NCBI GenBank assembly: GCA_913048295.1
Contig: CAJWWK010000006.1
Coordinates: forward strand, 1 to 64,000
Length of the DNA: 64,000 nt
Direction of reading: 5' to 3'
Source of the DNA: an uncultured Dehalococcoidia bacterium
GTDB lineage: Bacteria; Chloroflexota; Dehalococcoidia; Lucifugimonadales; Lucifugimonadaceae
The notes under the pieces were generated by a model. It was given only the letters and a program-made list of their open reading frames with translations. It was not told the DNA's origin and did not search any database. Positions 1-64,000 of this stretch are shown here, piece after piece; position 1 is the first letter of the stretch, and each line of letters opens with the position of its first letter. A program made the translations under genes and the position numbers.

Positions 1-72
1 TGGCTTTGCGTAATTGGGGAAGTTAAAGCCGGTCCACAATCCGTCTCTTGACTTTCCGTCGGGATCGAGCGC

Positions 73-381
73 ATGAACGCCGATCTTATCCAGTTGGACC
101 AGGCTGTGAACGAGGGGATCAAGTTTCACGAGCACAACTCGCTCTACCAGTGGGTCGACCTGTGGGCAGCGGGGCCGGTGGCGGTCACGTCGTGGACCAG
201 TGAGTACACCGAATCAGGTGTGTGCGGAGATGCGTTACTGGCGACTCCCGAGAAGGGCAGGTTGCTGTTCGACGAAGCGGTGAAGAATCTGATCGGCTCG
301 TCCGACGAGTTTTATACGCGTGAAGTGATGACTCGCAAGGACCACCACACGGCTCAGCCGTTGTCCGACCTACCGGGTTAG
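73..381 (+). pseudogene. Creatininase-family C-terminal fragment
   Basis: The 102-residue product resembles only the C-terminal third of creatinine amidohydrolase-family proteins (usually about 240 residues): the segment SGVCGDALLATPEKG corresponds to the family's G-x-x-GDp-x-x-AT-x-x-KG region, and the tail ends in a basic KDHH stretch. The metal-binding N-terminal half is absent. The same frame has a TGA at 49-51, so the reading frame cannot continue to the window edge without a frameshift or nonsense codon. Only 48 bases upstream are visible, so a lesion or an unrelated short ORF cannot be separated. I treat it as a likely remnant. If intact, such enzymes hydrolyse cyclic amides or formamides with two metal ions. 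Confidence 0.45.
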
Positions 382-391
382 CCGGGAGTTT

Positions 392-1375
392 TTATTGCCC
401 GTCGAACGTTATGCCGATTTTTACGGCTCTGTCGACCCGTTCAGTTGCGATGTCGAAGGCACGGTCGATTTCGGCAATGTTGATGCGATGCGAAATGATC
501 GGATTAACGTCTATCTCGCCTGAGGTGATCGTACGCACCGCCTCAACGTAACTCGTGAGTCCGGGTTCGTCCTGTGACCCGAGCACCGTGAACGCACTGG
601 CGCGGCTTCTGAACATCTGTGAATAGTCGAACGGTACTGGCTCTTCTGACTCCGGCAGGCCAAACAACACGACCTGCCCTTCGTCACGGACCAGGTGGAA
701 CGCCTGCGACAGGGTCGGCGTGGATCCAACAGCCTCGATAACCAGGTCGGCTCCGAGGCCGTCGGTCAGCTCTTTTACCGCCCGGGTGGCGCTATCTCCA
801 GTGGCATCAATTGTTTCGTCAGCCCCGTATGTGATACCAAGTTCGCGCCGCCAGTGCAGTGGCTCGATCGAGATGATTTTTTCTGCCCCGAGGTGAGTCA
901 GAATGAAGTCCCAAAACAGCCCTGCGCTGCCCTGCCCGACTACAAGACATGTCTGGCCTTCTACCGATTCGGGTAGGCGTTTTGCGGCGAAAATAACGGT
1001 TCCCAGCTGCTGCGCGAGCGTCACCGAATCGATGTCCACACCGGGATCCAGTTTCAGCACGTGGGCATCGTCGATCGCCTGGTAGTCGGCAAAGCATCGC
1101 GAGTCCCAGATATGGGGAGTCGTCAGGACGAGATCGCCCTCCGAAAACTTTTGTGAACGCGACTCGACGACCTCGCCGACGGCCTCGTGTCCGGGATGGC
1201 CTGACATCGCCGGAAAGTCGTGCATCGCCCATCCGGTGTTGACCATGTGAAGGTCGCTGCCGCAGATAGACGCTGCCAGGGTGCGCACCAGGACATCGCC
1301 CGGGCCTGCCTCGGGAATCTCGACCTCTTCGCAGCGGACGATACCGCGCTCAACAGCAACAGCCGCTCGCATCAT
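392..1375 (-). CDS. Zinc-type alcohol/polyol dehydrogenase (MDR family)
   Basis: 327 residues. This is a medium-chain dehydrogenase/reductase, probably oxidising a sugar alcohol or sugar acid with NAD(P). The catalytic-zinc region is visible as SICGSDLH (Cys38) and GHPGHE (His63/Glu64), followed by a Rossmann domain with a GQGSAG nucleotide-binding turn near residue 150. The usual structural-zinc loop of four spaced cysteines is missing; that region reads TPHIWDSRCFADYQ. I choose the ATG at 1375 because it overlaps the stop of the upstream GH4 gene as ATGA, which implies translational coupling; a longer reading to 1411 has no support. Coupling to a GH4 glycosidase suggests that it works on the released sugar. 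The substrate cannot be named. Confidence 0.85.
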   Translation of the reverse strand: MMRAAVAVERGIVRCEEVEIPEAGPGDVLVRTLAASICGSDLHMVNTGWAMHDFPAMSGHPGHEAVGEVVESRSQKFSEGDLVLTTPHIWDSRCFADYQAIDDAHVLKLDPGVDIDSVTLAQQLGTVIFAAKRLPESVEGQTCLVVGQGSAGLFWDFILTHLGAEKIISIEPLHWRRELGITYGADETIDATGDSATRAVKELTDGLGADLVIEAVGSTPTLSQAFHLVRDEGQVVLFGLPESEEPVPFDYSQMFRSRASAFTVLGSQDEPGLTSYVEAVRTITSGEIDVNPIISHRINIAEIDRAFDIATERVDRAVKIGITFDGQ

Positions 1376-2658
1376 GTGTAGGCGGCCAGTTCGGTGCCGT
1401 GAGCAGTCCACATCTCATCGAACATCTCACGGATCTCGGAAAGCGACAGCACCGCCGAAGTTAGCGGGTCGAGTGCGATGGCGTGGAAGGCAGCTTCTCG
1501 GTCGCCGTCGAGGATTGCCTGGGTCGCCATCTGCTGGACAGCCTGGTTCGATCGGCTGAGTGCGGCCAGTTGTCCGGGAATTTCGCCAACAGCCATCGGG
1601 TGAAACCCGAGCTTGTCGATAAGCACGGGCACCTCGACGCAGCTCTGGTCGAGCAGGTTGTCGATAAGGCCCGTGTTTGGCACGTTGGCGTTAATTACCG
1701 TCGGCCGCCCGGTCTCCATGGCCTCGATGATCCGGCATGCATATTCCTCTGACCGCTCGGCGGTAAGTCGCTTGTCGGAATTGGCGTCTTCAAGAAGTTG
1801 CGTGTAGTGGTCGTCGACTCTCGCCGTGCGACGCTGCAGGTCCTGCCGGATCTGGTCCAGGTTAAACTCGTCGATCAAGTCCTCGTTCGTGCGGAAATAC
1901 GGGGTGTACTCCGACATGTGCCGCGTCGATTCCGTAACGAAGTAGCCGAACTGGCGCATCACTTCAAAACGCACGGTGTCCCGCGAATAGATTTCGGGGT
2001 TCTCCATCGCCTCGAACAACCTCGGGTAGGCATCGACACCATCCTGCTCAAACCTGAGGAACCATGCGAGGTGGTTGATGCCAGCTACCCAGCCGGTGAC
2101 AGAATCTCTGGGAGCACCAATGTAATCGGCGAGGTCGGCTGTCGTGTGCTGGACGCTGTGGCAGAGCCCGAGTGTCGGCACGTCAGTGGCGTCGGCGATG
2201 GCCCAGCAGGCAATCGCCATCGGGTTCGTGTAGTTCAGCAGTGTGGCATCGGGAGCCACGTCTTCGATGTCGTCGCAAATGTCGAGGAGGACCGGGGCAG
2301 TCCGCAGGGCCTTGAAGACGCCGCCCGGGCCCACGGTGTCGCCTACCGACTGGTCGACCCCGTACTTCAGCGGAATCGCAATGTCGCGCTCAAAACTATC
2401 GCCGACCCGAATGGTTGTCAGGACGTAGTTGGAACCGGCGAGAGCTTCGCGCCGGTCACCGGTAACCTCGATAGTCATGTTGGTGCCGGTGTCGATTGCG
2501 AGTTTTCTTGCGAACTTGCCCATCAGCTCCAGCCGTTCCGGGTCGGTGTCCATCAGTGAAACCGTCGAGTCGGAAAGTTCAGGGACGCACATGATGTCCT
2601 GGAGCAACCGCCGGGCGAAAACCACGCTCCCGGCTCCGATGAGTGAAATCTTTGGCAA
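1372..2658 (-). CDS. GH4 alpha-galactosidase/6-phospho-glycosidase
   Basis: 428 residues, full length for glycoside hydrolase family 4, which cleaves glycosides by an NAD+- and Mn2+-dependent oxidation/elimination mechanism. The N-terminus KISLIGAGS is the Rossmann NAD loop. LNYTNPMAIA near 141-150 and GLCHSVQ at 164-170 carry family signatures; Cys166 and the His of GINHLAW (His196) are the expected Mn ligands. The start is TTG at 2658, preceded by AAGGA at suitable distance; no better ATG exists. It is the first gene of a two-gene operon with the MDR dehydrogenase. CHSVQ is typical of the alpha-galactosidase (MelA) branch rather than phospho-beta-glucosidases, but the sugar is not fixed by sequence. 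Confidence 0.88.
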   Translation of the reverse strand: MPKISLIGAGSVVFARRLLQDIMCVPELSDSTVSLMDTDPERLELMGKFARKLAIDTGTNMTIEVTGDRREALAGSNYVLTTIRVGDSFERDIAIPLKYGVDQSVGDTVGPGGVFKALRTAPVLLDICDDIEDVAPDATLLNYTNPMAIACWAIADATDVPTLGLCHSVQHTTADLADYIGAPRDSVTGWVAGINHLAWFLRFEQDGVDAYPRLFEAMENPEIYSRDTVRFEVMRQFGYFVTESTRHMSEYTPYFRTNEDLIDEFNLDQIRQDLQRRTARVDDHYTQLLEDANSDKRLTAERSEEYACRIIEAMETGRPTVINANVPNTGLIDNLLDQSCVEVPVLIDKLGFHPMAVGEIPGQLAALSRSNQAVQQMATQAILDGDREAAFHAIALDPLTSAVLSLSEIREMFDEMWTAHGTELAAYT

Positions 2659-2808
2659 GATTTGTTTCCTTCGTCCGCTAATTCGTTCAATCCTCTGAGC
2701 AGGTTAGGTTGAGGGGGCGAATTCGACAATAGGCAAGCACCATCGAACGCGCGCTGTCGACTCATTAACGTCCCGATCTGTGCGGCGTCGGGGATGATCT
2801 GGGAGCAT

Positions 2809-3879
2809 TCAGGAAGCTCCCAGCTCGGCCAACAGCGCCATTCCGCGCCTTATTGCCCGGGCATCGAAAGTTACTTTCGCATCGAACATTGCGCCCGATA
2901 AGTTGGCGGCGACGAAAGTGTTGGAGTGAGGGAGTTCGCGCCTCAACCTACGGGCGAACTTGTTGGGCTGTGGCCGGTGGGTCGAAAGAAAATGAGCGTC
3001 GCCGATACGCATTACATGGATGCCTGCAACGTCGTCATATCGCGCATCGACCACCACGTTCCGGCGCTGCGTTGTTTCGGCGGCCCCGTTCGCCGCCTGC
3101 GTCGCCAGTAAAAGGCCCATAGCCTGCACATCTTCGGGTTGGCGTCCGGCATGTGTCGGCGCTGCGTTACCGTCCCACCAGTCGAACGGACGAATGTCAT
3201 ATGAAGGTGCCTGCGTGAAGAGTGCAAGCCCGCCACCGTTCTGTTCAAGCGCCCACGCGGCATAGCCGGGGTAATCGGCGGTCCAGTTCGTAGCCGGGCC
3301 GGCAATAGTGGCCGGACACGCATAGTTCACGAGCCGCGCGACACCGCTGCCGTCTGCGCGGTCGATCGCGAGCACGAAAAGAGCCGCGTTGCCGGGTCGT
3401 CCCGGGCCTGCAACAAACGTGGAGACATCGGGTAAAAGGGTGCCGGTCGAACCCATCGACGCTGGCTCGAGAGCGGCGATTGCGACCCTCGTCGCGCCTG
3501 CAATTTGTTGCGGCAAGAAAGCGGAATAGTTCGCGTACTCAGCTTCGTCGCGCCAGAGTGGAGGAGAGGTCCCGTTGCCGGTTACCGTGAGCCAGACGTA
3601 ATCTTTTTCGATGCCTGCAGCAGCGGCTGTGACATCTTTGATCGAATCCGCCAGCCATTCAGATACACCCCATACATCGAGGCTCACGAGTGCCACTCGC
3701 GTGGTTGCAGATTCGAGAACAGCCACCTTTGCGAGCAGGTCATCGGTCACCCCGGTCGATTTGCGCAAGCCGTGTTCGGGGCCGTCGATCGCGAATCCGA
3801 CGGGTGGGGTAATCACCACGCGACCGGCACCGGCCCTGAACAGGCCCGGGTCGGTCTTTCCTGCCGTTTCCAGCACCAT
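2809..3879 (-). CDS. Neutral ceramidase-like protein with degenerate active site
   Basis: About 356 residues. The opening AGAGRVVITPPVGF and the following DDLLAKVAVLE...VALVSLDVWG match the N-terminal domain of the neutral/alkaline ceramidase family as it occurs in many environmental bacteria. Active members have a His-rich zinc/serine motif (T-H-T-H-S-x-P) after the first core strands; here the equivalent stretch is TVTGNGTSPPLW, with no histidines. Likewise the G-x-x-GD-x-x-P motif is replaced by TQAPSYDIRPFDWW. A hydrolytic role is therefore doubtful. No signal peptide is seen. The ATG at 3879 is preferred over a TTG two codons upstream. It is separated from the GH4 operon by about 150 bp in which nothing is recognised. 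Confidence 0.65.
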   Translation of the reverse strand: MVLETAGKTDPGLFRAGAGRVVITPPVGFAIDGPEHGLRKSTGVTDDLLAKVAVLESATTRVALVSLDVWGVSEWLADSIKDVTAAAAGIEKDYVWLTVTGNGTSPPLWRDEAEYANYSAFLPQQIAGATRVAIAALEPASMGSTGTLLPDVSTFVAGPGRPGNAALFVLAIDRADGSGVARLVNYACPATIAGPATNWTADYPGYAAWALEQNGGGLALFTQAPSYDIRPFDWWDGNAAPTHAGRQPEDVQAMGLLLATQAANGAAETTQRRNVVVDARYDDVAGIHVMRIGDAHFLSTHRPQPNKFARRLRRELPHSNTFVAANLSGAMFDAKVTFDARAIRRGMALLAELGAS

Positions 3880-4111
3880 TCGCAATCCTGTCTTCCGCGT
3901 TTATCGAGCCGCTGGCACTTCGACCTGCAATCCGGTCATGACAGAGTTCGACAACGATCTTAGCTGCTCCGAAGACCAGATTGAGTGCGGATTTCGGCTG
4001 CGGATGATACGCTCCGCTCCGTTCCAAGTTCTGCCCGTGGCGTAATTCCCCACGTGGCTCGGGGCTGGACTTCATCGATTAAAATTAAGTGAAGTCGAGA
4101 GTCGGTTACTC

Positions 4112-5056
4112 ATGACAGGGTCTGATCAGTTCGAAATATTCGAAGAAGAGTTCCAGCGGATTCTGGGCATGACCCCGAGCCTGACCTTACTGGCCGATTC
4201 GCTGACGTTCGCCGAAGGTGTCTGCTGGGTACCCGATGTTGAATCGGCAGCCGGTCAGGGCAAGGTGATCGTCAGCGACATCCCGAATAACCGGGTGGTG
4301 AGTTGGAGTGAAGCGGACGGTTTTGGCATTTACCGTGAGCCTTCGGGTCGTGCCAATGGGAATACCGTCGATCGCGAAGGGCGCGTGCTCTCGTGTCTCA
4401 CGAGCGGGCGGACCGTGGTCAGGCAGGAGCAAGACGGCAGCTTGACGACGATTGCGGACACCTTCGGCGGCGGTTTGCTGACCTCTCCGAACGATATTGT
4501 GGTGAAATCGGACGGTTCGATCTGGTTTACCGACCCCGATTACGGCTTTTTAGAGCTTGCGGTGGGTCACGGCGACAAGCCCGAGCAGAACCGTAACAGG
4601 GTGTACCGGGTCGATCCCGACTCCCTTGATATCACCATGGTCAGCGAAGATTTCGACAAGCCAAACGGCATCGCATTTTCGCCCGACGAGTCGGTGCTGT
4701 ACGTCGGGGACACCGGTCGTACCCACGGCGAATTCCGCCCGCATCGTCTGATGGCATTCGATGTTGTGGGCGATGCTCTCGACACGCTCGAAAACCCACG
4801 GGTGTTCGTCGATGTAGAACCGTATGTTCCCGACGGTTTCAGGGCCGATGTCGATGGAAACATGTGGACTGCGTGCGGCGACGGTGTCCAGGTGTTCAGT
4901 CCGGGAGGAGACCTGCTCGGTAAGATTCACACACCGGAAGTAGCAGCAAACCTGTCGTTTGGGATGGCCGACGGACAGACACTATTTGTCGGAGCGACAA
5001 GCTCGATCTGGAGTATCGAGCTCAACATTGCCGGGGCGACTCGACCGGTGAGCTAA
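4112..5056 (+). CDS. SMP-30/gluconolactonase-family protein (first of a pair)
   Basis: 314 residues; six-bladed beta-propeller of the SMP-30/gluconolaconase/LRE-like family, which hydrolyses sugar lactones to aldonic acids using one divalent metal. Visible family features are FAEGVCWVP (the metal-binding Glu in the EG pair), ANGNTVDREGRVL (Asn/Asp ligands), SPNDIVVKSDGSIWFTDPDYG (Asn and Asp ligands) and KPNGIAFSPDE. No signal peptide, so probably cytosolic. The next gene is a paralog, and a pentose-phosphate cluster follows, consistent with feeding aldonates into central metabolism. The upstream 230 bp are the divergent intergenic region with the ceramidase-like gene. Confidence 0.88.
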   Translation: MTGSDQFEIFEEEFQRILGMTPSLTLLADSLTFAEGVCWVPDVESAAGQGKVIVSDIPNNRVVSWSEADGFGIYREPSGRANGNTVDREGRVLSCLTSGRTVVRQEQDGSLTTIADTFGGGLLTSPNDIVVKSDGSIWFTDPDYGFLELAVGHGDKPEQNRNRVYRVDPDSLDITMVSEDFDKPNGIAFSPDESVLYVGDTGRTHGEFRPHRLMAFDVVGDALDTLENPRVFVDVEPYVPDGFRADVDGNMWTACGDGVQVFSPGGDLLGKIHTPEVAANLSFGMADGQTLFVGATSSIWSIELNIAGATRPVS

Positions 5057-5123
5057 CTGTAAATATTTGTTCGGACCAGTCGTAACGTACTGGCCCATAT
5101 TCAGGACCAGGAATCACCAATTC

Positions 5124-6092
5124 ATGACTGCAGAACCCAGGACTTTCCCGAATCACCGCTCGGCCACAGCGCCCGAGGATTTGCGCGAGGGCATCGAGGT
5201 TATCGATGATCGTTTTCTTGCGTTGATCGACGCCGATGCCAGCGTTGAAAAGCACTACACAGGCTGCGAATGGGCCGAGGGTCCGGTCTATTTTCTAGAG
5301 GGCGATTATGTGCTGTGGTCGGACATCCCCAACGACCGGATGTTGAAGTTCGATGCCGGTTCTGACGACACAACAGTTTTTCGCGAGCCCTGCAACAACA
5401 CAAATGGACACTATCGAGACCGGCAGGGTCGGCTTGTTTCGTGCGAGCATTCGGCGAACCGGATATCCCGCACCGAGGCCGATGGCACGGTGGTGACCCT
5501 TGTCGATAACTGGCAGGGCGGGCGATTTAATTCGCCAAACGATCTTGTGGTGAAGTCTGATGGCAGCATCTGGTTCACCGATCCCCCGTACGGGATCCTT
5601 TCCGACCGTGAAGGCAAAAAGCGTGATTCCGATCTGGACGGCAATTTCACCTACAGGTTCGACCCCGAATTTACTGATGGAGATGCACTTTCTATCGTCG
5701 ATAGCACCGGCGATCGGCCGAACGGACTGGCGTTTTCGCCCGACGAAAAGCTGTTCTATCTTGCCGATACGGGGGAACCGCGAAACATCAATGTCTTCGA
5801 CGTGAGCGATGATGGCAAGACGCTTTCAAACAAACGCCTGTTTGCGGAAGTGCGGCCCGGGGCATCGGACGGCTTCCGGGTGGATGAACAGGGCAATATC
5901 TGGACCAGCGCCAGGGACGGTGTGCAGTGCTACTCGCCAGCCGGGGAGTTGCTGGGGAAAATCCTGATCCCCGAGCAGGCCACTGCGAACCTCGTGTTCG
6001 GCGGCAGGGACGGCAAGCGGATGTACATATGCGGCGACACATCTCTTTACTCCGTTCGCGTGAAGGTCGCAGGTGCGCACCGCTACTGGTAG
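5124..6092 (+). CDS. SMP-30/gluconolactonase-family protein (second of a pair)
   Basis: About 322 residues from the ATG at 5124; an in-frame extension back to 5067 lacks homology. Same propeller family as the gene just upstream, with equivalent motifs: CEWAEGPVYF, NNTNGHYRDRQGRLV, SPNDLVVKSDGSIWFTDPPYG, RPNGLAFSPDEKLFY and a C-terminal NLVFGG blade. The DPPYGI version of the central metal-site loop is closer to bacterial gluconolactonases than DPDYGF of its neighbour, suggesting different lactones for the two paralogs (inference). About 70 bp separate the two genes, so they are probably co-transcribed. Confidence 0.88.
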   Translation: MTAEPRTFPNHRSATAPEDLREGIEVIDDRFLALIDADASVEKHYTGCEWAEGPVYFLEGDYVLWSDIPNDRMLKFDAGSDDTTVFREPCNNTNGHYRDRQGRLVSCEHSANRISRTEADGTVVTLVDNWQGGRFNSPNDLVVKSDGSIWFTDPPYGILSDREGKKRDSDLDGNFTYRFDPEFTDGDALSIVDSTGDRPNGLAFSPDEKLFYLADTGEPRNINVFDVSDDGKTLSNKRLFAEVRPGASDGFRVDEQGNIWTSARDGVQCYSPAGELLGKILIPEQATANLVFGGRDGKRMYICGDTSLYSVRVKVAGAHRYW

Positions 6093-6214
6093 CGAAGATC
6101 AGGCAACATTCCACCCCAAACCAGAGACGCGCCCGGTGGCGAAATTTTCCGTTTACGCCGAGAATGGGTGCCACCGAACCCCGGTTACTGATTTTGTAAG
6201 CAGGCTGGCAGGAT

Positions 6215-6685
6215 ATGCAAGTAGCGATCGGCGCAGACCACGGCGGATACACGCTGAAGTCGGACATGGTTAGAGTGCTGGAGAGCCTGGGCCATGACGT
6301 GATCGACAAGGGCGCTCACAGTTTCGATGCCGAAGATGACTTTCCGGATTTTGCGGCACCGGTCGCCGAGGCGGTTCAGACGGGTGACGCCGAGCGGGGG
6401 ATCATTCTCTGTGGCAGCGGAGTCGGTGCCTGCATCGCGGCCAACAAGTTCCCAGGCGTCAGGGCCGGGCTGTGTCACGACACCTACTCAGCGGCCCAGG
6501 GAGTACGTCACGACGACATGAATGTGCTATGCCTGGGGGCAAGGGTTGTAGGCGTTGCGCTGGCTGAAGACCTCGTGACGTCATTCATGGGCGCAAGCCT
6601 GGAATCGGAGCCACGCTTCCAGCGCCGCCTCGACAAGGTAGCGGCAATCGAAAACGAGCAGATGTCCCATGGCGGCCATAATTAG
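6215..6685 (+). CDS. rpiB: Ribose-5-phosphate isomerase B (RpiB/LacAB family)
   Basis: 156 residues, normal for the family. It interconverts ribose 5-phosphate and ribulose 5-phosphate. The start VAIGADHGGY carries the phosphate-binding Asp-His, and ILCGSGVGACIAANK holds the catalytic Cys66; CHDTYSA provides the family's His near 100, and DDMNVLCLG is the usual motif near 130. It heads the run rpiB-tal-pgi-DUF2090-HAD-gnd, a non-oxidative plus partly oxidative pentose phosphate cluster. LacA/LacB-type galactose-6-phosphate isomerases share the fold, but the retained Cys and the context favour RpiB. A 24-bp gap to tal indicates an operon. Confidence 0.93.
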   Translation: MQVAIGADHGGYTLKSDMVRVLESLGHDVIDKGAHSFDAEDDFPDFAAPVAEAVQTGDAERGIILCGSGVGACIAANKFPGVRAGLCHDTYSAAQGVRHDDMNVLCLGARVVGVALAEDLVTSFMGASLESEPRFQRRLDKVAAIENEQMSHGGHN

Positions 6686-6709
6686 AGTTTCCGAGCGTAC
6701 AGAGAACCA

Positions 6710-7813
6710 ATGAACAATATTCAGAAAGCGTTGGAAAACGGCCAGTCGATATGGCTCGACTCGATCAGCCGTGACATGTTGCGATCTGGCGAACTGCAGA
6801 GGTTTGTAGACCTGGGGGTTACCGGCGTCACGTCCAATCCGTCGATCTTCGACAAGGCCATTGCCGAGAGTGACATCTACGACGAGTCGTTGATCGAATA
6901 TGCCAAGGACGGGGCCACTCGCGAGACGGTATTCGAGCGACTGGCGGTTGACGATATTCGAGATGCGGCTGACGTACTCCGCCCGGTGTACGACGATGCT
7001 GGTCGGCGGGACGGGTTCGTGAGCATCGAGGTATCGCCGACCCTTGCACACGATACGGGCTACACCGTAGCCGAGGCACGGCGTCTCTGGGCAGCAATTG
7101 ACCGGCCCAACATAATGATCAAAGTGCCCGGTACACCGGCCGGGGTCCCCGCGATCAAGAGTCTTATAGCGGATGGCATCAACGTCAACGTGACGCTGCT
7201 GTTTGCACTGGAGGCGTACAAAGCCGCGGCAAACGCTTATATCGAGGGTCTTACCGAATTTGCGACTTCCGGCCGGGGCAATCCCGGTGGGGTGGCATCG
7301 GTGGCCTCGTTCTTCGTCAGCAGAGTAGACACATCCGTTGACAATGCTCTACCTGAGGGTCACCAGCTCAGGGGGAAAATCGGTATTGCCAACGCCAAGC
7401 TCGCGTACGCCGAGTTCAGCGAGATGTTCGATCGCAATCTTGGAGGGGGTGGGTCGTTCTTCCCGCTCCACACGATGGGGGCGCAGGTCCAGAGGCCGCT
7501 ATGGGCATCGACCGGCGTGAAAAATTCGGACTATCCCGACACGCTGTATGTAGATGGCCTGATGGGTCCCGACACGGTGAACACAGTTCCTGAAGCCACG
7601 ATGGACGCGATGCTCGACCACGGAACACCCGGTGCCGCCTTGACCGGTGGGCTTGATGAGGCGCGTGCGCAGATCGGAGCACTGGGAGATGCCGGAGTAT
7701 CGCTCGATGCCATCACCAGCGATCTACTGGCCGCCGGGGTGAAGGCGTTCGCCGATTCGTACGAGAGTCTGCTGGGTCGCATTGACGTTAAGTTGCAGGC
7801 GCTCAGGGTTTAG
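6710..7813 (+). CDS. tal: Transaldolase
   Basis: 367 residues, the long bacterial form typical of Actinobacteria and Chloroflexota. It transfers dihydroxyacetone units between sedoheptulose 7-phosphate and glyceraldehyde 3-phosphate. Motifs: WLDSISRDML at the N-terminus, GVTGVTSNPSIF near 36-47, and IMIKVPGTPAG with the Schiff-base Lys138; INVNVTLLF follows. The C-terminal part has TLYVDGLMGPDTVNTVPEAT. In several phyla tal and pgi are fused into one protein; here they are adjacent separate genes with about 40 bp between them. Confidence 0.95.
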   Translation: MNNIQKALENGQSIWLDSISRDMLRSGELQRFVDLGVTGVTSNPSIFDKAIAESDIYDESLIEYAKDGATRETVFERLAVDDIRDAADVLRPVYDDAGRRDGFVSIEVSPTLAHDTGYTVAEARRLWAAIDRPNIMIKVPGTPAGVPAIKSLIADGINVNVTLLFALEAYKAAANAYIEGLTEFATSGRGNPGGVASVASFFVSRVDTSVDNALPEGHQLRGKIGIANAKLAYAEFSEMFDRNLGGGGSFFPLHTMGAQVQRPLWASTGVKNSDYPDTLYVDGLMGPDTVNTVPEATMDAMLDHGTPGAALTGGLDEARAQIGALGDAGVSLDAITSDLLAAGVKAFADSYESLLGRIDVKLQALRV

Positions 7814-7855
7814 CGTTCGGGTAAGACTTCGACACTTCGATAGGCGGGCGACAAA

Positions 7856-9499
7856 TTGAGTTCTCATCGGGACCGCGATGCCGTGGCAGAAGCGCTGGGA
7901 CGCCTGGTTACCGAATCGTTTGCCTCCCGGTTGTGGCAGCGTGATGCCACGCTGTGGCCTGAACCGTCGCCGGGTGGCGACCCGCCAGATCGCACGCTCG
8001 GGTGGCTCGATCTACCGGGCCGGTTGCCTTTGCTTGCCGAGAAATTATCCGGCCTTGCAGGCCAGTTATCCGGCGATGGATTCACTGACGCGGTCGTGCT
8101 GGGCATGGGAGGTAGCAGCATGACACCGCTGACTCTTCGGGGGATATTCGGCAAGCCGGGCCCGGGGTCACCGGGACTACGGCTTCACGCCCTGGACACT
8201 GTGAACCCGGCATCGATCGCCAGTGTGGCAGATTCGCTGGATCTGCCCCGGACACTGTTTTTTGTATCGAGCAAATCGGGTACTACAGTTGAACCGCTTT
8301 CACTCGAAGCCTATTTTCGGTCGCAGTTGAGCGTCGATGCGGCGGGTTCGGGGTTATCGTCGGCGGGACCGGGTACGGGTAGGCGTAATTTCGTGGCCCT
8401 TACCGATCCTGGAACGCCCATGTCGGAACGAGCGAGGGCAGGTGAGTTTGGCACCTGGATGGCGACCCCCGAGGACGTTGGTGGACGGTTTTCGGCCCTG
8501 AGCGCGTTCGGGATGATGCCGGCCACGGCCGCGGGGATGGACCCTGGCAGGTTCGCAGACGCGGCAGCACGCATGGTGCAGCAGTGCCTGACCGATTCCA
8601 CGAGCAATCCCGGTCTCCAACTCGGGGCGTTTATGGCAGCGAATGCGCTGGCGGGTCGGGACAAGGTCACTCTCATCACATCGAACGAGTATGCGGTGTT
8701 CGGAATGTGGGTGGAGCAACTACTCGCAGAATCGACAGGTAAAGACGGCAGAGGGCTGATTCCGATTGCCGGCGAGCTTCGGCTTGAGGCTGAAAGTTAC
8801 GGCAGTGACCGCCAGTTCATCGTTTTCGACAGCTACGACGAGGATTCTAATTTTCGACAGGTGTCAGCGGAACTCGAATCGGCCGGTCATCCGGTGTTGG
8901 TAATAAAGGCGTCAGGATCGGAAAAGCACGGGATAGCAGGCGAGTTTTTCAGGTGGCAGTTCGCAACGGCGGCGGCGGCCTCGCTCATGGGCGTCTACCC
9001 GTTCGATCAGCCCGATGTCGAGGCTGCGAAGGTGAAGTCACGGGAATTGCTTTCCGACACTGGCCAGAGTCCGGTCACGTATTCGCTTGCCGACGCCCTG
9101 GAGCGGCTTGAGAAGATCGAAACTCCAGCCTATGTTGCCCTGATCGCGTTCCTGCCCGAATCGCCCGAGTTGACAGCGGCTTTTTCGGGTCTCCGCCGGG
9201 TCATATCCGAAAAAACCGGAGTGGCGACGACGTTCGGTTACGGGCCGCGTTATCTACATTCGATCGGTCAGCTGTACAAAGGAGGTCCGCGAAACGCTAC
9301 AGTACTGGGCTTCATATCGGGGAAATACGATGATCTGGCGGTGCCCGGCGCGAGTTACACTTTCGGAGAGTTGTCCGCAGCCCAGGCAGCTGGCGATTTT
9401 GCGGTAATGACCGAGTATGGTCAGAAGGTTTTGCCCATTCGCCCCGAGGACGGTCGGACTGAGGCGGTGGTAACTGGTACAGCAGGGGCTTTCGGCTAA
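7856..9499 (+). CDS. pgi: Glucose-6-phosphate isomerase
   Basis: 547 residues. It interconverts glucose 6-phosphate and fructose 6-phosphate. Sugar-phosphate-binding motifs are clear: VVLGMGGSSMTPLTLRG near residue 82 and FFVSSKSGTTVEP near 138, followed by a SIS-type second domain. The arrangement matches the Pgi half of bifunctional transaldolase/Pgi proteins rather than E. coli Pgi. The start is TTG at 7856; no ATG precedes the conserved region closely, so the exact start is less certain than the identity. It lies directly after tal and 28 bp before the DUF2090 gene. Confidence 0.92.
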   Translation: MSSHRDRDAVAEALGRLVTESFASRLWQRDATLWPEPSPGGDPPDRTLGWLDLPGRLPLLAEKLSGLAGQLSGDGFTDAVVLGMGGSSMTPLTLRGIFGKPGPGSPGLRLHALDTVNPASIASVADSLDLPRTLFFVSSKSGTTVEPLSLEAYFRSQLSVDAAGSGLSSAGPGTGRRNFVALTDPGTPMSERARAGEFGTWMATPEDVGGRFSALSAFGMMPATAAGMDPGRFADAAARMVQQCLTDSTSNPGLQLGAFMAANALAGRDKVTLITSNEYAVFGMWVEQLLAESTGKDGRGLIPIAGELRLEAESYGSDRQFIVFDSYDEDSNFRQVSAELESAGHPVLVIKASGSEKHGIAGEFFRWQFATAAAASLMGVYPFDQPDVEAAKVKSRELLSDTGQSPVTYSLADALERLEKIETPAYVALIAFLPESPELTAAFSGLRRVISEKTGVATTFGYGPRYLHSIGQLYKGGPRNATVLGFISGKYDDLAVPGASYTFGELSAAQAAGDFAVMTEYGQKVLPIRPEDGRTEAVVTGTAGAFG

Positions 9500-9527
9500 G
9501 ACGGAATCCTGAACCGGAGAGCATCAA

Positions 9528-10433
9528 ATGAATGGCTCAGTAAAAGATTCGAATCCTCTTTTTATTGTGGCACTCGACCACCGGGTCGACTTCTGCGCGG
9601 AGTTGCTCAATACATCGGGTGACCCGTCTGCGGCGGAGCGCGAACAGGCAGCCGATCTGAAGCGCGTCGTTTTCGAAGGAATTACCACTGCTGTTGAAAA
9701 CGGACTTGCAAAGTCGAATGTGGGAGTGTGGGCCGACGGCGACCTCGGTGAATCTGTGCTTCTGCGGGCGAGGTCGATGTCGATGACTACGGTCGCATCG
9801 CCCGGAAGCGGTGCACACACACTCGGCAAGCTGAATATCGATTACACGGGTGTGCAGTTGACATTCAACCCGGACAGCCCAAAAGAGACGCGTAACGAGC
9901 TACTTGGTCGGCTGAAAATCGTTTCGGACAGGGCACGTGACGAATCGATGCCGCTGCTGGTTGAGCTGGGCGCCATTCCGACTCCGACACAGATCGAAAT
10001 GTATGGGAGTGTCAGCGAGGCGCGCTCGATGTCGCTGCTTACCGCGGTCCAGCAACTCCAGGACTCGGGAGTTGAGCCGGCAGCCTGGGTTTTCGAGCCA
10101 GTCTTCGATGAAACCTACACGGCGGCGATCGCAGCACAGGTGCACCTCGATGATCGGTACAGCACAAGGATGATGCTGGTCGTTTCAGGCAATCTGGCGC
10201 CCGGACACGTCGGACCGGGTCTTTCTGCTGACGAGCAGCAGGTAGTGAAGCTGGCAGCGCGGACTCATGGAGTGGACGGCCTGTTGATCGGTCCCGGTGC
10301 GTACTACCGGCACCTGGTACGACTCAACGAAGGGTTGATAGAGCGCACTGAGGCCATCGGTGCGATCGCATCGCATCTGAACGAATCAAACGAGTTGTTT
10401 GAGCAGTCGCACGCCGCCTCAAAAGCCCTTTAG
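9528..10433 (+). CDS. DUF2090 aldolase-like protein (IolC C-domain type)
   Basis: 301 residues. The opening LFIVALDHRVDF matches the start of the DUF2090 TIM-barrel domain found at the C-terminus of IolC proteins and assigned to 2-deoxy-5-keto-gluconate 6-phosphate aldolase-type chemistry. Supporting features are DLKRVVFEG, a DxGDLG segment near 75 at the position of the family's acidic loop, VQLTFNPDSP, and LLVELGAIP. The kinase domain of full IolC is absent. It stands between pgi and a broken HAD gene in the sugar-phosphate operon, which supports cleavage of a phosphorylated sugar (inference). A class I fructose-bisphosphate aldolase-like role is an alternative. Confidence 0.6.
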   Translation: MNGSVKDSNPLFIVALDHRVDFCAELLNTSGDPSAAEREQAADLKRVVFEGITTAVENGLAKSNVGVWADGDLGESVLLRARSMSMTTVASPGSGAHTLGKLNIDYTGVQLTFNPDSPKETRNELLGRLKIVSDRARDESMPLLVELGAIPTPTQIEMYGSVSEARSMSLLTAVQQLQDSGVEPAAWVFEPVFDETYTAAIAAQVHLDDRYSTRMMLVVSGNLAPGHVGPGLSADEQQVVKLAARTHGVDGLLIGPGAYYRHLVRLNEGLIERTEAIGAIASHLNESNELFEQSHAASKAL

Positions 10434-10486
10434 CAACTGTACGAGCCGCTCCGCTTACGTCTGCTTATTCCACTTCAAAAGGACGC

Positions 10487-11141
10487 GTGAGCGCGTTTAT
10501 TTTTTATCTTGACGGCACTCTTGTTGAAACGGAACGGCTCAAAGCCCTTCCTTATACCGAGGTGTTGGGCCGACTCACCGGGCCGAATACCCCCGACGGC
10601 CGCGCAGCTGAACTGTACGAGAGGATTGTCGGGTCGACCGTTGAGATTATGTGTCGACAGATGATTGACGAGTTCAACCTCGCGAGCGCGCTCGGGTCTT
10701 CTGATTTGGCGGATGGGGCGGATAGCGAGCACTGGAAAGAGTTGCACCGGTTACGGATGGATGAGTACCGCGAGAACCACGGTGCGCTCGGCCGCCTTCA
10801 GGCCAACGCGTACCAACACAATGTTGACCTGCTTGTGCCATCAGAAATCGATCGGGAGGGCCGTTTCCGTGGCTACATCATCGTTTACCGACGAGGCCCG
10901 TCGTGTGCTCGATGTGTTCGGTCTGCGCGTACTGTTGGACGATGTCGTGATTATCGAAGATTCGCCAATCGGCACACGGGCTGCCATGGCGTCGGGTGCC
11001 GCGTGGATATGCGTGAGTACCGCATTTTCCCGTCCGGCAATTGAGGCGGCCCCGTGGATCGATCAGCGGTGGACCGTGCACGATCCGGCTAAACTCGGCG
11101 AAACTGTTGCTTGTCGGATCGAACTAATAGAACAGGGCTGA
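10487..11141 (+). pseudogene. HAD-family sugar phosphatase, inactivated
   Basis: A GTG with an AAAAGGA site starts a HAD subfamily IA protein, but three lesions are visible. The nucleophile motif reads FYLDGTLVETE instead of FDxDGT, so the catalytic Asp is Tyr (one base change in the codon). Around 10850-10890 the frame shifts: the N-terminal half (to about GRFRGYIIVY) is in frame 2 and the C-terminal half (SSFTDEARRVLDVFG, then VVIIEDSPIGTRAAMASGA) is in frame 3. The segment normally between them, carrying the motif II Ser/Thr and the motif III Lys-Pro, appears to be missing. The family includes beta-phosphoglucomutase and 2-deoxyglucose-6-phosphate phosphatase. Placed between the DUF2090 gene and gnd, it was probably part of the sugar-phosphate operon. 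Confidence 0.75.
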
Positions 11142-11182
11142 ATGGCGTTGCCACGCTACTCACCGTGTTGCGGAGTAGAAAT

Positions 11183-12094
11183 ATGAAACTCGGGATGGTT
11201 GGCCTCGGCCGCATGGGCGGCAATATGACTGAACGACTGTTGGACGATGGGCACGAGCTTGTTGTTTTCGACCCCGATTCTGCGGCAGTTGGCCTGCTCG
11301 CCGAAAAAGGCGCTTCACCGGCAGGTTCGCTGGCTGAACTTGTTGAACAGTTGGAGTCGCCGAGGACCATCTGGGTGATGGTCCCGTCGGGCGACATCAC
11401 GGAGACGACGGTGAACGAACTCGTGGAGTTACTCGACGCAGGCGACACGCTTATCGACGGCGGAAACTCGAACTACAAAGAATCGCAACGACGTGCCGGG
11501 CACGCGGGCGAAAGCGGTATCGACTTCCTCGATTCTGGCACGAGTGGCGGCGTGTGGGGGTTGGCGAACGGATACTGCCTGACGGTTGGTGGGAACCGGG
11601 GGGCGTATGACCGGAACCGACCGATTTTTAAATCGCTCGCACCGGCCGAATCCGATGGCAATCTGTATGTTGGGCCCAGCGGTTCGGGTCACTATACGAA
11701 GATGATCCACAACGGTGTGGAGTACGGCATGATGCAGGCATTTGCCGAGGGTTTCGAGCTGCTTGCTGCCAAGACGGATTTCGATCTCGACCTCGGCGCA
11801 ATAGCCGAGAACTGGAGGCGGGGCAGCGTAATTCGGTCCTGGCTGCTCGATCTGATCGCGGACGAGTTGGAACGCGAGCCAACGCTGGATTCTCTCAGCT
11901 CATATGTCGACGACTCCGGTGAAGGCAGATGGACGGTCGATGCCTCGATCGAGCTTGCGGTCCCGGCGCCCGTGATCACTGCCGCATTGCAGATGCGGTT
12001 CAGGTCGCGACAGGATGACCCGCTGGGCGGAAAGATGCTGGCCGCGATGCGCAGGGGATTTGGTGGGCACGCCGTAAAAAAGTCGGGCGACTAG
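11183..12094 (+). CDS. gnd: 6-phosphogluconate dehydrogenase, decarboxylating (short form)
   Basis: 303 residues from the ATG at 11183, which has a GGAG site 8 bp upstream; a longer reading from 11111 overlaps the HAD remnant and lacks homology. It oxidatively decarboxylates 6-phosphogluconate to ribulose 5-phosphate. Motifs: LGMVGLGRMGGNM (dinucleotide loop), DGGNSNYKES near 92-101, DSGTSGGVWGL near 117-127 and SGHYTKMIHNGVEY with catalytic Lys173. The length matches the approximately 300-residue GndA-like class rather than the approximately 470-residue E. coli type. No glucose-6-phosphate dehydrogenase is in the window, so 6-phosphogluconate may come from the FGGY kinase acting on gluconate. 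Confidence 0.93.
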   Translation: MKLGMVGLGRMGGNMTERLLDDGHELVVFDPDSAAVGLLAEKGASPAGSLAELVEQLESPRTIWVMVPSGDITETTVNELVELLDAGDTLIDGGNSNYKESQRRAGHAGESGIDFLDSGTSGGVWGLANGYCLTVGGNRGAYDRNRPIFKSLAPAESDGNLYVGPSGSGHYTKMIHNGVEYGMMQAFAEGFELLAAKTDFDLDLGAIAENWRRGSVIRSWLLDLIADELEREPTLDSLSSYVDDSGEGRWTVDASIELAVPAPVITAALQMRFRSRQDDPLGGKMLAAMRRGFGGHAVKKSGD

Positions 12095-12152
12095 GGTCGG
12101 ACCAACAGGTTGCTGATAACCTTCGAGAGACAGCGACTTTGAGGGGTCTGCA

Positions 12153-12395
12153 ATGACGAACCAGCCATTTCCACCACCGCCCGATTTCGGTGAAATCGAC
12201 ACCCGGATGATGACGGCGCGGGAACTCCGAGAGTTTCTCAACGAAATCTGGGCGTGGGTTCACCAGGCCGAGATGGCGCATGAAGCTGACGCGCCGTCGG
12301 AACATTTGATTCAGGAATTACGGCAGCTAATGGCAACAATTATCGCCGAGCGGGTGGAGCGGCACTCAGACGAGTCGGGACGGTCGGCAGAGTAG
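12153..12395 (+). CDS. Small hypothetical protein
   Basis: 80 residues, not recognised. A GAGGGG ribosome-binding site lies about 8 bp before the ATG. The product starts with a short proline-rich segment (QPFPPPPDFGEID) and is otherwise predicted helical and charged, with no signal peptide, membrane segment or cysteine. It follows gnd at about 60 bp on the same strand. Its last 30 bases overlap the 3' end of a decayed gene on the other strand. Confidence 0.6.
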   Translation: MTNQPFPPPPDFGEIDTRMMTARELREFLNEIWAWVHQAEMAHEADAPSEHLIQELRQLMATIIAERVERHSDESGRSAE

Positions 12396-14173
12396 CGGGT
12401 CACTCGGCGACAAATGCCAGGGTGGCATAAAGGTTTTCAACGTCAACCCGGATCGCTCAGAGATTTCTCTTTCTTCTAAAGACTGGGCGTCAGCGGGCCT
12501 GTTGTTGTTGAATTCGCGCGCTCGTTTTTTCCTGTAGTAGGAAATCTTCAAATTCCAGACAATCTTGCGCATCACGAGATACCAGATACCCCACAGCAGA
12601 GCAAAAACACCAAATCCTGTCATTACGGAATAGGCAATTTGCCGCCACCAGCTCATGCCGTTTGGCTGTTTGGCCGCGGTTGTGAACCAGTCGAAACTGA
12701 AGAATGCGGTGATGTGATCTAGCTGGGTTGTTTTCGCAATAGTGCGCGCAATATCGTGATCCAGCGACGCCGCAATCAGGGCGATCGACAACGATATCCA
12801 GACGAGTCCGTTCAATAGCATTGAGTACTGCGATACTCCCCCGCGGGTCCTCAGGTCTTTAATCTCGTATTCAGATCGTCTCTTGTAGCGCTTGTAAGCG
12901 GGCTTCTTGGGGTTCCAGCGTCAGAAATCGTTGCTTTTTTCGCGTCCACCCAGCTCTTCGAGCAAGAGCAAGTAGACCTCTTCGATATTGTCCCAGTATC
13001 CAGTGTGATCCAGCGCGAGGCTGCCGAAATTATTGACTCGAAGATTCATCGGCTGCGGTATGGGCGGATCGGAATCGGGTGCCACAAGTTTCGCGCCAGT
13101 CGCGATATCGAAGGTGGTCCAGAGATTCAGCCACTTGATCTCTTCGGATTTTGGAATTGGGTCCAGGTACTTTCGGTTCGACGTCTCTACAACCCTCGTG
13201 CTCCATGCCAGGGTCATAATCGAGCCGATGCTGACCCAGGTCTTGATAGTCTCTATCGTCTGTTTTTCTAGTTCGAGCTGTTCACCAATCTCTCCGGCTT
13301 TGCTGTCCAGGTCATCCCTGTCCCCTTCGGTCGAAAACGACTCGACACTGGCCGCTTCCAGGACTGCGGCATCTGCTTTATGTTTTTGACGCTCAAGATC
13401 CTCGGAATTTTTTCTCAGTTCTGCAAGAGCTTCATAGACGATCAGATTCCCGGTCGAATGAGCAAGAATGACAAGTCGGGCATCGGGGTCGTCCTTCGCG
13501 ATTTTTCTCAGTTCCCTGAGCAACCCATCTCGCAATCCAGACGACTGTGCTTCGTCCGTAATCACAATGAATATGTCGCCAAGCGATCCGACCACGAATT
13601 CTTGCAGTCCGTTTTTCGGGGAACCAATAACCGCGGGTATTACGGGGATGAACGAAATTAGCTCCAGGACTTTCATAACAAATGGCACTGCCACAGTGAT
13701 GGGAACCACGAACAAAACCAGTGCAATACCCTGAGCAACAGCTGCCAGAAATTCAAAAACGGAAAACCTGGAGCTGTCGTAGTTGAGTTTGTCCAGTCGA
13801 TCCTTGTCTTCGAGGGTTGATTGTTTTTTTCGCCGAATAGCAGCTTAATTAGACGGGGTGGCCGACGCACGGCAAAATTCCATACATGCTTGCGGGCACG
13901 TGTGGCAACCCATTTGCCTACTTCCCACGAACCTGCCGGAACGAACGAGTCGGTCCACCAGTACTCCTGGATTCTTATAGAGGCCGATTTTTAACTAATA
14001 TCCGTGTATCGGTGCTCGGTACCAATGTAACTGCCTTCGACGCGCACATCTTCAAGAGTGCGCTTGCGCAGCTTCATCGCTTTGAGCAGCATCCCAACGT
14101 TGGCTTGCGCGGTGGGGCCCTGCTCTGCGTCGCCCATTCCGTGAACGACCAGTAATACCGATTTGCCTTTCAT
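12366..14173 (-). pseudogene. Broken alpha/beta-hydrolase-like membrane protein
   Basis: One continuous homologous-looking protein is split by three lesions. It starts at the ATG at 14173 with KSVLLVVHGMGDAEQG, a typical N-terminal strand and oxyanion turn of alpha/beta hydrolases. A TAA at 13991-13993 interrupts the frame, which then continues with IQEYWWTDSFVPAGSWEVG. At a run of seven T (plus strand 13824-13830) the frame must change, after which the reading LEDKDRLDKLNYDSS leads into a membrane segment (ALVLFVVPITVAVPFV) and VILAHSTGNLIVYEAL, the nucleophile elbow. A TGA at 12921-12923 interrupts again, and in the same frame the protein resumes with WNPKKPAYKRYKRR and two more membrane segments. 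Roughly 600 residues in total. The family resembles uncharacterised membrane-anchored lipase-like proteins; the substrate is unknown. The homopolymer lesion could be a sequencing error, but the two nonsense codons are harder to dismiss. Confidence 0.75.
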
Positions 14174-14287
14174 GGCGCACCACCCTGTCTAGATCTTCGA
14201 CCGTGCATAAATATGCACCAAGCGCATATTTTCGCGTACTATAGCCCATCGCATCAGAATCATCTCCCGGGTGCGATATCTGTTGAT

Positions 14288-14305
14288 ATCACAAGATTTT
14301 GTGAT
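14288..14305. promoter_or_regulatory. Candidate operator palindrome
   Basis: A perfect inverted repeat with 7-bp arms, ATCACAA and TTGTGAT, separated by 4 bp. Directly upstream (14275-14290) GATATC occurs twice, 4 bp apart. The pair lies in the 184-bp gap between the 3' end of the FGGY kinase gene and the start of the broken hydrolase gene, so it would control the latter on the minus strand. The dyad is of the size bound by GntR- or LacI-type regulators, but no regulator gene is in the window. Confidence 0.35.
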
Positions 14306-14357
14306 CAAAAAACGACAGAATTCGAAAAAGATTTAAGCGACCGTGGCTCGGGCGAAG

Positions 14358-15854
14358 TTACCCGAGTAGACGCGAGTAGAGCTCTGCCTGGTGACCGCGG
14401 GCCTCGGCGTAGACATCGGAATTCGCGGGATCGGGATCGTAGGTTTCGGCGATTTGGGCCGGATGGGTGTCGAGATCGTCCCATACGCCAAGCGCGTTCA
14501 GTGCAAGGATTGCCGTTCCGCGACTGGTGTCCTGCTCTTCGGCCGAAACTACCACCGGAACACCGAGCACATCGGTCATCGTCTGGAGCCACCACGGCGA
14601 GTTCTGGATGGCCCCGCCACTGGCGATCATTTGATAGCCGGACTTGACGCCGGGCAGGAGGAGGTCGGCAACCAGGGCGAACCGATATGCAACCGACTCG
14701 AGCATGGCCTGCAGAATTTCGATGGGCCTGCTCGATACCCTGACGCCTTCCAGCACACCGGTGGCCGAGGTCGACCAGCCGGTGGCACGTTCGCCGGCTA
14801 TAAAGGGCAGGACGCTTATCCCGTGCGCCGCTGGCTCAAGTTTCGATAGTTCCGCATTGAGGTGTTCGACTGATGGCAGACGAAGGTTGTCGAGTGCCCA
14901 CTGCACGACGTTCCCGCCTTCCGAGAACGAGCCGCCCAGAAGTGTGCGGTCGATCCCCAGCCGGTAAGCCCACAACCCCGTTGGAACCTCGGGTGCCGGT
15001 CCTCTGCTCAATACTCGCATTGCTCCGGTCGTCCCGATTGTGAGTGCCACGCTGGTTTCGTCGACACAGCCGGTGCCGACGTTCACCGCCGCGCCATCGC
15101 CCACCGAAAGGAAAAACGGCAGGTCGGCCAGGGCCGGCCATCGGTTGGCGTATTCGGGCGATAGATCCGTTTCGGGTTCGCTCCACGGTGCTAACTCAGG
15201 CAGGTTTTCGACCGTGATGCCGAGCCTGCCGAGAAGACCCGCGTCCCAGCACATGTCATGGCGGTTCAGCATTCCGCTCCACGATGACACACAGTAGCTG
15301 GCCTTCACGTCGGTCCTGCCAAACCATCTCGAAAACAGGTAGGTCGATACATCGACGTACTTCGCTATGCGGTCGGCCAGATCCGGGTGTGTACGCCGGA
15401 GCCACCTGATCCGCCCCGGCACGTACGACGTGTGCTGCATAACGCCTGTGCGGTCGTAGACGATCGGGACATTGAGCTCGGTTCGCAGGCGGTCGACGTC
15501 GGAAGCCGTCCGTGTGTCTGCATAGGTGTAGACGGGCGTAACAGGATCGCCTTCGCGATCGACTCCGAGGACCGTGCTCGCCATACAGTCGAAACCGACG
15601 CCGGCAATACCGGGAACCAGTTCACCCGCTTTTTCCAGAACGCTGTCGATAGCCGTTTCTACGGCATTTCTGATCTGGTCAGGGTCTTCTTCCGAGGTAC
15701 CGTCGGCAGCGACAGTCTGGTTGTGGGGAATCGTCTCTTCAATACCGGGCATACTGTGGGCAAGCGCATCGAACAGCCCCACCTTTATCGACGAGGTCCC
15801 GATGTCGACGGCAAGGACGAACGGGGCCTCGTATTTACTCAGATCATCGCCCAT
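14358..15854 (-). CDS. FGGY-family carbohydrate kinase, probably gluconate-type
   Basis: 498 residues, normal for FGGY kinases, which phosphorylate a sugar, polyol or aldonate with ATP in the cytosol. The N-terminal phosphate loop is VLAVDIGTSSIKVGLFD near 14-30; the second domain shows FFLSVGDGAAVNVG, the phosphate-2 motif VALTIGTTGAMRVL, and ASGGAIQNSPWWLQTMTDVLG near the C-terminus (FGGY signature 2 region with the adenosine site). The IGTTGA motif and the context (gluconolactonases and gnd nearby) favour gluconokinase over xylulokinase, but this is inference. The downstream end is 10 bp from the enolase-superfamily gene's stop on the same strand, so the pair is probably one operon with that gene first. 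Confidence 0.8.
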   Translation of the reverse strand: MGDDLSKYEAPFVLAVDIGTSSIKVGLFDALAHSMPGIEETIPHNQTVAADGTSEEDPDQIRNAVETAIDSVLEKAGELVPGIAGVGFDCMASTVLGVDREGDPVTPVYTYADTRTASDVDRLRTELNVPIVYDRTGVMQHTSYVPGRIRWLRRTHPDLADRIAKYVDVSTYLFSRWFGRTDVKASYCVSSWSGMLNRHDMCWDAGLLGRLGITVENLPELAPWSEPETDLSPEYANRWPALADLPFFLSVGDGAAVNVGTGCVDETSVALTIGTTGAMRVLSRGPAPEVPTGLWAYRLGIDRTLLGGSFSEGGNVVQWALDNLRLPSVEHLNAELSKLEPAAHGISVLPFIAGERATGWSTSATGVLEGVRVSSRPIEILQAMLESVAYRFALVADLLLPGVKSGYQMIASGGAIQNSPWWLQTMTDVLGVPVVVSAEEQDTSRGTAILALNALGVWDDLDTHPAQIAETYDPDPANSDVYAEARGHQAELYSRLLG

Positions 15855-15863
15855 ATGTCTCCA

Positions 15864-17024
15864 TCAGGAAACCAGGTATTTTTCGACCAGCGACTGATCG
15901 ATCTCGATTCCGAGACCCGGCCTGTCGGACACCTCGAAAAAACCATTTACAGGATCGTAATTCTCGGCAGTGATGGCGTTCTTAAAGGCATTTGCGTGAT
16001 GGCTGTGTTCCATGATCATGAAGTTGGAACAGGAAGCTGAGTATTCGACGGTTGCCGCCACCGATAGAATGCCCCCACCGCCGACATGGGGTGCAACCGG
16101 AATGTTGTAGGTATCGGCGATGGTCCCGATGCGGTGGCCTTCAGTGATGCCCGTCCGGCCGATATCGTGCATCACGATGTCGTAGGCACGGCGTTCAAAC
16201 GCCTCGCGCATTTCGTAGCGTGTCCGGCTCCACTCACCGATGGCAACCGCCATATCGAGTGCGTTTGCAAGCACGACGGCACCTGGAATATCGTCGGGTA
16301 CAAGCGGCGATTCAAGCCATGTGAAATCGAGTTTTTCGAGATCCCGCCCCAGCTTGATGGCGCTGGCGACAGACTGCCTCATGTGGACATCGCACATAAG
16401 CATGATTCCTGGCCCTACGCGTTTGCGCACTGCCCGGGCAATTTCCGCAACACCGTCGGCGTCCAGCAGCAGGTGAAGCTTCAAGGCCGTGTAGCCGTAG
16501 CCGACATGTTCTTCAGCCGTATCGGCGACTTTTTCGGGGTCGGTACCGCCCATCCCGACGTAGAGCTTTATACGATCGCGATATCGACCTCCGGCAAGTT
16601 TATGGACAGGTTTGCCGGTCGCCTTCCCGACGATATCCCAGAGGGCGGTATCGGTACCTCCGATGGCATCGACATAGAAACCTGTCGGGTGCCCGCGCTC
16701 TCGCATGGCACCGTAGTTGCGAGTCCAGATCGCCTCGATGTCGAACGGGTCACGTCCCAGTATCAATGGTCGCACCAGGTCTTCGACGATCGTCTGCGTC
16801 GTCCGGGGCGAAACGGGTGATTGCGCTTCACCCCACCCGACGATCCCGGTATCGGTCTCAATCTTGATAACAGTTGTTTCGTGGTGCTTCGAGTAGATCG
16901 AAGTGAAGACTTCCGCATCGACAAAGTAGTCGCCGTAGTCGATTACAGATGGACGATCTTTGCCTTCGTCACTCTTTTCCCTGGGAATCCGGATTGGAAA
17001 CGCAGTAATTTCTTTTATTTTCAA
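15864..17024 (-). CDS. Enolase-superfamily dehydratase, galactonate dehydratase-like
   Basis: 386 residues, mandelate racemase/muconate lactonising enzyme family; dehydrates a sugar acid using Mg2+. The capping domain is followed by a barrel with metal ligands Asp212, Glu238 (WLESPL) and Glu264 (IGEWS). Asp212 is followed by His214 (CDVHMR), the D-x-H arrangement of galactonate/gluconate-type dehydratases, and His313 (APHVGGGG) is the second acid/base candidate. The KxK catalytic lysine pair of mandelate racemase is not present (LKLHL around 181-185). Upstream of the FGGY kinase in the same direction: a dehydratase plus kinase set would handle sugar acids and their 2-keto-3-deoxy products, although an FGGY protein is not a typical KDG kinase. 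Confidence 0.85.
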   Translation of the reverse strand: MKIKEITAFPIRIPREKSDEGKDRPSVIDYGDYFVDAEVFTSIYSKHHETTVIKIETDTGIVGWGEAQSPVSPRTTQTIVEDLVRPLILGRDPFDIEAIWTRNYGAMRERGHPTGFYVDAIGGTDTALWDIVGKATGKPVHKLAGGRYRDRIKLYVGMGGTDPEKVADTAEEHVGYGYTALKLHLLLDADGVAEIARAVRKRVGPGIMLMCDVHMRQSVASAIKLGRDLEKLDFTWLESPLVPDDIPGAVVLANALDMAVAIGEWSRTRYEMREAFERRAYDIVMHDIGRTGITEGHRIGTIADTYNIPVAPHVGGGGILSVAATVEYSASCSNFMIMEHSHHANAFKNAITAENYDPVNGFFEVSDRPGLGIEIDQSLVEKYLVS

Positions 17025-17080
17025 TACGGGAAGACTTCTCTCCGGGCAGCTTTACTGGCGGGTTCAAATGCCGCGAAAGC

Positions 17081-17404
17081 TTACTCGTGCTGTTCCTTGG
17101 CGGGAATCATCAATTCAAAGAATTCGATGTGATTGCTGATCACGATATCCCTGAGCTTCGCCCCTGCTCCTGAAACATCGCCTGGCAGCATATTACCCTC
17201 CCGGTACGGTGAATCGATAACTTCGGCGGTCCTTTCTGAGTAGACGCGGTTGGTATCGCCGGGAAAGGTGCCGCCGTTGAAATAGACCTGGACCTCGGCC
17301 CGTTGACCGGCATCGGTGTACACGGCGGCCTGTTGTTGGATGAGCGTCGCCGCGCGTCGGGCCGTTCCGGGCTTCACTTCGAAAACACGTCTGATCGAGT
17401 ACAA
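17081..17404 (-). CDS. Small protein, possible dimeric alpha-beta barrel
   Basis: 107 residues, no firm family. It begins YSIRRVFEVKPGTARRAATLIQ and continues with a beta-rich region (AEVQVYFNGGTFPGD), the pattern of a ferredoxin-like dimeric alpha-beta barrel (NIPSNAP/ABM-like) that often binds or degrades small aromatic or sugar-derived molecules. No cysteine, signal peptide or membrane segment. It lies 56 bp upstream of the enolase-superfamily gene on the same strand and is probably the first gene of that operon. The 227-bp divergent region to pntAA carries a short palindrome, GGTAATTACC, at 17461-17470. Confidence 0.6.
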   Translation of the reverse strand: MYSIRRVFEVKPGTARRAATLIQQQAAVYTDAGQRAEVQVYFNGGTFPGDTNRVYSERTAEVIDSPYREGNMLPGDVSGAGAKLRDIVISNHIEFFELMIPAKEQHE

Positions 17405-17631
17405 GGATGGCTCCTCGAATTACTGGGATATTTCCACTATTCACATCGATTGATGAGGATGGTAATTACCGGTCGTGGATAAATTACAACTAGAAACCGC
17501 GTTCCCTAAATGGTTGCACACCAAAATCATCGTAATCTCACGCCACCGATGCGAAGCCCGGAGATATCATTGGAAGGTTGTTAGCGGATAAAGTTTGAGT
17601 GAAATTACCCTACGTTCGACTGGAGCATTGA

Positions 17632-18750
17632 ATGAAGATCGGCGCGCCCGGGGAGTCGGATCCCAATGAGCAGCGCGTGGCATTGGTGCCGGAGACGGTA
17701 GAACGTCTGGTAAAAGCGGGTCACGAAATATCTATCGGAGAGGGTGCGGGTACGACCGCCGGATTTCCTAACTCGGCGTATACCGGGGTAGGCGCAACAG
17801 TGGGAACAGCGGGCGATATAGCCGGTTCTGTCGACATTTTCGTTCATGTGCAGTCCCCGACACCCAGCGAACTGAGCGCCATGAAAAAAGGCACCATTGT
17901 CGTTGGCCTGTTGAACGCCCGGACCGATTCCGCTGGCGTTTCCGCGCTGGCGGCGGCCGGGGTTACCGCACTTTCCATGGAACTGGTTCCCCGAATCGCC
18001 CGTGCGCAGCGCATGGACGTCCTCTCGTCGCAGGCTTCCATCGCCGGTTACAAGGCGGCCCTGCTGGCAGCCAATTCGCTGGGCAAATATCTACCAATGA
18101 TGATGACGGCCGCGGGAACGATTCCGCCGGCCAGGGTTCTGGTTCTCGGGGCTGGAGTTGCCGGTCTGCAGGCGATCGCAACGGCGCGGCGTCTGGGGGC
18201 GGTAGTCGAAGCCTTCGATGTCCGTGCCGCGGCTGGCGAACAGGTTGAAAGCCTGGGCGCCAGGTTTATCCAACCCCCGGCCGCTGAGGATGCCGAGGCT
18301 GCGGGTGGTTACGCCCGCGAGCAGACCGACGATGAGCAGACAGCCCAGCGCGAGTTCCTTAAAGAACATATTGCAGAAGCCGACGCGGTGATAACGACCG
18401 CGGCCATCCCGGGCCGCCCTGCCCCGCTGCTGATGACCGCCGACATGGTGGCAGTCATGCGGCCCGGCAGCGTGGTGATCGACCTGGCAGCGGAATCGGG
18501 CGGGAATGTGGCGGGCACCGTTGCGGGTGAAGTCGTAAACGTCAACGGGGTTTCGATCAACGGGCCGATCAACGTCCCGAGCTCGATGCCGTTTGATGCC
18601 AGCCAACTCTATTCAAGAAACGTCATGGCGCTCTTCGACCTGATTATCGACAAAAAAGAGGGCACGTTGAATCTCGATTTTGAAGATGAAGTGATCGATG
18701 CGATCTGTGTAGCTCACGAAGGTGAAGCCCGACACGGACTTGGAGCCTAG
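17632..18750 (+). CDS. pntAA: NAD(P) transhydrogenase alpha subunit part 1
   Basis: 372 residues, domain I (NAD(H)-binding) of proton-translocating transhydrogenase. The start KIGAPGESDPNEQRVALVPE matches the alanine dehydrogenase/PNT N-terminal domain; the second Rossmann unit is VLVLGAGVAGLQAIATARRLGA near 165. The membrane domain is not attached, so this is the three-subunit form, cytosolic and complexed with PntAB/PntB. Alanine dehydrogenase is excluded by the downstream pntAB and pntB genes in order. The enzyme balances NADPH/NADH using the proton gradient. Confidence 0.94.
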   Translation: MKIGAPGESDPNEQRVALVPETVERLVKAGHEISIGEGAGTTAGFPNSAYTGVGATVGTAGDIAGSVDIFVHVQSPTPSELSAMKKGTIVVGLLNARTDSAGVSALAAAGVTALSMELVPRIARAQRMDVLSSQASIAGYKAALLAANSLGKYLPMMMTAAGTIPPARVLVLGAGVAGLQAIATARRLGAVVEAFDVRAAAGEQVESLGARFIQPPAAEDAEAAGGYAREQTDDEQTAQREFLKEHIAEADAVITTAAIPGRPAPLLMTADMVAVMRPGSVVIDLAAESGGNVAGTVAGEVVNVNGVSINGPINVPSSMPFDASQLYSRNVMALFDLIIDKKEGTLNLDFEDEVIDAICVAHEGEARHGLGA

Positions 18751-18803
18751 CGGTTTGGGAATAGTTGATTCGCAGTTAGGCCACGCAAGGGAGCTACTGG
18801 AAA

Positions 18804-19103
18804 ATGTTTGATGCATCAGCACTGATTATTGCGCTGACAGTATTCGTGCTCGCAATTTTTATCGGGTACGAAGTTATTACCAAGGTGCCGCCCACGCTGC
18901 ACACTCCGCTGATGTCTGGCTCGAACGCCATATCGGGCATTGTCATTGTCGGGGCACTGCTGGTCGCCGGTCAGGCCGATGGGATTACGGGCCAGATACT
19001 GGGAGCCATCGCGGTTGGTCTTGCAATGATCAACGTGGTTGGCGGGTTCATGGTTACCGACCGCATGTTGAAGATGTTCAGGCGAAGTGGTGAGGGCAGG
19101 TAA
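18804..19103 (+). CDS. pntAB: NAD(P) transhydrogenase alpha subunit part 2
   Basis: 99 residues, with three membrane helices and the family signature VPPTLHTPLMSGSNAISGIVIVGAL near 30-54. It is the small membrane part of domain II that is fused to PntA in E. coli but separate here. It starts 53 bp after pntAA and its last base is the first base of the pntB ATG (TAATG), indicating coupling. It ends in the MINVVGGFMVTDRMLKMF helix typical of the family. Confidence 0.95.
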   Translation: MFDASALIIALTVFVLAIFIGYEVITKVPPTLHTPLMSGSNAISGIVIVGALLVAGQADGITGQILGAIAVGLAMINVVGGFMVTDRMLKMFRRSGEGR

Positions 19104-20506
19104 TGATCACTGAAGCACTGTTCACTATAGATTTCACAAATGCGGCCTACATCGTCGCCGCAGTTCTGTTTATCGTCGGCCTAAAGCAACTTGGTTCGCC
19201 CGCGACCGCCCGTAACGGCAACCGACTCTCTGCGCTTGCCATGCTGGTTGCAGTTGTAGCAACTATAGTCGGCAACGATATAGCGTCGTGGGAATGGATC
19301 CTGGGCGGCGTGATCGTTGGTTCTGGCATCGGTGCGATATCGGCCCGACGGGTGCAGATGACATCGATGCCGCAGCTTGTGGCTGTATTCAACGGTTTTG
19401 GTGGTGCTGCGTCGGCCGTGGTTGCCGCAGCAGAACTGATTCGACTGATAGACGCGAACGAGGAAATTGCCGAGAACGTTTCGATCACGATCATGGCTTC
19501 AGTCATTGTCGGTGGTGTGACCTTGACCGGCAGCTTTATCGCATATGGAAAACTCCAGGGCCTTGTGCCAACCCGACCGCTGCTGCTGCCGATCCGCAAC
19601 GTGATAAACGTTGGTCTGCTGATCACGATGATCGCCTCGACGGTCTGGCTCGTGGCCGACCCGTCGATCACCCCCTTCCTCATCGCCGCCGGGACCGCAC
19701 TGGCGCTGGGAATCCTTGTTGTGATCCCGATCGGTGGCGCTGATATGCCGGTGGTCATTGCACTGTTGAACTCGTATTCAGGTATCGCCGGGGCGGCCAC
19801 CGGGTTCGTTCTTGACAACAACATCCTGATAATCGCCGGGTCGCTTGTAGGCGCATCCGGCCTGATCCTGACGAGGATCATGACCAAGGCCATGAACCGG
19901 TCCCTGGCAAACGTGATGCTCGGTGGGTTCGGGGTCGAGGACGGTGCCGGTGCTTCCGGCGGCGATGACGACCGCCCGGTCCGATCCATCCAGCCCGATG
20001 ATGCCGCGACAATATTGGGCTATTCTCAGTCGGTGATTTTTGTGCCCGGTTACGGCCTTGCGGTGGCGCAGGCGCAGCACCAGGTACGTGAGCTCGCCGA
20101 CCTATTGAAGGACCGCGGTATCAGAGTTAGCTACGCCATCCACCCGGTGGCGGGGCGGATGCCGGGGCACATGAACGTGCTGCTTGCGGAAGCAAACGTG
20201 CCGTACGACGAGCTCAGGGACCTCGACCAGATCAACTCTGAGTTCCAGCGCACCGATGTCGCGGTGGTGATCGGAGCGAACGATGTCACCAACCCTTCAG
20301 CTCGCACGGATAAATCGAGCCCAATTTACGGGATGCCGATCCTGAACGTCGACCAGGCGCAGTCGGTGATCGTAATGAAGCGGTCAATGTCCTCGGGTTT
20401 CGCGGGCGTTCAGAACGAGCTTTTCTTCCTTGACCGGACGATGATGCTGTTTGGCGACGCGAAAGACTCGGTCGAAAAGATCACTTCCGAGGTGAAGGAT
20501 CTGTAG
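19103..20506 (+). CDS. pntB: NAD(P) transhydrogenase beta subunit
   Basis: 467 residues. The N-terminal half has about eight membrane helices that form the proton channel (with RVQMTSMPQLVAVFNGFGGAAS). The C-terminal domain III binds NADP(H): SVIFVPGYGLAVAQAQ near 310, YAIHPVAGRMPGHMNVLLAEA, and VVIGANDVTNPSA followed by GMPILNVDQAQSVIV. Complete. It is followed by the perfect palindrome at 20563-20617, which could end transcription of this operon. Confidence 0.96.
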   Translation: MITEALFTIDFTNAAYIVAAVLFIVGLKQLGSPATARNGNRLSALAMLVAVVATIVGNDIASWEWILGGVIVGSGIGAISARRVQMTSMPQLVAVFNGFGGAASAVVAAAELIRLIDANEEIAENVSITIMASVIVGGVTLTGSFIAYGKLQGLVPTRPLLLPIRNVINVGLLITMIASTVWLVADPSITPFLIAAGTALALGILVVIPIGGADMPVVIALLNSYSGIAGAATGFVLDNNILIIAGSLVGASGLILTRIMTKAMNRSLANVMLGGFGVEDGAGASGGDDDRPVRSIQPDDAATILGYSQSVIFVPGYGLAVAQAQHQVRELADLLKDRGIRVSYAIHPVAGRMPGHMNVLLAEANVPYDELRDLDQINSEFQRTDVAVVIGANDVTNPSARTDKSSPIYGMPILNVDQAQSVIVMKRSMSSGFAGVQNELFFLDRTMMLFGDAKDSVEKITSEVKDL

Positions 20507-20562
20507 GACGGGAACGCGGTGATGGATTCGCGTCTGGCGCGCTCGGTTTCCGCCAAATGGGG

Positions 20563-20617
20563 TTTAACGGAACCTGTCCCCTCTCCCTCGGTGGGAGAGG
20601 GGACAGGTTCCGTTAAA
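20563..20617. repeat. Perfect 25-bp palindromic element
   Basis: Two exact 25-base arms (20563-20587 and 20593-20617) flank a 5-base loop, TCGGT. Left arm begins TTTAACGGAACC and ends CCTCTCCC; the right arm is its exact complement. It lies between the convergent ends of pntB (20506) and the epimerase gene, whose stop codon (20613) falls inside the right arm. It can form a very stable hairpin on either strand, and TTTAA ends flank it, so it may act as a bidirectional terminator. Its regular CCTCTCCC/GGGAGAGG core resembles REP-like mobile palindromes more than an ordinary terminator. Confidence 0.9.
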
Positions 20618-21401
20618 AAGCTCCGTGAAGGTTGTCGGGCGGCGTTCGCCAGTCCTTGTTCCACAGGCCTTCGACGTGGTACCGCGGCTGCCATCCCAGG
20701 ACACGTTTGATTTTCTCGTTGTTGAACTTGCGGTGGGGTAGATCGGGAAACACGAAAAAAGTCTCGCAGCGGGTCGCCAGGCGTTCCTCTGGAACCTCAA
20801 CTGCGGCGCGTACGGCGGTCCCACAGTCGGGCCAGGCGGTGCTGTAGGGCGTCATGTCGTGGTGATACTCGGGGCCACCGGGTTCCATGCCACTCAGGTC
20901 CCACGAATGCTTCATGTTGTAGTAGAGCAGCGTAATGACCTGGATGCCGTGTCGTTCGCTAAATACCCGGCAAACTTCCTGTCCAAGGGCCTTGGTGTGC
21001 GCATACAGGCGTGTGCCGGAGGCCGGGGGCATATCGGGATTCAGGTCGAAGTCCCAGTTCTCGTACTGCATTCCGGCCATCTGGAAATGGGGACCCGAGT
21101 TGATAACTCGCGTGATTCCGTGCGTACGTGCCGCGACCATCATGGCGTAGTTGCCCATCACGTTGACGTCGAATGCGAGCTTTCTGTGGGGGCGCAGGAC
21201 GGACAGGTTGACGATCACATCCATACCTTCGGCTGCCTTCACCACCCCATCGACGTCATCGACTGAGAGTTGCAGGTATTTGCCCGTGTAATCGGAGTGT
21301 GGTTCGTTGATATCGGTGAGCAGCACATTGTGTCGGTTTATCAGTGCTCTGACAGCCCACGGTCCGAGCATCCCGTTGCCACCGAGGATCAGAATATTCA
21401 T
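20613..21401 (-). CDS. NAD-dependent epimerase/dehydratase (extended SDR)
   Basis: 262 residues from the ATG at 21401, which overlaps the stop of the upstream gene as ATGA; an in-frame extension to 21500 is rejected because it lies inside the coupled gene. MNILILGGNGMLGPWAV is the Rossmann GxxGxxG loop. VIVNLSVLRPH follows, and an equivalent of YxxxK is seen as YAHTKALGQE near 138. The C-terminus includes KFNNEKIKRVLGWQPRY, the usual substrate-domain motif of nucleoside-sugar epimerases. The last codons are within the palindromic element. The substrate is not predictable; the tandem arrangement with another SDR suggests a two-step modification. Confidence 0.82.
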   Translation of the reverse strand: MNILILGGNGMLGPWAVRALINRHNVLLTDINEPHSDYTGKYLQLSVDDVDGVVKAAEGMDVIVNLSVLRPHRKLAFDVNVMGNYAMMVAARTHGITRVINSGPHFQMAGMQYENWDFDLNPDMPPASGTRLYAHTKALGQEVCRVFSERHGIQVITLLYYNMKHSWDLSGMEPGGPEYHHDMTPYSTAWPDCGTAVRAAVEVPEERLATRCETFFVFPDLPHRKFNNEKIKRVLGWQPRYHVEGLWNKDWRTPPDNLHGAF

Positions 21402-22105
21402 TGCGTCAGCCTTCCTGCCAGACCCGGGAGCAACCTGGCTGCCGTGTCCGTAATAAATCGCTGGTTGGATACGGGCGACTGGATATGGATGTCCTGCCAT
21501 TGATCGAACTGATCGCTGCCTAGAGCCTCGGCCACAGCGGCACCAATCAGATCGTGCGAAATGGCTGCTGTGTCATCTGGTCCGGCGGACGAATCGGCAA
21601 CGAACGGCCAGCCCAGTCTCAGGTTTGCAACCTGGATCAGGCGGTCCCTGGCGAACTCCTTGCACACTGCTTCGGCGAGGTGTGCGCCCAGCAATTCGGC
21701 ATCCTCGGCTGATGGGTCGCTGCGCCACCGTTCAGTAACCACGAGGTTTTCCTCACGGTCTTCGAAAAGTCGAAGCGTACTGATGTTTATGTAGCGGCCC
21801 ACCCCGGCGTCCGAGGCGGCCTGCAGCAGGTTGTACATGCGGCGGGTGTGGTAATCCACAAGGTTAGGTGCCCCGCCAGTCTGGCCCTGGTAGCCGATAT
21901 TCACAATGGCGTCGATCCCTGCAACCAGGTCATCGGTGGGTTTGTCGTGGTCCAGATGGCAAGAAATCATCTCCGCGCTGCCCCCCCCGGTTGGGACCGG
22001 TGATTCGCCGGGAAGGTCGGTCAGCCGCAACTGGTGCGTTCCTGAGAGAGAACTGGCGATGATCTGCGCAGTTGCAGACGCCGCTGATGTTATTAGCACG
22101 TTCAA
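21398..22105 (-). CDS. NAD-dependent epimerase-like protein, divergent
   Basis: 235 residues. The start NVLITSAASATAQIIASSL is a Rossmann strand-turn-helix, but the usual GxxGxxG is degenerate (SAASAT). DAIVNIGYQG and YINISTLRLFED match the core strands of extended SDRs; the YxxxK pair is absent and the C-terminal domain is short, so catalysis is doubtful. It is translationally coupled to the complete SDR downstream. A regulatory or substrate-channelling partner is possible (inference). Upstream is a 73-bp divergent gap to the nuclease-like lipoprotein. Confidence 0.7.
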   Translation of the reverse strand: MNVLITSAASATAQIIASSLSGTHQLRLTDLPGESPVPTGGGSAEMISCHLDHDKPTDDLVAGIDAIVNIGYQGQTGGAPNLVDYHTRRMYNLLQAASDAGVGRYINISTLRLFEDREENLVVTERWRSDPSAEDAELLGAHLAEAVCKEFARDRLIQVANLRLGWPFVADSSAGPDDTAAISHDLIGAAVAEALGSDQFDQWQDIHIQSPVSNQRFITDTAARLLPGLAGRLTQ

Positions 22106-22178
22106 TGTTCGACTCCACGCTGATGAAATACGGTCGAACTAACCCGACCATGGCACTCGGCTCGTAGATACTACCGCC

Positions 22179-22757
22179 GTGGAGCCGTTCAGGTACAAAA
22201 TATATGCAGGCCATTTTCGATATCGGCTGGCTGTGGCTGTCGGTGCCCTGTTGTTGCTGGTCGCACTTTCGATGAGTTGCAGCAGTGCACCGGAGTTGCG
22301 CGGTGGTGCGGGCGACTCCAAAGCTGAGGTTACCGCCACACCGCCACTAGCGACCTCGCCTGACTCGGTGTTGCGTCCCGAATGCGAACTGGTTGATGTA
22401 GTCGAAGTAATCGACGCCAATACGGTACGGGCTTCGATTGGCGATATCCAGATGTACGGTGCCTACGTGGTGGACCAGCCCGCCGACTGCGCAGCCCTGG
22501 CGAAGGAAAGACTTACTGCAATGACCGGTGGTGCGATCCGCATCGAACCGGGCCCTACGAATACTGTGCGGAATAATTCGGCTCACTACTATCTCTTCAC
22601 CGCTGACGGTCGGTCGATCGAAGAACAGCTCGTCAGGGAGGGGCTGGCGCTGATCTGGATCCAGGACGGGGAGCACATGGATGGTTCGTCCTCGGGGACG
22701 CCAGGGCCAGAGACGCTGAGGCCGGGTGCCTGTGGCAGGGGTATAAAGCGTTTCTGA
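22179..22757 (+). CDS. Nuclease-fold (SNase-like) lipoprotein, catalytic residues lost
   Basis: 192 residues from a GTG. A hydrophobic signal of about 18 residues ends in VALSMSC, a lipobox-like cleavage site, then a Ser/Thr/Pro linker. The globular part resembles the staphylococcal-nuclease OB fold: VVEVIDANTVRASIGDIQMYGAYVVDQPAD aligns with the IDGDTV...VDTPE core and IEEQLVREGLALIWI with the VNEALVRQGLA strand. The second metal Asp is Asn (IDANT), Glu of VDTPE is not conserved, and the catalytic Arg of the R-x-L-A-Y region is absent. Binding rather than DNA cleavage is likely. It lies just before the lipoprotein paralog array, but 160 bp away and with a different domain. Confidence 0.55.
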   Translation: MEPFRYKIYAGHFRYRLAVAVGALLLLVALSMSCSSAPELRGGAGDSKAEVTATPPLATSPDSVLRPECELVDVVEVIDANTVRASIGDIQMYGAYVVDQPADCAALAKERLTAMTGGAIRIEPGPTNTVRNNSAHYYLFTADGRSIEEQLVREGLALIWIQDGEHMDGSSSGTPGPETLRPGACGRGIKRF

Positions 22758-22919
22758 GCGGGGAGCCCGGCGATTTTCGCGTTCCGGGCCTGACTTACCC
22801 CGAGAGGAGGTGAGTCTCGGGCAGCACTTCCCGAGCACGAGTTCAATTCATCCCGAGAACCGGTATCATCCGCCACAGAGCATATTTTTCTGTTGTTTGC
22901 TGACGAACTGGAGGCGAGC

Positions 22920-23489
22920 TTGACCCACCAAATGACCTCGCGAAGGCGCAGTTTACCGATCTTGGTTTCTGGACTTGTTCTGTTACTGATAACCGCAGGC
23001 GCGTGTGGTGGTACTTCGGAAGATGACCTGTTCCCGCAGATAAGTGATCCGGGCCAGACGGTCACTGTCGAAATGTTGCAGTCGACCCCGTTTAAGCAAT
23101 CGAAGGAATACGCGCTTGAGGGTCTGCCGGGAGCGACGTATGTCGGTTACGGGTTTCTGCGTGTGGGTGGGGGTGATCCCTACGGGTACGAGGTCAGGTT
23201 CTACGAATCACATCAGCAGGCGGTTGAGCTGGGCACTGCACTGGCCATCGAAGGTTCAGGGAAAAATGCGATATTGGACGCGGACGAAGCCAATTACAAA
23301 GAAGGCGTTACAAACCGCCGCGTGATTATTGGCAGCGGTGTCGGCGGTGGCGCCCGCAGCGGGATAGGACCGAGGTTCGGAAGCTACGTAATCTTTGGTA
23401 ACATCGTGATGCTCTGCGAGGGGTCGGACGAGGCGCAATCGATTGAGCGATGCGGGCTTCTGGCGAACGAACTTATCCCGAATGAATAG
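22920..23489 (+). CDS. Unrecognised lipoprotein family, member 1
   Basis: About 189 residues from the TTG at 22920, chosen because GGAGG ends 5 bp upstream; an ATG four codons later is the alternative. Signal peptide ending TAGAC with a lipidatable Cys, then a short acidic linker. The domain shares with its neighbours: a VTVEML helix start, KQSKEYALEGLPGATYVGYGF, YEVRFYESHQQAVELGT, EGVTNRRV, a glycine-rich loop, and YVIFGNIVMLCEG...SIERC with a C-x11-C pair. No known family recognised. First of four tandem paralogs. It overlaps the next gene by 8 bp, so they are co-transcribed. Export and lipidation to the cell surface is inferred. Confidence 0.8.
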   Translation: MTHQMTSRRRSLPILVSGLVLLLITAGACGGTSEDDLFPQISDPGQTVTVEMLQSTPFKQSKEYALEGLPGATYVGYGFLRVGGGDPYGYEVRFYESHQQAVELGTALAIEGSGKNAILDADEANYKEGVTNRRVIIGSGVGGGARSGIGPRFGSYVIFGNIVMLCEGSDEAQSIERCGLLANELIPNE

Positions 23490-24048
23490 CGTCAAGAACC
23501 GTCCGACAAACCTGCTGTTTCTATTCGTGATTTTCTTTACTGCGGCGACAATTTCCGGGTGTGGTTCCAGTTCAGACGGTGCATCGGGAGCAATTTCGTT
23601 TGAAAAAATCTCCGATAACGGTGTGATTCTGAGCATCGACGACGTCAAAGCGGCCGGCTGGAAACGGGGCAAGGAGTACGACGTTGAAGGCCTTACGGGG
23701 GCTGAAGCGGCCTATCTTGGATTCTGGTCTCCACCCGGGCTTACGTCGTTGAACTATGAAATACGGATCTATCCCTCTCACCAGGCGGCGGTCGAGCAGG
23801 GTACGCCATTCGCGGAGGAAGGTACCGGCGAAAACGCCGTTCTGGACGCCGAAGATGCGATGTGGCCCGAAGGTGTTCATGATCGCAGGGTCGTAGTGGG
23901 TGGTGGTTCGCGCGGCAGCCAGAACCCTCTTTATTTCGATTACGTAATACTTAACAACCTTGTAATACTGTGCGAGGGCCGCACATCGGAACATGCTATA
24001 GAGCGATGCACGCCTTTCGTCACCCTCTTGCTTGTTGAAGGTGCATAA
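23482..24048 (+). CDS. Unrecognised lipoprotein family, member 2
   Basis: About 188 residues from the ATG at 23482, which overlaps the end of member 1. Signal segment LLFLFVIFFTAATISGC with lipobox ISGC. Domain features aligned with member 1: LSIDDVKAAGWKRGKEYDVEGLTG, YLGFW, YEIRIYPSHQAAVEQGT, a TGENAVLDAEDAMWPEG segment, VHDRRVVVGGG, and YVILNNLVILCEG followed by a C-x11-C pair ending ERC. Sequence identity to the neighbours is clearly well below that of a recent duplication. No catalytic motif seen. Confidence 0.8.
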   Translation: MNSVKNRPTNLLFLFVIFFTAATISGCGSSSDGASGAISFEKISDNGVILSIDDVKAAGWKRGKEYDVEGLTGAEAAYLGFWSPPGLTSLNYEIRIYPSHQAAVEQGTPFAEEGTGENAVLDAEDAMWPEGVHDRRVVVGGGSRGSQNPLYFDYVILNNLVILCEGRTSEHAIERCTPFVTLLLVEGA

Positions 24049-24206
24049 TGCTGACGGGCATCCCGGCTGACCGGTTTGTGTGTGCGTATATTCGATCGGA
24101 CCGAATGACTACCGAGTTGCGGGGATGTATATTTGGCGGATCGACCGTTTCGCGAAATTTTATGACGCCAAAATGGTGGGCGCGAATGCCGACAGGGAGC
24201 CAGGTT

Positions 24207-24779
24207 ATGAAAAAGGCAAACAGTGGCAAGGCACGGCTGCTGATCTTGCTATTAGCAGTGACTGCACTATCGGTTGCTACGGTTGCATGTGGCAGTGACA
24301 GCAGCGGTGGTGGCTCGTCATCGGACGGGCCAATTGCCAAAATTGACGCCACAGAACGCATTTACACGATTCAAGACTTTATTGATGCGGGGTTCAAGAA
24401 GGCCAAGACTTATGACGTGGAGGGCCTGCCCGAGGCCTTAGAAGTGCTCTACGGCTTCTACGGCGTGGATCCTTACAACCGACAAGAGTACGAAGTGCGC
24501 TTCTACCCAAGTCACGCCGAAGCGATCGCTACGGGAATTGACTACGCAGACGAAGTGACGGGCCCCGACGCTGTGCTGCTGAAGGACGTTCAGCGTTATA
24601 AAGAGGGTTTGCGTGAGCGACGGCTGTGTACAGGGAACGGTGGCCACCACGTTGGCAAGTGCGATCTGCCCAAGTACTTCGACTATGTCGTTGTCGGCAA
24701 TATGATCCTGCTCTGCCAGGGCAAGGACTCGTCAATATCGTTGCAGAACTGCGCCGACATGATGGCCGTGGTGCAATAG
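24207..24779 (+). CDS. Unrecognised lipoprotein family, member 3
   Basis: 190 residues from the ATG at 24207 (AGGGAG upstream); a reading back to 24048 has no signal peptide in the right place and is rejected. Lipobox TVAC after LLILLLAVTALSVATVAC, then a Ser/Gly linker. The domain has YTIQDFIDAGFKKAKTYDVE, VLYGFYG, YEVRFYPSHAEAIATG, TGPDAVLL, EGLRERRLC, and YVVVGNMILLCQG with C-x11-C. It carries an additional C-x10-C pair (RRLC ... GKC) in the loop after the RR, shared only with member 4. The 158 bp before it is the longest gap in the array. Confidence 0.8.
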   Translation: MKKANSGKARLLILLLAVTALSVATVACGSDSSGGGSSSDGPIAKIDATERIYTIQDFIDAGFKKAKTYDVEGLPEALEVLYGFYGVDPYNRQEYEVRFYPSHAEAIATGIDYADEVTGPDAVLLKDVQRYKEGLRERRLCTGNGGHHVGKCDLPKYFDYVVVGNMILLCQGKDSSISLQNCADMMAVVQ

Positions 24780-24782
24780 GCG

Positions 24783-25334
24783 TTGGATCAAGTCAACCGG
24801 GTCGATAACAAGATTGTTACAACTCTGGCGTTGACGGTAGTTTTTGCCGTGCTGGCAGTGGCCTGCGGCACCGATGCTGGCAGCGGGGGGGCAGTCCCGA
24901 GGGTGGTCGCGAGCGATCGTGTTTACACCATCGATGATCTGACGGGTGCGGGCGCAAAGACGGTCAAAGATTACGACGTCGAAGATCTGCCCGGCGCAAC
25001 AGCCGTTTGGAAGTCTGTATTCAACAAACTTGACTACGAGGCGCGTTTCTACCCCACGCATGATGATGCCGTGGCCCAGGGGACCTCGTATGCCGACTCG
25101 GTGACCGGCGACGATGCAGTCGTTACGGGCGACGACATTTTGTGGGACGAGGGTAAGCGCGATAGAAGAAAATGCAGTCGGGCGGCAGAAACCCCGCATT
25201 CGAGTTGCACATATTCGGCCCGGTACCTGGAATACGTTATTCGCGGGAACATGATCCTGTTCTGCGAGGGCAACGAATCGTCAGACGCTTTTGCAAATTG
25301 TGGGAACCTGCTGGCGTTGATTGACCCGGTGTAG
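24783..25334 (+). CDS. Unrecognised lipoprotein family, member 4
   Basis: 183 residues from a TTG at 24783, 3 bp after member 3. Lipobox AVAC after VVFAVLAVAC. The domain has YTIDDLTGAGAKTVKDYDVEDL, YEARFYPTHDDAVAQGT, VTGDDAVV, EGKRDRRKC and YVIRGNMILFCEG with C-x11-C. It shares with member 3 the extra C-x10-C pair (RRKC ... SSC). It is followed by an intrinsic terminator at 25398-25421, which closes the array transcript. Confidence 0.8.
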   Translation: MDQVNRVDNKIVTTLALTVVFAVLAVACGTDAGSGGAVPRVVASDRVYTIDDLTGAGAKTVKDYDVEDLPGATAVWKSVFNKLDYEARFYPTHDDAVAQGTSYADSVTGDDAVVTGDDILWDEGKRDRRKCSRAAETPHSSCTYSARYLEYVIRGNMILFCEGNESSDAFANCGNLLALIDPV

Positions 25335-25397
25335 GAAATACGCGGGACGGGATTCTGATTGCGGTGCGGAAATCGTTCGTGCCTTTGAGTAACAAAT

Positions 25398-25421
25398 CGG
25401 CAACGTTGTTGCCGGTTTTTT
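25398..25421 (+). terminator. Intrinsic terminator of the lipoprotein array
   Basis: A 7-bp stem (CGGCAAC / GTTGCCG) with a 3-base loop is followed by GTTTTTT. It is placed between the convergent stops of lipoprotein members 4 (plus) and 5 (minus) and points along the plus strand. Confidence 0.8.
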
Positions 25422-25460
25422 ATTATCTTCACCGACACGCCACTGTCCGCAGGCCGCTTG

Positions 25461-25979
25461 CTATTCCTCCAGCGCGTCGATGAGGGATTCACAGGTGGCC
25501 AACTCGCGTTCGCACAGCATGACCATGTTCCCTACGATCGCATAGGCCGGGTACAGGTTAACGACGGGTATCAGGTAGTCGCGCTGCCCTGCCTTTTTAC
25601 CGATCACCACCTCGGCCGGTTCCACACCCAGCTCGATTGCGGCGGTGTGGGACTCGTAAAAGCGAACTTCGACATCTTTTTGCCGGAAGAAGCCGTACCA
25701 GATGTCGGTAGTGCCAGGAAGAGTATCTATTTCGAACTGCTTGCTCTTCTTGAAACCGACAGCGACCAGGTCGTCAACCGTGTAGCTCGCGTCAGGGCGG
25801 GTTATCAACCGGATGCCCTCTTCGTCGGGCGTGCCAGGAGCGGGCTCACCTGAACCCACAGTATCGGTCGATGAACCGCAGCCAGAAGCGGCAACGACGA
25901 AAAGCAAAGCAAATGACAGCCATAAGATCATTGCAACTCTGGCTGTGTTGATTCGACTGTCGAATGCCTGACTACGCAA
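25461..25979 (-). CDS. Unrecognised lipoprotein family, member 5 (inverted)
   Basis: 172 residues; TTG start with AAGGA about 9 bp upstream. Signal segment LWLSFALLFVVAASGC with lipobox ASGC. The domain has YTVDDLVAVGFKKSKQFEIDTLPGTTDIWYGFF, VEVRFYESHTAAIELG and YAIVGNMVMLCE, as in the tandem members, but the glycine-rich loop is replaced by a shorter segment and the cysteine pair is C-x6-C rather than C-x11-C. That and the DIWYGFF motif place it with member 6 at 42 kb in a second subfamily. Convergent with the array. Confidence 0.8.
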   Translation of the reverse strand: MRSQAFDSRINTARVAMILWLSFALLFVVAASGCGSSTDTVGSGEPAPGTPDEEGIRLITRPDASYTVDDLVAVGFKKSKQFEIDTLPGTTDIWYGFFRQKDVEVRFYESHTAAIELGVEPAEVVIGKKAGQRDYLIPVVNLYPAYAIVGNMVMLCERELATCESLIDALEE

Positions 25980-26080
25980 TTGAACCGTCCTTCCATGATT
26001 TCGTGATCCCTGCGGGAGTCCGTGCGTTGCCGGTCGAAAGCATACCGCATGTGTTCACCGCATGAAATTTGCCAGAACGT

Positions 26081-26112
26081 GAAGTGCCCCGCCGAAACCG
26101 GCGGGGCACTTC
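26081..26112 (-). terminator. Terminator-like hairpin after the binding protein gene
   Basis: A perfect 14-bp stem (arms starting GAAGTGCC and ending GGCACTTC) with a 4-base loop lies 47 bp beyond the stop of the minus-strand ABC binding-protein gene. It has no long T-run on the minus side; on the plus side it is followed by a few T. It is well placed to end the binding-protein transcript or protect its 3' end. Confidence 0.65.
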
Positions 26113-26158
26113 TTCGCATCTTTATTCGCAAGCAGTGGTGACTGCTATGTGAGGCTTC

Positions 26159-28003
26159 CTAACTGGCTTTAAGAGCGTGAAGGACCAGTCCCCACGTGAG
26201 GTGCCACGAGGCCTCGTTCACGTAACCGGAGACCTCTCCACCCAGCGGCCAGTTCGTCCATCGCTTCTCACTCATGATGATGCGGTGGTAGAACTCGAGG
26301 ATTGGAACGTCCGGGAGCTCGTCGAGCCAGATTTCCATGGCGTCGTGCCACAGTTCCTGCATCTTGTCCACGCTATCGGGGTGAGTTCGACCGACTTCGT
26401 CAGTGAGTTCGTCCCACTTGGCGTCTTCCCAGTTGTAGAAGTTCACCTGGTGACCACCAGGAATGTTCACTGAAGACGACTGGTAAAGCTTCATGGTGAA
26501 GTACGGGTCACGGACCGATCCGCCGTGTCCGAACATCAGGCACTCGAAGTTACCTTCAGCCATTCGTGAAGAGGCATCGGGTGGCTGCGAGTACGTAGCG
26601 TTGATGCCCTGTCGTACCAACTGCTCTGCAACGAGGGGGCCGAGGTCGACCCACGGGCTGAACCCGATGATTCCACAGTTGATGCCAACACCCTGGGCGT
26701 CGACCCAGTTGCCATCACCGTCCTTCGAGTAGCCAGCGCTTTCCATCCGGGCGTCGCCCTTCGAAACACTGAACTCGGTGGTGTCATGGACAGCCAGGAT
26801 GTCCGACACAGAGTCGAAGTACTTCTGGAGCGGTGGGTACTGCGGCAGCGTAAGCGGGTTGAATGCCGCGTTGCCGTCGTAGGCCACATCTCTCAACTCT
26901 TCACGGTCGAGGAAGTAGCTGAATGCCCAACGTACGTCCTTGTTGTCGTACGGACCGAACTTACCGGAGTCATTGAAAGCAATGGATACCGGCCACCAGT
27001 CGACGTATCCATACGGGGCGTCGCTCTTGGTGTGTGTCACTAGATCTGAGTTCTTGGCCAGCGTGTCAACAATAACGGCAGGTGTCGTCATGGCTGAGTA
27101 GTCGACCGTGTCAGAAATCATTGCCTGCGCCCTGGCCGTCTGGTCGGGAGTTGGCAGGTAGATGACACGTTTTGGTCCGGGCAGCTTGCCGAACTGACCG
27201 AGGTCAGACACGCCTTCGCCCCACCACGAGTCGAGGCGGTCGATGATTTTCTGCTCTGGAGTTCCTGAAACGACTTTCCACGGGCCCGTCGAAAGCGGCC
27301 AGCCCTTTGCGGGGTCGTAGTCCTTGAACGTAGTCCAGTCCTGGGTGCTGTAGTGGTGCTCGGGCACCATGTACACGCCAATGTCGAACTTGTACGTAAG
27401 GAGGAACATGAACCGTGGGTCCGGGCGATCCAGAATCACCTTGACGGTGAGGTTATCGACTTTTTCCGCTCGGTTCATTGCTTTGTCAATGTCGGTACCC
27501 CAGCGGACTTCTTCCTTGAGGTCCTTGAGGGTGTTCAACGTGTAAACAACGTCGTCGGCATTGAACTCTTCACCGTCGGACCAGTTAATTCCTGACCGAA
27601 GGTTGATCGTTAGTTCAGTATAGTCACCGTTCCAGTCCCAGCTCTCGGCGAGCCACGGAATCGTCTTGTCGTCAAACGCACTGAAGAATGCGAGTGGCTC
27701 GAAGATGATGTTCGGACCAGACTGGTGGTTGGCACCAATTGCGTAGGGGTTCCACAGTTCGTGGTCTACGAATCGGCCCTCAGCACCACCCAGGTAGCCG
27801 ATGAACGTGTCGTCGCGGTCAATGTCCGCGATCCCACCAGTGCTAGCAGGCGGTGCCGGTGCCGTTGTGGCAGTCGCGGCCGGTGCACTTGTCGGTGCGG
27901 GTGCGGCCGCTTCCTCTTCGTCACTCGAACAAGCAATCGCAGCAACAAGTGCAATTGACATCATTGCGATGAAGACAATTCTCCATCTCTCATTAAATAT
28001 CAT
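26159..28003 (-). CDS. ABC transporter substrate-binding lipoprotein, family 5
   Basis: 614 residues from the ATG at 28003, chosen for the GGAGG 6 bp upstream; a reading to 28075 is rejected. Signal segment with lipobox IACSS, then an Ala/Pro/Thr linker of about 30 residues. The mature part is a family 5 extracellular solute-binding protein (dipeptide/oligopeptide/nickel type): [26 protein letters not shown] is the family signature, and the C-terminal half has the [14 protein letters not shown] segment. It captures a peptide, oligosaccharide or similar ligand outside the membrane. Divergent from its presumed permease/ATPase operon, which allows separate and higher expression of the binding protein. 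Confidence 0.9.
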
Positions 28004-28077
28004 GCTGACCTCCGAATAAATGTCAGACGCGCTTACAGAAACGCCATCTCTTGGCAGTTTTTTATCTGTGAGCAAGT

Positions 28078-28106
28078 TTTATATCCGAATCCACCTTGCC
28101 CGTCAA
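28078..28106 (-). promoter_or_regulatory. Sigma-70-type promoter of the binding protein gene
   Basis: On the minus strand, TTGACG (28106-28101) and TATAAA (28083-28078) are separated by exactly 17 bp. Predicted initiation near 28071 leaves a 5' leader of about 68 bases before the GGAGG site and ATG at 28003. The rest of the 379-bp divergent region (28004-28382) shows a possible TATAAA at 28299-28304 for the permease operon without a good -35 hexamer, and nothing else recognised. Confidence 0.65.
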
Positions 28107-28382
28107 CATCGCCAGGCGTCTTCGGCTGCCGCATTTAGCAACTTCAAATCCGTTGTTAATACCCCTTGAGACGCAATATGATTCACGTTCGCAGATGATT
28201 AAGTAAGACGTGATGGTTCAACGGCTGTTTCAGTACAAACGCTATTTATCCGGTACCGGACATAGCCAGCAGCACAAACAGTTGCTATCTTTGGTCGCTA
28301 TAAAATTCCGAACGGTCGGCCACGCGTTTCACCGACCAGTAATTTCTTCAGAATTTCCACCACCACCACCCGAATTGAGTTT

Positions 28383-29465
28383 TTGCCCTTGACAGAACAA
28401 ACGCAGGGTATTGAAAACACGCCGAATCCGGTCCTGAGTAATGTTTTCCGGATTATCTCGGCAGTACTTAGTAATTTCGTAGTGAGGCGCTTCTTCTTCT
28501 TCCTGTTCGTCGTCTGGCTGGCAAGCACAGTGATTTTCATCATCCCTCGTCTTTCCGGTCAGGATCCGGTCAAGGAGAAACTGCTGCTGGAGGCACAGCG
28601 AGGTGGTGCGATTCAGCAGGGCCTTGACGAGATGGCGAAGCACTATCAGAAGCGGTTCGGGCTCGACAAGCCGATCTGGGTCCAGTACGGGAACTTCCTT
28701 TCCGATCTGGTCCGGTTTGACCTGGGGACATCAATTGCTTTCTTTCCTCGGACAGTCAATGACATCGTATTCGAATCGCTGATCTGGACTCTCGGGCTAA
28801 TGGGTACGGTGACGGTGATGGCGTTCACTTTGGGGACGCTCGCGGGCGCGGTTCTGGGCTGGCCCAGACGGCCCGGATGGGTTCAGTACGTTTTCATGCC
28901 GTTACTGACCCTTGCCGCGATACCCCAGTATTTGCTCGGCATGATCTTAATATTTATCTTCGCGTTCAAACTGGGTTGGCTCCCGCTGTTTGGCGGCTAC
29001 GAACCGGCCACTCTGCCGAATCTGAGTTTCGATTTTGTTGTTGATGTGCTGAGACACGCGATTCTGCCGGCTTTCGCCATTCTGTTTTCAGTCGTTGGCT
29101 TCTGGGCCATTGGCATGCGGGGAATGATGATCAATGCCCAGGGCGAGGACTATATGGTCCAGGCCGATGCGAAGGGGCTCAAAGGCGCACGCATTTTTAT
29201 GCGGTACGCGGTGCGAAACGCCTTGCTGCCGCAGGTAACCGGCCTGGCGCTGGTGTTGGGAACGATCATTACAGGACAGGTTCTGGTGGAGCGGGTCTTT
29301 TCGTATCCCGGCATCGGCGACATTTTGTTCCAGGCCATCCGTCTCTCCGACTTTTTCGTAATTCGAGGCATCGTGGTCATCATCATCGTCGGAATCGCAG
29401 GTGCTACGTTTTTGCTCGATGTCCTCTACCCGCTAATCGATCCCAGGATCAGGGTAAGGAATTAG
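28383..29465 (+). CDS. ABC transporter permease, DppB/OppB type
   Basis: 360 residues; six membrane segments. After a cytosolic N-terminus comes VVWLASTVIFIIPRL, a large periplasmic loop, then the core helices, the EDYMVQADAKGLKG equivalent of the EAA loop that contacts the ATPase, and a final VIIIIVGIAGATFLLDVLYPLIDPR typical of the BPD-transport type 1 family. The start is a TTG; a second TTG two codons later is equally possible, and no strong ribosome-binding site discriminates. First gene of the permease/ATPase operon; the following gene begins 3 bp after its stop. Confidence 0.88.
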   Translation: MPLTEQTQGIENTPNPVLSNVFRIISAVLSNFVVRRFFFFLFVVWLASTVIFIIPRLSGQDPVKEKLLLEAQRGGAIQQGLDEMAKHYQKRFGLDKPIWVQYGNFLSDLVRFDLGTSIAFFPRTVNDIVFESLIWTLGLMGTVTVMAFTLGTLAGAVLGWPRRPGWVQYVFMPLLTLAAIPQYLLGMILIFIFAFKLGWLPLFGGYEPATLPNLSFDFVVDVLRHAILPAFAILFSVVGFWAIGMRGMMINAQGEDYMVQADAKGLKGARIFMRYAVRNALLPQVTGLALVLGTIITGQVLVERVFSYPGIGDILFQAIRLSDFFVIRGIVVIIIVGIAGATFLLDVLYPLIDPRIRVRN

Positions 29466-29468
29466 GCG

Positions 29469-30440
29469 ATGACGCAAACGGCTACTACCCCCGACGTTAG
29501 CGAATCAGGCGAGCTTAGTGGCGGCTGGGGTCAATTTAACGTTGAACGCCTGAGGCCCATCAAACGATACGCGCTGCGTAACCCTTCGCTTATCGTCGGT
29601 TTGGGTTTGATGTTCAGCCTGTTGTTGTTCGTTGGCATCGGGCACCTCGTGTGGGATACCGAACAGTACCGTGTTCTTTCCACTCCCACGCGACTTCCTC
29701 CGTCTTTGAACTATGAAATCGAGACGGGAAAGCTGGCGGGCCAGGTTAAGTCTTACCCGTTTGGAACCGATACACAGGGACGCGACCTTCTTGCGGTGGC
29801 CATCAAGGGCACGCCGCTCACGCTGCGAATTGGGTTGATCGCCGGATTCGTATCGATCGGTTTGGGAACGGTAGCGGCATTCGTGGCCGCTTACTACCGT
29901 GGTTGGGTCGATACTGGCGTACGAACGGTCGTGGACGTCGGGCTGGCGATGCCGGGCCTGTTGATCCTGATCCTGGTCCGGATCAACATCGGACGCGAGC
30001 TTAGTGTCGACGAGATGGGATTCGCCCTCGGCCTGGTCGGGTGGGTCTTCCCTGCACGAACTATTCGCGCGCAGGTCCTGGTGATGAGAGAGCAGGCATA
30101 CGTTCAGCTCTCGCGTCTTTCAGGAACAAGCGGAATGGGCATCATATTCAAAGAGATGCTGCCGAATTTGATTCCCTATATCACGGCAAGTCTTGTGGGG
30201 GCGGTTGCGGGAGCAATTCTGGCTTCGATTGGTCTTGAAGCTATCGGTCTCGGCAAATTCGGCGACCCGACGCTGGGTATGACGATCTACTGGAATATTC
30301 AGTTCTCGTCGATCATTCTCGGCATGTGGTGGTGGTGGTTACCGCCGCTGGTTGCGATCGTGATTGTTTTCCTTGGATTGTTCTTGATTTCATCGGGTCT
30401 GGATGAATGGTCCAACCCACGATTGAGGAAACGTGTTTGA
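29469..30440 (+). CDS. ABC transporter permease, DppC/OppC type
   Basis: 323 residues; six membrane helices. LIVGLGLMFSLLLFVGIGHL is the first segment; HPFGTD-like PFGTDTQGRDLL near 97-108 is the DppC signature. The EAA loop is AYVQLSRLSGTSGMGIIFKEMLPN near 220, and GLFLISSGLDEWSNPRLR closes the protein. Pairs with the upstream DppB-type permease to form the translocation pore. Its stop overlaps the start of the next gene. Confidence 0.9.
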   Translation: MTQTATTPDVSESGELSGGWGQFNVERLRPIKRYALRNPSLIVGLGLMFSLLLFVGIGHLVWDTEQYRVLSTPTRLPPSLNYEIETGKLAGQVKSYPFGTDTQGRDLLAVAIKGTPLTLRIGLIAGFVSIGLGTVAAFVAAYYRGWVDTGVRTVVDVGLAMPGLLILILVRINIGRELSVDEMGFALGLVGWVFPARTIRAQVLVMREQAYVQLSRLSGTSGMGIIFKEMLPNLIPYITASLVGAVAGAILASIGLEAIGLGKFGDPTLGMTIYWNIQFSSIILGMWWWWLPPLVAIVIVFLGLFLISSGLDEWSNPRLRKRV

Positions 30441-31468
30441 GCACTGAACAGGCAATAACAACCTATCGAGAGGGCGCCCGTATAACCGACGTCGACTCAC
30501 TTGTGGTCGAAGGACTGTCGGTCTACTACGAAACGGAAGACGGGACCGTAAAAGCGGTAGACGACGTTTCGTTCACCCTGAAGCAGGGAGAGCGTTTCGC
30601 ACTTGTTGGGGAGTCGGGCTCGGGCAAGACGACCCTGGCTATGGCCCTGATGCGATTGACCCGCCCACCCGGTCACATTGCCAGGGGCAGTGTGACTCTC
30701 AACAATCGGGACCTTACAACACTCACCGAGGACGAGATGCGGCAGGCACGCCTTTCCGAACTGGCCCTGGTCCCGCAGGGTGCCATGAACTCGCTGAACC
30801 CGGTCATGCGGATTGAGCGGCAGCTCACTGATGGCATTGTCGACCACCTTGCCGATGACGAGAGCATTACCAAGAAAGAGTTGAGTCAGACCGCCCGCGA
30901 TCTCCTGACACGGGTTGGGCTGAGGCCAGAAGTTGCCCGCCTGTATCCACACGAGCTTTCGGGTGGGATGAAGCAACGCGTGGCTATGGCCATCGGAATA
31001 TCGTTGCGGCCCAGTCTGATAATTGCGGATGAACCCACATCGGCACTCGACGTTGTAGTGCAGCGCCAGATCATGCAGACGCTCGGTCGGTTGCAGGAAG
31101 GTCTGGACGCATCAATCATGCTTGTCGGCCACGACATGGGCCTGGTGGCCCAGTTCGCCGATACGATCGGGGTGATGTATGCGGGCAAGTTGGTGGAAGT
31201 TGGACCGGTTGAAGATGTGTTCGGCGATCCTAAACACCCTTACACGAAGCTCCTGATTCAGAGCCTGCCTTCGCTTCAGGAAAAAAAGGATTTCGTCGGA
31301 ATCCCCGGTCTTCCGCCACTACTTATCCACCTTCCCCAGGGTTGCGCATTTGAAGACCGGTGCCCGTCACGTTTCGGCAAATGCACCGGCGCGGTTCCCG
31401 AAAAGCTTTCCGTTGGAGCCCGCAGAGATGTCGCATGTTTCCTGTATGAAGGCGAGGGCGCATCTTGA
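30437..31468 (+). CDS. ABC transporter ATP-binding protein, DppD/OppD type
   Basis: 343 residues from the TTG at 30437, which overlaps the preceding stop as TTGA and has GAGGAA 7 bp upstream; I prefer this to an ATG at 30407 inside the permease gene. Walker A GESGSGKTTLAMAL near 70, signature LSGGMKQRVAMAIG, Walker [13 protein letters not shown] and switch His GHDMGL. The C-terminal oligopeptide extension has the cysteines of CAFEDRCPSRFGKCTGA...DVACFLYE, typical of DppD/DppF proteins. Confidence 0.92.
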   Translation: MSTEQAITTYREGARITDVDSLVVEGLSVYYETEDGTVKAVDDVSFTLKQGERFALVGESGSGKTTLAMALMRLTRPPGHIARGSVTLNNRDLTTLTEDEMRQARLSELALVPQGAMNSLNPVMRIERQLTDGIVDHLADDESITKKELSQTARDLLTRVGLRPEVARLYPHELSGGMKQRVAMAIGISLRPSLIIADEPTSALDVVVQRQIMQTLGRLQEGLDASIMLVGHDMGLVAQFADTIGVMYAGKLVEVGPVEDVFGDPKHPYTKLLIQSLPSLQEKKDFVGIPGLPPLLIHLPQGCAFEDRCPSRFGKCTGAVPEKLSVGARRDVACFLYEGEGAS

Positions 31469-32517
31469 GCGCGTTTATTGAGCTCGAACACGTTACGAAG
31501 ACCTTTGGCAGCTCAGGCCTTTTTGGTGGCGGTTCGGTGACCATTGCCGTCGATGACGTCTCTTTGACTATCGATGAAGATGAGCCAGCGATCACTACTG
31601 TGGCCGGTGAGAGTGGGAGTGGCAAGACGACGCTCACACGCCTGCTTCTGGGTAGTCATGTGCCTACCGATGGCCGGATGCTTTACCGCGGCAAGGACTT
31701 TACAAAGTTGACGCGCCGTGAACGGCGGGCGTTCCAGCGCGAGGTCCAACCCATTTTCCAGGACCCGTTTGAATCGTATAACCCGTTCTACAAGGTCGAT
31801 CACGTACTCGACGCCCCGATCAAAAACTTCAAACTGGCTGGCTCTGTCGCCGAAAAGAAGAGGATGATTGAGGATGCGCTTGAGATGGTCGGTCTCGTGC
31901 CGGAAGAGACGCTCGGCCGCTTCCCTCACCAGTTGAGCGGTGGTCAGCGCCAGCGGATTATGGTGGCCCGTGCGCTGCTGCTAAAGCCGCGGGTTATCCT
32001 CGCTGACGAGCCGGTATCGATGGTGGATGCGTCGCTTCGAGCGACCATTCTTGACTCGATTCGCCGCCTGAACCGCGACCTGGGCATTTCGGTCGTGTAT
32101 ATCACTCACGATCTCACGACTGCGTACCAGATCAGCGACAACATCCTAGTGATGTACCGTGGAACGATTGTCGAGGCGGGCACAGTCGATGCGGTGATTC
32201 AAAGCCCGCAGCACCCGTACACGCAACTGCTTATCGAGTCGATTCCCCAGCCCGACCCGAAGAACCGATGGGGTTCGGAGCCGCCGCAGCAGAACTGGGA
32301 GATAACCGACACCGAGATCACCGGTTGCAAGTTTGCCGACCGGTGCCCGGCGGTGATGGACCGTTGTCACACCGTACGTCCTGCACAGTACCTGATTGGC
32401 GAGCATCAGCTGGCCACATGCCTGTTGTACGAAGACAAGGGCGAGATGACCAACCCGGACATCACTTCGACCTTCCAAACGGAGAAGCAGGCAATCACGG
32501 CGGCGGCCAGCAACTGA
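31465..32517 (+). CDS. ABC transporter ATP-binding protein, DppF/OppF type
   Basis: 350 residues; TTG start again overlapping the previous stop as TTGA. Walker A GESGSGKTTLTRLLLG near 50, signature LSGGQRQRIMVARALL, Walker B VILADEPVSMVD and switch His THDLTTAY. The C-terminal Cys-rich extension is CKFADRCPAVMDRCHTV. Completes a full transporter with the two permeases and DppD-type ATPase. Convergent with the redox lipoprotein gene, 2 bp apart. Confidence 0.92.
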   Translation: MSAFIELEHVTKTFGSSGLFGGGSVTIAVDDVSLTIDEDEPAITTVAGESGSGKTTLTRLLLGSHVPTDGRMLYRGKDFTKLTRRERRAFQREVQPIFQDPFESYNPFYKVDHVLDAPIKNFKLAGSVAEKKRMIEDALEMVGLVPEETLGRFPHQLSGGQRQRIMVARALLLKPRVILADEPVSMVDASLRATILDSIRRLNRDLGISVVYITHDLTTAYQISDNILVMYRGTIVEAGTVDAVIQSPQHPYTQLLIESIPQPDPKNRWGSEPPQQNWEITDTEITGCKFADRCPAVMDRCHTVRPAQYLIGEHQLATCLLYEDKGEMTNPDITSTFQTEKQAITAAASN

Positions 32518-32519
32518 GT

Positions 32520-33788
32520 TTACGGACCGAATTCGAAAATTCCGAAGGTGATCGTGTAAACGGCAAGACCTTCGGAATTTATCGTTAACTTCAGTTCGTG
32601 TTTGCCAAATTCAGGCAGTGCAGCGATCTGGTAGAGACGTGTTTCCTTGACTCGGACCACACTATTTCCGGCTGAGTCCCATTCGATGTCGGCACCCGCT
32701 TCGTCTTGCGAGAGTGGACGGCCATCGATCTCGACGACCACCAGATGCCCGTCCTCCCCGGCGCCGGCCGGAGTCGGTTCGGAGTTGCCAAGCACGGCGT
32801 TAACGGAGGTCGCAAAAAAGTCGAACGCAAAATACGTGCTGTCTGCCTCGGATCGATTCGCGGTAACCACCGCGTTGACCAAGTTCATCCAGACTCCGTC
32901 AAGATAGAACTGGCCTCGCCTGCGCGTGCCATCGTCGGAGTATTCGACTTCAACGTCGGGTGCCTCGTAGTAAACATCCTGTCCAGCATAGAGACCGTCC
33001 GCGAGGTAGTTGTTCTTGTAACCCCCGTATAGCTCTCTGGTGACTGCGTGTGCGGCGTCTGAACGTCGTGGTTCGGTAACGCTTGAGCGAGCTACTCTCG
33101 AAAGATCATTACCGGCTGCTTCCAGTTCCGTGCGGATGACCGATTCGGTCTGGTCATAGCCTCCCTCCCCAAAGTGTCTGAAGACCACTTCCCCACTGGC
33201 ACCTATCAGGTATTTCGATGGCCAGAAGTGGTTTCCATACCTGTCCCAGGTCTCCTTATTGCCATCGAGCGCTACCGGATAGGTGAGATCGTACCGCTCG
33301 ACTGCCCTTTGTACGTTAAGCGGCAGTTTCTCGAATTCGAATTCAGGGGAGTGCACGCCTATCACTGTGAGGCCGTGCTCGGCGTAGGTCTCGTACCAGG
33401 CGCTCAGGTAAGGGAACGTGCGTACGCAGTTGATGCAGGTGTATGTCCAGAAATCTAGCAGGACTACCTGGCCTGAACCGATTAAGTCGTCAACTGAAAG
33501 AGGGCTTGAATTTATCCATCCGTCAAGACCGATGAGTTCGAGATCGTCAATCGCGAACGGTTCTGGCTGCCCTATAGGTGCGAACTCGCTGGCGGGTGGC
33601 GTTGGCGTGACGGTCGGGGGCAGCACGTCAGCCTTTGACGGCGTTGACGGCACCTCTGCCGGTGGTGAGTCACCGCAGCCTGTTACCAGCGTCATGGCGA
33701 TGGCAGCTGCAGCAAGCAACAGGCTAATCAACTTGATTGATAATCGGATCTTCAAACCAGGTTCCAGTTCGAAGAAATAACGGTGCAT
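32520..33788 (-). CDS. TlpA/DipZ-like thioredoxin-fold lipoprotein
   Basis: 422 residues. Signal segment and lipobox LVTGC, a Pro/Thr linker to about residue 70, then a thioredoxin domain VVLLDFWTYTCINCVRTFPYLSAWY with a C-x2-C active site (CINC). EFEFEKLPLNVQRAVERYDLTYPVALD and the following WPSKYLI (cis-Pro region replaced by WPSKY) match the C-terminal half of mycobacterial DipZ and its free-standing relatives, including the extra beta-rich domain after the thioredoxin fold (VVVEIDGRPL). Role: extracytoplasmic disulfide reduction or delivery of reducing power. The CcdA-like membrane partner is absent nearby. Its last codons form the left and right arms of the convergent hairpin at 32537-32580. 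Confidence 0.82.
   Translation of the reverse strand: MHRYFFELEPGLKIRLSIKLISLLLAAAAIAMTLVTGCGDSPPAEVPSTPSKADVLPPTVTPTPPASEFAPIGQPEPFAIDDLELIGLDGWINSSPLSVDDLIGSGQVVLLDFWTYTCINCVRTFPYLSAWYETYAEHGLTVIGVHSPEFEFEKLPLNVQRAVERYDLTYPVALDGNKETWDRYGNHFWPSKYLIGASGEVVFRHFGEGGYDQTESVIRTELEAAGNDLSRVARSSVTEPRRSDAAHAVTRELYGGYKNNYLADGLYAGQDVYYEAPDVEVEYSDDGTRRRGQFYLDGVWMNLVNAVVTANRSEADSTYFAFDFFATSVNAVLGNSEPTPAGAGEDGHLVVVEIDGRPLSQDEAGADIEWDSAGNSVVRVKETRLYQIAALPEFGKHELKLTINSEGLAVYTITFGIFEFGP
32537..32580. terminator. Hairpin at convergent gene ends
   Basis: Perfect 13-bp arms AAATTCCGAAGGT and ACCTTCGGAATTT enclose an 18-base loop. It follows the stop of the DppF-type gene (32517) by 20 bp on the plus strand, but it lies inside the last codons of the minus-strand redox lipoprotein gene. 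Symmetric A/T ends could let it act both ways; the coding constraint makes this a weaker call. Confidence 0.5.
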
Positions 33789-33914
33789 TGGTGCTTCAGG
33801 TTTCCGGCCGTTCGTGACGGCGGGATAAGGAGATGGTCGCCATTACGGGGATACGGCCGAATCCTTATTTCCAACCCATCGCCATCCGGCTGAACCGGTG
33901 GATCTTCAGGGTCT

Positions 33915-34817
33915 TTACCCCGCAGGCCATGCAAAATCTGTCACGAATTCGGGCTTTCCCTGTATGTCGAGTTTCACCCGGTACAGATCGCCGCCACGGT
34001 AGCTATCGGGGCTAAAGCCAGCAGGTTCCCAGCCGGTCAACTCGCTGCTGCCGGTGCCAAAAGCCGCGGTTGTCACGTAAAGCTCGTTGAGGTCTTTCCC
34101 GCCGAACATCGCCGATGAGGTCTGTGCGGCAGGTATTTCGACTCGTCGTTCTTCCTTTCCGTCGGGGTCGAGTCGAACGACCATTCCCCCGTACCAGATT
34201 GCCGACCAGACGAACCCCTCGGCGTCGACCGTCATGCCGTCCGGGATTCCCCAGTCCGAGGGGATGGTAGCGAACACTCGTTTGTTCGATATCTCGCCCG
34301 TGTTCGGGTTGTGGTCCCACTTGTAGATCTCGTGTTTTGGCGAGTCGGTCGAGTAAAAAGTAGTGAGATCCGGCGAAAAACCCATCCCGTTGCAGAGTTC
34401 CAGCCCTTCGTCGACGATATCGACCGAGCCATCGGTGTTGAACCTGAACACGGCACAGGAGTCGAGGTGCCCGCTGCCGCCAAACAGACTGCCACCTGGA
34501 CCGGGCATTACGTCGTTGAGTTTAATCGGGTTGCCTTCGATTTCCCCCTGGTGCAACCACACGAAATCGTCGTCGGAATTCCAGAGCTGGACACCTTCCC
34601 AGGTGCCGACGGTCAGACCGCCGGACTTGTTCCGGCCAACTCCGGCGATGTTGTAGCTGTTGTGGAGCAGTTTGTTTTCTCCGGTGGCAGGATCGAAGTT
34701 CCAGAACCTTCCCCCCTGGATATCGATCCAGTAAAGCGTCTGGGAATCGACATCCCACATCGGGCCTTCCCCAACAAGTGCGTTTTCAGCCGCGAGTTTC
34801 TCAACCTCGTATCCCAT
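33915..34817 (-). CDS. SMP-30/gluconolactonase-family protein
   Basis: 300 residues from the ATG at 34817, preceded by AGGAGAGG; an extension to 34862 is rejected. Motifs: LVGEGPMWDVDSQTLYWIDI (metal Glu in GEGP and the D-I-Q-G blade start), NDVMPGPGGSLFGGSGH, ELCNGMGFSPDLTTFYSTDS and PDGMTVDAEGFVWSAIWYGG. The D-x-E and W-S-A-I-W features are those of the animal SMP-30/bacterial gluconolactonase branch rather than the two earlier paralogs. Divergent from the DUF362 gene. Confidence 0.88.
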   Translation of the reverse strand: MGYEVEKLAAENALVGEGPMWDVDSQTLYWIDIQGGRFWNFDPATGENKLLHNSYNIAGVGRNKSGGLTVGTWEGVQLWNSDDDFVWLHQGEIEGNPIKLNDVMPGPGGSLFGGSGHLDSCAVFRFNTDGSVDIVDEGLELCNGMGFSPDLTTFYSTDSPKHEIYKWDHNPNTGEISNKRVFATIPSDWGIPDGMTVDAEGFVWSAIWYGGMVVRLDPDGKEERRVEIPAAQTSSAMFGGKDLNELYVTTAAFGTGSSELTGWEPAGFSPDSYRGGDLYRVKLDIQGKPEFVTDFAWPAG

Positions 34818-34970
34818 GAACCTCTCCTGTGTTCGAATTGAACGGTAACGTGGTCGTGCCAATTCAAAAATACGTGTGCACTACCCGAAGGCTCGCCAGT
34901 CTAACCCACAACCACGCCGCCATCGGGTTCCACAGTGCACATGTCGAGCAAGCGCGGGCATGCGTTTTAC

Positions 34971-34979
34971 TGGTATATT
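34971..34979 (+). promoter_or_regulatory. Candidate extended -10 promoter of the DUF362 gene
   Basis: TGGTATATT fits an extended -10 element (TGn plus TATATT). No good -35 hexamer lies 17 bp before it. Predicted start near 34986, 40 bases before the ATG at 35026. Confidence 0.35.
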
Positions 34980-35025
34980 TTCGCCGCGGAAGCAATTTCA
35001 AATCCAGGACTCGCAGGAGTCAGCC

Positions 35026-36513
35026 ATGACATCTGATGTTTACTTCATGGACGCCCGAAGCGATTCGGCCGATACCAGCCTGATTGCCAAAACGACTACG
35101 GTGTTCGATGCCGCAGGGCTCGATAAGCTGATCAAACCCGGGGATGTGGTCGCGATCAAGCTTCACTGCGGTGAGTGGAACTCGAGCGCTTATTTGCGCC
35201 CCGTTTACGCACGCGCCATCGCAGATCGGGTCAAGGAGCTTGGCGGACGGCCGTTTGTGTGCGATACCACAACGCTGACGTACAGCCCTTTTTCGACTCG
35301 TGCTACCGAGCTGGACCTGCTGCAGACTGCCGAGCGGAACGGCTACTCATCTGCGGTGCTGGGATGCCCGTTCATCGTTGCCGATGGCTATGTTGGAACC
35401 AGTGACTACCGCGTTGACATACCCGAGGGTTATTTACTCAAGGAAGCGTACGTTGCCCAGGCAATCGCGGCTGCGGATGTATTGATCGCTCTCACGCACT
35501 TTAAGGGCCACGGAATGGGCGTGATCGGCGGCGCTTTGAAGAACCTTGGCATCGGGGCACAGTCGAAGCGGGGCAAGTTCAACGTACACATGGGCGGTCA
35601 CCCGAAGTACGGTGTCGGAGCGGCCGTGAAGTTCAATCCCGACGCATTTACAGGCAAAGAGAATGACACAGAATGGGAATTGATCGAAGAGGCGTGCCCG
35701 ATTGGCCTTTTCAAGGTCACTGACGACAATAAGATCGAGTGGGACCGTGACAGGTGCATGACCTGTCTTGGCTGCCTCGGAGTAATGAACCCGAGGGGTA
35801 TTTTCGAGCCGAATCAGATGTTGTTCGATGCCACCGATATCGCAATTGGCGATGCTGCCCTGGGCGTTGTAAAAACAGTTCCGAAGGTCGGCTTTGTGAC
35901 GCTGGCGATCGACGTTTCGCCAAAGTGTGACTGCGCGGGATTCTCGGACATGCCGATAGTGCCAAACCTTGGTGTTTTCGCGAGCGCAGACCCTGTCGCG
36001 ATCGACCAGGCGTGTGTGGACGCGGTTACGGAATCGCCTGGCATTCCCGGCTCGCTCAGCGAGGAGATGGGAGTAGAAGGGGCCGGTGAGCGAAAGTTCG
36101 ATCTTGCGGGCGCCGCTATCGAAGGATTGTCAGAACAGACGACGATCAACACCGCGGTAGTCAATGGATTGGGCACACGCGACTACGAACTCCACCATGT
36201 CGAACCGGCAGGCCCGGACAAGTTCAGGTTCCCGTACGACAAGCGCCCGACCCGACAGCGGTTTGCCCGAATGTTCGAAAAGTTCCAGCCGTTCCCGTTC
36301 GATCGCCACGACGGTCGCGGTTACGACAGGCTGGAGGAAGTGGATATCGAAGCAGTGAAACCCCACGATGGTCCGACGGTGGGTACGCATTCACACGCGG
36401 CCTATCACGGTGACGGGACGAGCCATGGACCGAACGGTCATGGGGCTCCGGGGAACCAGTGGCATCCCGGCGAAGAAGGCACGAGGACGCACTCGACGAC
36501 CCACGAGCACTAG
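35026..36513 (+). CDS. DUF362 ferredoxin-type protein with His-rich tail
   Basis: 495 residues from the ATG at 35026 (AGGAG 7 bp upstream). N-terminal DUF362 core: GDVVAIKLHCGEWNSS near 40, THFKGHGMGVIGGALKNLG near 160, and near 240 an iron-sulfur segment, ACPIGLF followed by CMTCLGCLGVMNP. The third segment CDCAGFSDMPIVPNLGVFASADPVAID is typical of the family. The fourth Cys of the usual C-x2-C-x2-C-x3-CP motif is Met, so a single cluster using the upstream ACP Cys is likely. The C-terminal 49 residues contain 10 His in a Gly/Thr background, an unusual metal-binding-like tail. Cytosolic; function unknown. Confidence 0.8.
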   Translation: MTSDVYFMDARSDSADTSLIAKTTTVFDAAGLDKLIKPGDVVAIKLHCGEWNSSAYLRPVYARAIADRVKELGGRPFVCDTTTLTYSPFSTRATELDLLQTAERNGYSSAVLGCPFIVADGYVGTSDYRVDIPEGYLLKEAYVAQAIAAADVLIALTHFKGHGMGVIGGALKNLGIGAQSKRGKFNVHMGGHPKYGVGAAVKFNPDAFTGKENDTEWELIEEACPIGLFKVTDDNKIEWDRDRCMTCLGCLGVMNPRGIFEPNQMLFDATDIAIGDAALGVVKTVPKVGFVTLAIDVSPKCDCAGFSDMPIVPNLGVFASADPVAIDQACVDAVTESPGIPGSLSEEMGVEGAGERKFDLAGAAIEGLSEQTTINTAVVNGLGTRDYELHHVEPAGPDKFRFPYDKRPTRQRFARMFEKFQPFPFDRHDGRGYDRLEEVDIEAVKPHDGPTVGTHSHAAYHGDGTSHGPNGHGAPGNQWHPGEEGTRTHSTTHEH

Positions 36514-36560
36514 GCGATCAACCGCCAGTCAACAAGTAACTTCAGGAGAAGCAAAGAAAT

Positions 36561-36821
36561 ATGCCACGAGGACAGGACCTGCTCGATGAGGCGATAGCGC
36601 TTATTTCAGGTGCAGGCCAGAACGAACTGGCCGATAGGCTTACGGCGCAGCGCGAAAAGTTCTTCTTCAAGTCGCTCGCAGGAGTACCCCTTGCAAACAA
36701 AGTGAAGAAGGCAGGGACGGCCCTGAGCGGCGATGGCACGGATGGGACCGTCGAGGCGGTTGAGGCGTTGGTGAGCGAGATCGAGGACAAGGCAGACGCC
36801 CCGGGGACTGTACTCACCTGA
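36561..36821 (+). CDS. Small hypothetical protein
   Basis: 86 residues, not recognised. AGGAG about 12 bp before the ATG. Sequence begins MPRGQDLLDEAIALISGAG and is mainly helical and charged, with an alanine/glycine-rich middle. No signal peptide or membrane segment. Its last stop base overlaps the start of the following epimerase gene (TGATG), so the two are translationally coupled. Confidence 0.6.
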   Translation: MPRGQDLLDEAIALISGAGQNELADRLTAQREKFFFKSLAGVPLANKVKKAGTALSGDGTDGTVEAVEALVSEIEDKADAPGTVLT

Positions 36822-37687
36822 TGCCGAGTGTGCTTGTAACTGGCGGAGCAGGAAGCATGGGCCGGTTGGTCTGCTCACGGCTTGTCGACGGTGGATTCAA
36901 TATCCGGGCGTTCGACCTCGCTTCAGCGAATTTCGCCGGGTTGCCGGACGACGTCGAGGCGGTGCCGGGCGACCTGACGGACCCGGCTGACGTGGCGGCC
37001 GCGGTTGCGGGGGTCGACGCTGTTGTTCACCTCGCTGCCATACTGCCGCCGGTTGCCGACCAGCAGATCGAGCTCGCCCGGCGCGTTAATGTCGATGGCA
37101 CCCGCATCGTTGTTGAGGCGATGCGCGAACACGCTCTCGCGGCCCGGCTGGTGTTTAGCTCGTCGGTGAGCGTTTACGGCGCGCCAGTGGGAGATGCTGA
37201 AACCACTACCCGCCAGCCGTACGATCCCGATGACAACTATGCCCGGACCAAAGCCGAATCTGAGCAGATCGTGGTGAACTCTGGCCTGGATTCGTGTGTA
37301 CTGCGGATCTCTGGAGTTTCGGTCCCGGTATTCCAGGAGCCGCCGGCCGAATGGCCTTTCCTGCCCGATCAGCGCATCGAGTTTGTTCACCGCGACGACG
37401 CTGTGAATGCCATCGTTTCGGGCGTTACGGCCGAGCTGGACGAAGCGACGCGGGTCGTCAACGTTTGCGGCGGTCCGACCTGGCGGATGACCGGTGTGGA
37501 ATACGTGGCTGACTACTTCAACATGATCGAAGTCGACCCTGCCGGTGCGGTCTACCAGTCGGGCCCAGGTCATTTCTCCTGGTATGCGGATGAGGGTGGC
37601 AATGGGGCGCTCGACTACCAGCAAAACTCGTATCCACAGTTCCTGGCGCAACTACAGGGCGATATCGACCGCCTGATGGCCGGGTAG
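36821..37687 (+). CDS. NAD-dependent epimerase/dehydratase (extended SDR)
   Basis: 288 residues. SVLVTGGAGSMGRLVCSRLV is a normal GxxGxxG dinucleotide loop, VDAVVHLAAILPPV and VFSSSVSVYG are core strands 4 and 5, and the active-site pair is seen as YARTKAESE (Tyr-x3-Lys) near 145. Typical of UDP-sugar epimerases and 4,6-dehydratases or of aldonate/uronate dehydrogenases; the C-terminus is shorter than in UDP-glucose epimerase. Coupled to the small gene before it. It cannot be assigned to a sugar. Confidence 0.85.
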   Translation: MPSVLVTGGAGSMGRLVCSRLVDGGFNIRAFDLASANFAGLPDDVEAVPGDLTDPADVAAAVAGVDAVVHLAAILPPVADQQIELARRVNVDGTRIVVEAMREHALAARLVFSSSVSVYGAPVGDAETTTRQPYDPDDNYARTKAESEQIVVNSGLDSCVLRISGVSVPVFQEPPAEWPFLPDQRIEFVHRDDAVNAIVSGVTAELDEATRVVNVCGGPTWRMTGVEYVADYFNMIEVDPAGAVYQSGPGHFSWYADEGGNGALDYQQNSYPQFLAQLQGDIDRLMAG

Positions 37688-38019
37688 CTCGGCAGGCGGC
37701 TGTAACCGCGGGACCGCATGGGGGTGGGAGTCGACGATCGGTGCCCGGGGCCAATGTGGTTCGGCGGGACGGACTCGGTGCGCAGCGGAGCCTTGATCCT
37801 AACTTGTCCAGCATTGTCGGCACACGCACCGGACATCAGAGCTCAAATCTGAATGTGCCGTCACAAAAAAAATCTAATCGCGTGAAGTGCGCGTGGCGTC
37901 AATCAATTGGCAGGAATGATGGATGACGTCAGCGGGCCACCAAAGAGTGTGTCCTGCATTTTCATCATTGCAAAGTTCTGCACAATGCAATCGGGGTAGA
38001 TTTTCCTTAACTCGGAGAA
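37688..38019. other. Intergenic region without recognised features
   Basis: 332 bp between convergent ends of the epimerase gene and the GNAT gene. No tRNA, repeat, clear hairpin with T-run or plausible coding frame is seen; a short A-run (TCACAAAAAAAATC near 37860) is the only low-complexity stretch. Confidence 0.5.
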
Positions 38020-39060
38020 CTAGTATTGCGCGAACAGGGCCCTTGAGAACGCCAGGCCCGGATAGCCGGCGGTCGCTTCTTGCTTCTCGATAATGCCGGT
38101 CGGTAAGGCTGATGCGAGCGCGCCCTCCTTGAACGACAGATTAATCCCATCCGTAAAGAATGTGATTTTGATGCCTCCGGACCATCCTCGAAATTCAGAG
38201 TTTACGAGCCTTTGTTCAAGCAGTGGCCCAAGGTGCATCACGAGCTTGGCAACATCGGGTATTCGTACATACCAGGCATAGCCGTTGAGCGGAGCGCCAA
38301 GCGGTTGGTCGAATATTCTGTAAACAGGATGTTCGCTACCAAATGAAAACTCGATTTTTTCACAGCGCTCTCTCCCCTCGGGGTGAAAACGTTTTACGAG
38401 TTCCTGCAGGTCGCCAACCATCGAAGTCGCGGCGTCAAACCAGCTAACAGAAGGCGCAATTTCGAGTGAGATAACTCGAATACCGTCCTTTTTGGTGAAC
38501 AGTTCGTACAGGTAAAACGCTTTGGGATCTCCGTCCAGTTCCATAATGCGGCCGAGGTAAAAAACTGTGCGGCCTTCAGATCGACCAAACATTTCATCCT
38601 CGAAAGTTTGGGCATCGACATTGACGGTCACGCAGGCTCGCTCGCGACAGTTGATATAGGTATCCGCAATGAACGGTGTGTCGGCGGGACTGGCGTCACG
38701 CGAAGTGAGTGCAGGTGGGTCTTTTTTAGTCTTACTGGCATTTCCCAGGGCCGACGGCGAGGTAGTGCTACCTCCCCAGGCGTCGATGGCGTACTCGTAC
38801 CCGAACTGCCTGCAGTAATGCCCGATCGCCATGATCGTGTTGAACAGGTGACTTCGGTCCTCAGACCACTTATTCATCAGCTCAAATTGCTTTCGGCCCA
38901 GGCCGCGCCGCCGATAGTCAGCGTGGGTTCCCACGATCTCAGGCATGCCCGTCGGAGTATCGATTCCACCGATATTCCAGGTCTGAGACATGAGGCAATT
39001 ACTGGATACAACTTTGCCAGCGGAGGTATCTTCGATCACGGTGAAGTCTGATGGCTTCAC
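38020..39060 (-). CDS. GNAT acetyltransferase with C-terminal SCP2-like region, 5' end uncertain
   Basis: 346 residues from the GTG at 39060. The domain has EIVGTHADYRRRGLGRKQFELM (acetyl-CoA loop R/Q-x-x-G-x-G/A, here RRRGLG) and a long second half with FYLGRIMELDGD and HPVYRIFDQPLG. The frame stays open upstream to a TAA at 39216-39218: that extra sequence, DNLVLREATLDDAKSVIELN, is the expected first strand and helix of a GNAT fold, so the real N-terminus lies upstream. It contains no ATG, GTG or TTG until the given GTG; the first codon after the stop is ATC. Either an unusual start or a damaged start codon. Acetyl acceptor unknown. Confidence 0.7.
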   Translation of the reverse strand: MKPSDFTVIEDTSAGKVVSSNCLMSQTWNIGGIDTPTGMPEIVGTHADYRRRGLGRKQFELMNKWSEDRSHLFNTIMAIGHYCRQFGYEYAIDAWGGSTTSPSALGNASKTKKDPPALTSRDASPADTPFIADTYINCRERACVTVNVDAQTFEDEMFGRSEGRTVFYLGRIMELDGDPKAFYLYELFTKKDGIRVISLEIAPSVSWFDAATSMVGDLQELVKRFHPEGRERCEKIEFSFGSEHPVYRIFDQPLGAPLNGYAWYVRIPDVAKLVMHLGPLLEQRLVNSEFRGWSGGIKITFFTDGINLSFKEGALASALPTGIIEKQEATAGYPGLAFSRALFAQY

Positions 39061-39370
39061 CGCCCTGTTTACACCACTGAAAAGACCGTCGGTCCACTGG
39101 GCAATGTTGTCAGCCGGATCGAGTCCTGGCGGCCCAGTGTGGACCAGCCGGTTTAGTTCGATGACGCTTTTGGCGTCATCGAGTGTGGCCTCGCGAAGGA
39201 CGAGATTGTCGTCGATTTAAGTGTGTTCTGGTGTCAACTACCGGGCTCGTAGAATTTGTTCAGGGGTACGGGCACCAGTATTACACCTCACTCGAGATGA
39301 CCTGGCGTGTTTGGCTAACAGGTTATTGTTAGCAAGTGGTAAAACCAGCACATGAAATGGCTGGCGAGAA

Positions 39371-40111
39371 TCACCTGGATGACGGAGCGGCGATCGTTAC
39401 CCTGATCGACGCCTCATCGCCAGTGGTTGCGAATGAGTAGGTTCTGCCCTGCTCAACGAACACGACATCACCAGGTCCGGCCGTGACAGCATCCTCGCCG
39501 TCGATCGACCACCTGACGCTCCCCTGCAAAACGACCCACCAGCGGTTTTCTTTCGGGTGCGACGTGGGACCGCTGGAAGTCGCCGGTATATCGTGGGTGT
39601 AAGTTGCGTAGTTCCGCTCATCGGACACTGCAACTTCGGTCCAGTTCGAATTGGTCCCGTTGCGTTCAACCAGTGCCTTGAGGCTCGTGTGAACCAGGTT
39701 CGGGTTCGTTTGCCCCTCATCGACAGGAATCAATCGGCACGGCGCGATGCCCTTGATATTGTGGTTCCCGTTCGGGTGTGTGACGCCGAATCGAATCGCC
39801 TGCACGCCTACTTTCGGCTGGATATCGTGTGCGAACCCGGCCGGGGCCATGACGATGTCGCCCCACTCGGAGAGGACCGGCTCGTACTGGCCGATCTGCC
39901 ACTGTGTTCGACCATCGAGGGCTATCCACCATTCGTTGAAGTCGGGGTGGATGTGTGGATCGGGCGGGGTTCCGGGAGGCGCCGATATCCATACTGCCAG
40001 ATTGCGCCCGTCGTCGATCAACCGTTCGGCCCAGCGCTCGCCATCGCCGTGCCTTCCCATAATTTCACTGTATTGGGCAAGACGCAGGTTCACTGGTGCT
40101 TCCATTACCAT
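39371..40111 (-). CDS. Bicupin protein
   Basis: 246 residues with two beta-barrel cupin domains. Domain 1 has the metal motif as DPHIHPDFNEWWIALDG (two His, Glu) and a second His in GFAHDI. Domain 2 has SHPKENRWWVVLQGSVRWSIDG and GPGDVVFVEQGRTYSF, with partly lost His ligands. Two closely spaced ATGs; GAAGGAGT lies about 10 bp before the first. Stop-to-start spacing to the UxuA-like gene upstream is about 15 bp, so they are one operon. Probably a metal-binding enzyme or sensor of a small acid; unassigned. Confidence 0.75.
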   Translation of the reverse strand: MVMEAPVNLRLAQYSEIMGRHGDGERWAERLIDDGRNLAVWISAPPGTPPDPHIHPDFNEWWIALDGRTQWQIGQYEPVLSEWGDIVMAPAGFAHDIQPKVGVQAIRFGVTHPNGNHNIKGIAPCRLIPVDEGQTNPNLVHTSLKALVERNGTNSNWTEVAVSDERNYATYTHDIPATSSGPTSHPKENRWWVVLQGSVRWSIDGEDAVTAGPGDVVFVEQGRTYSFATTGDEASIRVTIAAPSSR

Positions 40112-40126
40112 CGTTGAAACTCCTTC

Positions 40127-41188
40127 CTATCTGTTTGCCGCCTGTGTCGCCAGCGCAGCCTGCATCATGGCCCTGGCATATCCAACGGTATAGGCGAACC
40201 CGGTGTAGGTTGTCGCTGATATTCCGTCGAACGGAAACTCGGTATCCGAATCGTTCTGGGGCGGGTGTTCGGGATAAATGAGGCGCGGGTATTTCTGCCT
40301 CACAAGCTCGCTCATCACTGCGAACATATCGACATGGCCTTCGTCGATCCACACCTCGGTGTAGTCGAGATTGGGCACCCGTGATACGACGTTTCGGAAG
40401 TGGACGTGGTTTATCTGATCGCGTTCGCCAAAGTATCGACAAATTTCGACCGGGTCGTGGCCCAGTTCGCGTGTGACACCACAGTCGAACGTAATACCGT
40501 TGTACGGGCTCGGCACGATATCGACGAGTTTCTTCCAGCCCTCAACCGTGCTCATAATCTGGCCTGAGCCACGGCTGATCGGTGCCGGAGGATCGTTGGG
40601 GTGCAGGGCGAGTCTTACGTTGGCCTCTTCTGCCGCAGGAATGATAGCCTCAAGGTAGTAGGTAACGTTGTCCCACATCTCATCCAGCGAGTGGGCTGTC
40701 TGGCCGGCGAGCGGCGGAAGGTCTTTGATGCGGTCGTCGTTGAAGTCCATCAGGCCGGATCCGCCGCGGCCGGGGACGACCTTGTAGCCCTCGACTATGC
40801 GGTGGGCGTAAAAGTTGTACTCCATCACCGGCAAACCCTGTCTGCCGGCGACCTGGATTGCGCTGATGACGGTTTCGATATCTTCGTCGCGACCGGGTTC
40901 ACCGAAGCGAATTCGATCGGACAGTTCGAACATGATGTTCCGCAGTTCCAGCCCCGCCTCAGCGGCACGGTCGATGTTTCGTTTCAGGGCGGCGTCGGTC
41001 CAGGTTTCGATCCCGCCTGTGCCAAGCCCTGACATGCTTACTCCGGTAACGCCGAGTTGCTTTACCCGGCGGAGAGAGCGATCTTCGAGGTTCTCTAAAA
41101 ACAGCGTTAATGTCGGTGTCTGGTCGGTTTCCGGCCAGTGCCCCTGGCCTCTGACCGATTCGTGAATCCCTACGGCGTCGTAGGCCAT
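40127..41188 (-). CDS. Mannonate dehydratase-like TIM-barrel enzyme (UxuA family)
   Basis: 353 residues from the ATG at 41188; an extension to 41260 has no homology. The barrel shows LPVMEYNFYAHRIVEG near 120, VRLALHPNDPPAP near 210 (the HPDDPP motif of UxuA), FDCGVTRELGHDP (Cys of the active-site metal region) and INHVHFRNV with YPRLIYPEHPP toward the C-terminus. UxuA converts mannonate to 2-keto-3-deoxygluconate; several spacing differences and the paired bicupin suggest a different but related sugar acid. Fits the sugar-acid theme of the region. Confidence 0.8.
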   Translation of the reverse strand: MAYDAVGIHESVRGQGHWPETDQTPTLTLFLENLEDRSLRRVKQLGVTGVSMSGLGTGGIETWTDAALKRNIDRAAEAGLELRNIMFELSDRIRFGEPGRDEDIETVISAIQVAGRQGLPVMEYNFYAHRIVEGYKVVPGRGGSGLMDFNDDRIKDLPPLAGQTAHSLDEMWDNVTYYLEAIIPAAEEANVRLALHPNDPPAPISRGSGQIMSTVEGWKKLVDIVPSPYNGITFDCGVTRELGHDPVEICRYFGERDQINHVHFRNVVSRVPNLDYTEVWIDEGHVDMFAVMSELVRQKYPRLIYPEHPPQNDSDTEFPFDGISATTYTGFAYTVGYARAMMQAALATQAANR

Positions 41189-41256
41189 TCGAACTGTTCT
41201 CCCTCGGTTGTTCGGGTCGTGGGGCCGGGCTCGCTTCGAGCGCAGAGTTCTGCCGC

Positions 41257-41832
41257 TCACGACAATTTTCGAAAGCGTATCGGAAAAACAGGGGACGGAA
41301 CCTGCCTTACGCCCGTTTTCCCGTCAACCTGAACTACTCGATTCGACCAATCAGGTATTCCCATAGATACGAGTTCTCCTACCCGTACACCAGTATCAAA
41401 AAGCACGGTGATCATTGCCTGGTCTCGCACACCATTTTGGGTCGATTGATCGCATGCTGAGATAAGTTTCAGTATTTCAGAATTTGTGTAAGTAGGCTGT
41501 GGATCAGTCCTGAATCTCACCAGTTACATGCATGCACTTGGGTCTTGCTCGATCTCTTTTTCATCGATAAGGAATCGAAAGTACCTGCGAAGACCTAGCT
41601 GAGCGGCAGCTACAGTTTTAGGTTTCACTGGGCCTGAGAGCCAGTCGATGTAGCTTCGGATGTGGTCGGTTTTGATATTACCGGGACCAATCCAGTCGGT
41701 CCGCTCTCCCAATCGACGTACCTCACGCACGTAACAGAAGATGGTATGTGCCCTCAAACCCTCTACTTTCGGATATAGAGCAAAAGAGTCCAAATAACTG
41801 ACATGACCGACTGCTCTATTTGGATATTTCAT
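41257..41832 (-). pseudogene. Tyrosine recombinase remnant
   Basis: From the ATG at 41832 (AAGGA upstream) an N-terminal SAM-like core-binding domain is seen: RAHTIFCYVREVRRLGER and VAAAQLGLRRYFRFLIDE. A TAA at 41521-41523 interrupts the same frame exactly where the linker leads into the catalytic domain, which continues YTNSEILKLISACD, then VLFDTGVRVGELVSM with the first catalytic Arg. The protein stops at 41257, about 20 residues after that, losing the second Arg box and the Tyr. The 3' end of the remnant runs into GGTTCCGTCCCC, a sequence related to the palindrome at 20563. Neighbouring tRNA 74 bp upstream is a typical integration site. Confidence 0.8.
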
Positions 41833-41905
41833 GTTCAATTTCCTTGGTTCATCATTTTGGTGAAATAGGGAAGTTGAACATGAAATCAACGACCAAAGAG
41901 CTGTA

Positions 41906-41982
41906 TGGTGGGCCCGGCAGGACTTGAACCTGCGACCAATCGGTTATGAGCCGATTGCTCTAACCAGCTGAGCTACGGGCCC
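41906..41982 (-). tRNA. tRNA with CAU anticodon (Met or lysidine-modified Ile)
   Basis: Minus strand, 77 bases including an encoded CCA (41906-41908). Acceptor stem GGGCCCG pairs with CGGGCCC; D-stem GCTC...GAGC; anticodon loop CTCATAA in stem ATCGG/CCGAT; T-loop GGTTCAAGTCC. The GGTCGCAGGTTCAAGTCC variable-to-T region resembles bacterial tRNA-Ile2 (CAU, read after lysidine modification) more than elongator Met, but the two cannot be separated without comparing identity elements. The adjacent recombinase remnant suggests its 3' end served as an attachment site. Confidence 0.93.
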
Positions 41983-42256
41983 CATGTGTGCGGCACAGGC
42001 GAGTGCTGTGCGTGCGTGAACTCCGCGTGAGCAGTGAATGGCGCGTTGAAGCAGCTTTGATTCTCTCACGACCGACGCTGCAATGGCACCCTCAATCGTT
42101 GCGGACACAATAATGCGGCGATTGGCGGCAGGATAAAGATGAACGGTGGACGGGTTCGAGAGGTTCTGTGCATGTTGTATGCGACGACCTCAGTTGGTAA
42201 CCTCCACTTCGACAAGACAAGACGACGAAATAAAGCCCGCCGAAAGATCCGACCCC

Positions 42257-42814
42257 ATGGCGTACGCCACCCACACCTCACACGACGCCCCGCTCCTGAA
42301 ACACACACGCTGGCTGCTGTTGCTAATGTTCACAACGGCCTTCGCACTCGCCCTTGCCTGCGGAAGCTCGGACTCGTCCGATGACGCGGCAGCCCCGGCA
42401 TCCGGCGGCGAGGTCGTGGACGATGCGCTCTCCGAGGTCTCCATCACAATGCTGGCCGACCAGACCTTCACCTTCGAAGATTACGTCGCGGCTGGCTGGA
42501 AGAAAAATAAGCAGTTCCCGACCGACACCGTGCCCGATGCCACCGACATCTGGTACGGCTTTTTTAGCGCCAAAGACATCGAGATCAGGTTTTACGACTC
42601 GCACGAGATCGCCTCGACATCAGGGGCGGCAAACGCGGCTGAGGCTATCGACCAGAGTTTCCGTGAAGGCGGCTCAATCGGGGCCAGCAACCGGGGTGCC
42701 GGTTCGTCGGCCGTCATCAAGTTCAAGGCGTTTGCCGTTGTTGGCGACACGGTGATGCTGTGTGAGTTGTCCATCGATTCTTGCATCGCACTTGCAGACG
42801 CGCTCGCCAAATAG
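42257..42814 (+). CDS. Unrecognised lipoprotein family, member 6
   Basis: 185 residues from the ATG at 42257. Signal peptide ending LALAC, then a Ser/Asp/Ala linker. The domain has FTFEDYVAAGWKKNKQFPTD, ATDIWYGFFSAKDIEIRFYDSHEIA, a Ser/Gly loop and FAVVGDTVMLCELSIDSC (C-x6-C). It is closest to member 5 (25461-25979): both share KKxKQF, DIWYGFF and the short cysteine pair. Lies alone, 17 kb from the array, between a tRNA and a membrane protein gene on the other strand. Confidence 0.8.
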   Translation: MAYATHTSHDAPLLKHTRWLLLLMFTTAFALALACGSSDSSDDAAAPASGGEVVDDALSEVSITMLADQTFTFEDYVAAGWKKNKQFPTDTVPDATDIWYGFFSAKDIEIRFYDSHEIASTSGAANAAEAIDQSFREGGSIGASNRGAGSSAVIKFKAFAVVGDTVMLCELSIDSCIALADALAK

Positions 42815-42924
42815 CGGATCACTGCCCTACTTTATCGGGCGGGAGCAGTTCGGGCGAAAGCAAGGGTACGACGGGCCCAGAGGGTGTTTCTGCAGCCGAA
42901 TCGTCAGGGTCAGGCCAAAGTCGA

Positions 42925-43644
42925 TCAGGCTGCGCGGAAGTTGTTGAATAGCAATTCAAAAATTCCCAGCGGACCGAACATCACGATGGCCGCGGCGGCA
43001 ATACCCACAACCAGGGTCGTCACAGTGGTCCAACCAACGCTGAATGCCGGCCGGTTGGGCCCGATGTATCGGAATACCCCGGTTGCAAGCAGGGCCGCGC
43101 CAATTCCAGCCCACAGTGCCTGTTTGATGCCGGTCAGCGTGTAAGTCATCACGAAGAACGGTGTCCCGAACACCCATAGCGACACCGCTTCGGAAACTGA
43201 AACATCGATGACCGATAGCCCCAGCAAGTCAAGCATAAACAGGTTTACCGGCAGCAGCAGTCCAACCAGCACCGGCATGATGATGCTGTAAAGGAACGCG
43301 GTCAGCGCCAGCGGCCAGAAACGCCCTTCCCTGCCGGTTATCGCGGTCGCAATCGTCACCGCAAAAAGCATTCCGAACCCGCCGCCAATAAAAGGTGCCC
43401 CCGAAAGCTTCATGATGTTCACGAAGTTGGGACGGTGCAGCACGTAACGCCAGTCGGCATCGTCGATAGCCACCACGATATTGGTGTAGTGAACGATGAG
43501 CGCCATTGCGATGCCCAGCGGCACCATGGCAATCGCCATGCCACGTCTGCGGCGCCGGTCGTCTTCAAAACGGTCGAACTCGACTTGAGCGCGTTCGGCA
43601 TAGCCCTGCCTGAATGACGAAAAAGTGGAGGAGTTTCCTTGCAT
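42925..43644 (-). CDS. Integral membrane protein, about six helices
   Basis: 239 residues, not recognised. After a charged N-terminus (SFRQGYAERAQVEFDRFEDD, then DRRRRRG) come about six hydrophobic segments, including MAIAMVPLGIAMALIVHY, GFGMLFAVTIATAI and VGIAAAAIVMFGPLGIFELL. No transporter signature. Its C-terminus faces lipoprotein member 6, and its start is divergent from the mandelate-racemase-type gene, so operon context is not informative. Confidence 0.65.
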   Translation of the reverse strand: MQGNSSTFSSFRQGYAERAQVEFDRFEDDRRRRRGMAIAMVPLGIAMALIVHYTNIVVAIDDADWRYVLHRPNFVNIMKLSGAPFIGGGFGMLFAVTIATAITGREGRFWPLALTAFLYSIIMPVLVGLLLPVNLFMLDLLGLSVIDVSVSEAVSLWVFGTPFFVMTYTLTGIKQALWAGIGAALLATGVFRYIGPNRPAFSVGWTTVTTLVVGIAAAAIVMFGPLGIFELLFNNFRAA

Positions 43645-43833
43645 AGGTTCAACGGTAGCACCTGCCCGCTACCGGGGGATAATGAGATTGTGTGAGACCC
43701 GTGGCGCGTTGCGGACTTCACTCGGGTGCCGAATCCCGATCCACGCCAGCTAACGACCATCCCATTCCGCTGCTACACTCCGCCGCAAGTCCACAGATGC
43801 GTTTCGCCACCAGATGAAGAAAGACAAATCCCG

Positions 43834-44934
43834 ATGAAAATCACGGACGTGCGGATGGAGATGTTCAGGTGGCCGCGGGCCGTGCCGATCACCAACGGCC
43901 TCTACACCTACACGCACAATCTGCTGAACATCGTTGTGATCGATACCGACGATCCAGACATCCAGGGCATAGGTCTTGCCGGTGGCTTGGAATCTACACC
44001 CGAGGTCGGGGCCGCCTTCGTCGAGCACTTCAAGAAGGGCCTGATCGGGCAGGACCCGCTCGACAACGAGGCGCTGTGGCACGCAATGTGGCGGCCCAAG
44101 CTGGTTGGCAGGCGCGGTATTTCCACCCGCATCATCGCCGGCATCGACATCGCCCTCTGGGACATCAAGGGCAAGGTCGCCAACATGCCGGTCTACAAGC
44201 TGCTCGGGGGCTTCACGAACCGGGCCGACACCTACATTGCGGGCGGCTACTACGAGGAAGGCAAGGGCCTGAAAGAGCTTGCGCAGGAGATGGAAGACAA
44301 CGTGAAACTGGGTGCCCGCGCCGTGAAGATCAAGGTCGGTGCGGTGCCGATCAACGAGGACATCGAGCGCGTGCGGGTGTGCCGCGACGCGATCGGACCC
44401 GACATCCGGCTGATGGTCGACGCCAACAACGCCTATCGCCACTATCAGGCGATCGACTTTGCCCGAAAAGCCGAAAAGTACGACCTGTTCTGGTTCGAAG
44501 AGCCGGTCGAACCCGACGATTACATCGGGCAGGCCGAGATCACCCGCGCAACCTCAGTACCGATAGCCGCGGGCGAGAACGAGTACACCCGCTACGGCTT
44601 CCGCGACATGATCAACGCCCGTGCGGTCGACATTTTGCAGCCGGACGCCCTGATACTCGGCGGCATCACGGAGTTCATGAAAGTGGCCGCGCTTGCACAG
44701 GCAAACGACCTCGATGTTGCCCCTCATGGCGCGCAGGAGGTCCACATTCACCTCGTGGCAGCGATCCCGAACGGGCTGATCCTCGAGTATTACCGCGATT
44801 CAGTGAATCCAATGTACGGCAAGGTGTGGGAGCACGAGCTGACCATCGAGGATGGATACGTTTACGCTCCTGATCTGCCAGGCCTGGGCCTTATACCGAA
44901 GTGGGACACGCTGGAGCCGTACCGAGTGGGATAG
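43834..44934 (+). CDS. Mandelate racemase/muconate-lactonising family enzyme
   Basis: 366 residues from the ATG at 43834. The catalytic set can be followed nearly residue by residue with mandelate racemase: Lys165-x-Lys167 (KIKVG), Asp196 (MVDANN), Glu222 (FEEPV), Glu248 (AGENEYT), Asp271 (QPD) and His298 (APHGAQ), so both the Lys and the His/Asp acid-base arms are intact. It abstracts an alpha-proton from a carboxylate, as racemase or sugar-acid dehydratase. It differs from the D-x-H type enzyme at 15.9 kb. An upstream reading to 43726 is rejected. Followed at 84 bp by coxM-like genes, possibly co-transcribed. Confidence 0.88.
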   Translation: MKITDVRMEMFRWPRAVPITNGLYTYTHNLLNIVVIDTDDPDIQGIGLAGGLESTPEVGAAFVEHFKKGLIGQDPLDNEALWHAMWRPKLVGRRGISTRIIAGIDIALWDIKGKVANMPVYKLLGGFTNRADTYIAGGYYEEGKGLKELAQEMEDNVKLGARAVKIKVGAVPINEDIERVRVCRDAIGPDIRLMVDANNAYRHYQAIDFARKAEKYDLFWFEEPVEPDDYIGQAEITRATSVPIAAGENEYTRYGFRDMINARAVDILQPDALILGGITEFMKVAALAQANDLDVAPHGAQEVHIHLVAAIPNGLILEYYRDSVNPMYGKVWEHELTIEDGYVYAPDLPGLGLIPKWDTLEPYRVG

Positions 44935-45017
44935 GGGCATATAATCTCGCCGGGTTGGCCGATTGAACCGGGCCGCACGGCTCCCACCGAACTTGAATAC
45001 TGGAGACGCACGAACGC

Positions 45018-45884
45018 ATGCCGAACTTTGATTACGAAGCACCAACCTCGCTGGCCGAGGCGCTGGAACTGATGGCCCGGCCCGGCGAGGTACGACCGCT
45101 AGCCGGGGGGACCGACATCATCGACCAGCTTAAGAGCAACCGGCGAAACGCCGACCTCGTGGTCGACATGAAGCGGATTCCCGAACTTCTCGAACTGAGC
45201 ATGAACGGCTCCGGCCTGCGAATTGGCTCGGCCGTCTCCTGCACCGATGTCTACAACTTCATCGAGGAGCACGGGGGCTACCCTGCCCTTTCCGAGTCGG
45301 CAGCGCTCGTGGGCTCAATCCACATCCAGAACCGTGCGAGCATCGGCGGCAACGTGTGCAATGCGGCGCCCTCGGCCGACACGATTCCCCCACTGCTCGT
45401 TCACGAAGCTGTCGCCCACACCGTAAGCGCATCGGGCGGCGAGCGCGAGATTCCGCTGATCGATTTCTTTGCGGGTCCTGGCCAGACGGTCCTCCAGAAG
45501 GGCGAAATCCTGAAGGAACTCGTACTTCCCGCACCTCCGGCGAATACGGCCTCGGCGTATCTGCGCTTCATACCGCGAAACGAGATGGACATTGCTGTTG
45601 CGGGCGTGGGTTCGCTGATCGAAGTCGATCCCTCGTCAAAAGTGGTCACAAAAGCCCGGATATCGCTGGCTTCGGTAGCTCCGACCCCGGTGCGGGCCTA
45701 CGAAGCCGAGAACTCGCTTGAGGGCTCGGTCATCGACGCCGACGCAATTGACCGGGCGGCCGATCTGACGGTGGGTGCGGCGGTGCCGATAACCGACGTG
45801 AGGGGATCGGCCGAATATCGCAAGGAACTGGTCAAAGTGCTGACAAAGCGAACCCTGAATATCTGCCTCGAGCGACTCGGGTAG
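45018..45884 (+). CDS. Molybdenum hydroxylase FAD subunit (CoxM/CutM type)
   Basis: 288 residues, medium subunit of the xanthine dehydrogenase/CO dehydrogenase family. VRPLAGGTDIIDQLKSN near 32 is the FAD pyrophosphate loop, HIQNRASIGGNVCNAAPSADT near 100 is the second FAD signature, and the C-terminal CO_deh_flav_C domain begins after residue 170. It passes electrons from the Fe-S subunit to the final acceptor. Followed by the Fe-S subunit gene at 92 bp; the molybdopterin subunit is not adjacent. Confidence 0.92.
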   Translation: MPNFDYEAPTSLAEALELMARPGEVRPLAGGTDIIDQLKSNRRNADLVVDMKRIPELLELSMNGSGLRIGSAVSCTDVYNFIEEHGGYPALSESAALVGSIHIQNRASIGGNVCNAAPSADTIPPLLVHEAVAHTVSASGGEREIPLIDFFAGPGQTVLQKGEILKELVLPAPPANTASAYLRFIPRNEMDIAVAGVGSLIEVDPSSKVVTKARISLASVAPTPVRAYEAENSLEGSVIDADAIDRAADLTVGAAVPITDVRGSAEYRKELVKVLTKRTLNICLERLG

Positions 45885-45976
45885 CGGGCACCTGTAACTC
45901 AAAGGCATCCACCACAAATCATCGGCAATCATCGGGTAACTCCCGAAGACAAACAAAACTAAGTTTTCAAATAAAT

Positions 45977-46453
45977 ATGAGCAAGAAACAGATCACGACA
46001 ACCGTAAACGGCGTTCAGCAAGAAATCCTCGTCGACTCGACCTGGACCCTGCTCGAAACCCTGCGCGACCAGCTGCGGCTTACCGGCACCAAGGAAGGCT
46101 GCTCCAACGGCAACTGCGGCGCATGCACGGTCCTGATCGACGGCAAGTCGTCGTGCTCCTGCCTTGTGCTCGCACCCGAAGTCGACGGCCTAGAAGTGAC
46201 AACCGTGGAAGGTCTTGCCGATCACGGACACCTTTCGCCAGTACAGGATGCCTTTGTCGACAACGCGGGTCTGCAGTGCGGTTTTTGCACCCCGGGCTTC
46301 ATGATCGCCACAACTGCCCTGCTCAACGAGAACCCGCACCCGACCGAAGGTGAGATACGCCTGAAGCTAGCCGGAAACCTGTGCCGCTGCACCGGCTACG
46401 ACAAGATCGTGCGGTCGGTTCAGGACGCTGCCGAACGCCTTAGCAGGGTGTAA
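45977..46453 (+). CDS. Molybdenum hydroxylase [2Fe-2S] subunit (CoxS/CutS type)
   Basis: 158 residues. N-terminal plant-type ferredoxin with Cys42, Cys47, Cys50 and Cys60 or Cys62 ([17 protein letters not shown]...SCSC), and the C-terminal helical cluster domain with [11 protein letters not shown] and NLCRCTGY. Complete. Transfers electrons between the molybdopterin subunit and the FAD subunit. The large subunit normally follows in this position; instead there are 346 bp and then xdhC. Confidence 0.95.
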
Positions 46454-46799
46454 CAGCCCGCAGTTCGGGTTGTTCGGCTGGCACTGATAGGCGCTGATGA
46501 CATCGCCGCCATGGCCCGCAAAAGTGACCGTTTCGGCCAGTAGGCCTCCATGAATTGGCATGGAGACTCCCCTTCAATCAGCTCAACTACCGCGTTTTCA
46601 GCCTTTCGAATCGATCAGGGACGATATCAAACCCAACTGTCGACGCGGCTGAAACCACCAGAATTTGAGAGTCGGTGTGCTAATCTGGAGGTGTGCTGGC
46701 AGTGGCATGTTGCGCAGATTCGCAACTGCAATTGCCGTTTCTGCATCTAACTTTCATGTGAATTCCACCCCATGAATTCCGCAGGTCGCCAGGTTGTAA
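46454..46799. other. Intergenic region where a large subunit gene might be expected
   Basis: 346 bp with no plausible coding frame. A 7-bp hairpin (CTCCATG, 6-base loop, CATGGAG) at 46546-46565 lacks a T-run. No fragment of a molybdopterin-subunit sequence is recognised in any frame. Confidence 0.5.
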
Positions 46800-47981
46800 A
46801 TGGAACAAGTTTTTCGAGCCGCATCTGAAGAAGCCGCCGCCGGCAACGGCATGGTCGTGGCAACGGTCGTCCGGACATCCGGGTCAACGCCGCAGAAGCC
46901 CGGGGCCAAGCTGCTCGTACGCGCCGACGGTTCCGGTGTTGGCACGCTCGGGGGCGGCTGCGTCGAGGGCGACATCTGGTTCGCGGCATCACAGCTCCTC
47001 AAGAGCGGTGGCCCTGCGGAAATGCGTGACTACGAACTGAATGAAGACCTCGCGGCACAGGATGGGCTTGTCTGCGGTGGGACGATGTATTTCCTGCTCG
47101 ACCCGATTCGGGACGAAGCAAACCCGAACGGGACGAAAACAGACCCTGATTTCAATGACGAAGTGCTCGCTGCCTACGATGGCGGCGCTCCGGTCGCCGT
47201 GGCGAGCCTGATGAAGGCCCCCGAGGGGTCCGGCCTCACGGTCGGCTCGCAACTGCTGGTCCGTGAAAACGGGTCAACTGCTGGCTCACTGGGAGACGAA
47301 AAACTCGACGCCCGCGCATCCGTCGAGGCACGCAGGCTGATGGCCATGGGCAAGAACGACTACATTGTCACCGAATCTGGCGCAGAGTTCTTCATCGAGG
47401 CCTACACAACACCCCCCACGCTCGTACTGGCAGGCGGCGGCCATGTCTCCAGGGCAATTTCCAATATCGCCAAAACCCTGGGTTTCCGAATATTCGTAAT
47501 CGACGACCGCGAAGAGTTCTCGAACGCCGACCGTTTTCCCGAAGCCGAGCAAACTGTCGTATCCGACTACGCATCGGGATTTAAGAAACTCCCGATCGGC
47601 ACCAACTCATTCATCGTTATCGCCACCCGCGGTCACCGCTACGACACCGCAGCCACTGCAGCCGCAATGCGGACTCCCGCAAGCTATGTTGGCCTGCTCG
47701 GCTCAAGGCGCAAAACGATACTGATTTACGAAGAACTCTTTGCCCAGGGCTTCACGATGGAGCAGGTCAAGAGCGTGCGGTCACCGATCGGCCTCAGCAT
47801 TTCTGCCAGGACCCCGGAAGAAATTGCCCTGTCGATCATGGCCGAGATTGTAGCGTTCCGGCTCGGCGGCGATGGTGGCACGCTGAAACTCGACGACCGC
47901 CTGATTCAGAAAGCGGCCGAGAAGGCTGCCAGAAAAGACGGGCCAACCCTGGCTACCGCAGAATCCGTAGGCGCCGACTAA
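46800..47981 (+). CDS. XdhC/CoxI-family molybdenum cofactor insertion protein
   Basis: 393 residues. N-terminal XdhC domain: VATVVRTSGSTPQKPGAKLLV and GTLGGGCVEGDIW near 40-60, with the second GLVCGGTMYFLLDP; the C-terminal Rossmann domain starts PPTLVLAGGGHVSRAISNIA and ends in GLSISARTPEEIALSIMAEIV. These proteins bind and sulfurate molybdenum cofactor and insert it into molybdenum hydroxylases. Directly adjacent to the mobA-like gene with no gap. Confidence 0.92.
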   Translation: MEQVFRAASEEAAAGNGMVVATVVRTSGSTPQKPGAKLLVRADGSGVGTLGGGCVEGDIWFAASQLLKSGGPAEMRDYELNEDLAAQDGLVCGGTMYFLLDPIRDEANPNGTKTDPDFNDEVLAAYDGGAPVAVASLMKAPEGSGLTVGSQLLVRENGSTAGSLGDEKLDARASVEARRLMAMGKNDYIVTESGAEFFIEAYTTPPTLVLAGGGHVSRAISNIAKTLGFRIFVIDDREEFSNADRFPEAEQTVVSDYASGFKKLPIGTNSFIVIATRGHRYDTAATAAAMRTPASYVGLLGSRRKTILIYEELFAQGFTMEQVKSVRSPIGLSISARTPEEIALSIMAEIVAFRLGGDGGTLKLDDRLIQKAAEKAARKDGPTLATAESVGAD

Positions 47982-48608
47982 GTGCCCGCGATATATAAAG
48001 CAGTCGGGGTACTCCTCGCTGCCGGTGAGTCGAGCCGCATGGGCAGTCCCAAGCCACTCCTGCCATGGCGCGGAACGACTATGGTCGAGTACCAGATGAA
48101 CTCGCTGCTACAGGGCGGGTGCGACCAGGTGGTCGTGGTGACCGGTAAGTACGACGCCGAGATGGCCCCGCTGCTGAAAGACCGCTCCGGCATCATCAGG
48201 GCGTATAACCCGAAATTCGCCGAAGGCAAGGCCACATCAGTCCAGGCGGGGGTTTGGGAAGTGCCCGATGGCGTCCACTCGATCGTACTGCTTGCAGTCG
48301 ATCAGCCACGGCCTGCATGGGTGATCGAGCGCGTGCTGAAAGTCCACACAAATTTCGGGGCCAAAATTACGTCGCCCGGCTACGACGGCCACGGCGGTCA
48401 CCCGCTGGTGTTCGATTCGTCGCTCCGGGCCCAGCTCGCCGCGGTTACCGAAGAAGGTCAGGGCGTCAGGGCGATATTCAAGGGGGCCGACCTGAACCAC
48501 CACAGGGTCGAGTTTGAATCGCCAGTTGTACGCCTCGATATCAACACCCCCGAAGCCTACGAAAAAGCGCTCGCTAACTACGCCGAGCTTGCGCGCCCCG
48601 GCGGCTGA
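47982..48608 (+). CDS. Molybdenum cofactor nucleotidyltransferase (MocA-like)
   Basis: 208 residues from a GTG immediately after the xdhC stop. VGVLLAAGESSRMGSPKPLLPWRG is the nucleotide-binding start of the MobA/MocA family; AVDQPRPAWVIERVL and GHGGHPLVFDSSLRAQLA are the metal and substrate segments. It transfers CMP (MocA) or GMP to molybdopterin; the CO-dehydrogenase/xanthine-dehydrogenase context favours the cytosine dinucleotide form. Alternative: a related sugar-phosphate nucleotidyltransferase, judged unlikely. Confidence 0.85.
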   Translation: MPAIYKAVGVLLAAGESSRMGSPKPLLPWRGTTMVEYQMNSLLQGGCDQVVVVTGKYDAEMAPLLKDRSGIIRAYNPKFAEGKATSVQAGVWEVPDGVHSIVLLAVDQPRPAWVIERVLKVHTNFGAKITSPGYDGHGGHPLVFDSSLRAQLAAVTEEGQGVRAIFKGADLNHHRVEFESPVVRLDINTPEAYEKALANYAELARPGG

Positions 48609-48726
48609 CGACGCGGGTCGGTCATGCTGGACGACCTATACCATGTGACGCCTTACACACGGTCAGTTTTCCCAAATCTCGCGATAAAGAAAGAGTGTGG
48701 CTGACCCCACAGCAGGAGAGGTTTTC

Positions 48727-49650
48727 ATGACGGCTCGCAAGCCTTCCCGAGTGGGATTTGTGGGAGTCGGCAAAATCGGTCGGCCGATGGCGCAACAACT
48801 GTTGCGGGCCGGCCACGATTTGCTGGTATTCGATACGAATGAAACGGCGAGATCAGCATTCGAGGGGACCGCGGCCAGTGTTGCGACTTTTCTGGCTGAA
48901 CTCGTTTCCGAATGCGACATCATCTGCCTGTGTCTGCCAGGGCCGACCGAAGTTGAGAAAATTATTTTTCGCGAAGACGGTATCGGAGCGCTCATCCAAC
49001 CGGGCACACTACTGGTTGATCACACGACGAATTCGCCCGCGATCGTCCGGCAGGTAGGTGAGCATTTGCGGCTGCGGGGAGCGGCCATGGTTGACGCTCC
49101 GATCAGCGGCGGAGTGGAAGGCGCTGCCGATGGCACCCTGACAACTCTGATCGGCGGCGACCCAGAACATGTCGAGCGCGCCCGTCCGCTGCTGGAAGCC
49201 TTCTCGACGGCCATCGTGCATGTTGGTCCGCTCGGTGCCGGTACCGTGGCGAAGCTGATGAACAACTTGGCCGCTTTTTCGATGGACCAGGTGATTGGCG
49301 AGTGCCTCACCATCGGTGTAAAAGCGGGAATCGGGCCCGATCGGCTGCTAGATGCCTTGCAGCAGGCCGCGATCGGCAAAGGTGGGAACCTGCATGTCCG
49401 GCTGCCGGATACGTTCATGAAGGGCGACTTTGAGCCCCGGTTTACGCTCAAGGGGGCGCACAAAGATATCCAGTTGGCCCTCGAACTGGCGGAAGAGGTT
49501 GGAGTGCCGGTCAAGATAGCCCGGACCGTACTTGACGAGATGGAAAGCGCCCTTTCGAGAGGCCTCGGCGATCGCGATGCCTCAATAGTGATGACACTGC
49601 AGGAGGAGCGGGCGGATGTCCACATATCGTCCAGGTCAAATACCTCCTGA
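48727..49650 (+). CDS. Beta-hydroxyacid dehydrogenase (tartronate-semialdehyde reductase-like)
   Basis: 307 residues from the ATG at 48727, with AGGAGAGG upstream. RVGFVGVGKIGRPMAQQLL is the NAD(P) loop, VDAPISGGVEGAADGTLTTLIGG the substrate loop near 130, and GAGTVAKLMNNLAAFSMDQVIGE contains the catalytic Lys near 180. Family of 3-hydroxyisobutyrate dehydrogenase, tartronate-semialdehyde reductase and 4-hydroxybutyrate-type enzymes. A role in aldarate or glyoxylate-derived metabolism would fit the region, but the substrate is not fixed. The 118-bp gap before it is unremarkable. Confidence 0.88.
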   Translation: MTARKPSRVGFVGVGKIGRPMAQQLLRAGHDLLVFDTNETARSAFEGTAASVATFLAELVSECDIICLCLPGPTEVEKIIFREDGIGALIQPGTLLVDHTTNSPAIVRQVGEHLRLRGAAMVDAPISGGVEGAADGTLTTLIGGDPEHVERARPLLEAFSTAIVHVGPLGAGTVAKLMNNLAAFSMDQVIGECLTIGVKAGIGPDRLLDALQQAAIGKGGNLHVRLPDTFMKGDFEPRFTLKGAHKDIQLALELAEEVGVPVKIARTVLDEMESALSRGLGDRDASIVMTLQEERADVHISSRSNTS

Positions 49651-49776
49651 TGCTCGTTGCACTCGACTCGCCGACGACTTACCCTTTCGCGCGTACTAAC
49701 GCGGGAAAGTCGGTGGCAGCTAAAATAGCGTGCGAGTTGTGCCTGCCGATCCGAATGTCACCGGAGTTGAAAAATT

Positions 49777-51156
49777 ATGACTACCGTTGCGAGAAAACAT
49801 GAAGATGAAGCTGTAATGGCGCACTTGCTGCGCAGAGCAGGATTTGGCGCGACGCGCGATCAGATTGACCAGTACGTCGCCAGGGGTTACGAAGAGACGG
49901 TCGAGGATCTTCTGAACCCGTCGCATGGTGAGCCTGAAGACCAGGACCTGATGGACCGTTACTTTATTGCCTCGGTCGAGGCCCGGTCGGTCGGCCATGC
50001 CGATCCGCAGTGGTCGTGGCGATTGGCCACCAGCGAGAAACCGCTTGAAGAAAAGATTGCCCTGTTCTGGCACAGCCTGCTTGCGGTAGGGGGGATAAAG
50101 CTGGATCACGGGCTCGAAATGCTTACCGAGATCGAACTGTTCCGGCGTGTCGGCCTCGGCAGTTTCCGGACCATCCTTTTCGAAATCTCTCGAAACCCCG
50201 GCATGATGTACTGGCTGGACAACCAGAACAGCCACAAGGATGCGCCCAACGAGAACTACGGCAGGGAACTCCTAGAGTTGTTCTCCATGGGTATAGACGA
50301 CATGGGCGAGGGCGATTACACCGAGGACGATGTGAAGACCGCGGCACGGGCGTTTACCGGTTGGGCGTCGAAGCCGACGCCACCACCGTTTTTCCTGGGT
50401 CCGTTCCCGATGGAATTCAGGTTCGACGCCTCGGATCACGACAACGGCGAAAAATCATTTCTGGGCGAGACTGGCAACTTCGACGGCGAGAACATCATCG
50501 ACATCATCGTCAAGAAGCGCGCTACCGCCCGCTTCATCGCCATGCGCCTGTATCTGTATTTCGTCTCTGACGAGCCTGACGACGAGGAAATCGAACGACT
50601 TACTGATGTCTTCCAGGAGACGGATGGCGACATAAGGTCCATCCTCCGTTCACTCTTCAACTCGGATCACTTTAAGTCGGCCGCTGTGAGGTTCCACAAG
50701 GTCAAGAGCCCTGCCGAACTGGTATTTGGTGCGGCCCGGCTGACCGACCGATTCGACATTCCAGACATGGATTCGTCGTTGCTGGCGAACCAGTCGTTGT
50801 TCATGGGGCAGCACCTGCTCAACCCGCCCGGTGTGGAGGGCTGGCATGAGGGCGAGGAGTGGGTCGATTCCGGTTCGCTGATAGAGCGCATCAACTTTGC
50901 CGCCTCGGAGCTGGGCCGTGTTGAGGCCCCCGGCATCAGGCGGATGATCGAGCTGGTCGAGCTTGCAGGCGACGACCTGCAGCCCGAGGAGTTCGTCGAG
51001 GCGTGCCTTGACGCAATGGGGTCCATTGATCTCGACAACGGCTCAAAGGCCGTCCTTGTCGAGCATGCGGGGCAGAGCGGCTCGATGGGCAGTGCGGACC
51101 GCATTGTCGAAATGTTCCAGCTGATTGTTTCCACCCCGGATTACCAGTACTGCTAA
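49777..51156 (+). CDS. DUF1800 family protein
   Basis: 459 residues. HLLRRAGFGATRDQIDQYVARGYEETVEDLL is the DUF1800 start; MMYWLDNQNSHKDAPNENYGRELLELFSMG and YTEDDVKTAARAFTGW the conserved core; FMGQHLLNPPGVEGWHEGEEW near the end. Always found beside DUF1501, as here. Unlike most members it has no visible Tat or Sec signal at its N-terminus. Function unknown; the pair is linked in the literature to extracellular oxidation or polymer metabolism, without established chemistry. Confidence 0.9.
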   Translation: MTTVARKHEDEAVMAHLLRRAGFGATRDQIDQYVARGYEETVEDLLNPSHGEPEDQDLMDRYFIASVEARSVGHADPQWSWRLATSEKPLEEKIALFWHSLLAVGGIKLDHGLEMLTEIELFRRVGLGSFRTILFEISRNPGMMYWLDNQNSHKDAPNENYGRELLELFSMGIDDMGEGDYTEDDVKTAARAFTGWASKPTPPPFFLGPFPMEFRFDASDHDNGEKSFLGETGNFDGENIIDIIVKKRATARFIAMRLYLYFVSDEPDDEEIERLTDVFQETDGDIRSILRSLFNSDHFKSAAVRFHKVKSPAELVFGAARLTDRFDIPDMDSSLLANQSLFMGQHLLNPPGVEGWHEGEEWVDSGSLIERINFAASELGRVEAPGIRRMIELVELAGDDLQPEEFVEACLDAMGSIDLDNGSKAVLVEHAGQSGSMGSADRIVEMFQLIVSTPDYQYC

Positions 51157-51191
51157 CAATGCAGCTAACGGCGACCTGAGGAGGCGTCGAC

Positions 51192-52337
51192 ATGGCAAAC
51201 AACTCAAACGGCCACAGCAAGAAGAACCTGGTAGTCATCCAGCTCTCGGGTGGCAACGACTACCTGAACACCCTGGTCCCGTACCAGGACGGGCACTACT
51301 ATGACTTCCGCCCCAACATGGGACTCAGGGGCGATGACTTGATCCCGATCGATGACAAGCTGGCGTTCAATTCGCACATGGGTACGTTTAAGAGCCTGTT
51401 CGACCAGGACAAAATGGCCGTCCTAATGGGAATCGGGTACCCGGAGCCCAACCGATCGCACTTCAGGTCGATGGACATCTGGCACACAGCACAGCCGACC
51501 ACCACCTCATCTGAAGGCTGGCTTGGCAAAGCCAACTCGATTATCGACCCAGAAGGCAAAAACCCGATAACGACCGTGAACTTCGGTCGGGGCCTGCCCC
51601 GCGCGCTCGCCCTGCAGGGTGTTTCCGTTGCGTCGGTCGGAGCCCTTGAGTCGTACGGGCTCTATACCGGTCTTGCCGGTGCCAGCAACAAGGACGCGAT
51701 GCTGGATACGATAAGCCGTATCTACCAGCCGATGGCGGATGGCGGGTTCCCGTCCCGGCGCATCCTTGAAACAGGCCGGGGGGCGCTGGACGGAGCCGAT
51801 CTGCTGCGCGAGGCACCACGGACGTACAGCTCGGACGTCGAGTACCCCGAGGACAACCCGATCGCCCAGAGCCTGAAGGGAATCGCACAGGTGATGTCGG
51901 CCGAACTTGGCACCCGCATCTACTACGCCGCCCACGGCAGCTTCGATACCCACACCAACGAACTGGTCAACCACGCCCTGCTCTGGGACCAGCTTTCCAC
52001 GGCGCTGGCGTGTTTCCTGGACGACCTGAAGCAGCAGGGCAAGGGAGAAGAGACCGTTATCTGGATGTTCTCCGAGTTTGGACGCCGTATTGCCGACAAT
52101 GGGGCCGGGACCGATCACGGTTCGGGCGGCGCTGCCTTCGTGATCGGCGATTCCGTCAAGGGTGGGCTGTACGGCGAGTACCCGAAGCTGGGCCTGGCGG
52201 ATCAGTTGGAGGGCGACGTGCATTTCAACACCGACTTCCGACAGGTCTACGCGACCCTTCTCGAAGACGTGCTCGGCGTCGAGTCTGAGCCAGTACTCAA
52301 GCAGAAGTTCAGCACTCTTGATCTGGTCAGGAGCTGA
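51192..52337 (+). CDS. DUF1501 family protein
   Basis: 381 residues; GAGGAGG precedes the ATG. VVIQLSGGNDYLNTLVPYQ is the alkaline-phosphatase-superfamily-like first strand of DUF1501; YPEPNRSHFRSMDIWHTAQ holds conserved His residues near 90, and VIWMFSEFGRRIADNGAGTDHGSGGAAFVIG near 285 the metal-site-like region. Also lacks the Tat signal that most DUF1501 proteins carry. 35 bp after the DUF1800 gene, so co-expressed. Confidence 0.92.
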   Translation: MANNSNGHSKKNLVVIQLSGGNDYLNTLVPYQDGHYYDFRPNMGLRGDDLIPIDDKLAFNSHMGTFKSLFDQDKMAVLMGIGYPEPNRSHFRSMDIWHTAQPTTTSSEGWLGKANSIIDPEGKNPITTVNFGRGLPRALALQGVSVASVGALESYGLYTGLAGASNKDAMLDTISRIYQPMADGGFPSRRILETGRGALDGADLLREAPRTYSSDVEYPEDNPIAQSLKGIAQVMSAELGTRIYYAAHGSFDTHTNELVNHALLWDQLSTALACFLDDLKQQGKGEETVIWMFSEFGRRIADNGAGTDHGSGGAAFVIGDSVKGGLYGEYPKLGLADQLEGDVHFNTDFRQVYATLLEDVLGVESEPVLKQKFSTLDLVRS

Positions 52338-52372
52338 CTTCGTAAGGCGGCATCAACCGGGGTAATCTTCAC

Positions 52373-53347
52373 ATGGGACTCGAGAACTTCTCTTACAGCC
52401 ACACGATCGGAATCGCGTCTTTTCTTGGCCGCGGTTTTATGAACCCGGTCGATGTGCGCTTGGACAGCGAGGGCCTTCTATTCGTGCTCAGCCGCTCCAA
52501 CGCGGCGAACAAGGATGTCCGGGTCAGCGTGCAGACGCTGGATTCTGAGTATATGTACGAGTTCGGACGCTGGGGCACGGACCCCGGGCAGACCACCCAG
52601 CCCACCGCGATCGTGCTCGACGGCGACGACCGCGTTTACGTTCCCGACGAGTTCATGCACAACGTCTCGATTTTCGATCGGGAAGGCAAATTTCTTAAGC
52701 GCTGGGGCGAGTTCGGAGCCGGCGTTGGGCAGTTCAACCGACCATCTGGAATCGCGATCGATTCTGATGGCAATCCCCATATCGTCGACCACCTGAATGC
52801 ACGTGTCCAGAAGCTGAGTCCGGACGGGAAATTCATCTCGTCTTTCGGCACATTCGGCACGGAGCCCGGCCAGTTCAACTTCCCGTGGGGCATTTCAATC
52901 GACAGCGAAGACGGGATCTGGATCGCAGACTGGCGGAACGACCGCGTTCAGCGATTCACGCCGGATGGCGAGTTTGTGAGTATGCTGGGCTCCAGCGGCA
53001 GTAGCGACGGACAGTTCGATCGCCCGTCCGGGGTTCATGTCGCGTCAGACGGAACGGTGTTTATCGCAGACTGGCGTAACGACCGCGTTCAGGTATTCGG
53101 CCAGGACGGGTCTCATACCGAAACGCTTATTGGCGATGCGACCCTGTCCAAGTGGTGCCAGGAGTTCCTGGATGTCAACCCCGAGCAGGCGAGCTGGCGC
53201 GAGAACGCCGGCCTGTTCGAGCAGGAGAAGCGCTTCTGGCGACCGGCGGCCATAGAAACTTCCAGTGACGGGCTCGTACTCATCGCCGATAGTTGCCGTC
53301 ATCGGATCCAGATTTACAACCGCGCATCGGTACTTGCAGAGGTCTAG
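52373..53347 (+). CDS. NHL-repeat beta-propeller protein
   Basis: 324 residues, with about six repeats of the NHL type: motifs such as GQFNRPSGIAIDSDGNPHIVDH, GQFNFPWGISIDSEDGIWIADW and GQFDRPSGVHVASDGTVFIADW alternate with RVQ(K/R/V)F strands. No signal peptide. 35 bp after the DUF1501 gene and in the same operon. NHL propellers mostly bind peptides, RNA or polysaccharides; a few are lyases. No catalytic residues can be pointed out. Confidence 0.88.
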   Translation: MGLENFSYSHTIGIASFLGRGFMNPVDVRLDSEGLLFVLSRSNAANKDVRVSVQTLDSEYMYEFGRWGTDPGQTTQPTAIVLDGDDRVYVPDEFMHNVSIFDREGKFLKRWGEFGAGVGQFNRPSGIAIDSDGNPHIVDHLNARVQKLSPDGKFISSFGTFGTEPGQFNFPWGISIDSEDGIWIADWRNDRVQRFTPDGEFVSMLGSSGSSDGQFDRPSGVHVASDGTVFIADWRNDRVQVFGQDGSHTETLIGDATLSKWCQEFLDVNPEQASWRENAGLFEQEKRFWRPAAIETSSDGLVLIADSCRHRIQIYNRASVLAEV

Positions 53348-53468
53348 TTCGGACCAGGCAGCACACCGTTGGCGCGGTCTTCTCTTGCACGTAGGGCGTT
53401 CGATAGGGTTGCAAACTCAATTCGTTCGAACTGCATTTAGCGGCCAAAATTGCGGTACGCTCGAACGG

Positions 53469-54686
53469 ATGACTCACAACGACCTTGCTCCGTCTGGAAA
53501 TCCGCTCGACGACGCACGCCACTACCTACAATCGACGGGTGTTGCGGGCTGGCTGACCCGCGACTACCGATACACGAATCCCGTTTTCGAGGCCGCGCTC
53601 GGCAGGCGGGTTCAGCAGCTGACCCGACCCGTCTGGCTGTGGATACCGGCCGATGCTGAACCCCGCCTGCTGGCCCACGAGGTCGACACAGGCCGCTTCC
53701 CGGCTGGTTCACCCGCGGTGAGTGCTTACGGAAGCCGCGAACAAATGGTGGCAGGACTCAAAGACCTGCTCGACGGAGCGGCCAGCGTCGCAATGGAATA
53801 TTCGCCCATGTACGAGTTGCCGCGGGTCGGGCGCGTCGATGCCGGCACGATCGAACTCGTGAGGTCGTTGGGGCCGGAAGTTGTATCGTCCGGCGATGTG
53901 ATTCAATACGCGACCGAACGCTGGACTCCCGATCAGCTACAGTCACACTTCTTCGCCGTCGAAGCACTCGACCGGATCGTTCAGCAAACCTTCGAGTATG
54001 TTGGCGAAAACATCCGGTGGGCACTTACCGAGCACGATATCGCCGAGCATATCCGGGGAAAGTTCGATCGCGCCGGACTCGAGTTCGACGATGGCCCTGT
54101 CGTGGCGTTCAACGAACATTCATCCGACCCGCACTACGATCCGCAACCCGGCGAGGCGGCGGTCATCCGGCGCGAGGGCTGGCTGCTACTGGACCTGTGG
54201 GCACGAAAGAAACCATCGCCCGATGCTCCGGGTGAACTGAACATTTCTGCCGACATCACATGGACAGCAAAGCTCGGGGAACCGCCGACCCCGCAGCAAC
54301 AGGAAGTTTTCGATGTCGTGACGAGTGCCCGTGACGCCGCTTTCGAGTTGCTCGAAACCCGCGTACTGGAGGGCGATAACCCGCAGGGCTGGGAACTCGA
54401 CCGTGCAGCGCGCAGCGTGATCGAAAATGCCGGGTATGGCGACTACTTCGTGCACCGGCTGGGTCATTCGCTCGGACACGAGGCCCACTCGAACGGCGTG
54501 AACCTCGATGACTGGGAGACCCACGACACCCGAACGGTAATCAACGGCCTCGGGGTGACGATCGAACCGGGAATCTACCTCCCCGGGTTCGGTGTGCGAT
54601 CAGAATTAGACGTCTACCTCGGCGAAGACGGCCCGGAAATCACCGGCGAGCGCCAGTCGAAGATCGTACAGATCGAGACCCGTTAG
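53469..54686 (+). CDS. M24-family metallopeptidase (Xaa-Pro aminopeptidase-like)
   Basis: 405 residues from the ATG at 53469; an in-frame extension through the 3' end of the NHL gene is rejected. C-terminal pita-bread domain: two metal Asp in LLLDLWARKK and LNISADITW, His in HRLGHSLGHEAHSN, Glu in GVTIEPGIYLPGFG and Glu in VRSELDVYL, so all five metal ligands are present. The N-terminal 170 residues are the creatinase/prolidase-type N domain. Cytosolic; cleaves X-Pro peptides or a related amide (creatinase-like). Possibly last gene of the operon. Confidence 0.9.
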   Translation: MTHNDLAPSGNPLDDARHYLQSTGVAGWLTRDYRYTNPVFEAALGRRVQQLTRPVWLWIPADAEPRLLAHEVDTGRFPAGSPAVSAYGSREQMVAGLKDLLDGAASVAMEYSPMYELPRVGRVDAGTIELVRSLGPEVVSSGDVIQYATERWTPDQLQSHFFAVEALDRIVQQTFEYVGENIRWALTEHDIAEHIRGKFDRAGLEFDDGPVVAFNEHSSDPHYDPQPGEAAVIRREGWLLLDLWARKKPSPDAPGELNISADITWTAKLGEPPTPQQQEVFDVVTSARDAAFELLETRVLEGDNPQGWELDRAARSVIENAGYGDYFVHRLGHSLGHEAHSNGVNLDDWETHDTRTVINGLGVTIEPGIYLPGFGVRSELDVYLGEDGPEITGERQSKIVQIETR

Positions 54687-55027
54687 TTCACTATGACGAC
54701 CCGCGTGTGACGGGCGTCCCAACAATTGGTTAGTCTCTTCTTCTGCCATACTGACCTGACCCTCACAAACGGATCCAGTTGAAAGATCAGATACTGGATG
54801 AATTGAAGGGAGTCAGAACGCGCCGGGCAAAGTCCGAACGGCAAAGATCTTCACAAAAGTTCCGGGATCGTGAAAACTGCCTGCCAGCGATGCGTGCGAA
54901 TCCGTGCCCCGGACACGGTGAGAGCCCGCTACAATACCGCCCCAAGCCAATTGTCAGAAGACCGGTCAAAACGTCTGCCGCGACGCTTGGCGATTCACAC
55001 CAACAGCCGTGCCAATAGAGAGACCCG
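54687..55027. other. Intergenic region without recognised features
   Basis: 341 bp between two plus-strand genes. A 79-codon TTG frame (54779-55018) has no family features or good ribosome-binding site and is not called. No tRNA, repeat or terminator seen. Confidence 0.45.
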
Positions 55028-55738
55028 ATGCCCCATAAAGTCGCCGATTCGATCTTCCAATTCAATTCGCCGGGTCCAAGGCCAAACGGACTCCAGGCAG
55101 CTGACGATGGTCTGTGGATCATCGACCAGGCCAACAACTATGTCCACAAGGTCGACTGGGATTCAGGTGAGGTACTCCACGAGGTGCCGACGGAGACCGA
55201 TAAATCAAGTGGGATTACGCTGGGTGGCGGCTACCTGTGGATAGCGTCGACATACAGTTGCGAGATATTCCAAGTTGAGATTGAAACTGGAATAACCGTT
55301 GAAAAGTATCCGGGCGTAGGTGCTGGTATCAACGCTACGAGGGAAAAACTTGACGGAACCGCGGGCCGCCATTCCCAGCCGACCGGCGATCACGGGCTCG
55401 AATGGAAGGACGGGAAACTTTATGTTGTCTCGCCGCCTTCGCAATATCTGCACGTTATCGATACTGACAACTGGCAGGAAATCCACCGAATGAAGGTCCC
55501 TGGCTTCCGGGTCCACGGCCTGGCGTGGGCCGAAGAGGAAGGGCACGTGTGGATCGCCGATACCGCCTTTGGCGTAGTTAGTCGGCACCGCATTGACGAC
55601 GGACGTTGTTATGACGCATTCAGGGTGCTCGACCCTGTCCAGGTGCACGGCATGACGATAAGAGACGACCGGTTGTGGTACGCCGACGACCGCGGTCCCA
55701 TAGGGTTCCTCGATGTTTCCATGGATCCGAACTTTTAG
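55028..55738 (+). CDS. Beta-propeller protein, unassigned
   Basis: 236 residues with four or so propeller-like blades, each with a W-I/V-A-D or D-D-G-L-W core: GLQAADDGLWIIDQANNYVHKVD, GGYLWIASTYSCEIFQVE, GKLYVVSPPSQYLHVID and GHVWIADTAFGVVSRHRI. Resembles the SMP-30/YncE/glutaminyl-cyclase-like propeller superfamily, but no metal ligands match SMP-30. No signal peptide. Shorter than a complete six-bladed propeller. Followed by a terminator at 55961. Confidence 0.65.
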   Translation: MPHKVADSIFQFNSPGPRPNGLQAADDGLWIIDQANNYVHKVDWDSGEVLHEVPTETDKSSGITLGGGYLWIASTYSCEIFQVEIETGITVEKYPGVGAGINATREKLDGTAGRHSQPTGDHGLEWKDGKLYVVSPPSQYLHVIDTDNWQEIHRMKVPGFRVHGLAWAEEEGHVWIADTAFGVVSRHRIDDGRCYDAFRVLDPVQVHGMTIRDDRLWYADDRGPIGFLDVSMDPNF

Positions 55739-55960
55739 ACAGAAAACCTGGCAACAATTAACGACCTGATTGCCAGAAGTCAGTTCGTCGGGTCGTTGGT
55801 CGTAAGGTCCTACGCCGTCAGAATCTCTATGCTCGCCAATTGAACGATGTTTCGATATTAATCTCGCACAACCTGATCTCGGCGATGGCATTTTTGGGAA
55901 CTTTTCTAAAGTCGCGCGCAAAGAACTAAATGGAGCGGTCACAATAAAAACAGGCAATAA

Positions 55961-55990
55961 AAAGTCCTGGCTCTATTGCCAGGGCTTTTT
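55961..55990. terminator. Bidirectional intrinsic terminator
   Basis: Stem of 11 pairs (AAAGTCCTGGC with GCCAGGGCTTT, one G-T), 6-base loop TCTATT, T5 on the plus side and A-rich on the other. It lies between the convergent stops of the beta-propeller gene and the Asp/Glu-racemase-family gene, in a 344-bp region where nothing else is seen. Confidence 0.85.
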
Positions 55991-56082
55991 GATTTCACAG
56001 CTCAATTTGAGTCATGTAAAGGCCTTGATTACGCCAGTGATACTCCATCCCTCAACGGAGCGGCGTAATGCATGGCACTCGT

Positions 56083-56835
56083 TTAGAGAATCACAGCCTC
56101 TGCGTGCCTCTCGCGTCCCATCAGAGTTCCACCACCAGGGATGGCCTCAGTTATGCCCATCTCACGCATGCACCACCAGAACGTAGCCTGGTTGGAGGTG
56201 ACTACGGGCTTGCCGGTCTTCTGCTCCAACTCCTCGATTACCTCGGATGCGCCATTGAAAGCTGTGCAACTGATGAATATCGCCTCCGACTCGGGAGTGT
56301 CGACGGAGAGTGCCAGTTCAAGTGCGACTTCGGGCGGTGCGTCATGGATGCTGTTGACGCGGTTTGGGTCTACTGCTGCGAACTTAAGGATGTCGAACCC
56401 TGCGTGAGAGTAGAACTCTTTTAGTCGCTCGTTAATCGCATCGGTATACGGAGAGCAGGCTGATATTTTCGTCACGTTCAAAGATTTGAGGGCGTCGACA
56501 ACAGCGGCCGCGGTGACTACCGTGCTCACCCCACCAGTTGCATCCTTGATCTCACTCGTGATCTTGTTATCGTATCCCGGGCCGTGCAGGAAGCTTCCGC
56601 TCGTGCATCCAAAAGCGATGACATCTATGGGAACCTGGTTCAGGAGCCGGGAGCTTTCGCTAACGTGCTCAGCTATAGCCTCCAGGTACTCCACGTTGGT
56701 GCAATTGTCTGGAGCAGTCAACCGGTTTGTGTGAAGCCTGACTGAGTCTGGCATCCAACGAGCGAAGTCGTCTTCCATCGTGGTGTTGGCCGGAGGGGTT
56801 AGTAGCCCCAGTCGTTTCATTCCATCCCTTGCCAT
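56083..56835 (-). CDS. Asp/Glu racemase superfamily enzyme (maleate isomerase-like)
   Basis: 250 residues from the ATG at 56835 (AGGAGG 7 bp upstream). KRLGLLTPPANTTMEDDFARW is the start typical of maleate cis-trans isomerases and arylmalonate decarboxylases; DVIAFGCTSGSFLHGPG holds the first catalytic Cys and AIFISCTAFNGASEVIEELE the second, both present. SACSPYTDAINERLKEFY is a further family segment. Both cysteines suit racemisation or cis-trans isomerisation of a dicarboxylate or hydantoin. First in the series with the D-glutamate cyclase-like gene downstream in gene order on the same strand. Confidence 0.82.
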   Translation of the reverse strand: MARDGMKRLGLLTPPANTTMEDDFARWMPDSVRLHTNRLTAPDNCTNVEYLEAIAEHVSESSRLLNQVPIDVIAFGCTSGSFLHGPGYDNKITSEIKDATGGVSTVVTAAAVVDALKSLNVTKISACSPYTDAINERLKEFYSHAGFDILKFAAVDPNRVNSIHDAPPEVALELALSVDTPESEAIFISCTAFNGASEVIEELEQKTGKPVVTSNQATFWWCMREMGITEAIPGGGTLMGRERHAEAVIL

Positions 56836-56939
56836 ATTTTCCTCCTGCAACAAATCGGTTCGCTGCGCTCAATTCTACCAGTTCTATTTTTCATCTCGGC
56901 CAGAGGCTATTCTGGCCGAGTATTCGCTACCTAATCGGC

Positions 56940-57818
56940 TTACAAGAGGGCACGCAAATTTTCGAGAAGCTCTCGCTGGTCGTCTAAAGAACGGCCATCC
57001 ACGACGTACTGAATTCTTCCTGTCCCAGTGACCACTCCGTTATCGACAATATCAATTATGAACTGCGTCACCTCGTCGCCCGTGGGCAGCAGATCACGCC
57101 CGACTATCTTGGACAGCGCGGCGATGATGGCATAACAACCCCAATCCGAACTGCGTCCAAGTACTGGCTTTGTACAGCTCGTCACGCACGGCTCGTCCAT
57201 GCCATGAGCAATCTCCGTGATAAAGGGTGCAAAGTTACCCATGCCCATCTCGTTACCGCCGTCGCCGATACCGACCGATTTAACCCGGTCATTCATCAGG
57301 AAGTCGGTTTTGGCGCTGAACTCGGAAATGTCCCATCCCTGGCCGTTAACATATTTTCCGTTCCGGTTGGCTCCGCATCGTTCCGTGGCGATCACAATCG
57401 ACGGATTTTTCTCGCTCAAAAGCTGATTAGCGAAATCTCTGCTCTCATCTTCGCTAATGATCGGGAACTCAACGTATTCGCCCACATCATCAATACGGTT
57501 GAATACAAGGTTTGACCATTTGTCGGCTATGAACGTGACTTCATAGTCGAGCTGTTCGAGCGCTCGACCAAGAAAATAAGCGCCAGGGGGGCCGTCTGTC
57601 TCCACAGACCCTGTCAGGGGCAATGGATTTGAGTACGGCACAGGGATGAAAAACCCGGTAATTATGAAGGCTCGACCCGGATTATCGAGTATGAATTGCG
57701 CCGCATCCTCGATGTAATTTGAAGCCAGGAACGGCCGGAGTTCCACCAGCCTTGGTGACGGTTGACCACCACCAACTCCCCCGAGCAGATCAAGTGCAAC
57801 GTCCTCGAAAGCGCCCAT
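56940..57818 (-). CDS. D-glutamate cyclase-like protein (DUF4392)
   Basis: 292 residues; GGGAG before the ATG. AFIITGFFIPVPYSNPLPLTGSVETDGPPGAYFLGRAL is the family core with the TDGPPGA loop, ERCGANRNGKYVNGQGWDIS near 150 and SVGIGDGGNEMGMGNF near 190, all conserved in the C-terminal domain of human DGLUCY and bacterial DUF4392 proteins, which cyclise D-glutamate to 5-oxo-D-proline. The tail contains a GTGRIQYVVDG segment. The conserved Asp and Glu acidic residues are retained. Next to the Asp/Glu racemase-like gene, a D-glutamate or oxoproline connection is plausible. Confidence 0.78.
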   Translation of the reverse strand: MGAFEDVALDLLGGVGGGQPSPRLVELRPFLASNYIEDAAQFILDNPGRAFIITGFFIPVPYSNPLPLTGSVETDGPPGAYFLGRALEQLDYEVTFIADKWSNLVFNRIDDVGEYVEFPIISEDESRDFANQLLSEKNPSIVIATERCGANRNGKYVNGQGWDISEFSAKTDFLMNDRVKSVGIGDGGNEMGMGNFAPFITEIAHGMDEPCVTSCTKPVLGRSSDWGCYAIIAALSKIVGRDLLPTGDEVTQFIIDIVDNGVVTGTGRIQYVVDGRSLDDQRELLENLRALL

Positions 57819-57868
57819 TGTTTTCTCCCATTCTGTGTTGATAACAACACTCTAAATTTCGACTACTG

Positions 57869-60157
57869 TTAGTCCGATTCCCCGGACTTTTCTATCGCCA
57901 ATCGCACCCGTTCGGGCTTCATGGGCAGTTCATCCAATCGGGCTCCCGTTGCTCGAAAAATAGCGTTTCCGATTGTTGCCGCCGGCGGGACGATCGGCAC
58001 CTGACCGACTCCCCGAATTCCATACGGATGGTCGGGCGACGGAAACTCCAGCACGACTGTATCGATGTTCGGGACGTCGAGAATTGTGGGAATTCGATAA
58101 TCAAGTAGCGAGGCGTTTTCGACCTTGCCACCATCGTCGTATTGGAGTTCCTCCGACAACGCCCACCCAATTCCCTGTACCGCTCCACCCTGCATCTGGC
58201 CCTCTACTCCAGCCGGATTCACAGCACGCCCGACATCTTGAAATACTGTGTATCGCAGAATTTGGACTTTCCCTGTCTGTGGGTCGACTTCAACATCGGC
58301 AACGTGCGCTGAACCGTTCGGCGCAATGGCTGCACCGTGCATGACTTCGCTTGCGCTGGAATATCCCGCCAGTGCCCCTCCCCCTTCGCCGCTATGAGGG
58401 GCGACGGAGCTCAAAGCGATTTCGTTCCAAGTGGCCGACATCTCTGGCGCACCGTCGATCCAAAACTTTTTGAGCTCGTATTTCACATCCTCGATAGATG
58501 CCGAATATTTTTCTGCCACACGCCGCCTCATGTTGGTAAGCAAGTCGCTACAGGCTGCCACTACAGCTTTGCTGGCTACGTAGGTAACTCTGTCGCCGGC
58601 TGTGGCGTCGGAATAGGCGACCGTATCGGTATCACCAACCACCACGTTGATCTCTTCGAACGCAAGACCACACTCCTCTGCAGCAATCTGTGCCAGCGTG
58701 GCGCGAGTCGAAGATAGATCAACAATTCCAAGCACAAGGTTGAGTGAACCATCGTAATTGACGTTGACGTGGCAACTGATTGTGCCCCCCGGCATCGTCC
58801 ACATGCCTAAGGCAAGTCCGCGTCCGCGGTTTGGTCCTTCTAGAGGAGTCGTCCAACAAGGATGCTTTCTTACCTCGTCGAGGACACGGTCGAGATTGAT
58901 GGTCGGGAGGGTGTTTCCATCGGGCATCAAATCTCCGTCGCGTGACACGTTTTTGAATCGAAACTCAAGGGGGTCCATGCCAAGACTATCCGCCAGCTCA
59001 TCGATGACCGATTCCATGGCGAATGCAACTGGCGTTGCTCCCGGTGCCCGATACGCGCTATTCGGCGGTCGGTTGGAGATGACGTCATAGGCATCGACTC
59101 TCATGTTTTCCACTCGGTAGTGAGAAAACACCCGTCGGACTGCAGATTGGATGGGTGCTCCCGGGAACGCACCGGAGTTGAACGCTATCCACGCTTTTAT
59201 TCCAACTATGTTTCCCTGTTGATCAGCTCCGACTTTAACCGAACATTTTATGGATGTACTCGGCCAACCTGCCCGTAATATTTCCTCGCGGCTCAGTGAG
59301 AGTCGTACGGGTAACCGGACCTTGCGAGACAGGGCGACACAGAGAGCCGTTACTCTTACCGATTCTTTACCACCAAATGCCCCGCCCACTTCAGTGGGAA
59401 TTACGTTGATAGTTTGTATTGGTATGTCCAGAACACTGGCCAGCTCACGTCGCTGCAAATGGGTGCCCTGAGTGTTCGCCCACACCGTAATGCTTCCGTC
59501 CTGGCGTACCCAGGCCGCCTCGGAATCGGGTTCGATATAGCCCTGGTGGACAGTTCCTGTATTAAATGTTCGCTCAACAACAACATGCGCGATTTTTAGA
59601 GCCTCGTCTGCATCGCCGCGGATGAACTCCTGGTGCTCAGCGATATTGCTCGCTTTTTCTGCGGTGTTTTCCACGTCCTTTGTACGTAAATCCTGATGGA
59701 GCAGGGGTGCGTCTGGCTGCATCGTGGCCGTGGTGTCGAGTACATGCGGGAGCTGTTCGTATTCGACATCGATCAGCTCGAGCGCTTCTTCGGCGATCAT
59801 GGCCGAAGTTGCAGCAACGGCTGCTACCGGATGTCCTTGGAACAGCACCTTCGTGCGTGCCAGGACTTTTTCGCGTGATTGATTTTCAAGGGACGAGGGA
59901 GGATTACCGGACTCATTCGGCGGGGAAGGGAAATCCTCTCCAGTTATCACTGCTTTGACCCCGGGAAAGGCCTCCGCTCGTGAAGTGTCAATCTTCGTAA
60001 TGTTGGCGTGGGCAACGGGGCTGCGTAAAACCTTGGCGTAAAGAGTTCCAGGAATTTTGACGTCGGCACCGAACAGTGCAACCCCGGTTACTTTGTCGAT
60101 CCCGTCTATTTTCGGGAATCGCCGCCCGACCACGCGCATCAAGTTTTTTTGAATCAT
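57869..60157 (-). CDS. Molybdenum hydroxylase large subunit (XdhA/CoxL family), variant active site
   Basis: 762 residues. N-terminal domain VVGRRFPKIDGIDKVTGVALFGADVKIPG is typical; the molybdopterin-binding domain shows PTEVGGAFGGKE (cofactor motif, near 258) and NSAYRAPGATPVAFAMES near 370. The catalytic Glu of the family, in a G-V-G-E motif near the C-terminus, is Gln719 here (GIRGVGQVPIVPP), from a CAG codon. It would bind the Mo cofactor and oxidise an aldehyde, purine or N-heterocycle by hydroxylation; an altered mechanism or loss of activity is possible. The FAD and Fe-S subunits are at 45.0-46.5 kb on the other strand. Confidence 0.9.
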   Translation of the reverse strand: MIQKNLMRVVGRRFPKIDGIDKVTGVALFGADVKIPGTLYAKVLRSPVAHANITKIDTSRAEAFPGVKAVITGEDFPSPPNESGNPPSSLENQSREKVLARTKVLFQGHPVAAVAATSAMIAEEALELIDVEYEQLPHVLDTTATMQPDAPLLHQDLRTKDVENTAEKASNIAEHQEFIRGDADEALKIAHVVVERTFNTGTVHQGYIEPDSEAAWVRQDGSITVWANTQGTHLQRRELASVLDIPIQTINVIPTEVGGAFGGKESVRVTALCVALSRKVRLPVRLSLSREEILRAGWPSTSIKCSVKVGADQQGNIVGIKAWIAFNSGAFPGAPIQSAVRRVFSHYRVENMRVDAYDVISNRPPNSAYRAPGATPVAFAMESVIDELADSLGMDPLEFRFKNVSRDGDLMPDGNTLPTINLDRVLDEVRKHPCWTTPLEGPNRGRGLALGMWTMPGGTISCHVNVNYDGSLNLVLGIVDLSSTRATLAQIAAEECGLAFEEINVVVGDTDTVAYSDATAGDRVTYVASKAVVAACSDLLTNMRRRVAEKYSASIEDVKYELKKFWIDGAPEMSATWNEIALSSVAPHSGEGGGALAGYSSASEVMHGAAIAPNGSAHVADVEVDPQTGKVQILRYTVFQDVGRAVNPAGVEGQMQGGAVQGIGWALSEELQYDDGGKVENASLLDYRIPTILDVPNIDTVVLEFPSPDHPYGIRGVGQVPIVPPAATIGNAIFRATGARLDELPMKPERVRLAIEKSGESD

Positions 60158-60261
60158 TTATACATTCCGCTTTGGACGCAAAAATTTGCAATTACGCATC
60201 TGACGCCCGAGGCCCAAAGGTCAGTCACAACGAAATCTGGAGAGGATAGGGAGACGTTGAC

Positions 60262-62289
60262 CTAGACCGACCTTCCAACTCTATGGCCTGCCAGAATAGC
60301 GTCGTGAATTGGGCCATAGCCGAGGGCGTCACCTACAACATGCAATTCGAGCTCCGACTTTGTGAGCGCATCTAGCAACTTCTTATCGCTCTCAAAGTGG
60401 TTTATCAGAATCAGACTGTCCGTTTTCTCTTCGGCAGGTTCGACGGCTTCACCATGGGTGATGTGATTAGCAAGAAACACCTTGCCTTCCTCAATCCGCT
60501 GAACGTACGTTTCGGCGTGCACCGTCACGTTCGGTTGGTCAAGTAATTCCACAAGGAGAACGTCCCTGAAGTTACCACTGGTGTGACGGTCGGTACCCAG
60601 GGCCTTATACGGGGTGACGATGGAGACTGAGCGGCCCATTTTGGCGAGGAGAGTTCCCAACCCAATTGCCAGCTCGTTCGAGACATTGTCAAATATGGTG
60701 ACGTGTTGGCCAACTTCCACCTTTTGGTCCAAGACATCCTCGTATCGAAGCACCATTTCCGATTCCCAGCCGGGGATCGATCCATTGGTACCGTCTACAA
60801 ACCCATCGGGGGCAGAACTTGTTCCGCTTGCAAGGATCACGGCATCTGGTTGCTGTTCTTCAATTATCTCTTGTATGTTTTGCGAAGTAACCCGTTCGCC
60901 AGTGTGCACGATAACGTTTGGTTGCCGCAATGTATGTTCGTACCAGGCGATGAGGTTGCCCCATTCGTATTGCAACGGCAATTTGGCCTGCAAACGTAGC
61001 CGACCGCCGATGCGTTCTTCGCCCTCAAACAAGGCGACGTAATGACCCCGTTTGGCGGCAACTACTGCTGCTTCCAGCCCCGCAACTCCTCCACCGATCA
61101 CCATTACACCTTTCGGTGTTTCGGCCTTTTCGATGGTTCCTATGCCCCATTTCTTCTCTCTGCCGTGGGCGACGTTCTGGAAACAGCCGACCCGGAATGG
61201 GAATCGAGTAGTACAGTAGTTGTACCTGACACATGGCCTGATATCGTCGGGACGACCTTCACGCGCCTTGTTCGCGAACTCGGGGTCCGCAAAAAGCTGC
61301 CTGACCATCAGCACGAGGTCGCACTGGTTTTTCTCGAGGGCGTCCTCTGCCTGGTACGGACTTGTAATCGATCCAATCCCAAAAACAGGAACGTTGGTGA
61401 TTGCCTTGATCTCGGCGGTATCGGGCATCTGGTATCCCGGGGCCATGTAACCCATAGGGGCACTCATAGACGGCGATTCTCCACCGCCAGCGCTAACACT
61501 GACATAGTCGATCTCAACATTCGCGTTGATGTGCTGAATGATCTCTTTCATGTCTTCCAGACTGTTGTCGGCCGGATTCTCATAGCGGGCATTGACCCGG
61601 TATCCGATTGCGATCGAGTTGCCTACTGCGCGGCGTACGCGTCGGAGTGTCTCGATTGCGAAGCGGACTCGATTTTCCATCGACCCGCCGTACTCGTCGG
61701 TTCGCCTGTTGTAGATTTTGCTAAAGAACTGTGCGTGCAGCATCAGGTGGTGCAGGCTGATTTCAACGCCGTCCACTCCGCCTTTAACAGCGCGGACGGC
61801 TGCATTGGAAAAATCTTCACTGACCTGATGAATATCAGCGGTTGTCATTTCTGCGAGATGGACCCCTTGCGTTGCATTGGTGATGCTTGACGGTGCTGGA
61901 ATGGTCAGCGGAACTTCGGATTCGTACATCGAGCTCTGTTGTGGCGCGGTGGTGCGCCCCCAGGACGTATAAAACAGCTGGATGAACAGCTTTGCGCCGT
62001 TATCGCGAACCTCATCACCTATCTTCTGCAGCCATGGGATGTTCCTATCGTCGAACATATTTGGATCGACGCACGGGAAATAGGGGGTTCTATCCGAGAC
62101 ACGTGAGTTGCCGATGATGACAAGGCCCTGTCCGCCTTTTGCGCGCTCGGCATAGTAGGCAACCGAGTCATCACCAAATACACCCGTAGTCAGATCGCCG
62201 TCAGTCACCGGACAGTTCGGGGCGAAACCAAGCCGGTTGGTAACGGTCACAGGACCGATCTGCAATGGCTCGAACAGGTGCTTCCACAT
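60262..62289 (-). CDS. Two-domain NADH:flavin oxidoreductase (OYE, dienoyl-CoA reductase type)
   Basis: 675 residues. N-terminal OYE barrel to about 350: KHLFEPLQIGPVTVTNRLGFAP, GVDGVEISLHHLMLHAQFFSK and RRTDEYGGSMENRVRFAIE. C-terminal FAD/NAD domain from about 395: GVMVIGGGVAGLEAAVVAAKRG and VILASGTSSAP. Members of this kind carry C-x2-C-x3-C-x11-C for a [4Fe-4S] cluster; here the segment is RPCVRYNYCTTRFPFRVGC, so one cysteine of the usual four is replaced by Tyr and spacing is altered. AGGAGA precedes the ATG. It would reduce an activated C=C bond or dehydrogenate an amine (trimethylamine dehydrogenase-like). Transcribed before the molybdenum subunit gene. Confidence 0.87.
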   Translation of the reverse strand: MWKHLFEPLQIGPVTVTNRLGFAPNCPVTDGDLTTGVFGDDSVAYYAERAKGGQGLVIIGNSRVSDRTPYFPCVDPNMFDDRNIPWLQKIGDEVRDNGAKLFIQLFYTSWGRTTAPQQSSMYESEVPLTIPAPSSITNATQGVHLAEMTTADIHQVSEDFSNAAVRAVKGGVDGVEISLHHLMLHAQFFSKIYNRRTDEYGGSMENRVRFAIETLRRVRRAVGNSIAIGYRVNARYENPADNSLEDMKEIIQHINANVEIDYVSVSAGGGESPSMSAPMGYMAPGYQMPDTAEIKAITNVPVFGIGSITSPYQAEDALEKNQCDLVLMVRQLFADPEFANKAREGRPDDIRPCVRYNYCTTRFPFRVGCFQNVAHGREKKWGIGTIEKAETPKGVMVIGGGVAGLEAAVVAAKRGHYVALFEGEERIGGRLRLQAKLPLQYEWGNLIAWYEHTLRQPNVIVHTGERVTSQNIQEIIEEQQPDAVILASGTSSAPDGFVDGTNGSIPGWESEMVLRYEDVLDQKVEVGQHVTIFDNVSNELAIGLGTLLAKMGRSVSIVTPYKALGTDRHTSGNFRDVLLVELLDQPNVTVHAETYVQRIEEGKVFLANHITHGEAVEPAEEKTDSLILINHFESDKKLLDALTKSELELHVVGDALGYGPIHDAILAGHRVGRSV

Positions 62290-62344
62290 CAGTAACTATT
62301 CTCCTGTGATTCGTGACATGGATGGCACGAATTGAACTTGTGAT

Positions 62345-63097
62345 TTAGAGGACTCTCGAGAGAAATTCTTTGGTTCGATCATGTTGCGGATTGTCGAACA
62401 TTTTGTCGGGTGTTCCCTCTTCGACAATTTTTCCTTCGTCGAACATCAATAACCGATCCGCAACTTCCCGCGCAAATCCCATTTCGTGCGTGACGACGAT
62501 CATGGTCATGCCTGACTTCGCAAGATCTATCATCACGTCCAGCACTTCAGCGATCATTTCTGGGTCCAGCGCAGAAGTAGGCTCATCGAACATCATTATC
62601 TTTGGCCGCATCGCAAGTGCTCTGGCAATTGCGACACGCTGCTGCTGACCACCTGATAGCTGGCCGGGGAACTTGTACGCCTGTTCGGGGATTTTGACTA
62701 GTTCCAACATACTCATGGCGAGTTCGTCAGCTTCGGTCTTGCTCATTTTTCTGACTAACCTGGGAGCCATGGCTACGTTGTCGATGACAGATTTGTGTGG
62801 GAACAGATTGAACTGCTGAAACACCATTCCGATTTCGCTACGTATTGTTTCGATGTTCCGAACGTCGTTATCAAGCACCGTGCCGTCGACAACAATTTCG
62901 CCGCGGTGGTGTTCCTCTAAACGGTTCAAAGTTCGAATAAATGTCGATTTACCCGAGCCCGACGGCCCGAAGATCACTACAACCTCGCCTTTTTTGATGG
63001 TCACCGAGATTCCCTGTAATACGTGCAAGGAGCCGAACCATTTCTCGACATCGGTTGTCTGAATCATCACATCATTTTCTACACTCTGAGCTGACAT
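62345..63097 (-). CDS. Polar amino-acid ABC transporter ATP-binding protein (GlnQ/HisP type)
   Basis: 250 residues from the ATG at 63097 (AGGAG upstream); a longer frame to 63139 is rejected. Walker [16 protein letters not shown] near 42, Q-loop [13 protein letters not shown], signature [16 protein letters not shown], Walker [15 protein letters not shown] and switch His THEMGFA. This close match to GlnQ implies uptake of an amino acid or amino-acid-like compound. Directly before the OYE gene on the same strand, suggesting that uptake and catabolism are co-regulated. Confidence 0.93.
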
Positions 63098-63162
63098 CCT
63101 GAAGTCTCCTGAATTGCTTTGGTGGTGGTGTCGTGGCATCTGACTCCGAAGGGTATGTACGC

Positions 63163-63990
63163 CTAATCAGCACCCGCTCGCATGCGCTTCTCCACGCCTG
63201 CACTAACGCTCGACATTCCATACGTAAATATCCAGTACACGGCCGCCACGAATAGGAACACCTCGAGATCGGCAGTGCGCCATGCATCCTGCCCGAGGAT
63301 GATTGCGTACGCTGCTCCCAGGAGGTCCAAAAGGCCAACAAGTGCGATAACGGCAGTATCTTTGAAAAGAATAATGAACTGCCCCACAATCGCGGGGATA
63401 GTCGCTCGTATCGCCTGCGGAAGGATGATGAACAGGGTCACGTGCCTGCCACGCATACCCAGCGCTTCAGCCGCTTCGATCTGGCCCTTTGAAACTGACT
63501 GTAGTCCGCCTCTAATATTTTCTGCCATGTACGCCGAGTTGTTCATGACGATTGCTATGAAAGCGAGCATAAGGCGATCGGGAGTGGTGATATCCGGGAG
63601 GAACATCGGGCTCACGATGAGCATCAGGAACAACAGGGCAAGAAGCGGTGTCGCCCGTAGAATCTCGATGTATACCAACGCCGCGGCCTTAAAGAACCAC
63701 AGATTGGACTGGCGAGCCAGAGCCAAAACGATGCCGAGAGGAAGAACAATCGCGATTCCAACCTGGGCGATCAGAATTGTTACGAGCAGCCCTCCCCACC
63801 TTGACGTTGAGACGTACGGCATCGCCGAATCTTCTCCGAAGCCGCGCAGTAAGAACAACGTCAGCATGAGGAACAGGAACCACCCTATGAGGACGTGACG
63901 AGGGCCAATGAAGCTCCTGCGGCCGACTGTGTATCCGAGAAGGACTAGAACCGGGCTGACCGCGAACCACAACACGAATCCGGGAGTCAT
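63163..63990 (-). CDS. Polar amino-acid ABC transporter permease (possibly 5' partial)
   Basis: 275 residues from an ATG at 63990; the frame stays open to the window edge, so the true start may lie beyond it. Membrane segments with the EAA loop [24 protein letters not shown] near 190-213 and the HisM/GlnP signature [15 protein letters not shown]. The extended N-terminus with additional helices is like AapM/YhdY-type permeases. Partner of the ATPase 65 bp downstream; a second permease and the binding protein are probably just outside the window. Confidence 0.9.
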
Positions 63991-64000
63991 CGAGTCACCG

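Follow-up and report, generated by a model that had tools for sequence, protein, structure and literature searches.

An array of DUF6810 lipoprotein genes conserved beside an Opp/Dpp-type ABC importer in SAR202-type Chloroflexota

The lipoprotein genes and the neighbouring importer

The window analysed is a stretch of 64,000 nucleotides from an uncultured marine Dehalococcoidia bacterium of the SAR202 type. Five adjacent open reading frames between 22920 and 25979 and one more at 42257-42814, to which an earlier note had drawn attention, are present and encode proteins of 172-190 residues. Slots 1 to 4 of the array (22920-23489, 23482-24048, 24207-24779 and 24783-25334) lie on the forward strand and are of a long type with a C-x11-C pattern, while slot 5 (25461-25979, reverse strand) and the solitary member outside the island (42257-42814, forward strand) are of a short type with C-x6-C; this division into two subtypes, also put forward earlier, is borne out by the six-row alignment. 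Slot 2 begins with an ATG at 23482 and shares its first 8 nt with the end of slot 1; slot 4 starts just past the stop of slot 3. As slots 1-4 run in one direction and the start of slot 4 abuts the slot 3 stop, these four genes probably form one operon. Slot 5 is convergent to them and lies 183 bp downstream of a substrate-binding-protein gene, with which it is co-directional.

The relatedness of the six proteins is confirmed by an alignment over their full length with 13 invariant columns, two of them cysteines; the YExRFYxSH and GNxVxLCE regions also align across all six. The shared motifs listed in the earlier note hold approximately and not literally, as member 4 has neither KK nor YGF and member 2 reads ILSIDD. 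Its description of the family as unrecognised does not stand, since all six proteins match Pfam PF20650 (DUF6810), with E values of 9e-49, 2e-51, 3e-47, 2e-38 and 3e-22 for slots 1 to 5 and 7e-15 for the solitary member, and scores of 55.6 to 174.2 bits, against a curated membership cut-off of 25 bits for the whole protein. The remark that no known domain is present keeps some truth in that DUF6810 has no described function. PF20650 was matched by all 31 aligned members; the long-type members cover nearly the whole model, whereas the short-type ones are devoid of its middle loop and match in part. No NCBIfam model exceeded its cut-off for the six proteins, a sequence search of the PDB gave no credible relative, and a literature search found DUF6810 named in no paper.

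Other genes lie around the array. A lipoprotein gene just upstream of slot 1 (22179-22757) has no Pfam match; read by eye, its product bears a likeness to a degenerate staphylococcal-nuclease-like domain, and a similar gene occupies the same place in the related locus L109 (7347-7925). Further upstream, the region 20613-22105 holds an epimerase-like gene and a neighbouring open reading frame without a Pfam match, both of which also stand beside the array in L079 and L109. Near the solitary short-type member at 42257, an open reading frame of 121 aa (41527-41889) carries a phage-integrase N-terminal domain.

Directly beside slot 5, positions 26159-32517 encode a complete family-5 importer. It comprises a substrate-binding lipoprotein (SBP_bac_5; 26159-28075, reverse strand; PF00496, E 1e-50) and, on the forward strand, permeases of the OppB/DppB type (28383-29465) and the OppC/DppC type (29469-30440), both matching PF00528 and matching the NCBIfam Opp-type B and C models, respectively, below cut-off, followed by ATPases of the OppD type (30407-31468) and the OppF type (31465-32517), each with an ABC_tran domain and an oligo_HPY tail. 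These five neighbouring genes make the same complete set as in Opp/Dpp-type importers (SBP_bac_5, BPD_transp_1 and oligo_HPY ATPases). Standard systems of this type use one binding protein and are not known to be accompanied by a conserved array of lipoproteins from another family. The importer operon is followed immediately by a gene on the opposite strand for a thioredoxin/AhpC-like protein with a Thioredoxin_10 domain (32523-33788).

Family-5 proteins that bind mannosides or chitin oligosaccharides (E 1e-26 to 1e-22) are among the nearest binding proteins of solved structure, as is one annotated as oligopeptide-binding. Nearby genes encode a gluconolactonase-like protein, a UxuA-like sugar-acid dehydratase and an enolase-superfamily enzyme. 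These relatives and sugar-acid-type neighbours make a glycan or a sugar acid a possible substrate of the importer, though the substrate class is a guess resting on relatives of low identity.

Distribution, linkage and age of the slots

The six genes of the window are not the whole complement; the own genome (2.4 Mb, 89% complete) carries about 21 DUF6810 genes on many contigs. The domain was found in all 18 other genomes of the genus that were searched and in 51 of 250 genomes of the order, 49 of these 51 belonging to one GTDB family. An even sample of the phylum gave DUF6810 in only 2 of 400 genomes, the own genome being one of the two, and the named relatives carrying it are SAR202 cluster and Dehalococcoidia MAGs. 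DUF6810 hardly occurs outside one GTDB family of SAR202/Dehalococcoidia-type Chloroflexota. Phage and plasmid records gave no DUF6810 match.

Copy number is also high in small genomes. In genus g5 (genomes of about 1.3 Mb; L104-L108 and L112-L114) many dispersed DUF6810 genes were seen, including a divergent clade with weak model scores, and the 1.3 Mb genome G041 has 31 matches, some of which may be parts of one gene. Members stand beside transposase-like open reading frames in L083 (573-2816) and L091 (G000:C96), and the L091 member is very close to one from another GTDB family (L116, support 100), which is possibly due to horizontal transfer or mis-binning.

Most of the other members in the own genome stand alone at scattered sites next to unrelated catabolic genes, and they share no common partner; read by eye, their neighbours include sulfatases, enolase-superfamily enzymes, TPP enzymes, dehydrogenases and housekeeping genes. 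Most DUF6810 copies of the own genome have no family-5 binding protein near them, and therefore the family as a whole does not need the importer. A tie of the whole family to family-5 transporters was ruled out, DUF6810 neighbours being found at only one of the nine family-5 loci of the own genome.

The association with one particular importer, by contrast, is strong. Counting the own genome, 36 genomes of the GTDB family have an orthologue of the window binding protein (over 900 bits and 66-91% identity, or a contig-cut fragment at 69%). In 29 of these genomes the contig continues for at least 1.5 kb on the 3' side of the orthologous gene, and all 29 carry a DUF6810 gene no more than 2.5 kb from it; the other seven orthologue loci are close to a contig end, and a DUF6810 gene is still visible in two of them. 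Other family-5 loci had no DUF6810 neighbour in any of 20 cases (12 paralogous loci in relatives and 8 in the own genome). The difference between orthologous and other loci (Fisher p 4e-14) is only a guide, as the draft genomes are related to one another. The linkage recurs in seven genera and is never seen at the paralogous family-5 loci examined, which strongly supports the earlier suggestion that the ABC-transporter neighbourhood matters.

Presence and absence follow the same pattern. Among 76 genomes, 35 have both DUF6810 and the orthologous binding protein, 26 have neither, 14 have DUF6810 only and one has the binding protein only (p 5e-9, kinship of the genomes being ignored). Contrasts occur within genera as well: in g9, G035 has both while G026 and G044 have neither, and neither is present in G028 of g11 or in G544 of g12. 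In G534, the genome with the binding protein alone, the gene is followed by 371 bp of contig, and in G016, which has the DUF6810 array alone, the contig stops right after three array genes; as both loci end with their contigs, these exceptions may be assembly gaps.

The arrangement of the genes is also retained. In g1, g3, g4, g9 and g11 the binding-protein gene is followed after 31-221 bp by a co-directional DUF6810 gene, and the long-type members run convergently towards the short-type gene. Wherever the spacing is readable the gene beside the binding protein is of the short type, except in G010, G005 and G031, where the search for the Cys-spacing pattern returned 13, 11 and none, respectively. 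Genus g12 has no short-type gene next to the binding-protein gene; in g5 about 0.9 kb separates the binding-protein gene from the closest member, which is of the long type. Synteny is retained in related genomes, and the array and the importer form an island conserved across genera, an observation that is new here.

The age of the slots was read from a tree of 101 rows, obtained by a quick search with SH-aLRT support, in which L078 orthologues stand in for window slots 4 and 5. The slot-1 clade (support 99) spans genera g1, g4, g9, g11 and g12; the slot-3 clade (95) and the slot-4 clade (97), which holds the slot-4 orthologue L078:4207, also cross genera. For slot 2, g1 is grouped with g12 (SH-aLRT 94). 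The short type is one clade (SH-aLRT 95) with the member at 42257 within it, and some slots show later local duplications (L109, L115). Repeated duplication, as claimed earlier, is therefore true; the cross-genus clades of slots 1, 3 and 4 indicate that the duplications are old and that the slots did not arise recently as local copies.

Export, conserved residues and predicted fold

All six window proteins have a signal peptide and a lipobox-like cysteine, and the strict lipobox pattern is present in 192 of 221 family members, the rest being mostly truncated or having a near-miss lipobox. The lipoboxes support the earlier view of secreted, lipid-anchored proteins, with lipidation as a prediction. 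Each of the two Cys columns is a cysteine in 202 of the 205 members aligned there. Among 218 aligned members, a conserved Gly is found in 216 of 216 and the Asn of GN in 205 of 206, and the Lys, Glu, Arg, Tyr and His of the β1/β3 region are 90-97% conserved. Because the charged residues of YExRFY alternate along a single strand, they should lie on one face, as a candidate shared site. Whole-gene dN/dS of the five slots between the window and L078 is 0.08-0.20, dS being high in these comparisons and saturated in those with the more distant L079. The slot genes are under purifying selection, unlike the diversification of surface-antigen-like genes.

AlphaFold2 models were built on 31-row alignments for one long-type member (pLDDT 93.1, pTM 0.88) and one short-type member (pLDDT 84.1, pTM 0.81). 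The predicted topology is α-β-β-β-α-β-β-α. In the model, one of the two cysteines closes the final strand and the other sits in the final helix, positions which are consistent with a disulfide.

Foldseek gave no match below E 0.001 against the PDB and viral models. VIA-align placed the extracellular domain of PknH (4esq) first for both models (Z 5.4 over 102 residues at 3.9 Å, and Z 5.7 over 118 residues at 4.7 Å); for the long model, TiME/Rv3705c ranked third (Z 4.2, 111 residues, 4.7 Å). As these Z values fall in the range that the tool calls common, the predicted likeness to PknH and TiME is only a lead. PknH_C (PF14032), a sensor domain marked by two disulfides and a V-shaped ligand cleft, and the related mycobacterial lipoproteins resemble DUF6810 in being a small exported Cys-containing domain that occurs in several paralogous lipoproteins; DUF6810 displays no detectable sequence similarity to PknH_C, has one conserved Cys pair instead of two disulfides, and is joined to no kinase. 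PF14032 had no match in the own genome at E≤1, none was reported among the 31 members scanned against Pfam, and the genomes searched held no clear member. Searches by profile and by fold for a characterised family, taken together, led to DUF6810, for which no function is described, and to no confident fold match.

Other candidates were rejected. The protein-kinase N-lobe shares only the order of strands and helix (Foldseek E 0.05 or worse), and type III chaperones and YbjN are reminiscent in topology, but with E 0.1 or worse and TM of about 0.27 (Foldseek).

Possible roles of the array proteins

The linkage facts support a functional link between the array and the importer, and the keeping of a set of DUF6810 genes beside one importer across genera suggests that they help in catching or sensing its substrate. 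Linkage alone is not proof of physical or functional coupling. The favoured reading, held tentatively and somewhat short of an even chance, is that the array proteins are lipid-anchored accessory ligand-binding proteins which capture or present ligands for the adjacent importer. The array and the Opp/Dpp-type importer would then be one inherited functional island, in which small α/β domains, exported, lipid-anchored and probably stapled by a disulfide, may sit on the external side of the membrane around the importer. The short-type member would probably be made together with the binding protein, and the long-type members from the convergent operon. Most likely, each slot would offer its own small-molecule binding surface, and would either capture a substrate class and present it to the shared binding protein or report substrate occupancy. 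The substrates may be glycan-like rather than peptides, and the dispersed paralogues may serve other uptake or catabolic functions in a similar way. Against this reading stand the 14 genomes with DUF6810 in which no binding-protein orthologue was detected. Between surface binding and signalling, the roles named in the earlier note, we can only infer.

An unlikely alternative is that DUF6810 proteins are PknH-like ligand sensors, whose cleft would bind a small molecule and which would pass the signal on to partners in the membrane; the expression or activity of the importer would be one output. PknH 4esq heads the VIA-align rows of both models (Z 5.7 and 5.4), and TiME/Rv3705c, reported with a PknH-like domain, is third for the long-type model; however, Z values below 8 with rmsd of 3.9-4.7 Å are within the noise that the tool describes, neither Foldseek (below E 0.001) nor PF14032 (in the own genome) gave a match, and no signalling partner is seen in the island. 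Envelope assembly appears quite improbable: rings, tubes or a surface coat would carry solutes to the importer, as proposed for TiME, which has been reported to form a nutrient-uptake tube (PMC11434571). Several distinct paralogues kept together would fit a hetero-oligomer, and TiME is among the fold matches (Z 4.2), but this match is weak, most own-genome copies are scattered singletons, and the lipoboxes point to individual membrane anchoring.

It is also rather unlikely that the linkage is historical, general-purpose envelope lipoproteins having arisen next to the importer gene and remained in place with no functional coupling to it. Most other copies of the own genome do lie without a nearby importer, and in the small-genome genus g5, with up to 31 matches, most are outside the island. 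Such a history alone hardly explains, however, the order and orientation kept across genera, the contrasts of presence and absence within genera, or the tight spacing between the binding-protein gene and the downstream DUF6810 gene. A further arrangement that may be considered is multi-receptor capture, in which one importer would be served by a fixed set of several different small lipid-anchored DUF6810 receptors, retained in different genera, in addition to its own binding protein, with dispersed receptors elsewhere in the genome; this arrangement is regarded as doubtful.

Bacteria of the SAR202 type occur in large numbers in the ocean and have been connected with the breakdown of resistant organic matter. 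Expansions of enzyme paralogues in SAR202 have already been published (PMC6946804); the literature search found no account of a SAR202 surface lipoprotein expansion of this size, and a search on accessory lipoproteins found nothing. With this conserved tie to a single importer, a domain of unknown function becomes the subject of a testable hypothesis of uptake or sensing, and the first place to look is now apparent, namely the slot proteins together with the binding protein. Multi-receptor capture, if true, would be an uptake layout distinct from the usual importer with one binding protein, in a lineage whose food is believed to be recalcitrant dissolved organic matter.
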